This document shows, one piece after another, positions 1-29,054 of a DNA stretch of 29,054 bases; the first letter of the stretch is position 1; the number at the start of each line of letters is the position of its first letter. The DNA comes from a virus. Below the pieces are notes generated by a model. That model was given only the letters and a program-made list of their open reading frames with translations. It did not search any database and was not told the origin of the DNA. The stretch is from the IMG/VR virus record IMGVR_UViG_3300008108_002462, positions 1 to 29,054 of that record; one strand, written 5' to 3'. The translations under genes were made by a program, and so were the position numbers.

Positions 1-1473
1 CCAAAAGTTTATAAGATGCTCAGCGATGGATATACAAAGGGTGTGTTCCAGGCAGAAGCAACACCATATACTAATCTTTTAATTAAAATGGGCGTGGACA
101 AATTTGAAGACTTGGTTGCATCAAATGCATTGGTTCGTCCAGGAGCTATGAATACTGTAGGTGCAGCATATATTAACCGTAAGCAGGGTAGAGAAGCTGT
201 AGATTATAGCCACACTATTATGAAAGAGTTTACTGAAAACACATATGGTGTTATTATTTATCAAGAGCAGGTTATGCAGGCTTGCGTCCACTTAGGTGGC
301 ATGTCTTGGTCAGAGGCTGATAAGGTCCGCAAGATTATTGGAAAGAAGAAAGATGCAAAAGAATTTGACCAGTTCAAAGATCAATTTATTACTGGGGCTT
401 CAAAGCACATTGCTGAGAAAAAGGCGACAGAACTTTGGCATGACTTTGAGGCTCATGCTGGTTATTCTTTCAACCGTTCCCATGCTGTTGCTTACTCTAT
501 GCTCAGTTATTATACAGCTTGGCTTAAGTCCTATTATCCTCTTGAGTTCATGTTTTCGATTCTTAAAAACGAAAATGACAAAGACGCAAGAACAGAATAT
601 TTAATTGAGTCAAAGCGATTAGGGCTCAAGGTTCTTTTACCACATGTTAATGAGTCACAACTCTATTTCTCATTGCAGGATAATGCAATTAGATTTGGTT
701 TAGCTGAGGTAAAATTTATTTCAGATAGTATTGCCAATAAAATTATTGATCAACGTCCATTTACAAACTATACTGAGTTTATTGATAAGGCTTCTAAAAA
801 AGGAAGCGGAATTAACAGTAGAGCGGTTGCAGCATTAAATGCAATTGGTGGAGCAGCGTTTGAAGATAATCCAAGAACTGGCAATGAAAAAGAAAATTAC
901 TACGAGTATCTTGGTATCCCAGCATTTAATTTAGAATCAATTCCTCCTAGAATTAAAGCACAGGCTAGACCAATCGAAGACTTTGATGATCTAGGTTCTT
1001 TCGTAATGTTCGGTATGGTTAAGAACATTAAGCGTGGTGCTGGCAAAGGCTGGGCAAGAGTAGAGTTGGTAGATGAGACTGGAACCATAGGTTTATTCCA
1101 TCACGAAGATACTCCTATTGAAGTCAACCAGATGTATTTTATTCTTGTCGGAGATAACAGAATTGCAAGATACGTTAATGTAAAAGACATTAAGCCAAGC
1201 TCAACAGACTTATTTGTTGATTACTTGTATCGAAAAGAGTATGACCTTGCGGAAGACGAATATGTAGTGGTAAACTTTACTCCTTACAAAACAAAGGCTG
1301 GAAAGACTATGGCTCACATAGTATTGTCTGACAAGGATAAGAACCTAACAAGAGCTATTGTATTTTCTACTATGTATAAAATGGCTCTGGCTAAAATGCG
1401 AGAAGGAATGAAATGTAAGATAGTTCTATCTAAATTAGATGATGGAACATTAATGGTTAAGGAAATAAAATGA
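1..1473 (+). CDS. dnaE: DNA polymerase III alpha subunit (C-terminal part, cut by window edge)
   Basis: Replicative DNA polymerase, C-terminal portion only. The reading frame is open from base 1, before the first ATG at 16, and that ATG lies inside a conserved DnaE stretch (VYKMLSDGYTKGVFQAE matches the family's VFxLLxxGxTxGVFQLE), so the true start is upstream of the window. Visible family features: YGVIIYQEQVMQ, the SEADKVRKIIGKKK palm/finger segment, FNRSHAVAYSMLSYYTAWLK, then the tandem helix-hairpin-helix type region (LPHVNESQLYFSL, IRFGLAEVKFI, AVAALNAIGGAAF). An OB-fold follows around IEDFDDLGSFVMFGMVKNIK. The stop overlaps the next start (ATGA at 1470). With recA, ruvC and a MazG gene behind it, it belongs to the phage replication block. 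Phages that carry a DnaE-type polymerase usually replace host PolIII or PolA with it. Confidence 0.95.
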   Translation, partial: PKVYKMLSDGYTKGVFQAEATPYTNLLIKMGVDKFEDLVASNALVRPGAMNTVGAAYINRKQGREAVDYSHTIMKEFTENTYGVIIYQEQVMQACVHLGGMSWSEADKVRKIIGKKKDAKEFDQFKDQFITGASKHIAEKKATELWHDFEAHAGYSFNRSHAVAYSMLSYYTAWLKSYYPLEFMFSILKNENDKDARTEYLIESKRLGLKVLLPHVNESQLYFSLQDNAIRFGLAEVKFISDSIANKIIDQRPFTNYTEFIDKASKKGSGINSRAVAALNAIGGAAFEDNPRTGNEKENYYEYLGIPAFNLESIPPRIKAQARPIEDFDDLGSFVMFGMVKNIKRGAGKGWARVELVDETGTIGLFHHEDTPIEVNQMYFILVGDNRIARYVNVKDIKPSSTDLFVDYLYRKEYDLAEDEYVVVNFTPYKTKAGKTMAHIVLSDKDKNLTRAIVFSTMYKMALAKMREGMKCKIVLSKLDDGTLMVKEIK

Positions 1474-1682
1474 GCGAAGATATAGTTGCTTCTTTGAGTT
1501 TAAATAAAATTTTAGTAGCAATACTAGAAGAGTATGGTCAGCTTACAATTCCAACACTACGGTTTATGGATGCTGGTAAAGATGACAAAGAGTTGGTAAT
1601 AGAATACGACGATAAAGATCTCGTATTTAAAATTAGTTTAAGAGGTAAGGCAGAAGATGGACTCGTTTCAAATGACGACTGA
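1470..1682 (+). CDS. Small hypothetical protein between dnaE and the MazG gene
   Basis: A 70-residue acidic protein without a recognisable motif. It starts at an ATGA overlap with the dnaE stop and its 3' end overlaps the following MazG-like gene by 26 bp, so it is probably translationally coupled in the replication operon. The N-terminus is weakly hydrophobic but not a convincing membrane segment. Function unknown. Confidence 0.6.
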   Translation: MSEDIVASLSLNKILVAILEEYGQLTIPTLRFMDAGKDDKELVIEYDDKDLVFKISLRGKAEDGLVSNDD

Positions 1683-2004
1683 GTATGGACTAGATGCCCT
1701 CTCCGCAGTTTTGCATGAAACTGCTAGAGAAAAGGGATTCTGGGATGGAGAATATTCTCACGATAAGATTGGAAATAAATTAGCTTTAGTGCATTCAGAA
1801 GTTACTGAAGTATTAGAAGCAATTAGAAAGTCTAAGGGTAGCGAATATATTGTAGAAGAGATGGCAGACGTCATCATTCGACTACTTGATATATATGCAG
1901 CCATGAGAAATGAAGAGGCTGTTCTACATAGTTTAGATGAAGTCTTACAAAAGAAAATGGATATAAATAAAGAACGTCCAAGACTTCACGGCAATTTATT
2001 TTAA
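1657..2004 (+). CDS. MazG-like nucleotide pyrophosphohydrolase
   Basis: Probable all-alpha NTP pyrophosphatase of the MazG superfamily, hydrolysing a nucleoside triphosphate to NMP and pyrophosphate. The metal-binding pattern E-x2-E-x2-E (E48, E51, E54 in HSEVTEVLEAIR) followed by E-x2-D (E68, D71 in EEMADVIIRLLD) is visible. At 115 aa it has the length of a single-domain phage MazG rather than the two-domain bacterial enzyme. An alternative start is the ATG at 1672 (MTTEYGL). Phage MazG proteins have been linked to house-cleaning of non-canonical nucleotides and to manipulation of the host starvation response; which applies here cannot be read from sequence. It sits between dnaE and recA. 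Confidence 0.8.
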   Translation: MDSFQMTTEYGLDALSAVLHETAREKGFWDGEYSHDKIGNKLALVHSEVTEVLEAIRKSKGSEYIVEEMADVIIRLLDIYAAMRNEEAVLHSLDEVLQKKMDINKERPRLHGNLF

Positions 2005-2013
2005 TGATATACT
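2005..2013 (+). promoter_or_regulatory. Extended -10 promoter for recA
   Basis: TGaTATACT, an extended -10 element with TATACT at 2008-2013, lies just after the MazG-like stop. No good -35 is seen at 17 bp. A transcript starting near 2020 would have a short leader containing the purine-rich ribosome site GAGAGAAGAAAG before the recA ATG at 2037. Confidence 0.5.
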
Positions 2014-2036
2014 AACAGAGAGAAGAAAGATAAATA

Positions 2037-3041
2037 ATGAAAATTGTATTAGATGATATATTAGCTAAGCTAGACCCAAAGACAAGAGCACGAGTTCAAT
2101 CAGCACAAAATGTTCAAGTCTTTAAGCAGCAAACACCAAGCATTGGACTTAACATGGCCCTAAAAGGTGGCCTTGGATATGGAAGACAAACTTTAGTTTG
2201 GGGCAATAAGTCTGCTGGTAAATCTTCTTTCTGTTTACAAATGATTGCGTTAGCCCAAAAAGACGGAAAGACCTGTGCATGGATTGATGCAGAAGATTCG
2301 TATGATCAAACTTGGGCTGAGTCTTTAGGCGTAGATTCAGCCGCTCTTATCCACTCTAAGGTTAAGACAGTAAATGATATGGTGGATGTATCCACAAAAC
2401 TAATGGAGGCAGGAGTAGACGTTATTGTTGTTGATTCAATTTCAGCGTTACTACCAGCCATCTATTTTGAAAAAGATGGAAATGAATTAAAAGATTTGCA
2501 AGACACTAAGCAAATCGGTGCAGAAGCAAAGGACATGACACATGCAGTTAAGATGCTCAATTACGCAAACAAGAACACACTTCTTGTTCTTATTTCTCAG
2601 CAACGCAATCAATTTGGCAGTATGCATGCAAGTCATATTCCAACGGGTGGCATGGCGGTTAAATTTTTCTCGTCTACAGTCATCAAGCTTTGGTCTAGCG
2701 AAGCTGAGGCTAATGCTATTAAGGCTGGCATTAAAGTGGGAGATAAGATCATCGAACAGAGAGTTGGTAGACCAGTAAACTGGATTATTGATTATAATAA
2801 GTTGGGACCACCAAATCTATCTGGGCAGTATGATTTTTATTATCAGGGCGATAGCCTTGGAGTAGATAAGGTTGGAGAAACTTTAGACGTTGCAGAAATG
2901 TGTGGCGTAGTAGAAAAGGGTGGCGCATGGTATACAGTAAATGGAGAACGTTTTCAAGGACGTGCAAAGGCTGTAGCATATTTAAGGGAAAATCCAGATG
3001 TTGTAGACAGCTTAATCGGAGAAATAAATGCCAAACTTTAA
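2037..3041 (+). CDS. recA: RecA-family recombinase
   Basis: ATP-dependent strand-exchange protein, 334 aa, close to bacterial RecA length. Walker A GNKSAGKS is at residues 56-63, the catalytic-type glutamate lies in DAED (E86), and Walker B VDVIVVDS is at 128-134. The loop L1 region (EKDGNELKDLQDTKQIGAEAKDM) and loop L2 region (LVLISQQRNQFG...TGGMAVKFFSS) follow the RecA pattern with phage-like divergence (QQR where bacterial RecA has NQ). No long acidic C-terminal tail is present. It has its own likely promoter, and its end overlaps the next gene by 14 bp. With the Cas4-like exonuclease and the resolvases it would support recombination-dependent phage replication and repair. Confidence 0.95.
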   Translation: MKIVLDDILAKLDPKTRARVQSAQNVQVFKQQTPSIGLNMALKGGLGYGRQTLVWGNKSAGKSSFCLQMIALAQKDGKTCAWIDAEDSYDQTWAESLGVDSAALIHSKVKTVNDMVDVSTKLMEAGVDVIVVDSISALLPAIYFEKDGNELKDLQDTKQIGAEAKDMTHAVKMLNYANKNTLLVLISQQRNQFGSMHASHIPTGGMAVKFFSSTVIKLWSSEAEANAIKAGIKVGDKIIEQRVGRPVNWIIDYNKLGPPNLSGQYDFYYQGDSLGVDKVGETLDVAEMCGVVEKGGAWYTVNGERFQGRAKAVAYLRENPDVVDSLIGEINAKL

Positions 3042-3216
3042 TGATTTTTTTGATAAGCCTGTTGAAAAAAAGTCATACGAAATAGAAGAGCTTCATGGCG
3101 TAAGACCATGTTCAAAATGTGATGAAGATGTTAAGGGTGCATTTTGGGATCCAATTGACCTAGTTATGTCTTGGAGATGCTCTAAGGGGCATGAGACAAT
3201 ATTTAAGGTTAGCTAA
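3028..3216 (+). CDS. Small zinc-ribbon protein
   Basis: A 62-aa protein with four likely zinc ligands: C28 and C31 (CSKC), and C51 and H55 (CSKGH). It overlaps the recA 3' end by 14 bp and abuts the next gene with a one-base TAATG overlap. Such small ribbons often act as nucleic-acid or protein adaptors; no specific role can be assigned. The recombination-gene context suggests a DNA transaction. Confidence 0.7.
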   Translation: MPNFNDFFDKPVEKKSYEIEELHGVRPCSKCDEDVKGAFWDPIDLVMSWRCSKGHETIFKVS

Positions 3217-3521
3217 TGTCAGAAAGATCTGAAGTTAAAAGAGATGGTGCAAAAGCTCAGAAAAATTCTGGGCGAGGGGACTATCAAAAGGGCGATGCAC
3301 AGTGGAAGCAATTCCTTGTTGATTACAAAGAAGCAGGTAAATCTTTTACATTAAATAAAGATAACTGGGCAAAGATATGCACAGATACATTTAAAGTAAA
3401 TAGAGATATGCATCCAGCACTTAAAATTATTATAGGTCAGGATTCCAAGGTTCGACTTGGAATTATTGAATGGGCAGTTCTAGAAGAGTTGATCCAGTTT
3501 TGGGAGGACAATCATGAGTGA
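3216..3521 (+). CDS. Putative PD-(D/E)XK Holliday-junction resolvase-like nuclease
   Basis: A 101-aa protein with a basic N-terminus. The segment from S18 to W47 resembles Hjc-type phage resolvases: a glycine/arginine-rich SGRGDYQKGD followed by FLVDYKEAGKSFTLNKDNW. D28 with D37-Y-K39 would form the D...(D/E)xK metal site. This is recognition from a short motif, not a full alignment, so it is tentative. Location between recA and a Cas4-like exonuclease fits a recombination nuclease. If correct, the phage has two junction-resolving enzymes, this one and RuvC at 4902. Confidence 0.5.
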   Translation: MSERSEVKRDGAKAQKNSGRGDYQKGDAQWKQFLVDYKEAGKSFTLNKDNWAKICTDTFKVNRDMHPALKIIIGQDSKVRLGIIEWAVLEELIQFWEDNHE

Positions 3522-3849
3522 TAAGAATACACTTGAACTAATAAGCGATATTACAGAGTTCAATGATCTCCATGAGTTTATGAATGATGAGCATTTAGAC
3601 AGGACTTTGGCGATTGTGGTAAAATTATTAATGAATCCTGATGTGCCTTCAGCTAAGGCCCCTCATTTAATTATGGAGCTACAAGCTATGTCAACTAAGT
3701 TTGCTGTAATGGCATCATACTATTCAACCATTGCAAAAGATAAAGCTGGAACCGCAAACAATAATAAAAAGAACGTGTATTATTCTGTGAAGGAGTCCAT
3801 AGACAAACTTGTAGATGCACTTAAGTATGTCGTTAGGTATAACTCATAA
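3514..3849 (+). CDS. Hypothetical protein, mostly helical
   Basis: A 111-aa protein with no motif I recognise. It is predicted largely helical by eye (long amphipathic stretches around LDRTLAIVVKLL and ESIDKLVDALKYV). The start overlaps the previous gene by 8 bp and the stop shares a base with the next ATG (TAATG), so it is embedded in the recombination operon. It may be an accessory of the exonuclease that follows, but this rests only on position. Confidence 0.6.
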   Translation: MSDKNTLELISDITEFNDLHEFMNDEHLDRTLAIVVKLLMNPDVPSAKAPHLIMELQAMSTKFAVMASYYSTIAKDKAGTANNNKKNVYYSVKESIDKLVDALKYVVRYNS

Positions 3850-4640
3850 TGGGTAGAGATATTGTAAAGAACCTTAAATTTAAGAAACATTCTGGTAAGT
3901 TTTTCGATCCAGAACGCTTCGCACAATTGCTTGACGAGTCATATAGAAATACTAAAAGGGCAGATGGAGAGATGACAAAGAAGTCATTTAGCCCAAGTTC
4001 TATTGGATATGGTCATGGAACCTGCCCAAGATATTGGTATATGGCATTTAGTGGAGCAATGTTTATTGATGACAACGATGCGGTTGCAGTTGCTAATATG
4101 GCACAAGGAACTCAAGCTCATGAAAGACTACAAAATTTAATTAAAACAATGCCAGAGTGGAGAGCAGAAGAAGAAGAAATCATTAACGAGTATCCTCCCA
4201 TTCGTGGTTTCATTGACTTGATTATGGAGTATGATGGAGAGACTGTTATTGGAGAAATTAAGACGGCAAAGCAAGAAGTTTGGGATACTCGTCAATCAGA
4301 GATGAAGTCATCTGCTAACCATATGCTTCAGCTATTAACATATATGAAGCTTAAGAATGCTAAAGAGGGATTCTTTCTTTATGAGAATAAGAACACCCAA
4401 GAGATTTTAATTATTCCAGTATCAATGAATGATAAGAATAAGAAGATTATTGAAGATGCATTTCTTTGGATGCAAGAAGTTTGGGATAACTTCCAAGATG
4501 GAGATCTTCCAATGAGACCAGCTGGGTCAACAAAGTCTAAGATGCCATGCACCTATTGCCCAGTTAAGAAGGAATGTTACAGCAAAGAGACACCACTAGG
4601 CACAGTTCAGATAGAGCTCTTTGAGGTTCCAAAGATATGA
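3849..4640 (+). CDS. Cas4/RecB-like exonuclease with Fe-S cysteines
   Basis: Predicted DNA exonuclease of the PD-(D/E)XK superfamily, Cas4-like. Catalytic-type residues are H91 (QAHERLQN), D123 (RGFIDLIME), E136-x-K138 (IGEIKTAK), and Q161/Y165 (MLQLLTYMK), the usual order of this fold. Cysteines C59 (GTCPRYWY) plus C234, C237 and C243 (CTYCPVKKEC) are placed as the four ligands of the 4Fe-4S cluster of Cas4/AddB-type nucleases. At 263 aa it is typical in length. No cas1, cas2 or CRISPR array is present, so a role in end resection for RecA-mediated recombination is more likely than spacer acquisition. Confidence 0.85.
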   Translation: MGRDIVKNLKFKKHSGKFFDPERFAQLLDESYRNTKRADGEMTKKSFSPSSIGYGHGTCPRYWYMAFSGAMFIDDNDAVAVANMAQGTQAHERLQNLIKTMPEWRAEEEEIINEYPPIRGFIDLIMEYDGETVIGEIKTAKQEVWDTRQSEMKSSANHMLQLLTYMKLKNAKEGFFLYENKNTQEILIIPVSMNDKNKKIIEDAFLWMQEVWDNFQDGDLPMRPAGSTKSKMPCTYCPVKKECYSKETPLGTVQIELFEVPKI

Positions 4641-4930
4641 TATGTTCTAATAAAGAATGTAGCAAAGACTTTGAGCCAAAAACACATAATCAAAAATATT
4701 GTTCTGACGAATGTTGCCGTGTTGCAACTAATCGCAGAATTATGGAAAAGTATTATGAGAAGAAGGCAATTAGAAATGGTGCGTTTAGACAATGCTCTAA
4801 ATGTAAAACTAAATTAAGTAGATATAATCAAGGCAATCTATGCTCAACCTGTGAGAAAAAGGTAAATGTTACCAACAGAGGCAAACTATTAGGGATGATT
4901 AATGAAGTTAGCGGAACTGATAAAGACTAA
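4637..4930 (+). CDS. Double zinc-finger small protein
   Basis: A 97-aa basic protein with two cysteine clusters: C3, C8, C22, C26 (FCS/MYM-like, ending YCSDEC) and C53, C56, C69, C72 (CSKC...CSTC). It starts in an ATGA overlap with the exonuclease and runs 29 bp into ruvC. The first finger is of the kind often found in phage HNH-associated or DNA-binding proteins; no nuclease residues are visible, so a DNA- or RNA-binding role is the most that can be said. Confidence 0.7.
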   Translation: MICSNKECSKDFEPKTHNQKYCSDECCRVATNRRIMEKYYEKKAIRNGAFRQCSKCKTKLSRYNQGNLCSTCEKKVNVTNRGKLLGMINEVSGTDKD

Positions 4931-5468
4931 AGCCAACAGAGTTCTTGGCATAGATGCGTCTACAAATTCAGTAGCATTTTGTTTGATGGAAGGTGACAAG
5001 CCTTTAAAGTGGGGTAAGATAGAATTTACTGGATCAGACATTTACGAAAAGATATACGATGCCAAAAAGAAAATGGCTGTTATGCTGGATGAACTAAAGT
5101 CTGATTACATTGTAGTAGAGGGAGCCATCCTTGTCAGATCCCCAGATGCTGTGATAAAATTATCATATGTATATGGCGTTGTTATTGCTGAGCTTATGTC
5201 TACTGGAGCTAAGGTTATCACTATTTCTCCTACCGCTTGGCAAGCTCATATTGGAAACAAAAATCCAACAAAGGCGGAAAAAGAAGCCATAAGACTAAAG
5301 AGCCCAGGATACGCAGACTCTTGGTATAAGAATCAGATACGCAATATGCGTAAGCAAAGAACTGTAGATTATTTTAACGAAAGATATGGACTTAAAATTG
5401 ATGACTTCGATGTTGCTGATAGCTTCGGTATTGCACATTATGCTAACGGGGTTTTAACAGAGCGATGA
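4902..5468 (+). CDS. ruvC: RuvC-like Holliday-junction resolvase
   Basis: Predicted RNase H-fold junction endonuclease, 188 aa. The acidic tetrad is visible in order: D18 in RVLGIDASTNSVAF, E73 in DYIVVEGAIL, and D170 and D173 in DDFDVADSFGIA. The start codon lies inside the preceding zinc-finger gene (29-bp overlap) and is followed by a normal N-terminus, so the overlap seems real. It acts on four-way DNA junctions, resolving recombination or branched replication intermediates before packaging. Confidence 0.85.
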   Translation: MKLAELIKTKANRVLGIDASTNSVAFCLMEGDKPLKWGKIEFTGSDIYEKIYDAKKKMAVMLDELKSDYIVVEGAILVRSPDAVIKLSYVYGVVIAELMSTGAKVITISPTAWQAHIGNKNPTKAEKEAIRLKSPGYADSWYKNQIRNMRKQRTVDYFNERYGLKIDDFDVADSFGIAHYANGVLTER

Positions 5469-5611
5469 AACTATATCAAAGTAAAGAGTGGCTGTTTCGC
5501 AGGTATGCTGTTCAAAAGAAAAGTATTCCAGAGATAGCAAAAGAATGTAATGTATCTGCTATGACCATACAAAGATACCTAGAGCAGTTTGGCTTAATTA
5601 AACGTAGATGA
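5465..5611 (+). CDS. 48-aa helix-turn-helix protein
   Basis: Short gene with ATGA overlaps at both ends (start in the ruvC stop, stop in the next start). The product has a clear HTH: IPEIAKECNVSAMTIQRYLEQFGLI around residues 21-45, preceded by a basic helix (WLFRRYAVQKKS). This is the sigma-region-4 or Hin/resolvase-type HTH that recognises DNA in small regulators. It may be a phage transcription regulator or an accessory to the surrounding DNA-processing enzymes. Confidence 0.75.
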   Translation: MKLYQSKEWLFRRYAVQKKSIPEIAKECNVSAMTIQRYLEQFGLIKRR

Positions 5612-6303
5612 AGTTTACACATAAAGTATTCCATATAGAAGGCAATGATATTAGATCAAAGCTAGTTAAATCAATTAATGATTATCTATATTCTTATTCA
5701 AAGCTTTTAATTACACCTACAATTAAAATATCCTGTCAGGAAGACTACGATGCATTCTTAAAAGATAATCCAGAATTTGTGCCAGATCCAAATGGTTATA
5801 ACATTGATGGCGAACAAGGTTGGAGGTTTGGAGAAATTGGTATATGGGCAAGTAACTGGACGGCATGGCATAATTTTTTAAATTCTGATGCTGATTATCT
5901 TATTTTAATGGAAGATGACATTACTTATTCAGATGGAATGATGGACATGATAATTAACTATATGTCACAGCTTCCAGATGGATGGGAGATATTTCATGCA
6001 TTCTCACCAGCAGATCAGTTTGGAAAATATAATCAAGCACATAATATAGGTGCCGAAGATATATGCAAATCGTATCAGGACTGGTCTTGTTTATGTTACA
6101 TCATCACAAAAGACGCTGCTCAAAAAATGATTAATTATTCTTATAATTTTAGATTGCCACTAGATTGGTATATGTTTAGACAAACAGACTTATTTAGAGT
6201 TTATACTATAAAGCCATCATCTGAATTCCCCTGCACATTATTGCAAACGGAATCAACATTTCAAACTACACAGAAAAGAGAAGTAATAAATGGGATACTC
6301 TAA
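5608..6303 (+). CDS. Glycosyltransferase, GT25-like
   Basis: Predicted sugar transferase, 231 aa. GEIGIWASNWTAWHNFL followed by DYLILMEDDITYSDGM is the family 25 pattern, with the EDD acidic triad as the likely metal and nucleotide-sugar site. It begins in an ATGA overlap and shares 14 bp with the methyltransferase that follows. Candidate acceptors are virion proteins, host envelope glycans or modified DNA bases; sequence does not decide. It forms a cassette with the methyltransferase and the DXD glycosyltransferase at 6801. Confidence 0.75.
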   Translation: MKFTHKVFHIEGNDIRSKLVKSINDYLYSYSKLLITPTIKISCQEDYDAFLKDNPEFVPDPNGYNIDGEQGWRFGEIGIWASNWTAWHNFLNSDADYLILMEDDITYSDGMMDMIINYMSQLPDGWEIFHAFSPADQFGKYNQAHNIGAEDICKSYQDWSCLCYIITKDAAQKMINYSYNFRLPLDWYMFRQTDLFRVYTIKPSSEFPCTLLQTESTFQTTQKREVINGIL

Positions 6304-6814
6304 TCCAGAAAATAAGCCATGGGCCCAGCAAAAAATAATTGAGTTACACCCAACAACTGTATTAGATGTGGGAGCTGGCCAAGGAACCTATCTAAATTTA
6401 ATTAGAGACGGGTTAGGGCCTGAAGTAGTAGTAAACGCCGTAGAAGTATGGCAACCATACATAGACCAGTTTGATCTATTAAATAGATACGATAAGTTGT
6501 TTGCAATGGATGTCAGAGACATGGTAGATTTCAAATATGATCTTGTAATCCTTGGAGATATCCTTGAGCATATGTCAGAATCAGATGCTGTGGCTTTATG
6601 GGAAAGAATTTCTAAGCAAGCCAAATACGCAATGATATCAATACCAATCATTCATTATCATCAGGATGCTATTAATGGCAATCCGTATGAAATCCATGTA
6701 GAAGAAGACTGGACTATTGAAAGAGTCCTAGAAAAGTTTAAAGGTATTACAGAGCACAAGGAGTTTGAGGTGACTGGAACATTTATTGCGGAGTTTAATA
6801 ATGACAATTCCTAA
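6290..6814 (+). CDS. SAM-dependent methyltransferase, class I
   Basis: Predicted class I methyltransferase of 174 aa. Motif I TVLDVGAGQGTYL (about residues 23-35) binds SAM; the acidic end of strand 2 is the AVEVWQPY segment, and DLVILGDILEHM is motif IV/V of small-molecule methyltransferases (the LEHM pattern of Methyltransf_11/12-like enzymes). The absence of a DPPY/NPPY motif argues against an N6-adenine DNA methylase. Flanked by glycosyltransferases, it may methylate a sugar or glycoconjugate. Confidence 0.75.
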   Translation: MGYSNPENKPWAQQKIIELHPTTVLDVGAGQGTYLNLIRDGLGPEVVVNAVEVWQPYIDQFDLLNRYDKLFAMDVRDMVDFKYDLVILGDILEHMSESDAVALWERISKQAKYAMISIPIIHYHQDAINGNPYEIHVEEDWTIERVLEKFKGITEHKEFEVTGTFIAEFNNDNS

Positions 6815-7520
6815 AATAATTTGGCAGACATATAAAGAACCATACGACTCTCTGGCACCATATATGAAGGATGCAGTTCAAACCTGGAAGGATTTTAATC
6901 CAGAGTATGAATTAAAGTATATGGATGATACGCAAGCTGCGGAGTTTATTAAAGCAGAGTATGGTCAAGAATGGTATGACATATTTGTGAATCTACCAGT
7001 TGGTGTTATGCGTGGAGACCTATGGAGATACATGATTGTTTATAAGTATGGTGGAGTATATGCAGATTTAGACACAGAATGCCTCATTCCCATATCTACT
7101 TGGATGCTAGAAGATAAAGAATTTATTGTATGTCCAGAAACTAGCCATCATTTTTGCCAGTGGACTTTTGCTGCAACTGCTGGGCACCCAATATTAAAAT
7201 CAGTTTTAGATTTAATTAAACAAAGACTATTGAATCCAGAATATGGATCACCACATTTTGTTCATACTCATACTGGCCCTGCAATATGGACAGAAGGAAT
7301 CAATAAAGCTTTAGAAGTTACAGTAAAAAATTTAGTAGAAGACTCAGACTTGTTAAACTCGTCTGATAATGCTAGACTATATAAGTTCCACTGTTACGGC
7401 AAAGAGCAGTGGAGAATCTTCCATTTTGAATCTGTAAAGCATATTTACGGAAGCCAAAAATGGGATGACGGTAATTATGTGCAATGGATTGAAGATCCAA
7501 TGGTGAAAGGAACTAGATAA
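6801..7520 (+). CDS. DXD-motif glycosyltransferase, GT32-like
   Basis: Predicted sugar transferase with the Gly_transf_sug signature: N-terminal IPKIIWQTYKEP, then MRGDLWRYMIVYKYGGVYADLDTEC, where D-L-D is the DXD metal-binding motif. The ATG at 6801 is preferred over an in-frame TTG 15 bp upstream because MTIPKIIWQTY is the usual N-terminus of the family. It overlaps the methyltransferase by 14 bp. It resembles enzymes that add a hexose in polysaccharide or mannosyl-lipid synthesis. Confidence 0.8.
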   Translation: MTIPKIIWQTYKEPYDSLAPYMKDAVQTWKDFNPEYELKYMDDTQAAEFIKAEYGQEWYDIFVNLPVGVMRGDLWRYMIVYKYGGVYADLDTECLIPISTWMLEDKEFIVCPETSHHFCQWTFAATAGHPILKSVLDLIKQRLLNPEYGSPHFVHTHTGPAIWTEGINKALEVTVKNLVEDSDLLNSSDNARLYKFHCYGKEQWRIFHFESVKHIYGSQKWDDGNYVQWIEDPMVKGTR

Positions 7521-7861
7521 TGGCGGGGTATCCAGAAAAAGACAAAGGTTATCAGCAATGGATAACAGATCTACAACTAATAGCAACAGATGCACCTTCA
7601 GGCTCTAGGATAATTAGAGAGTGTCTTGAAATTGCAGAGATGCTTATTAATAAAAATATTTCATATGGAGACTCAGCATTAAGTCCTATTCGTATATTCT
7701 CTCAAGCGGACAATCAAGAGCAAATTAAAATTCGTATTGATGATAAGATAAATCGTATTAAGAATGGCTCAGGCTTTGCAGGAGACAATGATATTGACGA
7801 TATGATTGGTTATTTAATCTTACTTAAAATCGCTAAGAAACTTGCTATTTCAGTCGACTAG
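7520..7861 (+). CDS. Conserved-looking phage hypothetical, possible MazG/DUF1599-like fold
   Basis: A 113-aa protein. ECLEIAEMLINKNISYGDSALSPIRIF followed by IRIDDKINRIKNG and DIDDMIGYLILLKIAK resembles a widespread phage family in which acidic helices recall all-alpha nucleotide pyrophosphatases or DUF1599 proteins. The similarity is from memory of the pattern and is not firm. It closes the glycosyltransferase cassette (TAATG start overlap), and its 3' end contains the -35 of the terminase promoter. Confidence 0.55.
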   Translation: MAGYPEKDKGYQQWITDLQLIATDAPSGSRIIRECLEIAEMLINKNISYGDSALSPIRIFSQADNQEQIKIRIDDKINRIKNGSGFAGDNDIDDMIGYLILLKIAKKLAISVD

Positions 7862-7870
7862 AAGTATAAT
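7842..7870 (+). promoter_or_regulatory. Promoter for terminase genes, near-leaderless
   Basis: TTGCTA (7842-7847), 17-bp spacer, TATAAT (7865-7870). The terminase small-subunit ATG at 7879 begins 8 nt after the -10, so the mRNA would start at or within a couple of bases of the start codon. Confidence 0.7.
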
Positions 7871-7878
7871 GTAATTAT

Positions 7879-8412
7879 ATGGAAATCGAACTAGCAGATC
7901 ATTATGATCGCATGAATAAGGTAGTTGAAGAACTCCTTAAGGGTAATAACCCCACACAAATCGCAACCCTGACTGGATTTAAAAGAGCAGAGGTTGTTGA
8001 GTTAATTGGCGAATGGAAGTCTGTAGTTCATAATGATACTGCTTCTAGAGAAAGAGCTAAAGAAGCCATCTCTGGAGCAGACCAACACTATGCAATGCTC
8101 ATCAAAGAGGCCTGGAAGACTGTAGAAGATGCAGATCAATCTGGTCAACTTAATGTTAAGTCTAATGCTTTAAAACTTATAGCAGACATTGAGACTAAAA
8201 GAATCGGTATGCTACAGCAGGTAGGCCTACTTGATAATGCTGAGATAGCAACACAAATTGCAGAAACAGAACGTAAGCAGGAAGTCCTTGTTAAGATTCT
8301 TAAAGATGTAACTGCATCGTGTCCTAAATGTAAGTTGGAAGTTGCTAAGCGTCTGTCACAAATCACTGGGATTATTGAAGCAGTTGTGGTAGAGGAAGCA
8401 AGTGGAATTTAG
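7879..8412 (+). CDS. Terminase small subunit (putative)
   Basis: A 177-aa protein directly before, and overlapping by 11 bp, the terminase large subunit. The N-terminus carries a helix-turn-helix (NPTQIATLTGFKRAEVVELIGEW, about residues 25-47), expected for recognition of packaging DNA. The middle is helical (KSNALKLIADIETKRIGMLQQVGLL, typical of TerS oligomerisation), and a CPKC pair lies near residue 150. Position, HTH and length support TerS; there is no ATPase motif. Translation probably begins on a leaderless transcript. Confidence 0.75.
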   Translation: MEIELADHYDRMNKVVEELLKGNNPTQIATLTGFKRAEVVELIGEWKSVVHNDTASRERAKEAISGADQHYAMLIKEAWKTVEDADQSGQLNVKSNALKLIADIETKRIGMLQQVGLLDNAEIATQIAETERKQEVLVKILKDVTASCPKCKLEVAKRLSQITGIIEAVVVEEASGI

Positions 8413-10195
8413 TTTTAATGATATCATCGACATACTTGACGGAGAAGAATTTGAAGAGCGTCCAGTTGATCTTCGCACGTTTGTTACAAGCCAAGACTAC
8501 CTAGGACTTCCACCCTTATCAGACTATCAATATACTTTAATTGAAAAGTCATCTCAAATTTATAAAGAATCAACACTCATCAAGCTATTTGGCGAAGATG
8601 AAGGCAAGCGTATGTTTAAGCAGACGTGTAATGAAATTATTGCTCAGTTGGGTAAAGGATCTGGTAAAGACTACACTGCTACAATTTCTGTGGCGTATCA
8701 AGTGTATTTGCTGCTATGCTTAAAGGATCCAGCAACATATTACGGTAAGCCTCCTGGAGACTCGATTGATATTCTAAATATTGCTATTAACGCACAGCAG
8801 GCAAACAACGTTTTCTTTAAAGGATTCAAAACAAGAATCGATAGGTCTCCATGGTTTTCTGGTAAGTATGAATCAAAGGCTTCCGAAATGAAGTTTGATA
8901 AAAATATTACTGTTCATTCAGGTCACTCTGAGCGTGAAGCATGGGAAGGTTATAACGTAATCACTGTTATCCTTGATGAAATCTCAGGCTTTGCTATTGA
9001 AAGCACATCTGGACATGATCAGGCTAAGACAGCTGATGCTATCTATGATATGTATCGTGGATCTGTTATATCTCGTTTCCCAGACTTCGGAAAGATCATT
9101 CTTCTTTCTTTTCCAAGATTTAAAAATGATCCAATTCAAAAGTTTTATGAGTCAGTTATTTCACAAAAAGAGGTTATCGTTAGAAGCGAAACTTTAAAAA
9201 TGGACGAAGATCTTCCAGACGGAATAGAAGGAAATGAAGTCACAGTAGAGTGGGAAGAAGACCACATTATTTCATATGCAATTCCTAAGACATATGCTTT
9301 GAAGAGACCGTCATGGGAAGTAAACCCAACCAAAAAGATTGAAGATTACAAGGTAGAGTTTTATAAGAATATGCAAGATGCCCTTGGTCGTTTTGCCTGT
9401 ATGCCACCAGAGATGATTGATGCGTTCTTTAAGTCTCGTGAAAAAGTTGAGAAGGCTTTTAATAATGCAGCTATGGCAGTAGATAAGTTTGGTAGACTTG
9501 AAGAATGGTTCCAGCCAGATCCAGAAAAAGAATATTTCCTGCACGTTGACTTAGCTCAAAAGCATGACCACTGTGCCGTTGCAATGGCACATGTTGATAG
9601 ATGGGTTAACATAAGAGTTACAAATGAATATTCTCAACCAGCACCAATTGTAAGCGTTGATGCAGTAAGGTATTGGACTCCGACTCCAGATAAATCAGTT
9701 GACTTCACAGAGGTTAAGGATTACATATTGTCTTTAAAGACTCGTGGATTTAATATTAGAGTATGCACGTTTGACCGCTGGAACTCTCATGACATGATGC
9801 AACAGCTAAGATCGTATGGCATTAATACAGAAATTCTATCTGTTGCTAAGAAGCATTACGATGATATGGCTATGGTTGTAGCAGAAGAAAGATTGAATGG
9901 GCCACACATACCTTTATTGGTAGACGAATTGTTACAATTAAAAATTATGAGAGACAAGGTAGACCACCCAAGAAAGGGTTCAAAGGACCTTGCAGATGCT
10001 GTATGTGGATCTATATTTAATTCAATTAGTAGATCTAGAATAAAAGCAGATAACGAAATAAGAATTCACACATATGAATCAATGTCATTTGATAATGATT
10101 TTGGACATAACGCAGATGAATCGATTAATTTAATTAGAGCGCCAAAAATGCCAAACGATTTGGCTTCAGCAATAGAAGGAATGACGACGATATGA
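8402..10195 (+). CDS. Terminase large subunit (packaging ATPase and nuclease)
   Basis: DNA-packaging motor, 597 aa. ATPase domain: Walker A GKGSGKD at residues 84-90, Walker B VITVILDE with catalytic D192-E193. RNase H-like nuclease domain: D383 (FLHVDLAQKHDHCAVAM), D458 (VCTFDRW), and D529/D532 (GSKDLADAV) as the metal-binding acids. The start is GTG at 8402, preceded by the purine-rich site AGAGGAAG and overlapping TerS by 11 bp. It works with the portal, which is not in this window. Confidence 0.92.
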   Translation: MEFSFNDIIDILDGEEFEERPVDLRTFVTSQDYLGLPPLSDYQYTLIEKSSQIYKESTLIKLFGEDEGKRMFKQTCNEIIAQLGKGSGKDYTATISVAYQVYLLLCLKDPATYYGKPPGDSIDILNIAINAQQANNVFFKGFKTRIDRSPWFSGKYESKASEMKFDKNITVHSGHSEREAWEGYNVITVILDEISGFAIESTSGHDQAKTADAIYDMYRGSVISRFPDFGKIILLSFPRFKNDPIQKFYESVISQKEVIVRSETLKMDEDLPDGIEGNEVTVEWEEDHIISYAIPKTYALKRPSWEVNPTKKIEDYKVEFYKNMQDALGRFACMPPEMIDAFFKSREKVEKAFNNAAMAVDKFGRLEEWFQPDPEKEYFLHVDLAQKHDHCAVAMAHVDRWVNIRVTNEYSQPAPIVSVDAVRYWTPTPDKSVDFTEVKDYILSLKTRGFNIRVCTFDRWNSHDMMQQLRSYGINTEILSVAKKHYDDMAMVVAEERLNGPHIPLLVDELLQLKIMRDKVDHPRKGSKDLADAVCGSIFNSISRSRIKADNEIRIHTYESMSFDNDFGHNADESINLIRAPKMPNDLASAIEGMTTI

Positions 10196-10443
10196 GCATA
10201 TACCAAGAGCAAGCTAAAGAATGTAAGTGTTGTGGCAAGCATGTTCCGCTGCCAACAACTTTAAAAGAGTATAACGGATTAATGCTATGCCCTACCACTT
10301 TTGCAAATGTGGTTGAGTATAAAAGAATCTGGAAGACAATGGGAGTAAGACCATCTGGAAATATTAGAAAACATTTTTCTGATTACGTTCAGCAACTAGT
10401 CGAGACTACTATTGACAAAAATGAAGACGGAACGTTACAATAG
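10192..10443 (+). CDS. Small cysteine-cluster protein after terminase
   Basis: An 83-aa protein with C11, C13, C14 and C33 (CKCCGKH...MLCP), probably a zinc-binding knuckle. It starts at an ATGA overlap with the terminase stop. The C-terminal half is basic and amphipathic (WKTMGVRPSGNIRKHFSDYVQQLVE). No known function; position suggests a packaging or virion role. Confidence 0.6.
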   Translation: MSIYQEQAKECKCCGKHVPLPTTLKEYNGLMLCPTTFANVVEYKRIWKTMGVRPSGNIRKHFSDYVQQLVETTIDKNEDGTLQ

Positions 10444-10450
10444 ATACTTG

Positions 10451-10525
10451 GCAACAGTAGCCAAGTTGGTTAAGGCCCCGAACTCATAATTCGGTTATTC
10501 GTAGGTTCAAGTCCTACCTGTTGCA
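10451..10525 (+). tRNA. tRNA with CAT anticodon (Met or Ile2)
   Basis: Full cloverleaf, 75 nt. Acceptor stem GCAACAG pairs perfectly with CTGTTGC (10518-10524), discriminator A at 10525. D stem GCC/GGC, anticodon stem CCGAA/TTCGG with loop CTCATAA (anticodon CAT at 10485-10487), T stem GTAGG/CCTAC with loop TTCAAGT. CCA is not encoded. CAT could be elongator Met, or Ile2 after lysidine modification, which would read ATA codons common in these genes. It begins 8 nt after a CDS stop. Confidence 0.93.
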
Positions 10526-10535
10526 CGAGAAAAGG

Positions 10536-10541
10536 TATAAT
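10536..10541 (+). promoter_or_regulatory. -10 element of a leaderless gene
   Basis: TATAAT ends 6 nt before the ATG at 10548. The expected -35 position falls in the T arm of the tRNA and is a poor match. Confidence 0.55.
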
Positions 10542-10547
10542 TATCTT

Positions 10548-10868
10548 ATGAATGAAGACGATATGGATGCAGACATGAAGTTAGCACACTACCTAGAAAT
10601 AGGAGCAATTGAGTTAGAGGGCATGGATGAAAACGGTGAAATGATTTTTTCTATAACAGAAAAAGCAATGGAAGTTGCTCCAGAGTTGTGGGAAGCACAT
10701 ATTGAACACATCGATGATTCTTTAATTACTTTATACGAGATGGATCTTATTGAAGTAGAGTATGACGATAATCTTGAAGCAATAATTAAAATAAAGCCAG
10801 AAGGTTATCAGATGGCAAAAGACATGGGACTAATAGAGCTAGACACCAACGATACTCCAAACAACTAA
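10548..10868 (+). CDS. Acidic hypothetical protein between two tRNA genes
   Basis: A 106-aa strongly acidic protein (many D and E; ELEGMDENGEMIFSITEKAMEV, EYDDNLEAIIKIKPEGYQMAKDMGLIEL). The alternating helix/strand pattern could be a small winged helix, but nothing definite is seen. The ATG at 10548 is chosen because a TATAAT ends exactly 6 nt upstream; an in-frame TTG at 10521 lies inside the tRNA gene and is unlikely. The stop codon directly abuts the next tRNA gene. Confidence 0.65.
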   Translation: MNEDDMDADMKLAHYLEIGAIELEGMDENGEMIFSITEKAMEVAPELWEAHIEHIDDSLITLYEMDLIEVEYDDNLEAIIKIKPEGYQMAKDMGLIELDTNDTPNN

Positions 10869-10941
10869 GCCTTCGTAGCTCAGAGGACAGAGCAGGACTC
10901 TTCTAAGGTCTTGGTCGCAGGTTCGACTCCTGCCGAAGGCG
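10869..10941 (+). tRNA. tRNA-Arg (TCT)
   Basis: Cloverleaf of 73 nt. Acceptor GCCTTCG pairs with CGAAGGC (10934-10940), discriminator G at 10941. D stem GCTC/GAGC, anticodon stem GGACT/GGTCT (with two G-T pairs), loop CTTCTAA with anticodon TCT, T stem GCAGG/CCTGC with loop TTCGACT. It decodes AGA/AGG, and AGA is a frequent arginine codon in this window. It starts at the base after the preceding stop codon. Confidence 0.95.
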
Positions 10942-10957
10942 CAGGCGGAATAGTAAA

Positions 10958-11043
10958 TAGACAACTAAAAAACAATTTGATATAATATATTTAGGTCGCC
11001 GTAAGGGGCCTATATTAACTTATTCGCTTGAAAGGGGAATAAA
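10958..11043 (+). promoter_or_regulatory. Promoter and structured leader of hsp20
   Basis: TAGACA (10958-10963), 17-bp spacer, TATAAT (10981-10986) with the extended -10 dinucleotide TG one base upstream. The transcript would carry a leader of about 50 nt with a small hairpin near AGGtcgccgtaaggggCCT and a strong ribosome site (AAAGGGG, 11031-11037) before the ATG at 11044. This architecture contrasts with the leaderless starts elsewhere in the window. Confidence 0.75.
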
Positions 11044-11463
11044 ATGGTAACAACTTTCACTATGGATCTTTTTAGAGATCCTTTTTTTATTGGCTTTAAT
11101 CGGGAATTAGAAAGAATGTCTAATGTGCACAGTGCAGCTACAAGACAGTCTTATCCACCATATGATGTATTAAAGCTAGACGAGGACACATTCCTTGTTT
11201 CACTTGCAGTTGCTGGATTTTCAAAAGATGATATTGAGATTTCTGTTGATGAAGGAACTCTTAAGATTACTGGAGAAATTGTAGAAGTAACTGATGCAGA
11301 AGTTCTTCATAAAGGAATTGCTGCTCGTAAATTCACACGATCATTTGCGTTGGGTGAATATATGGAGGTATCAAGCGCATCTCTAAAAGATGGAATGCTT
11401 AATATCAATGTAGTTCGCAATGTCCCAGAAGAAAAGAAACCAAAAACAATTAAAATCAAATAG
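11044..11463 (+). CDS. hsp20: Small heat-shock protein, Hsp20/alpha-crystallin
   Basis: ATP-independent chaperone, 139 aa. The alpha-crystallin domain is intact: YPPYDVLKLDEDTFLVSLAVAGFSKDDIEISVDEGTLKITGE, then GIAARKFTRSFALGEYMEVSSASLKDGMLNINV, ending with the KPKTIKI C-terminal I-x-I-type motif that mediates oligomer assembly. T4-like cyanophages and other large phages carry similar genes. A good extended -10 promoter and Shine-Dalgarno suggest high expression. Probable role: keeping virion or host proteins soluble during infection. Confidence 0.95.
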   Translation: MVTTFTMDLFRDPFFIGFNRELERMSNVHSAATRQSYPPYDVLKLDEDTFLVSLAVAGFSKDDIEISVDEGTLKITGEIVEVTDAEVLHKGIAARKFTRSFALGEYMEVSSASLKDGMLNINVVRNVPEEKKPKTIKIK

Positions 11464-11465
11464 GG

Positions 11466-11567
11466 TATAATAGTCTTGTCCGCTATTCGTGGACATTGGG
11501 CTAGTTACCCTTAGGATAGACCTGAGCAAGTCTGTAAACTGCTCTTTACTATTAGAAAGATTATAAT
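11466..11567 (+). promoter_or_regulatory. Promoter and hairpin-rich leader before the FmdB-like gene
   Basis: TATAAT at 11466-11471 begins three bases after the hsp20 stop codon. The following 95 nt have no ORF and contain a 7-bp hairpin (11477-11483 with 11489-11495, loop tattc), a weaker GGG/CCC hairpin (11498-11510) and an AGAC/GTCT pairing (11517-11532) competing with a GAGCA/TGCTC pairing (11524-11543). It could be a structured 5' UTR or a small RNA. I cannot match it to a known riboswitch. Confidence 0.45.
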
Positions 11568-11756
11568 ATGCCAATATATGAATACAAATGTTCTCAAGAC
11601 AGCACTCACAAAGTATTTGAAGTAGAGAGATCTATACTTGATCCAGAAAGCATGCAGTCATGTCCAGAGTGTAATTCTAATGCTGTAAGACATTTCACAC
11701 CATTTGGCATACAGTTTAAAGGTAATGGTTTTTACAAGACAGATAATCCTAAATGA
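11568..11756 (+). CDS. FmdB-family zinc-ribbon protein
   Basis: A 62-aa protein with the classic FmdB start MPIYEYKC and end GIQFKGNGFYKTD. Ligands are C8 and H14 (where most members have CxxC) and C32, C35 (CPEC). The family is described as regulatory, but its biochemical role is unclear. It follows a long structured leader; the ribosome site (AGAAAG) is weak. Confidence 0.85.
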   Translation: MPIYEYKCSQDSTHKVFEVERSILDPESMQSCPECNSNAVRHFTPFGIQFKGNGFYKTDNPK

Positions 11757-11820
11757 TTTGTTTACTGTAAGTTCATTCTTAGTTAACCAATTATCATGTT
11801 ATGTGAAATATTAAGTTGGG

Positions 11821-11826
11821 TATGAT
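11821..11826 (+). promoter_or_regulatory. -10 element of leaderless pstS
   Basis: TATGAT ends 6 nt before the pstS ATG at 11833. No convincing -35 is present in the 77-bp gap; a PhoP/PHO-box type activator site could substitute, but I do not recognise one. Confidence 0.5.
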
Positions 11827-11832
11827 ATACAC

Positions 11833-12957
11833 ATGAGACACAAACTTATCGTAATGGCAGTCGTTGCTGCTCTATCTATTTCTACACCCGCCTTTGCAGC
11901 AGAGAATATTGTTGGTAATGGTGCATCATTCCCAGCCAATCTGATTGATGAATGCAAGGCATCTTATGCCAAGTCAACAGGAAACCTAGTAACATATTCA
12001 GCCAATGGTTCTGGGGCTGGAAAGACATCCTCAGACAAGGGAATTGGTGATTTTTGGTTTTCCGATTCAGCACATACTGCATCAACCAAGAAGCCATCTA
12101 TCATACACATACCAGTAGTGGCTGCACCTATTGCTGTGATGCACAACCTACCAGGTAGCAGACAGGTTTATCTATCATCTACTACCGTTGCTAAGATTTT
12201 TGCGGGAGAAATAACAATGTGGAATGATCCTGCCATTAAAGCTGATAATAATAGAAAAGTTAAAGAAATTATTTATAAGAAAGACAAGAATGGTAATCTA
12301 ATTAAGGATAAGGATGGAAACCCAGTAGTCTTAAAAACAGTAAGTAAGAGCATTGTATACACACTTCCAAATCAAAAAATTAAAGTTGTATTTAGACTAG
12401 ATAACTCTGGAACAACAAATAACTTTGTTAGATACATGAAAGCTTTCTCACCAAACACATGGACAAAGCCTGTTTCTGATTCATTTTCAACATCATTCCC
12501 AGGAAACATAAATGATCTTGGAAACATAGGAAGAGTAGTTGGAGCAAATCAGTCCCAAGGGGTGGCCACACTTGCTTCAAAGACTAAGTATTCTATTACG
12601 TATGCAGAAGTTTCTTTTGCTAAATTTTATGGATTAAAGGTAGCAAACATAGGAAACGCATCTGGTAACTTTGTTGAGCCTAATAGCGCAAATGTGTCCG
12701 CCTTCCTTGGAGAAGCTAAGATTGATTCAAACAATATACTTTCATACGATTATTCGACTAAAGAGCCTGGCGCATATCCACTAGGTATTGTTTCCTATCT
12801 TTTAGCTGACACTTCAGGTAAAAATAAAGAAGCAGTAAAACAATGGGCGAAATATCTAGTTAGCCCAGAATGTGTTAATGCTAAACCAGAACTTGGCTTT
12901 GCATTAATTACTGGTAAATTCTTAGAGTTTATTAACAAGCAAATAAGCCGTTTATAA
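11833..12957 (+). CDS. pstS: PstS-like phosphate-binding secreted protein
   Basis: Predicted substrate-binding protein of the high-affinity phosphate ABC transporter, 374 aa. A Sec signal peptide spans residues 1-22 (hydrophobic VMAVVAALSIS, cleavage near AFA-AEN) without a lipobox cysteine. The PstS pattern follows: NIVGNGASFPANLIDECKASY, TYSANGSGAGKTSS, DFWFSDSAHT, PVVAAPIAVMHN, VYLSSTTVAKIFAGEITMWNDP and RLDNSGTTNNFVRYM, where S/T-G-S-G residues bind phosphate. The segment after IKADN is a lysine-rich insertion. Cyanophage genomes carry pstS as an auxiliary gene; here it would support phosphate uptake in P-limited cells, provided the host PstABC accept it. Confidence 0.88.
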   Translation: MRHKLIVMAVVAALSISTPAFAAENIVGNGASFPANLIDECKASYAKSTGNLVTYSANGSGAGKTSSDKGIGDFWFSDSAHTASTKKPSIIHIPVVAAPIAVMHNLPGSRQVYLSSTTVAKIFAGEITMWNDPAIKADNNRKVKEIIYKKDKNGNLIKDKDGNPVVLKTVSKSIVYTLPNQKIKVVFRLDNSGTTNNFVRYMKAFSPNTWTKPVSDSFSTSFPGNINDLGNIGRVVGANQSQGVATLASKTKYSITYAEVSFAKFYGLKVANIGNASGNFVEPNSANVSAFLGEAKIDSNNILSYDYSTKEPGAYPLGIVSYLLADTSGKNKEAVKQWAKYLVSPECVNAKPELGFALITGKFLEFINKQISRL

Positions 12958-12972
12958 TTATATAGTTTTTGA

Positions 12973-12981
12973 TGATATAAT
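12973..12981 (+). promoter_or_regulatory. Extended -10 promoter for the PA14 surface-protein gene
   Basis: TGATATAAT (TATAAT 12976-12981). No -35 match at 17 bp. Leader of about 30 nt with ribosome site AGGAG (13008-13012) placed for the TTG start at 13019. Confidence 0.6.
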
Positions 12982-13018
12982 TAACTAGGCAGACATATCG
13001 TTTGCATAGGAGTTATAG

Positions 13019-15151
13019 TTGACTGGGACAAAAGCATGGAGATTATCATTAGCCGCCATTTTAATGTTTGGATGGGTATTCCTTACTCCTGCTCACGGAG
13101 ATGATCCGCTAACTGTTGCTGCTCAGGAAATACAAGAGCTTAATAATAATGTAAGCAATTTAGTTTATCAAGACGACTTTATAGATCTTATAGACATTGC
13201 AGAAAATAAATTTACATATGCTAAAAATGCCATGGATCTTAGAGATGATGCTTATGATTCCTATGACGATGCGGTAGATTCAGAAGCAGCAGCTTTAGAG
13301 GCCAAGAACCTTGCCCAGTCAAATGTAGACGGACAGACAGCAATAGTAGCACTAGCACTTGAACATAAAAACGACTCCCTTGAAGAAAAGAATGATGCAC
13401 AAGATACACTCAGCATAGCCAATATTAATGTTCAAACCACTCAATTAAGTATTCAAAACTCTGGTGGAACTGGGCTTGCCTATACAGTTTATAACCTATT
13501 AAGAAGTGGAAATTCGGCAGTCCCTGGATCTGTAATTTGTTCTGGAACATGGAACTCAAATTATATGCAACTTCCAGTATGCGGAAATAGATACGAGGAT
13601 TTCATTGTTAAATTTACTGGACAGATTACTGTTCCATCATGGTTTTCAACAGTAGCATTTGCAGGATACACAGATGATGGTTTTAGAATGTATGTTGACG
13701 GACAACTTGCTGTTAATAACTGGGTGGAGCAAGGTGTAAGATGGAGTGCTTGGTCTCCAACATACGATGTAAGCGAAGATAAAACTTTAGATGTAGAAAT
13801 TTGGTGGTATAACGGTGGAGGCCCAGGATCTTATCATCTTGGATGGACAATTCCTGGTGGAATGACTGGTGCAGGGTGTGACTATGCTGGAGATCCACGA
13901 GTATGGGGAGAAGATTTTAGCTGTAACTTAAATACATTTTCTTCTGGCTCAGGCCCAACTCAAGCACAATTAGACGCATACGACGAAGCGCTTGCAGCAA
14001 GGGCGGCGGCACAAACAAATTATAATAATAAGTTAGCAGTATATAACGATAAACTAAGTATATATAATTCTGAAAATGCAACACTAACATCAATGAATCA
14101 AATACTACAAACAAAAACACAGGAACACCTTGATTCCGTTGCAGATACAGAAGATGCCTTAGATTTAAAGAATGACAGAATAAGCATATACAATCAATCA
14201 ATAATTGATTTGAATAATGCTATTGATGACGCATGGAATTATTATGATGAGCAATCAGAAAGAGAATTAAATGCTGCAATTGCTCAGGCAGCAGCAAATG
14301 CCGCAGCAAATCAGCCAACACCAGAACCAAGTCCAGAACCAACACCTGAACCGACTGAAGAGCCAACACCAGATCATACAGAGGAACCTACAGAGGAACC
14401 TACAGATGAGCCAACATCCGAACCTACAGAGGAACCTACAACAGAGCCTACAGAGGAGCCAACACCAGATCCTACAGATGAGCCAACAGACGAGCCAACT
14501 CCTGAACCTACAGACGAGCAAACTCCTGAGCCAACAGACGAACCAACTCCTGAACCTACTGAAGAGCCGATAACTGAACCTACAGATGAGCCAACCACTG
14601 AACCTACAGACAATGTTGAAGTTAAAGATGAAGAATTAGCAGCTCTTATTCCAGAAAAGGGTGAGGGAACATCAGAGGATCTTTCTGGAGTTATAGCTAA
14701 TCTAACAAGCAAAGATAATAAATTAGTTGTATTATCTAAAGAACAAATTTCTGCAGTTAGTCAAACATTAACTGCTTTAACAAGCGAGGCTAAGGCGGAA
14801 GTAGCAGAAGACCTTGGAATTAAGTCCTCAGATGTCGCAGCGATTGCTGAAGCAATGAAAAGCAATCCAGAGCTAGCCACTGCATTTGTAGAATTTGAAT
14901 CTAGAGCAGCATCAGCAGGAGAAGCAAATATGCCATATACTTTAGCTGATGCAACAACAGAGGTGCAAACCGAAGCATTTTTGGCGGACCCAATAGGAGC
15001 TTTTACGGATATAGATTTTGAGAAAATTTTAGACCCATCAGAATGGGGAAAAGATATGACGGATGATCAGAGAGAAAAGGCCCAAGAAGTAGTAATACCA
15101 GTTATCATAGCATCAAATATTATTGCCGCAGCAATGACAAGGAGGATATAA
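13019..15151 (+). CDS. Secreted PA14-domain surface protein with Pro/Thr/Glu-rich stalk
   Basis: A 710-aa exported protein. A signal peptide covers residues 1-27 (hydrophobic LSLAAILMFGWVFL, cleavage near AHG-DD). Residues 30-148 are a helical Asp/Ala-rich coiled-coil. Residues about 149-310 are a PA14-type beta domain (FAGYTDDGFRMYVDGQLAVNNW, then a YHLGW strand), a fold that binds sugars in many adhesins and glycosidases. Another coiled-coil runs to about 428, and 430-533 is a repeat stalk of EPT/DEPT units. The C-terminal domain is helical and ends in a hydrophobic stretch (EVVIPVIIASNIIAAAM) with basic TRRI, which looks like a membrane tail. TTG start chosen because AGGAG lies 6 nt upstream. 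It could be a host-surface adhesin or a virion fibre; the signal peptide favours the cell surface. It is directly followed by the lysis-type cassette. Confidence 0.8.
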   Translation: MTGTKAWRLSLAAILMFGWVFLTPAHGDDPLTVAAQEIQELNNNVSNLVYQDDFIDLIDIAENKFTYAKNAMDLRDDAYDSYDDAVDSEAAALEAKNLAQSNVDGQTAIVALALEHKNDSLEEKNDAQDTLSIANINVQTTQLSIQNSGGTGLAYTVYNLLRSGNSAVPGSVICSGTWNSNYMQLPVCGNRYEDFIVKFTGQITVPSWFSTVAFAGYTDDGFRMYVDGQLAVNNWVEQGVRWSAWSPTYDVSEDKTLDVEIWWYNGGGPGSYHLGWTIPGGMTGAGCDYAGDPRVWGEDFSCNLNTFSSGSGPTQAQLDAYDEALAARAAAQTNYNNKLAVYNDKLSIYNSENATLTSMNQILQTKTQEHLDSVADTEDALDLKNDRISIYNQSIIDLNNAIDDAWNYYDEQSERELNAAIAQAAANAAANQPTPEPSPEPTPEPTEEPTPDHTEEPTEEPTDEPTSEPTEEPTTEPTEEPTPDPTDEPTDEPTPEPTDEQTPEPTDEPTPEPTEEPITEPTDEPTTEPTDNVEVKDEELAALIPEKGEGTSEDLSGVIANLTSKDNKLVVLSKEQISAVSQTLTALTSEAKAEVAEDLGIKSSDVAAIAEAMKSNPELATAFVEFESRAASAGEANMPYTLADATTEVQTEAFLADPIGAFTDIDFEKILDPSEWGKDMTDDQREKAQEVVIPVIIASNIIAAAMTRRI
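14307..14616 (+). repeat. Degenerate coding tandem repeat (Pro-Thr-Glu/Asp units)
   Basis: About 310 bp of tandem 12-18 bp units around gagccaacacctgaa and cctacagatgagcca, encoding EPTPEPTDEPT-like repeats inside the PA14 protein. Units are in frame and vary mostly at third positions or by D/E and T/S exchange. Copy number is likely to slip, so length may differ between related phages. Confidence 0.85.
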
Positions 15152-15345
15152 TGAAAATAATCAAGGCTATATTTAAATATATTTGGGAAGTTATCAAAGA
15201 AAGCATTGCTCAGGTATTTACCCTGCTAGGCTTCTTTATTGCATGGCTAACCCTTACAGGCTCAGCTCAGCAGGTTGTTGGGGTAGCCACACTAGCTGCC
15301 ACTGCAATATGGTTACTAACCATCCCATTGAGAAAAGAAGACTAG
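15151..15345 (+). CDS. Small two-TM membrane protein, holin candidate
   Basis: A 64-aa protein with two hydrophobic helices (about residues 19-37 and 42-59, VFTLLGFFIAWLTL and VVGVATLAATAIWLL), a lysine-rich N-terminus and a charged tail (PLRKED). Size and topology fit a class II holin. It begins at a TAATG overlap with the PA14 gene and lies three genes upstream of the endolysin. Confidence 0.6.
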   Translation: MKIIKAIFKYIWEVIKESIAQVFTLLGFFIAWLTLTGSAQQVVGVATLAATAIWLLTIPLRKED

Positions 15346-15347
15346 GG

Positions 15348-15353
15348 TATAAT
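15348..15353 (+). promoter_or_regulatory. -10 element of the leaderless lipoprotein gene
   Basis: TATAAT ends 6 nt before ATG 15360. It starts three bases after the holin-like stop codon. No -35 at 17 bp; TTGAGA is present at only 14 bp. Confidence 0.6.
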
Positions 15354-15359
15354 AGAGAC

Positions 15360-15584
15360 ATGAGGAAATTAATCACTATTGCCCTATCTGGACTATTAAT
15401 GCTATCATTAACTGGATGCGACTCTTTAAATAGATACCGTTACCCATGTCAAGATCCCCAAAATTGGAAGCTTGCAGAATGCAATCCTCCAGAATGTGAA
15501 GCAAGTGGTCTTTGCACTAAAGACCTTTTACCTGAACAATTAATTACAGACGGAACAACCGTAGAAAGCAGCACAAATGGCTAA
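15360..15584 (+). CDS. Small lipoprotein in the lysis-type cassette
   Basis: A 74-aa lipoprotein. Basic start MRKL, hydrophobic ITIALSGLLMLSL, lipobox LTGC with C20 as the acylation site. The mature part is Cys/Pro-rich (YRYPCQDPQNWKLAECNPPECEASGLC), suggesting disulfides or metal binding outside the membrane. The ATG at 15360 is supported by the -10 six bases upstream; a longer frame open from 15183 out of register with the holin-like gene is not the gene. Similar small Cys-rich lipoproteins occur in phages; in Gram-negative systems Rz1 plays an analogous role, but an equivalent spanin role in an actinobacterium is unproven. Overlaps the next gene by 8 bp. Confidence 0.75.
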   Translation: MRKLITIALSGLLMLSLTGCDSLNRYRYPCQDPQNWKLAECNPPECEASGLCTKDLLPEQLITDGTTVESSTNG

Positions 15585-15987
15585 AGAACGTTTAACCCCA
15601 GCAGACTTAGATGCTCGTTTAAAGTTTATTCTAGGAATAACACTTGGAAGCATTTTGTTTCTAACAGCAACTGGAATTATTTATGGATTGTTGTTTGTAA
15701 CTCAACCTATTGGAGCGCAGTCAGAAAATGACAAAATGTTCTTCAACGTTCTTGGAAGCATAGCTACTTTTATTACAGGAACTCTTGCGGGTATCTTGAT
15801 TGGTCAATCTGGCGCAAAGGATATTATGAAGGCACAGCTTGATAATAAAGAAATGGATGCAAAGAATACACAGGCGGATAAAAAATTAGAAGCAGAAATT
15901 GATGCAACTCGTGCACGTTTAGATGCAAAGCCAGATGGTGCAATGCCAGCAGAGCAAGAAGTAGATACAGATTGGGACAAAGACTAA
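15577..15987 (+). CDS. Two-TM membrane protein with coiled-coil tail
   Basis: A 136-aa protein with two transmembrane helices (FILGITLGSILFLTATGIIYGLLFV and FNVLGSIATFITGTLAGILIG), then a charged coiled-coil (DIMKAQLDNKEMDAKNTQADKKLEAEIDATRARLD). Stop shares a base with the endolysin ATG (TAATG). Position makes it a second holin or antiholin candidate; the long cytoplasmic or external coil is more than a simple holin needs. Confidence 0.65.
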   Translation: MAKERLTPADLDARLKFILGITLGSILFLTATGIIYGLLFVTQPIGAQSENDKMFFNVLGSIATFITGTLAGILIGQSGAKDIMKAQLDNKEMDAKNTQADKKLEAEIDATRARLDAKPDGAMPAEQEVDTDWDKD

Positions 15988-16586
15988 TGACTACAAATGA
16001 TTTTCCAGTCCCAGCAGAAACTGCTAAAGCTCCTAAAGGCACAGCTGCTCGTCTTATTCAAGTAGCAAAGTCACAAGTTGGATATATTGAAGGTCCAAAA
16101 GATAACGAAACAAAGTATGGTGCTTACACAAAGGCAAACTTCCAACCATGGTGCGGAAGTTTTGTTAATTGGGTGGCTAACGAAAGTGGCGTAAAGATTC
16201 CTAATACTGTTTACACTCCAGGTGGAGCAGCAGCATTTAAGAAAGCTGGCGCATGGATTGATGGAGATCTAGCAGATCCAGAGCCAGGAGATATCGTTTA
16301 TTTTGATTTCCCTTCAGATGGTGTCGATAGAATTAGTCACGTTGGAATTGTTATTGAAGACAATGAAGATGGAACTGTTTGGTGCATTGAAGGAAATACG
16401 TCTTCAAGCAAAAAGGGTAGCCAAAGAAATGGCGGAGAAGCATGTAAACAACTTCGTGCATACAAAAAGAACAAGCAAAATGTAATGGTTTCAATCGTAG
16501 GATTTGGAAGACCAAAGTTTAAATCTGCGGGTGCGTCAAAGCCAGCTGCAGCAGTAGACGGTGCTTGTCCAACTTGCGGTAAGTAA
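15987..16586 (+). CDS. CHAP-domain endolysin
   Basis: Predicted peptidoglycan amidase or endopeptidase, 199 aa. The CHAP/NlpC-like core has the nucleophile C56 in QPWCGSFVNWVANESG, H118 in ISHVGIVIE, and an E135/N137 segment in CIEGNTSS; PGDIVYFDF precedes the histidine as in other members. The N-terminus has no signal peptide, so release would depend on the adjacent holin-like proteins. The C-terminus is Ala/Lys-rich and ends in CPTCGK, a possible zinc or wall-binding knuckle. ATG 15987 (TAATG overlap) is preferred over TTG 15972. Confidence 0.88.
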   Translation: MTTNDFPVPAETAKAPKGTAARLIQVAKSQVGYIEGPKDNETKYGAYTKANFQPWCGSFVNWVANESGVKIPNTVYTPGGAAAFKKAGAWIDGDLADPEPGDIVYFDFPSDGVDRISHVGIVIEDNEDGTVWCIEGNTSSSKKGSQRNGGEACKQLRAYKKNKQNVMVSIVGFGRPKFKSAGASKPAAAVDGACPTCGK

Positions 16587-16730
16587 ATGAACACATACGT
16601 TGTCAAACTTGAAGTAGAAGCACAGATAGAAGCTTTTAGTGAAGATGACGCAAGAGACTATATCAACGACATATTTGGAGTTGACGATGAAGTTAAAAAC
16701 GTTAAGATAGTAAACGTTAAGGAGAAATAA
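16587..16730 (+). CDS. 47-aa acidic hypothetical protein
   Basis: Starts at the base after the endolysin stop and ends in a TAATG overlap with the following gene. The sequence (MNTYVVKLEVEAQIEAFSEDDARDYINDIFG...) has a beta-alpha-beta pattern common among very small phage proteins with the EAFSEDDARDYI helix. Function unknown. Confidence 0.7.
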   Translation: MNTYVVKLEVEAQIEAFSEDDARDYINDIFGVDDEVKNVKIVNVKEK

Positions 16731-17836
16731 TGGCTAAAGAAGGATACAAACCAACATCAGGAATGCAGTCAGCAGCAAGACGTGCTATTAAGTTAAAAGA
16801 GCAGGGTAAAGCTAAAGGTGCTGGAACAATGGTTGGTTGGACTCGTGCAGGACAATTAGCTCGTGGAGAAACATTAAGTCTTTCTACAGTTAAGCGTATG
16901 TATTCATTTTTTTCACGCCATGAGGTAGATAAAAAGGGTAAGGATTGGGATAACGCAGAAAATCCTTCAAACGGTAAGATCATGTGGTTAGCATGGGGCG
17001 GAGATGCAGGATTCTCTTGGTCTCGTAAAATAGTAGAGAGAGAGAAGAATATGAAGAAGTCACTTACAACAAATGAATTAGTAGAAGAGATTAAAGATAT
17101 ATTGGATGATGTAGTTAATCCAGCAGACACAGTGGTAGAAATTCCAGACGATGAGGAAATTACAAAAGCCCTACGCCCTGAAATTACAAAAGAACAATTG
17201 GGAATGGTTATTGAGCATTTAATGGAAGCAATCGAAGGCATGATTGAAATGCCAGAGGAAGAAGACTCAGAGGAAGAATCAGATGCTGCAGAAATGGAAA
17301 CAGAAGACGCAAACGAATCTAATCCAGCACCAGTAGGTGATCCAATGAAGAATGAGATTAATTGGCCAGTTGCCAAAATGGATGGGCAGACAGATATAGA
17401 AGTTGAAAACGAAAATGAAGTTTACAAGTCAGAAAATGAAGATGAAGACAAATGGGATAATGAAATGCAGAAATGCTGGACTGGATATACTCAGCGTGGC
17501 ATGAAAGAAAAGGGTGGCAGAATGGTTCCAAACTGTGTGCCAGTCGAAAAAGTAGAAGACCTATCAGAGGCAGATCAAGTAAAGAAGTCCTTGTTCTCAA
17601 ATTTAGACCCATTTGATTTAATTAAGCGTGACTATAATACAAAGCAAAGAAAAGAAATGGCAGCTTCTGGAGAAGCTATGCCAGATGGATCATATCCAAT
17701 TGCAAATAGAACAGACCTAATGAATGCTATTCGTTCATGGGGTCGTGGTGGATCAGATCCAAAGGTAAAACAATATATTAAGCGTCGTGCAAAGGCACTT
17801 GGCGCATCTGACATGATTCCAGAAAACTGGAAGTAA
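16730..17836 (+). CDS. Probable virion/prohead-associated protein
   Basis: A 368-aa protein made of three parts. The N-terminal 100 residues (GMQSAARRAIKLKEQGK, LSLSTVKRMYSFFSRHEVDK, WLAWGGDAGFSWSRKIV) match a domain seen in phage structural or head-maturation proteins. The centre is very acidic (EEEDSEEESDAAEMETED, as in scaffold-like linkers). The C-terminus (MAASGEAMPDGSYPIANRTDLMNAIRSWG...RRAKALGASDMIPENW) matches a domain (DUF6582-like) often found at the end of phage head proteins. This is recalled pattern similarity. No protease triad is evident. Confidence 0.65.
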   Translation: MAKEGYKPTSGMQSAARRAIKLKEQGKAKGAGTMVGWTRAGQLARGETLSLSTVKRMYSFFSRHEVDKKGKDWDNAENPSNGKIMWLAWGGDAGFSWSRKIVEREKNMKKSLTTNELVEEIKDILDDVVNPADTVVEIPDDEEITKALRPEITKEQLGMVIEHLMEAIEGMIEMPEEEDSEEESDAAEMETEDANESNPAPVGDPMKNEINWPVAKMDGQTDIEVENENEVYKSENEDEDKWDNEMQKCWTGYTQRGMKEKGGRMVPNCVPVEKVEDLSEADQVKKSLFSNLDPFDLIKRDYNTKQRKEMAASGEAMPDGSYPIANRTDLMNAIRSWGRGGSDPKVKQYIKRRAKALGASDMIPENWK

Positions 17837-17839
17837 CTG

Positions 17840-17869
17840 TTGACACAGCCGTAGCGTCTCATGTATAAT
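17840..17869 (+). promoter_or_regulatory. Strong promoter for the whiB operon
   Basis: TTGACA (17840-17845), 18-bp spacer, TATAAT (17864-17869). Start expected near 17876. A Shine-Dalgarno (AAGGAAA, 17899-17905) precedes the ATG at 17908. The leader also holds a five-codon ORF at 17875. Confidence 0.8.
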
Positions 17870-17874
17870 TATAT

Positions 17875-17892
17875 ATGGGATGCTGCGGTTAG
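17875..17892 (+). CDS. Possible leaderless minicistron MGCCG
   Basis: ATG begins 5 nt after the -10 and reads Met-Gly-Cys-Cys-Gly-stop. It lies in the leader of the whiB operon. Cysteine-containing leaderless upstream ORFs are known in mycobacteria as cysteine-responsive attenuators; a chance ORF of this size is also possible. Confidence 0.3.
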   Translation: MGCCG

Positions 17893-17907
17893 TCATTTAA
17901 GGAAATA

Positions 17908-18141
17908 ATGTTACATCTAAATGAACTAGGCGTAGAGCTTTTTATAAAAAAATTTAAATCTATAAATAAAGATGCTTATTGGGAAAGTTACGACCTGATA
18001 CTTTGGAATAAAGATTACAACGGATTTATAAATACAAAAGGCGTATTCAGGCAAAATGCCTGGGGGGTAGCTGATAGAATATCAGTTAGCGACAAGGGGA
18101 CTTGGGTTCTTCCGAAAAAATATGTCAAATATTTTAGATGA
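17908..18141 (+). CDS. Hypothetical protein at the head of the whiB operon
   Basis: A 77-aa aromatic-rich basic protein (FIKKFKSINKDAYWESYDLILWNKDYNGFINTKG, WGVADRISVSDKGTWVLPKKYVKYF). No motif recognised. Good ribosome site at 17899, and it overlaps whiB by 20 bp, implying translational coupling. Confidence 0.65.
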   Translation: MLHLNELGVELFIKKFKSINKDAYWESYDLILWNKDYNGFINTKGVFRQNAWGVADRISVSDKGTWVLPKKYVKYFR

Positions 18142-18433
18142 TTTAGGTATAGATAAAGAAGATTTTGATTGGTGGCATTTGGCCGTATGTCGTGGAATGG
18201 ATACAAATCTATTCTATGATAAATATGAGGCAGATACCAACATAGCAAAAAATATTGATGAGGCATGTTTAAGTTGTCCAGTAGTCAAGATGTGTCATGA
18301 TTCTGGAGTAGAAAACGATGAATATGGCGTCTGGGGTGGAGTTTATCTCAACTCTGGAGAAATTGATAAAAGTAAAAACCTGCACAAATCTGCAGAGACT
18401 TGGAAACGATTAAGGAGTAAAGGTGTTCATTGA
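18122..18433 (+). CDS. whiB: WhiB-family transcription factor
   Basis: Actinobacteria-specific 4Fe-4S regulator, 103 aa. Cysteines C23, C49, C52 and C58 (AVCRG...ACLSCPVVKMC) give the C-x(n)-C-x2-C-x5-C cluster site, followed by the GVWGG beta-turn (residues 69-73) that contacts the sigma factor, and a basic C-terminus (KRLRSKG). WhiB proteins bind region 4 of the primary sigma factor. Mycobacteriophage TM4 WhiB represses a host whiB and causes superinfection exclusion; a similar transcription takeover role is plausible here. This gene is the best evidence for an actinobacterial host. Confidence 0.92.
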   Translation: MSNILDDLGIDKEDFDWWHLAVCRGMDTNLFYDKYEADTNIAKNIDEACLSCPVVKMCHDSGVENDEYGVWGGVYLNSGEIDKSKNLHKSAETWKRLRSKGVH

Positions 18434-18740
18434 TAAAGACAAAGATCATTTTAAATACGGAATTAATCAGTGGACAGGCGAACCAAATAAGCCAGTATTC
18501 TACACAAAAGAAATGGCAATTAAGTTTAAAGAATTAATTAAAGACCTACCAGACCTCCTAGTGGATATTGCACAGTATCCAGAGTTCTTAGCAATTAGGC
18601 TATATGAAGACAATTTTTTACAGTTTCACGGAACCAGAAAAGAAATAGCTATTGATCGTGTTATGAAAATTAAAAGCATGATTGAATCATATGGAGTAAG
18701 ATGCGAGTTGGAGGGCAAACCCAGTGAAAGAGTCTTATGA
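18423..18740 (+). CDS. Hypothetical protein after whiB
   Basis: A 105-aa protein starting at GTG 18423 and overlapping whiB by 11 bp; AGGAGTAAAGG just upstream is a good ribosome site. The fold looks alpha/beta (PEFLAIRLYEDNFLQFHGTRKEIAIDRVMKIKSMIESYGVRCELEG). No recognisable family. Confidence 0.65.
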   Translation: MFIDKDKDHFKYGINQWTGEPNKPVFYTKEMAIKFKELIKDLPDLLVDIAQYPEFLAIRLYEDNFLQFHGTRKEIAIDRVMKIKSMIESYGVRCELEGKPSERVL

Positions 18741-18921
18741 AGTAATTAATATAGTCTTTTTGCACGAAGAAGGCGTATATGGAACTGTAGAGCAAATGGG
18801 AGCCTTTTTATCTATGGTAAAATATAATAAAGACGGAATAGAATATAACGAATTAATAGAAAATGACGAGTTCGCCATTGTAGACGAGATCGTATTTCAT
18901 CACATTGAGGAAGAAAACTAA
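18724..18921 (+). CDS. Small hypothetical protein
   Basis: A 65-aa protein with GTG start overlapping the previous gene by 17 bp and a TAATG overlap with the next. Acidic C-terminus (DEIVFHHIEEEN). No motif recognised. Confidence 0.55.
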   Translation: MKESYEVINIVFLHEEGVYGTVEQMGAFLSMVKYNKDGIEYNELIENDEFAIVDEIVFHHIEEEN

Positions 18922-19157
18922 TGGAAAAAATATTATGCTACAGCTGTAACAAGAGCAAGCATAAGCTAAATGCTAAGAAGTCAGCATTGCTGCCTATTAA
19001 TTTATTGATGTGCGAAACATGTATATCTTCTAAATTAGAACCACGCTGGGTAGTTATTTTAGCAGGTAGATCTGGTGGACCAGATCATGTTAGAGAATAT
19101 ATATTAAAAAAGCGCTATATTGGTAACGATATATCAGCGTCTGAACTATTAGTTTAG
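18921..19157 (+). CDS. Small zinc-ribbon protein closing the whiB operon
   Basis: A 78-aa protein with C6/C9 (CYSC) and C31/C34 (CETC) as zinc ligands, then a basic segment (VREYILKKRYIGNDISASELLV). Last gene before a new promoter at 19172. Function unknown. Confidence 0.65.
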   Translation: MEKILCYSCNKSKHKLNAKKSALLPINLLMCETCISSKLEPRWVVILAGRSGGPDHVREYILKKRYIGNDISASELLV

Positions 19158-19171
19158 GTTTCATTTTGCTG

Positions 19172-19177
19172 TATAAT
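19172..19177 (+). promoter_or_regulatory. -10 element before the 19187 gene
   Basis: TATAAT, 9 nt before ATG 19187, with only a weak -35 (TTAGTT at 17 bp). A transcript would have at most 2-3 nt before the start codon. Confidence 0.55.
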
Positions 19178-19186
19178 TAATCTATA

Positions 19187-19492
19187 ATGGATTCTACAGC
19201 CATAATCTTTTCTATTTCCGCCGCTATTTTAAGCGGTATGGGAACTGCTATCGTTTCTGGAATAAGGGAAAGCAGGCGGGAAAAGACTAGACAGGCTGAG
19301 CGTGAGCATGACCATTTAAAACTTGAGCTAAAAGATTTAAAGATTCAGTTATACCAAGTTGAGCGTGATTTGACCATATGGAAAGATAAATATTATAATG
19401 CTATCCAAGAATTAATTGGGGTCAAGGCTGAGCTTGAAGATACTTTAATTAAGATATCATTATTAAGTTTAGAAATTAAAGAGTCAGAGTAG
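19187..19492 (+). CDS. Membrane-anchored coiled-coil protein
   Basis: A 101-aa protein. One N-terminal hydrophobic helix (AIIFSISAAILSGMGTAIVSG), a basic stop-transfer (RESRREKTR), then an uninterrupted coiled-coil (LKLELKDLKIQLYQVERDLTIWKDKYYNAIQELIGVKAEL). This shape recalls spanins or phage membrane tethers; lysis genes are 3 kb away, so a role cannot be fixed. Monocistronic and probably leaderless. Confidence 0.65.
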   Translation: MDSTAIIFSISAAILSGMGTAIVSGIRESRREKTRQAEREHDHLKLELKDLKIQLYQVERDLTIWKDKYYNAIQELIGVKAELEDTLIKISLLSLEIKESE

Positions 19493-19512
19493 CACATCGA
19501 ATTTAAAAATAG

Positions 19513-19518
19513 TATACT
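19513..19518 (+). promoter_or_regulatory. -10 element of the leaderless Ntn-hydrolase gene
   Basis: TATACT, exactly 6 nt before ATG 19525. No -35 match. Confidence 0.5.
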
Positions 19519-19524
19519 AGTAAT

Positions 19525-20079
19525 ATGACATGTATAGTAGCTATTGCCCAAAATGGAACTGTATATATGGGTTCCGACCATGCCGCATCAGATGAAAAAT
19601 CTGGATGGATCATGGCAAGAAAAGAACCAAAATGCTTTAAGGTTGGTCAATATGGAGTGGCGTTTACTGACTCATTTCGTATGGGACAAATTCTTCAATA
19701 TGCATGGACTCCACCAAAATATACACCAACTAAAACTAATTCTGGCCTAGATAAGTTTATGAGAACTAAGTTTATTGAATCAGTTAAAGATGCATTTAGA
19801 GCAGGCGGATTTGGAAGCCAAGTATCTGGTCAAGAAGATGAAGGTGGAATCTTTATAGTTGGCGTTGAAGGAAGAATCTTTGTTATTGATGAGGACTTCC
19901 ATGTTGGTGAAAACGTAGTTAACTATATGGCGGAAGGCTCAGGAGGAATGTTTGCTCTAGGAGCTTTACATGCAACCAAGAATCAAAAGAATCCTAAGAT
20001 GCGTATTAAACTAGCTTTAGAAGCAGCATCAGAATTTTCAATGAGCGTATCACCACCCTTTACATACATTCAAGTTTAG
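19525..20079 (+). CDS. Proteasome/HslV-like Ntn-hydrolase
   Basis: Predicted N-terminal nucleophile hydrolase, 184 aa. MTCIVAIAQNGTVYMGSDHAASD is the start of proteasome-beta/HslV subunits: Thr2 would become the catalytic N-terminal threonine after Met removal, with D18 in GSD and a lysine in the RKEPK segment (K33 or K36) completing the site. Later EGSGGMFALGALHA matches the conserved SGxxxAxGAL segment. No propeptide precedes the Thr, unlike most 20S beta subunits and like HslV. The C-terminal SPPFTYIQV is typical of phage members I recall. No ATPase partner (HslU, ARC/Mpa) is visible. Actinobacteria own a 20S proteasome, so it might join or mimic it. Confidence 0.75.
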   Translation: MTCIVAIAQNGTVYMGSDHAASDEKSGWIMARKEPKCFKVGQYGVAFTDSFRMGQILQYAWTPPKYTPTKTNSGLDKFMRTKFIESVKDAFRAGGFGSQVSGQEDEGGIFIVGVEGRIFVIDEDFHVGENVVNYMAEGSGGMFALGALHATKNQKNPKMRIKLALEAASEFSMSVSPPFTYIQV

Positions 20080-20087
20080 AGTATAAT
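20059..20087 (+). promoter_or_regulatory. Leaderless promoter for the 20094 gene
   Basis: TTTACA (20059-20064), 17-bp spacer, TATAAT (20082-20087), then 6 nt to ATG 20094. The -35 is inside the 3' end of the Ntn-hydrolase gene. Confidence 0.75.
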
Positions 20088-20093
20088 TGAAGT

Positions 20094-20405
20094 ATGAAAT
20101 GGGTTAATCGTATAGCGGGAAGTCTATTAGGTTTAATAGGCATTGGCATTATGCGTAATTTCTTTGGTAAGTATCAAGTTCTAGTATTCGATAAAGAGGA
20201 TCTAGGCGAGGAAAATGATTTTTCAGCCCTTGATCTTCGTGGGACACCCACCCACGCTTGCGTATGTGGATCGAATGTTTGGTATATAAAAGCCGTATTT
20301 GATAACTATGAGATTGCAACCTACTTTTTAGATATGCAATGTGCGGAGTGTGGAAGCATAGCAACTGCTCCAACTCCAGTAGATAGAGAAGGCATGGAAA
20401 ATTGA
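20094..20405 (+). CDS. Membrane-anchored zinc-ribbon protein
   Basis: A 103-aa protein with an N-terminal hydrophobic helix (IAGSLLGLIGIGIM) and a zinc ribbon built from C56/C58 (CVCG) and C83/C86 (CAECG). Stop overlaps the next small gene (TTGA). Function unknown. Confidence 0.65.
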   Translation: MKWVNRIAGSLLGLIGIGIMRNFFGKYQVLVFDKEDLGEENDFSALDLRGTPTHACVCGSNVWYIKAVFDNYEIATYFLDMQCAECGSIATAPTPVDREGMEN

Positions 20406-20533
20406 GAAAGAAAAAAAGAATTGATTTGCTAGAAAAAAGAATAGATTTTTTATTCAAGGTATTGTTAGAAAATGAAGCATTTAAAACTTCATTAGACTCT
20501 GGCAAGTGGTATAAAGAAAAAGAATCTAAATAG
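20402..20533 (+). CDS. 43-aa basic helical protein
   Basis: TTG start in a TTGA overlap with the previous stop; product begins with RKKKR and forms an amphipathic helix (IDLLEKRIDFLFKVLLENEAF). The stop codon sits inside the stem of the terminator at 20528. Probably real because the frame exactly fills the gap, but no homology is claimed. Confidence 0.5.
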   Translation: MRKKKRIDLLEKRIDFLFKVLLENEAFKTSLDSGKWYKEKESK

Positions 20534-20557
20534 CTATTGACGGTGTAGCTATTTTTT
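20528..20557 (+). terminator. Terminator hairpin fused with next promoter
   Basis: AAATAGCTA pairs with TAGCTATTT (9 bp, loop ttgacggtg) and is followed by a T run. The loop contains the -35 hexamer TTGACG of the following promoter. Confidence 0.6.
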
Positions 20558-20565
20558 AGTAGAAT
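20537..20565 (+). promoter_or_regulatory. Leaderless promoter for the secreted subtilase
   Basis: TTGACG (20537-20542), 17-bp spacer, TAGAAT (20560-20565), then 7 nt to ATG 20573. The -35 lies in the loop of the upstream terminator. Confidence 0.75.
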
Positions 20566-20572
20566 AGAAAAC

Positions 20573-21493
20573 ATGAAAAACAAACTAATCACGGCTCTAG
20601 TAGCCTTAACACTGGTTTTACCAGTAACAGCACAAGCGGTGGAGGAAACAAAGCCTGCAACATTAGCTATCATTGATACATCATTAGACACAAGTCTTCC
20701 AATTTTTAAAGATAAGATCGTATTTGAAGTATGTCTATTAGATTGGCCAACATGCCCAAATGGTAAGACATATCAAGAGGGCCCAGGATCTGTAACAATG
20801 CCTGCAAAATTTATGCTTCAAGAAGGATTTGAGCATGGAACACAGATGGCATCAACTGCAGTAATGACTAACCATAACCTAAAGATTGTTTTTATTCGTG
20901 TGGTTGGAGCAACTGCAAGCGGTTCACGACAGATTATTAATGAGTCTACTTTTGTAAATGCTCTAACATGGGTCTTATTTAACAAGGATAGATTTAATAT
21001 TCAAGCAGTATCTATGTCTCAGTCTCATCATAATTTAGGTGCTCCTGGAACAAATTATTGCCCATCTACGCCTCTTACTGAAAATGTTATTAATAAACTA
21101 TCTACTGCTGGTGTCCCAGTATTTTTGCCAGCAGGTAACGTAAGAGACTTAACTCGTATCTCTTGGCCATCATGTATTGCTTCTTCAATATCAGTATCAG
21201 CATCAGCATATGGTGATGGACCAGCAATATACACCAACTATGACGCAAAGCTTACAGATTTCTTTGCTCGTGGAGATATTAAAGCATTTAATCCAGGAGG
21301 GGCACAGATTAATACATCTGGAACATCTGTTTCCACACAAGTTGCAGCATCTGTGTATCTTTATTTAAAGTCAAAGTATCCTGCTTACACAAAGGATCAG
21401 GTTCTCTCATTGTTAAATACAAAATCAACTCCTGTTGTTAGTCGTAAAACAAAGGGCAAGATTCTATCGATTGCAAGTGTAATCAATGGCTGA
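20573..21493 (+). CDS. Secreted subtilisin-like serine protease (S8)
   Basis: Predicted exported subtilase, 306 aa. Signal peptide residues 1-22 (KNKLITALVALTLVLPVTAQA). The catalytic set is present in the S8 order: D35 (LAIIDTSLD), H88 (EHGTQMAS), oxyanion N189 (PAGN) and S252 (SGTSVSTQVAA). There is little or no propeptide between the signal and the Asp strand. Cysteines C54, C61, C163 and C201 may form disulfides outside the cell. It would act in the periplasm or at the cell surface: shedding host surface proteins, maturing a phage-encoded exported protein, or excluding superinfecting phage. Confidence 0.88.
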   Translation: MKNKLITALVALTLVLPVTAQAVEETKPATLAIIDTSLDTSLPIFKDKIVFEVCLLDWPTCPNGKTYQEGPGSVTMPAKFMLQEGFEHGTQMASTAVMTNHNLKIVFIRVVGATASGSRQIINESTFVNALTWVLFNKDRFNIQAVSMSQSHHNLGAPGTNYCPSTPLTENVINKLSTAGVPVFLPAGNVRDLTRISWPSCIASSISVSASAYGDGPAIYTNYDAKLTDFFARGDIKAFNPGGAQINTSGTSVSTQVAASVYLYLKSKYPAYTKDQVLSLLNTKSTPVVSRKTKGKILSIASVING

Positions 21494-21695
21494 GCAACAA
21501 ACAGTCCTTGAAGGAATCATTGAAGATGTTGCAACAGATCTATATACAAAGTGGACGGCAGCAATGCCAGAGGAAGAGAAGAATGAGGTTGCTTTTCGTG
21601 CAATGGCATCAAATGCACACGAAACAACTTTTTTCGTAATTCAGAACTTTATGAATAGATTTAATGCAGCAGCAGATGAATTAAAAGATAAATAA
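21486..21695 (+). CDS. Small helical hypothetical protein
   Basis: A 69-aa acidic helical protein (ATDLYTKWTAAMPEEEKNEVAFRAMASNAHETTFFVIQNFMNRF). It overlaps the subtilase by 8 bp and ends just before a strong terminator. No family recognised. Confidence 0.6.
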   Translation: MAEQQTVLEGIIEDVATDLYTKWTAAMPEEEKNEVAFRAMASNAHETTFFVIQNFMNRFNAAADELKDK

Positions 21696-21699
21696 ACAT

Positions 21700-21732
21700 A
21701 TGGGGTAGGTATTGACCTACCCCATTTTATTT
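21700..21732 (+). terminator. Strong terminator hairpin fused with next promoter
   Basis: Perfect 11-bp stem (21700-21710 with 21715-21725), loop ATTG, then TTTATTT. The -35 TTGACC of the following promoter (21712-21717) spans the loop and the 3' arm. Confidence 0.85.
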
Positions 21733-21740
21733 AGTAGAAT
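21712..21740 (+). promoter_or_regulatory. Leaderless promoter for the DenV-like repair gene
   Basis: TTGACC (21712-21717), 17-bp spacer, TAGAAT (21735-21740), 7 nt to ATG 21748. Confidence 0.75.
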
Positions 21741-21747
21741 AGGTATT

Positions 21748-22218
21748 ATGCAAACATTCTTACCAGAGGCGGACTTTGCAGAAACAGCAAAGCATTTAGA
21801 CCGTAAGCGTTTAATTAAACAAAGCGTTGAGAATCTACAGGTTCTCAAATCATTAGCTGGACTTTATAGTTCAGGTGCATGGAAAAATCATCCAGCAGTA
21901 AAAATGTGGAATGGCCATGAAGATTGGCTATTTACATATAATGAAGCAATCATCAAAGAGATCATTATGCGTGGCTATAAAAATACCACAAGACAAACCT
22001 TTGACGATATCTATCATGAGCATTTTTTAATGTTAGAGTCAGACAAGCCTTGGTGGTTGGGCGATGACAAACTTCATTATACACATAAAGGCAGATTGTT
22101 TGAAAAAGATCCAGAGTCTTATTATTTTTATAATGAGTATTCTGATTATCGTGAACTTGGTTATACTTGTTGCGAGGCCTGTAGCTATTACTGGCCAACA
22201 CATGTGGAGGCAAAATGA
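21748..22218 (+). CDS. MSMEG_6728-family pyrimidine-dimer DNA glycosylase-like protein
   Basis: A 156-aa protein starting MQTFLPEADFAETAKHLDRKRLIKQSVENLQVLKSLAG, then AWKNHPAVKMWNGHEDWLFTYNEAIIKEIIMRGY. This is the MSMEG_6728 family, annotated as related to T4 DenV, which cuts DNA at UV-induced pyrimidine dimers. ATG 21748 is used rather than an in-frame ATG at 21712 because the promoter and terminator occupy 21700-21740. The C-terminal CCEAC could bind metal. Its role in repair of UV damage suits a phage in sunlit water. ATGA overlap with thioredoxin. Confidence 0.75.
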   Translation: MQTFLPEADFAETAKHLDRKRLIKQSVENLQVLKSLAGLYSSGAWKNHPAVKMWNGHEDWLFTYNEAIIKEIIMRGYKNTTRQTFDDIYHEHFLMLESDKPWWLGDDKLHYTHKGRLFEKDPESYYFYNEYSDYRELGYTCCEACSYYWPTHVEAK

Positions 22219-22517
22219 TAGTAACAGATGCATCGTTTGAAGATACTCTCAAAGAGAATAATCTAGTATTGATTGATTTCTGGGCGGATTGGTGTGGTCC
22301 TTGTAAAAAGGTAGCCCCAATTCTAGATGAGATCTCAGATCAATTTGGATTACCCGTCGGTAAATTAAATATTGATGAGAATCCTAAGAAAACCTCAGAA
22401 TACTCTGTATCTTCGATACCAACTATGGTATTATTTAAGGATGGAAAGCCCGTCCACAAGATAATCGGAGCAATGCCAAAACACAAGATGTTACAGGAAT
22501 TGTCTGAATGGATCTAA
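22215..22517 (+). CDS. trx: Thioredoxin
   Basis: A 100-aa thioredoxin fold with active site WCGPC (26-30), the FWADWCGPCKKVAPILDEI helix and cis-proline P69 (SSIPTMVLF). Complete and normal in length. It probably acts in the cytoplasm to keep phage or host proteins reduced; no ribonucleotide reductase is visible in this window. Starts in an ATGA overlap with the repair gene and overlaps the following gene by 10 bp. Confidence 0.95.
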   Translation: MIVTDASFEDTLKENNLVLIDFWADWCGPCKKVAPILDEISDQFGLPVGKLNIDENPKKTSEYSVSSIPTMVLFKDGKPVHKIIGAMPKHKMLQELSEWI

Positions 22518-22729
22518 CATTCGACGAATGGATGGCATATGGGATAGAAAAGGGTTGGTGCGGCCCTCCTGTATGTTACACGCATGACGGACTACCACTA
22601 TCATCTTCTGAGTATGATGAAGAAGATCAATGCTTACACATTGTTCGACTATATGAAGATGAGGATATGAAAGAACAGATTGAGGAAAATCATACTCCCT
22701 CACAATGGAGAAATAGATATACAAACTAG
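22508..22729 (+). CDS. Small acidic phage protein, function unknown
   Basis: A 73-aa protein beginning MDLTFDEWMAYGIEKGWCGPPVCYTHDGLPLS. The FDEWxxYGIEKGxC...VCYTHDG pattern recurs among actinobacteriophage proteins in my memory, without known function. It is rich in acidic residues, with C18 and C23 possibly metal-binding. Last gene of the operon started at 21748. Confidence 0.65.
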   Translation: MDLTFDEWMAYGIEKGWCGPPVCYTHDGLPLSSSEYDEEDQCLHIVRLYEDEDMKEQIEENHTPSQWRNRYTN

Positions 22730-22776
22730 ATTTCTGCGCTCATTAAGAGGCAGAGGAAATAAGGAGAATAAATTAA

Positions 22777-23967
22777 ATGAACTCATTTAAGAAAATCGCC
22801 CTAGCCATGGTTGCAGCCATGACATTGGGCACAATGGTAGCAACACCTGCAAGTGCTAACACCATGTCAGTTGTAGCAACAACATGGAACGCAGCAAAGA
22901 CTGGCGGTGCAGGGTTTGATACTCCAGCAACTGCTGGAACTGCTCTAACTACTGCAATTGCACGTCCAGTGCCTGCAGATAACGCTATTGATAACACTGA
23001 TGTTGTCAAGCTAGAAGCAACAGTTGTTGCTGGAACAAACGTGACAGTAACTGCAACTAATGCAACAGTAGTGTCTGCACTACACACAACAGCTGCACCA
23101 GTGGGAGCAACATCAGGATCATCATCTTTGACAGTTGCAACTGGCACAGGAACAACAGCAACATTTTATGTCTACACAAAGACAACAGCAATTGGAACAG
23201 TTGTAATTACAAATGGTCCAGTTACACTAACATATTATGTCCAGGGAACTGCTGGTCTAATTAATAATTTAACAGTATCTGCACCTGCAACAGGTGCTGC
23301 TGGAACAAAGCAAGATATCACAGTAACTGCAACAGATACATTTGGAAACAAAGTATCTGGTAAGTCAATTACTGCAACAGTCTTTGCTGCAACAGCAACA
23401 ATGGATACAGCAACAGTAACAACTGGTGCCACTCTTTCAGATTTTGGAGTTGCAAAGTTTACTGCAACACTTCCAACAACTGGTTCACGAGCACTAATTA
23501 CATTTGCTCCAACAACATCAACAGATGCAACATCTGCAGATGTAGTGGGTCTAACTGCTCGCACACTCGCACCATTTGCAGAAATTGCAGTTCGTGATCT
23601 AGTATCAGAACTTGCTGCTGAAAAGGCTGCTAAGGATGCTGCTCTTGCTGCTAAGGCTATTGCCGATGCAGCAGTTCTAAAGGCTGCTGCGGATGCAGTT
23701 GCTGCCAAGGTTGCTTCAGATGCTGCTCTTGCAGCAGAAAAGGCTGCTTCTGCAAAGGCTCTTGCCGATGCAAAGGAAGCTTCAGACAAGGCAGCTCTTG
23801 CTGCTAAGGCTGTTTCAGATGCAGCAATCCTTGCTAAGGATGCACAGATTGCTAAGCTAACTGCAGATAATGCAGCAGCGCTTAAGGCAATTAAGGATGC
23901 TTTCAATGCACTCGCTAAGAAGTGGAATGCAAAGAATCCTAAGGCTAAGGTAACTTACGTTAAGTAA
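22777..23967 (+). CDS. Secreted Ig-like domain and Ala-rich coiled-coil protein
   Basis: A 396-aa exported protein. Signal peptide residues 1-27 (IALAMVAAMTLGTMVATPASA). Residues about 28-275 are Thr/Ala/Val-rich beta structure; PATGAAGTKQDITVTATDTFGNKVSGKSITATVF resembles a bacterial Ig-like (invasin/Big) repeat. Residues about 280-380 are a long Ala/Lys coiled-coil (repeats of KAAKDAALAAKAIAD type). The C-terminus is basic (KKWNAKNPKAKVTYVK). Strong ribosome site AAGGAG (22761-22766). The gene is richer in GC and in gct/aag codons than its neighbours, suggesting recent acquisition from a host surface-protein gene. A terminator follows. Confidence 0.78.
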   Translation: MNSFKKIALAMVAAMTLGTMVATPASANTMSVVATTWNAAKTGGAGFDTPATAGTALTTAIARPVPADNAIDNTDVVKLEATVVAGTNVTVTATNATVVSALHTTAAPVGATSGSSSLTVATGTGTTATFYVYTKTTAIGTVVITNGPVTLTYYVQGTAGLINNLTVSAPATGAAGTKQDITVTATDTFGNKVSGKSITATVFAATATMDTATVTTGATLSDFGVAKFTATLPTTGSRALITFAPTTSTDATSADVVGLTARTLAPFAEIAVRDLVSELAAEKAAKDAALAAKAIADAAVLKAAADAVAAKVASDAALAAEKAASAKALADAKEASDKAALAAKAVSDAAILAKDAQIAKLTADNAAALKAIKDAFNALAKKWNAKNPKAKVTYVK

Positions 23968-23980
23968 TTTATTTAAATGG

Positions 23981-24016
23981 GGAGGCAGGATCTTAGGGTC
24001 TTGCCTCCTTATTTTT
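23981..24016 (+). terminator. Terminator after the Ig-like protein gene
   Basis: 12-bp stem (23981-23992 with 23997-24008, two G-T pairs), loop TTAG, then TTATTTTT. Its 3' arm begins with TTGCCT, which also serves as the -35 of the next promoter at exact 17-bp spacing. Confidence 0.85.
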
Positions 24017-24029
24017 ATAATGGTAGAAT
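24001..24029 (+). promoter_or_regulatory. Leaderless promoter in the terminator arm
   Basis: TTGCCT (24001-24006), 17-bp spacer, TAGAAT (24024-24029), then 6 nt to a GTG start at 24036. Confidence 0.65.
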
Positions 24030-24035
24030 AATTTA

Positions 24036-24167
24036 GTGGATTACATAAAAGATAAAATACGCAAAGATATAGCGGATGAAATAAGATATCTAGAATTGCC
24101 TCCAGACTGGAGGCCTTACGAAGTAATAAGATACATTGTAAGTAAAATTGAAAAAGGAGAACAATAA
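24036..24167 (+). CDS. 43-aa helical protein with leaderless GTG start
   Basis: Product starts MDYIKDKIRKDIADEIRYLELPPDWRPYEVIRYIV: charged and amphipathic, no family known. The GTG lies 6 nt from a -10, and the 3' end supplies the ribosome site (AAAAAGGAG) for the basic protein that follows one base after the stop. Confidence 0.6.
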   Translation: MDYIKDKIRKDIADEIRYLELPPDWRPYEVIRYIVSKIEKGEQ

Positions 24168-24168
24168 T

Positions 24169-24444
24169 ATGTTTAAAAAGATTGCTGTGTTTTTATTCCC
24201 TGCTTTATATAAGGGATTTGATTTTGATGCAATTGATCGTGATGGAGATGGACTACTACAAGAAGGAAGCCCGTTTGAAAGAAAAATTACTTTAGAAGAT
24301 AAGCCAGTAAAAAAGGCTCCAGCTAAGAAGAAAGCTGCAGTTAAAAAGGCTCCAGTAAAGAAAGCTGCTGTTAAGAAAGCACCCGTCAAAAAGGCGGCTA
24401 AGAAGGCTCCTGCAAAGAAGAAGCCAGTAGCAAAGAAGAAGTAA
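24169..24444 (+). CDS. Histone H1-like Lys/Ala/Pro-repeat protein with DxDxDG motif
   Basis: A 91-aa protein. The N-terminal 40 residues contain FDAIDRDGDGLLQEGSPFER, a calcium-loop-like D-x-D-x-D-G sequence seen in some actinophage virion proteins. The C-terminal 50 residues are repeats of KKAPVKKAA type, as in eukaryotic H1, actinobacterial HupB tails and phage or bacterial nucleoid proteins. Likely to bind nucleic acid through the basic tail. ATG 24169 is chosen for the AAAAAGGAG site upstream. Confidence 0.75.
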   Translation: MFKKIAVFLFPALYKGFDFDAIDRDGDGLLQEGSPFERKITLEDKPVKKAPAKKKAAVKKAPVKKAAVKKAPVKKAAKKAPAKKKPVAKKK

Positions 24445-24588
24445 ATGGGTAAGCATAAAGACAAGATTGAGAAGGCGCTTGCTCAAAGACAAGCGGCAGC
24501 ACCAAATAGCCCAGCATTTAAGAAGCCAGGATCAATGAATAAAAAGAAGACTGGATATAGGGGTCAAAAGGCTAGTGGATCAAAGTAA
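24445..24588 (+). CDS. 47-aa very basic protein
   Basis: Starts at the base after the preceding stop. Product: MGKHKDKIEKALAQRQAAAPN..., many Lys, Gly and Ser, low complexity. Probably a nucleic-acid-binding or virion-associated peptide; no family recognised. Confidence 0.6.
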   Translation: MGKHKDKIEKALAQRQAAAPNSPAFKKPGSMNKKKTGYRGQKASGSK

Positions 24589-24694
24589 ATGCGAAATGCC
24601 TGGATGTATTAATCCAGCAACTCATTTAACCACAACTGAAACCAGATATATAGAGATCTGTGCTGACCATTGGCACGAGAAGTATAGAAAATGA
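24575..24694 (+). CDS. 39-aa zinc-finger protein
   Basis: GTG start at 24575 within the preceding gene (14-bp overlap). Ligands C6, C11, H17, C29, H32 (KCEMPGCINPATH...EICADH) match small phage zinc fingers of the CxxPGCxxPATH type. An internal ATG at 24598 would lose C6, so the GTG is preferred. The stop overlaps the -10 of the next promoter. Confidence 0.6.
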   Translation: MDQSKCEMPGCINPATHLTTTETRYIEICADHWHEKYRK

Positions 24695-24757
24695 TATAAT
24701 AGATGGATAAGCGGCTTTCTAGACCCGCTTAAATTAATAACCTATAGGAGATATAAA
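24692..24757 (+). promoter_or_regulatory. Extended -10 promoter and hairpin leader
   Basis: TGaTATAAT (TATAAT 24695-24700). Leader of about 50 nt with a hairpin AAGCGG/CCGCTT (24708-24713 with 24726-24731 approximately) and ribosome site TAGGAG (24745-24750 approximately) before ATG 24758. Confidence 0.65.
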
Positions 24758-24955
24758 ATGACAGACGGATTGAATTTAACAGGATTTAACGATACAAAGC
24801 CAGTTGGTGCATCACCATGGCCAACAGAGTCATACACAGAGGCACCTGCAGCAGCAGTCCCAGCAAAGGACATGTCAAGCCAAGGTGCAGCAGGAACTAC
24901 AAATAAGATGGTTCACACTGCAGCAGAAACATCAGCATTCGGCACAGGTAACTAA
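24758..24955 (+). CDS. Small hypothetical protein with strong promoter
   Basis: A 65-aa protein, MTDGLNLTGFNDTKPVGASPWPTESYTEAPAAAVPAKD..., low complexity and rich in Ala, Thr and Gly, likely disordered. Extended -10 promoter, structured leader and good Shine-Dalgarno suggest abundant expression, as for a virion decoration or internal protein. No family recognised. Confidence 0.6.
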   Translation: MTDGLNLTGFNDTKPVGASPWPTESYTEAPAAAVPAKDMSSQGAAGTTNKMVHTAAETSAFGTGN

Positions 24956-24957
24956 TT

Positions 24958-25113
24958 ATGTGCGCTATGTGTGGATGCAATTCAGAAGCATTCATGGGCG
25001 TAGAAATGCCTAATCAAAATGTATACGATGTTGGCCCAGGACAAATGCCATCACCAGAAATGTTTGGCACAGACAGCGAAACATGGACTAGAGAAATGGA
25101 CCTAAACGCTTAA
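24958..25113 (+). CDS. 51-aa protein with N-terminal CxxCxC
   Basis: Product begins MCAMCGCNSEAFMG, a compact metal-binding site (C2, C5, C7), followed by a Pro/Met-rich acidic tail (GPGQMPSPEMFGTDSETWTREMD). Separated from the previous stop by 2 nt and overlapping the next start (TAATG). Unknown function. Confidence 0.6.
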   Translation: MCAMCGCNSEAFMGVEMPNQNVYDVGPGQMPSPEMFGTDSETWTREMDLNA

Positions 25114-25334
25114 TGTCAGACGTAAACGGAACTGGAATGTCAGCTCCAGCAAACAATGAGCCAGCTGGTGCAGTTACTTCAAGAGAAGCAACACGCAAAA
25201 AGCCTCAGCAAGGTAAATTCCGTTCAGGGATTCAGGATCAAAGAGCAGTTACAAAGATTGATACTAACAAGCATGGTATTCGCAGAGAAACAACTGTTGG
25301 TGGAGCCAAGAAGACTGGACGCAAGAAGGTATAA
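25113..25334 (+). CDS. Small basic hypothetical protein
   Basis: A 73-aa protein, disordered-looking N-terminus (MSAPANNEPAGAVTSREAT) and basic C-terminus (KHGIRRETTVGGAKKTGRKKV). Last gene of the operon starting at 24758; followed by a terminator. Probably a nucleic-acid or virion-binding protein by charge only. Confidence 0.55.
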   Translation: MSDVNGTGMSAPANNEPAGAVTSREATRKKPQQGKFRSGIQDQRAVTKIDTNKHGIRRETTVGGAKKTGRKKV

Positions 25335-25344
25335 TTAAATAGTT

Positions 25345-25370
25345 AAATCCCCGCAGAGATGCGGGGATTT
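25345..25370 (+). terminator. Terminator hairpin abutting next promoter
   Basis: Perfect 11-bp stem AAATCCCCGCA/TGCGGGGATTT with loop gaga. The T tract is short (ATTT then gctatt). The next -35 starts 4 nt after the stem. Confidence 0.8.
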
Positions 25371-25374
25371 GCTA

Positions 25375-25404
25375 TTGACAGATATTGTTCCGTATTGATA
25401 TAAT
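25375..25404 (+). promoter_or_regulatory. Leaderless promoter for the nuclease-like/GroES operon
   Basis: Perfect TTGACA (25375-25380), 18-bp spacer, TATAAT (25399-25404) with extended TG (tTGaTATAAT), then 6 nt to ATG 25411. This is the best consensus promoter in the window. Confidence 0.85.
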
Positions 25405-25410
25405 CAATAT

Positions 25411-25926
25411 ATGGAAACGGTGGGATTAACAGGCGTGTTAAAATGGGATGTTGGAAACCTTGCTTCATCTATGCATTTAAGTCAGGAAGATGTGGTTCAA
25501 TATTTTACGGACGGACGTAGAATATCTTTCTTGCTAGAGCGTAGAATATGTAATGAAGTATTGGGTGGAACATTACCAGAGTCAGAAGGTGCAAGCTTTG
25601 ACCTTACAGATAAAGAAGGTCATAAGTGGGAAGTAAGATCAGTTACTTCCAAAGGAACATATTTCTGCCCAAGCTTTATGATTGGAAGCGGAAGAAGTTT
25701 TGATGAAGATGGATTCTTAACTAAGTTACAAGAGGTAAAAGGTTATATTCTAGCAGATATAACTACCTTTCCTAATGTAGAATATTGGTCAGTCGATTCA
25801 TATAAAGTAATAGAGATGTATTTAAATGGAGATACAAGCAAGGAAAGTAAGATCTCCAGAGATAAGGTAATGAAGCTAACTAGACCCGCTAGTGGCTGGA
25901 TTCAAGAAGATTTGGTGGCAGTATGA
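25411..25926 (+). CDS. Putative restriction-endonuclease-fold protein
   Basis: A 171-aa protein. FLLERRICNEVLGG is followed by ASFDLTDKEGHKWEVRSVTSKGTYFCPS. D64 and E74-V-R76 are placed like the D...(D/E)xK core of PD-(D/E)XK nucleases, with Arg in place of the catalytic Lys (K81 nearby). SGRSFDEDGFLTKLQEVKGYILADI gives further beta-strand and helix elements. The family is recalled from phage genomes but no function is established. First gene of a leaderless operon, followed by groES in an ATGA overlap. Confidence 0.5.
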   Translation: METVGLTGVLKWDVGNLASSMHLSQEDVVQYFTDGRRISFLLERRICNEVLGGTLPESEGASFDLTDKEGHKWEVRSVTSKGTYFCPSFMIGSGRSFDEDGFLTKLQEVKGYILADITTFPNVEYWSVDSYKVIEMYLNGDTSKESKISRDKVMKLTRPASGWIQEDLVAV

Positions 25927-26219
25927 TTAAGCCTATTGGAGCAATGTTGCTCGTTAAAAAGATTGAAAGCGGAGAAAAGACCACTAAGGCTGGTATTGTT
26001 TTATCATCCTCATTTGTAGACTCTGGCCCAAGACAAGGCGAAGTTGTTGATATGGGTGAAGGAGAAGCAAACTATAAGGGTGAAGTAATTCCAATTCATG
26101 GCGTAGCAGTTGGAGACATTGTATACTTCCCAGAGCATGGCGGAACAGATATTGAAGATGAGGATGGAAACAAGTTCATCCTAATGCATAGCAAGAATGT
26201 CATAGCAAAGAAGTCTTAA
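25923..26219 (+). CDS. groES: GroES-like co-chaperonin
   Basis: A 98-aa Cpn10 fold: IKPIGAMLLVKKIESGEKTTKAGIVLSSS (mobile loop with the GIVL tripeptide that docks on GroEL), RQGEVVDMGEGEANYKGEVIPIHGVAVGDIVYFPEHGGTDIEDEDGNKFILMHSKNVIA. The loop is short, as in phage co-chaperonins such as T4 gp31 and pelagic phage homologues, and could retarget host GroEL to a large phage protein such as the major capsid protein. Confidence 0.93.
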   Translation: MIKPIGAMLLVKKIESGEKTTKAGIVLSSSFVDSGPRQGEVVDMGEGEANYKGEVIPIHGVAVGDIVYFPEHGGTDIEDEDGNKFILMHSKNVIAKKS

Positions 26220-26220
26220 T

Positions 26221-26400
26221 ATGATAACAAAGAAGTCTGTAGCATTTAGTGCCATATTTTTGGCTATCTCATCATGGCTAATAGGTGTATGGATCTTAAT
26301 GTTATTAGTTGGAATATTTTATCCACTATCATTTAGCCACACATTAGCTGTATCGTTAATACTTAATCTAATAGCAGTGCCATTTAGGAGGCAGAGTTGA
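26221..26400 (+). CDS. 59-aa two-TM membrane protein
   Basis: Starts one base after the GroES stop. Two hydrophobic helices (VAFSAIFLAISSWLIGVWILMLLVGIF and TLAVSLILNLIAV) and a short basic tail (PFRRQS). Its 3' end encodes a near-perfect ribosome site (TAGGAGGC) for the next gene. Unknown function. Confidence 0.65.
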   Translation: MITKKSVAFSAIFLAISSWLIGVWILMLLVGIFYPLSFSHTLAVSLILNLIAVPFRRQS

Positions 26401-26534
26401 AACATAAACTTATATATAAGTGCACAGAATGTCTATCTATTCTAACTATTCAGACCGATAAGAATATACCTAAGAGGGATTTTGTTTCCTGTATCTTAAA
26501 CTGTGACGCAATGATGGAGTATCTAGGCGCATGA
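26397..26534 (+). CDS. 45-aa zinc-binding protein
   Basis: TTG start in a TTGA overlap, preceded by AGGAGG (26387-26392). Product MKHKLIYKCTECLSIL... with C9/C12 and C32/C36 as ligands. Stop in an ATGA overlap with the next start. Confidence 0.65.
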   Translation: MKHKLIYKCTECLSILTIQTDKNIPKRDFVSCILNCDAMMEYLGA

Positions 26535-26800
26535 TTGATAGATTAGTTAATTTATTGTTTTGGTGGACACCACTAAGACAGGCTATATTTGCAGAAGTTC
26601 ATTTCTATGATCAGATAGATGCGGCTAGGAATGAGCCTACAACTAACCTCACCTGGGAAGAGGGCGGGAAGTGGTATGGATATACCTGGAATGAAATGCA
26701 CAAGATATATCTATTTGATGATACTGGACATGAGACAATGACGGATCTCTGGGACCACCTTTGGACTAGAGACATGGAATATGGATTGAGTTATAGATAA
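26531..26800 (+). CDS. Hypothetical aromatic-rich protein
   Basis: An 89-aa protein with many Trp and Tyr residues (VNLLFWWTPLRQAIFAEV, WEEGGKWYGYTWNEMHKIYLF, WDHLWTRDMEYGLSY). ATGA start overlap and TAATG end overlap. No family known. Confidence 0.6.
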   Translation: MIDRLVNLLFWWTPLRQAIFAEVHFYDQIDAARNEPTTNLTWEEGGKWYGYTWNEMHKIYLFDDTGHETMTDLWDHLWTRDMEYGLSYR

Positions 26801-26934
26801 TGAGTCTAGATGATATGATGCTTAGAGAAGAAATTGCAAGGGCTATAGAGGCCATTGAAATAGAAAGCTCAATAACAAATGCGGTAGGAATGCAGATACT
26901 TGCAGCTAAAATTGCTAGAGGAACTAATGACTAA
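26800..26934 (+). CDS. 44-aa helical protein before thyX
   Basis: Product MSLDDMMLREEIARAIEAIEIESSI... is a single amphipathic helix pair. It starts in a TAATG overlap and overlaps thyX by 8 bp. Function unknown. Confidence 0.6.
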   Translation: MSLDDMMLREEIARAIEAIEIESSITNAVGMQILAAKIARGTND

Positions 26935-27643
26935 TAAGATAAACGTATTAGATAAAGGATATGTTAGATTAGTTGATTCTCTAGGAGATGACCTATCTGT
27001 TGTAAATGCCGCAAGAGTATCTTATGACAAAGAATCAAAGTTTAGGACTGATGGATCATTGGTTATAAATGATCAAAGACTACTTAAATTCTTATGGGAA
27101 GAAGGTCATACCTCACCATTTAGGCATGCCGCTATGACATTTGAAGTATATGCTCCGCTATTTGTTGCAAGACAATGGTGGAAGCATGCTGTAGCATCAA
27201 CCCATGTAGATGACCAAAATGGTTGGAATGAGTCATCAAGGCGTTACATAACAGAGAACGAAGAGTTTTATGTGCCTCAGGCTAACGAATGGCGTTCAAA
27301 GCCAGAGAACTCCAAGCAAGGATCTGGGGATCCAATTATGGAGGGAAGAGGGCAATACTTTAGTATGGCTTTAGAGAACTACATTAAAGATGGAGAAGAG
27401 CTTTACAAGAGGGCTATGGATCAAGAAGTTGCACCAGAACTCGCCAGACTATTTTTGCCAGCATACGGGATGTATGTAAGATGGCGGTGGACAGTAAGCC
27501 TTCATGGTCTACTAACATTCCTTAATCAAAGATTACCTCAGGATGCTCAGTATGAGATTAGAGAGTATGCAGAAGCGGTTAAAGAATTGACTAAGGATTC
27601 ATTCCCGTATACATTTGAGGTAGCATTTAAGGATACCCCGTAA
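26927..27643 (+). CDS. thyX: Flavin-dependent thymidylate synthase ThyX
   Basis: FAD-dependent dUMP-to-dTMP methylation, 238 aa. Start ATG 26927 (MTNKINVLDKGYV) fits family N-termini; an in-frame TTG at 26900 would lie in the preceding gene. Seen: VVNAARVSYDKES, LLKFLWEEGHTSPFRHAAMTFEV, LFVARQWWKHAVAS with the ThyX signature R-H-R written here as K86-H87-A88, GWNESSRRYI (S103/S104), and the C-terminal ARLFLPAYG...WRWTVSLHGLLTFLNQRL...AQYEIREYA. The second Arg of the signature is Ala, which is unusual. ThyX is common in phages of actinobacteria and gives dTMP without a separate DHFR. Confidence 0.92.
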   Translation: MTNKINVLDKGYVRLVDSLGDDLSVVNAARVSYDKESKFRTDGSLVINDQRLLKFLWEEGHTSPFRHAAMTFEVYAPLFVARQWWKHAVASTHVDDQNGWNESSRRYITENEEFYVPQANEWRSKPENSKQGSGDPIMEGRGQYFSMALENYIKDGEELYKRAMDQEVAPELARLFLPAYGMYVRWRWTVSLHGLLTFLNQRLPQDAQYEIREYAEAVKELTKDSFPYTFEVAFKDTP

Positions 27644-27855
27644 TGTGGTCATGGGTATTGGCTGCTATAGGAGTCACAGGAATATTTCTGGTTGGTCGTA
27701 AGACTATCTGGGGCTGGCTGATTCTATGTGTTAATGAATGTCTATGGATAGCCTATGCCCTTGCCACAGATCAATATGGCTTTATAGCGATGGCTGTAGC
27801 CTATGCAGCAGTATATATTAAATCTTATATACACTGGAAAAGAGACGAAAATTGA
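27643..27855 (+). CDS. Small membrane protein, possible PnuC-like fragment
   Basis: A 70-aa protein with three hydrophobic segments (VLAAIGVTGIFLV, WGWLILCVNECLWIAYALA, GFIAMAVAYAAVYI) and a charged tail. It resembles small tryptophan-rich membrane proteins of actinophages, and the N-terminal half is reminiscent of PnuC-type transporters, but it is too short to be one. TAATG overlap with thyX. Confidence 0.6.
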   Translation: MWSWVLAAIGVTGIFLVGRKTIWGWLILCVNECLWIAYALATDQYGFIAMAVAYAAVYIKSYIHWKRDEN

Positions 27856-27898
27856 TCGCAATTAGTGAAGCGAAAAAGTGCGGCGGAAGAGAGAAGAC

Positions 27899-28042
27899 AT
27901 GTTTAAAAACTTTCTAAATGGCATCATATGCAGATTTAAGGGCCATGTCCTGACAGAAGCAGGAACTTGCCCATATACTGGATCAACTTATGATGTATGC
28001 ACCAGATGTCTGATAATGATTCCTATTCAGGAGGCGGTATGA
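27899..28042 (+). CDS. 47-aa CxxxxGH zinc-binding phage protein (DUF1660-like)
   Basis: Product MFKNFLNGIICRFKGHVL...: C11, H16, then C24, C34 and C37 (CTRC) form a probable zinc site typical of small phage DUF1660-like proteins. Preceded by GGCGGAAGAGAG as ribosome site, and its end carries CAGGAGGCGG for the next start. Confidence 0.65.
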   Translation: MFKNFLNGIICRFKGHVLTEAGTCPYTGSTYDVCTRCLIMIPIQEAV

Positions 28043-28140
28043 ATTCAGAAGAATTTGATCGTGAATTTAACTTGGAGCAGTCCATTCGGATCATAGCTTC
28101 AGAAAATGCGGAACTACTAGAGAGGCTAAAAGATGAGTAA
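28039..28140 (+). CDS. 33-aa acidic helical peptide
   Basis: ATGA start overlap with a strong ribosome site (AGGAGG, 28029-28034). Product MNSEEFDREFNLEQSIRIIASE... is one amphipathic helix. Too short for family assignment. Confidence 0.55.
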   Translation: MNSEEFDREFNLEQSIRIIASENAELLERLKDE

Positions 28141-28270
28141 GAAACTACCTATATTAGCAATACTATCACTTGCTACAGTATCTGTATATTTGGCTTATAT
28201 GAGTCTAAAAGCAGTCGACTGGGATATATCAGATTTATCATTCTCAGATGAGGAAGAAGAAGAGTTTTAA
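28133..28270 (+). CDS. 45-aa single-TM protein with acidic tail
   Basis: Product starts MSKKLPILAILSLATVSVYL: a single N-terminal transmembrane helix and an acidic C-terminus ending EEEEEF. Overlaps the preceding gene by 8 bp and the next by one base (TAATG). Function unknown. Confidence 0.6.
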   Translation: MSKKLPILAILSLATVSVYLAYMSLKAVDWDISDLSFSDEEEEEF

Positions 28271-28401
28271 TGGGCATACTAGACAATCTAGAGGCATATA
28301 TAGAGTTTGAAGAACCATACAAGGTAGCCTGTAGTAAATGTCTAAAGCTATTTATCAAGCCAACTGATGATCCTTTTATCTGTTTGCTTTGCTCACAATA
28401 A
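28270..28401 (+). CDS. 43-aa zinc-ribbon protein
   Basis: C21/C24 (CSKC) and C38/C41 (CLLC) form a mini zinc ribbon after an acidic helix (NLEAYIEFEEPYK). Typical of the many tiny zinc proteins in this window. Confidence 0.6.
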   Translation: MGILDNLEAYIEFEEPYKVACSKCLKLFIKPTDDPFICLLCSQ

Positions 28402-28415
28402 AAGGCGGGAACTAG

Positions 28416-28586
28416 ATGGAATACCTATTTCTACCTATATCAATCATACTCTCTCTATATACAGCAAATACATTCAATAGACTCATAGAGAGAAATAGAC
28501 TTAACAGATCCTTACCCAAGGAGCGAAAGATTCCTATTAGGAAGATATTCTTGCTGCTTCCAGCAAAGCAATCCAAGAGGAAATAA
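28416..28586 (+). CDS. 56-aa membrane-associated basic protein
   Basis: Hydrophobic N-terminus (YLFLPISIILSLYTA), then a strongly basic tail (RNRLNRSLPKERKIPIRKIF...KQSKRK). Ribosome-like AAGGCGGGA 7-15 nt upstream. It is the last gene before the non-coding region. A minus-strand frame over the same bases is its shadow. Confidence 0.55.
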   Translation: MEYLFLPISIILSLYTANTFNRLIERNRLNRSLPKERKIPIRKIFLLLPAKQSKRK

Positions 28587-28713
28587 GCTCCATATCCTAG
28601 TATCCCCCGCCATTTAAACATGTCTTAAAACCCCCTTAGAAGCCCATTTTGACTGCATAGATAGCATATCTTACTAAAAAGATTACTATTAATTTATGCT
28701 TGATTACTATCTA

Positions 28714-28936
28714 TTTGTCGACATAGAGATATTCATGTAATTGAGCGACCCTCCAATTTAAACCATAATCCTCCACTTTGCTCCACATGAGCATATCCAT
28801 GCCAATTTGTCAAGCATTTTGTCGACATTTGGCTTCAGGGGCATTTTAATATCTTCCGTAAACGGAAAATTTTGCCCACATTCTGACAGATTTTGTCGAC
28901 ATTTTAAAAGATAATATATAGATTTGTCGACATTTT
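28714..28936. repeat. Four copies of TTTGTCGACAT (origin iterons)
   Basis: Exact copies at 28714-28724, 28818-28828, 28892-28902 and 28923-28933; the last three extend to TTTGTCGACATTT, and copies 3 and 4 to TTTGTCGACATTTT. Each is centred on the palindrome GTCGAC. A degenerate half copy (TTTGTC) is at 28806. Confidence 0.85.
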
Positions 28937-29001
28937 ATGAGATATTGACATATTCCAGGGAATTTGCTATGTCCTCGTAACGAGAAAATTTCGCCCACGT
29001 T
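28835..29001. repeat. Imperfect direct repeat with changing hairpin stem
   Basis: Two copies (about 28835-28882 and 28955-29001) share CAGGG at the left and AAAATTTyGCCCACrTT at the right. Between them lies a short hairpin whose stem differs: TTCCGT/ACGGAA in copy A (28854-28867) and CTCG/CGAG in copy B (28974-28984). Both keep pairing while the bases change. Confidence 0.75.
28903..28922. other. AT-rich stretch, candidate unwinding element
   Basis: Twenty bases containing only two G and no C (tttaaaagataatatataga region), between iterons 3 and 4. It fits a DNA-unwinding element by composition and position. Confidence 0.45.
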
Positions 29002-29044
29002 TTATCCACAAAAAATCCACAGGCTGTGGAAAACCTGTGGATAA
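29002..29044. promoter_or_regulatory. Cluster of four DnaA-box-like sites
   Basis: TTATCCACA at 29002-29010 (perfect consensus), AAATCCACA at 29013-29021, and on the opposite strand TTTTCCACA (29025-29033) and TTATCCACA (29036-29044). They form two inverted pairs, which is how DnaA boxes occur at bacterial origins. Confidence 0.8.
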
Positions 29045-29054
29045 TTTGGGCTAG

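Follow-up and report, generated by a model that had tools for sequence, protein, structure and literature searches.

Does the long non-coding stretch that closes the 29,054-base window analysed here, an IMG/VR virus record, mark a replication origin served by the DnaA protein of the host, or do its DnaA-box-like sequences belong to another kind of element? To our knowledge, little is known of the replication origins of large lytic actinophages, and a phage with a complete replisome would not be expected to need the host initiator. The window is taken to be a fragment because of its ends and because its relatives are 90-117 kb long. It encodes a DnaE finger domain, RecA, WhiB, ThyX and GroES, together with RuvC-like and PD-(D/E)XK nucleases, and at the nucleotide level the annotated phage collection searched yielded one match only, to a short piece of the terminase of Streptomyces phage Faust. 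WhiB serves as an actinophage marker (PMC10202952, PMC6802176), from which we infer an actinobacterial, probably freshwater, host. A search of bacterial genomes for the host by means of ThyX returned only four matches, none of them actinobacterial. A ThyX 64% identical to that of the window is encoded by a contig of 109,918 bases (L325) found in a cyanobacterial metagenome bin, which, given its length, may be a misbinned phage. Host-like genes are also present in the window, namely GroES (Pfam Cpn10; 25923-26219) and, judged by eye, genes for products resembling a small heat-shock protein (11044-11463), the phosphate-binding PstS (11833-12957) and thioredoxin (22215-22517). In addition, a small reading frame at 24148-24444 with a lysine-/alanine-rich end (KKAPAKKKAAVKKAPVKKA...) resembles a histone H1-type DNA-binding protein.

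A non-coding junction conserved among relatives

The region under study is the following.

28587-29054, no strand assigned: non-coding junction (homologous regions in L084/L086, L095, L007, L024, L022 and many more)

A rightward gene block ends to the left of the junction, its last reading frame lying at 28416-28586, and a leftward early block on the right is known from relatives. The window itself stops at the junction, and therefore its own right-hand leftward gene is deduced from those relatives, being visible in L084, L095, L022 and L024 (where the contig reaches). The L084/L086 junction is 72% identical to that of the window over 375 bp, and the aligned representatives of 80 loci, gathered from viral contigs using the right-hand leftward gene as query, have the same architecture as the window junction. 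In three near-complete relatives of 112-115 kb most genes run one way, apart from a short oppositely directed block whose convergent end is the junction. The original prediction that this is the only long non-coding stretch of the window was borne out; the other large gap (23968-24757) was considered as a second non-coding region and rejected, since it contains small reading frames. The AT-rich segment that had been described for the junction was not recovered: its GC content is 36.8%, against 37.9% for the window, so that on composition the region lacks an AT-rich unwinding element of the kind expected of an origin. In composition alone, the most AT-rich 60-mer of the junction has 20% GC, and others in the window are more extreme (16.7%).

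DnaA boxes within a predicted intrinsic terminator

The right end of the junction carries the following features.

29002-29010, plus strand: exact DnaA box TTATCCACA, opposed to the double box (motif scan)
29025-29044, minus strand: tandem DnaA double box TTATCCACA-GG-TTTTCCACA with a 2-bp gap (motif scan, family gap counts)
29009-29014, minus strand: terminator T-run, TTTTTT on the minus strand (hairpin detection)
29015-29042, minus strand: intrinsic terminator hairpin of the leftward operon, with an 11-bp stem and a 6-base loop (hairpin detection, RNA fold)

Four DnaA-box-like sites, two of them perfect and inverted, had been claimed for this region and were all found, at 29002 (+), 29013 (+), 29025 (-) and 29036 (-). 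The consensus TTATCCACA is matched exactly at 29002 and 29036 and with one mismatch at 29025, and the sequence at 29013, AAATCCACA, has two mismatches; the gap preference used throughout comes from E. coli, and the box consensus of the host may differ. Over the window, boxes with at most one mismatch occur at chance frequency (10 found, 9.8 expected). The presence of three boxes with 0-1 mismatch within 43 bp was not equalled in closeness in any of 400 simulated windows, which places the cluster beyond chance. A further sequence, TTTGTCGACA, was set aside as a candidate DnaA box, as it differs by one base from TTGTCCACA at a C that is kept in DnaA boxes.

Taken at face value, inverted DnaA boxes would denote an origin; this reading is weakened by the T-run hairpin and by the unrelated stems found in relatives. 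The box pair is directly followed by a terminator arm, the 11-bp stem-loop stands immediately before the TTTTTT run, and its RNA fold is far more stable than that of shuffled sequence (z = -4.2). The place corresponds to the 3' end of an operon, as deduced from the leftward gene of relatives, and the stem is changeable: most of the homologous regions scored have an 11-17-bp hairpin and a T-run at the equivalent place, and stems in other clades are unrelated (GGACATATTGTACA in L007/L024, ATGGGGCATATGGCT in the L235 clade, AACCCTATATAA in L230). No exact DnaA box was found in the L007, L024, L235-clade and L230 junctions that bear these unrelated terminator stems. A terminator is thus present with high confidence and, because the T-run hairpin keeps its place while its stem letters are unrelated in relatives, the inverted box pair is, judged by comparison of sequences, in the first place a terminator stem belonging to the leftward operon.

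It could be argued that the element is a plain intrinsic terminator, in which the letters of TTATCCACA are hairpin stem only and DnaA plays no part, and the place and T-run kept in relatives, with stems of unrelated letters, agree with this proposal. A plain terminator, however, would work without TTATCCACA in the loop and without a second box spaced by exactly 2-3 bp, and both persist. Comparison of 12 hairpin variants that carry boxes showed both arms of the inner stem altered, with a box mostly retained in the loop; this pattern suggests that the terminator and the double box are each being preserved. Moreover, junction boxes also occur where there is no hairpin, and the histogram of gaps between boxes, given below, is far from random. 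A terminator with no DnaA part is the least probable of the explanations weighed here, and we regard it as improbable.

Double boxes across the phage family

In vivo, the preferred targets of E. coli DnaA are box pairs with a gap of 2 or 3 bp (PMC11317965). Tandem pairs were counted by gap in about 1.4 Mb of family loci, allowing at most one mismatch in total per pair, and this gave 13 pairs with a 2-bp gap, 12 each with gaps of 3 and 12 bp, and few at other gaps, counts which are not all independent because some loci are related or overlapping (L030 lies in G005). A control with the reversed consensus gave no pairs in the same loci. The window, with its gap of 2 bp, thus has a tandem pair at the spacing preferred by DnaA, as would be expected of an origin. 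None of the 15 doublet loci inspected is coding, and most are situated where rightward genes meet leftward ones, usually without a hairpin; in L009, L030, L059, L072 and L080 the boxes are direct repeats lacking such a hairpin. In the record behind L030 (G005), six boxes with at most one mismatch fall within 500 bp, where about 0.2 would be expected from the density of the genome. Boxes at the junction are kept in many lineages and are absent from the large L232-L275 clade and from L007, L024, L022, L221 and L230, which retain the junction and have no exact DnaA box in it. Mere accident was rejected as the source of the boxes, given the gap histogram and the junction position of the boxes in distant relatives.

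Doublets of this kind are not confined to the family. At least 120 viral contigs (L087-L206) hold TTATCCACAGGTTWTCCACAG, most of them with more boxes nearby and without the terminator, and the scan of viral contigs with this sequence returned mostly unrelated contigs, the terminator being found in one of 129 distinct matches. The doublets are not family-specific, because similar ones are common in unrelated viral contigs, and phages and plasmids may often carry DnaA double boxes.

The boxes look real and selectively maintained in the phage family, where they stand at a non-coding junction of convergent genes. Since related phages keep box pairs at the junction, host DnaA probably acts there, and it is quite likely that the doublet is bound by DnaA. 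Such binding need not start replication. A roadblock function of DnaA that favours termination is described in the literature (PMC11317965), and it is conceivable that RNA polymerase is stopped by DnaA on the double box, which would insulate the converging operons and reinforce the terminator without starting replication, as the location of the boxes inside the terminator, at a site where converging transcription would require stopping, might suggest. In distant relatives, however, the junction doublets lie outside any such hairpin, often with extra boxes, and in many relatives strong hairpins without boxes terminate transcription. A role limited to reinforcing termination appears rather unlikely.

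Initiator, replisome and strand skew

The DnaA C-terminal domain (PF08299) was found in none of the 28 records searched, in which the controls were positive, and a phage-encoded DnaA was rejected on this ground. The DnaB helicase (PF03796) is present in 26 of 28 records, and the relative G032 encodes DnaE, DnaB, primase, RecA/UvsX, SSB and ribonucleotide reductase. Because the phages have no DnaA domain and DnaB occurs in nearly all records, host DnaA would be the available initiator of the DnaA type, and its use by the phage is possible.

The GC-skew check that had been suggested brought no support for an origin: the change of skew at the junction follows the coding strand, and at four-fold sites, taken in the orientation of the genes, the three near-complete relatives have negative skew almost throughout, with no switch at the junction. 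GC skew was thus rejected as support for an origin after strand correction. As for the prediction that the phage may recruit host DnaA at an origin, it stands in so far as the boxes are conserved and no phage DnaA is encoded, but it is qualified by the terminator stem, by the many close relatives in which junction and terminator persist with no exact DnaA box, and by the want of skew or AT-rich support.

Palindromes and other repeats of the junction

Several other elements share the junction with the DnaA boxes.

28681-28716, plus strand: two GATTACTAT(T/C)(A/T)ATTT repeats, 21 bp apart (conserved in almost all relatives)
28714-28724, no strand assigned: TTTGTCGACAT palindromic site 1 (exact match)
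28771-28786, minus strand: two CTCCAC (GTGGAG) units, 10 bp apart (repeat comparison)
28818-28828, no strand assigned: TTTGTCGACAT palindromic site 2 (exact match)
28836-28878, minus strand: TTACG-loop element 1, plus strand CAGGG...CCGTAAACGG...GCCC (conservation in relatives)
28892-28902, no strand assigned: TTTGTCGACAT palindromic site 3 (exact match)
28923-28933, no strand assigned: TTTGTCGACAT palindromic site 4 (exact match)
28956-28998, minus strand: TTACG-loop element 2, plus strand CAGGG...CTCGTAACGAG...GCCC (conservation in relatives)

The four iterons that had been proposed correspond to four exact copies of TTTGTCGACAT, all in the junction and with no further match in the window at up to one mismatch; as an 8-bp palindrome spaced by 104, 74 and 31 bp, they do not form a regular tandem array. 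Regular tandem direct repeats, as in plasmid-type iteron origins, are thus lacking, and the copy number and spacing of the palindrome differ among relatives. Helical phasing of the copies (9.9, 7.05 and 2.95 turns) was also considered and rejected, since the spacing differs in G032 (112 and 96 bp). The sequence TGTCGACA is mostly confined to the window's own lineage. In distant relatives, arrays of two to four CTCCAC (GTGGAG) units adjoin the DnaA boxes.

The TTACG-loop element (plus strand CAGGG...CGTAA...GCCC) is the junction feature most widely kept among relatives, and it also occurs in leftward early-gene leaders, often with TTATCCACA in its arms, 21 bp apart, and beside TGTGA-N6-TCACA. 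The leader module consists of a GC-rich hairpin, a pair of TTATCCACA-like boxes flanking TTACG and separated by about 21 bp, then CCCTGAAA and TGTGA-N6-TCACA, and was seen in L309 (G024, 47.3-51.7 kb), L319 (G032, 17.8-19.8 kb) and L084 (1780-1930 and 3600-3720). The TGTGA-N6-TCACA palindrome resembles a Crp site, and the leader modules are possibly promoters that use host DnaA and Crp.

These elements raise another explanation: phage regulators would recognise the TTACG-loop elements and the TGTCGACA palindromes, or both would function in packaging or partition, leaving the DnaA boxes a secondary part such as the titration of host DnaA. The wide conservation of the TTACG-loop elements and their recurrence in early-gene leaders speak for such cis-acting control, as does the clustering at the junction, within about 210 bp, of three of the four TGTCGACA copies of the G032 genome. 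Against it, the terminase gene of the window is about 18 kb from the junction, near-complete contigs continue through the junction, and no ParB or integrase was found among the matches listed for 54 G032 proteins. The boxes of each genome are few, too few for obvious titration. Cis-acting control of this sort, with DnaA in a secondary place, is on balance unlikely.

Proposed role of the junction

The anatomy of the junction, the terminator signal, the conservation and spacing of the doublets and their position at the junction in relatives are directly established. The best explanation of these data, to which we give somewhat less than even confidence, is a conserved junction that would bind host DnaA, fused in the window's lineage with a terminator and likeliest a replication start. 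The start of replication is, as a role for the junction, tentatively placed ahead of a DnaA roadblock. The right end of the junction would then be a dual-use element, made of the terminator of the leftward operon, the double box and the opposed third box. Host DnaA would bind the double box, probably as a dimer, and open the DNA strands, and the DnaB helicase, primase and DnaE of the phage would be loaded at the opened DNA. The most specific form of the proposal, that a widespread family of freshwater actinophages of about 90-117 kb with their own replisome starts replication via host DnaA at the junction double box, merged with the terminator in one lineage, is more doubtful.

Similarly to the basal unwinding system of bacterial oriC, with its tandem DnaA boxes and DnaA-trios (PMC8287927), the junction has non-coding tandem TTATCCACA boxes and the phage family has a replicative helicase of the DnaB type; it differs in belonging to a phage and not to a chromosome, in having in the window only two or three boxes, placed inside a terminator hairpin, and in showing neither a special AT-rich segment nor skew support. 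The tandem pair with its gap of 2-3 bp recalls the double boxes of E. coli DnaA at regulated genes (PMC11317965), whereas the candidate pair lies here between convergent genes, fused to a terminator, and not at a promoter. As in intrinsic (Rho-independent) terminators, a stem-loop and then a T-run stand at the end of an operon at a place kept in relatives, with the difference that loop and flank bear DnaA boxes in the window's lineage. For Pseudomonas phage vB_PseuGesM_254, which encodes a DNA polymerase, an origin made up of DnaA boxes and an AT-rich segment was proposed from an Ori-Finder prediction in one genome (PMC11512268); here, in contrast, the sites were tested against gap sizes and against those of many relatives.

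The junction also calls for caution, as inverted DnaA boxes between convergent genes can be the stems of a terminator. The DnaA doublets, found at exact gaps and at one junction in many lineages, offer a precise target for testing. The fusion with the terminator, if true, would be an unusual case of a short sequence under two constraints, and in one lineage of these phages a single element would both terminate transcription and mark the origin of replication.
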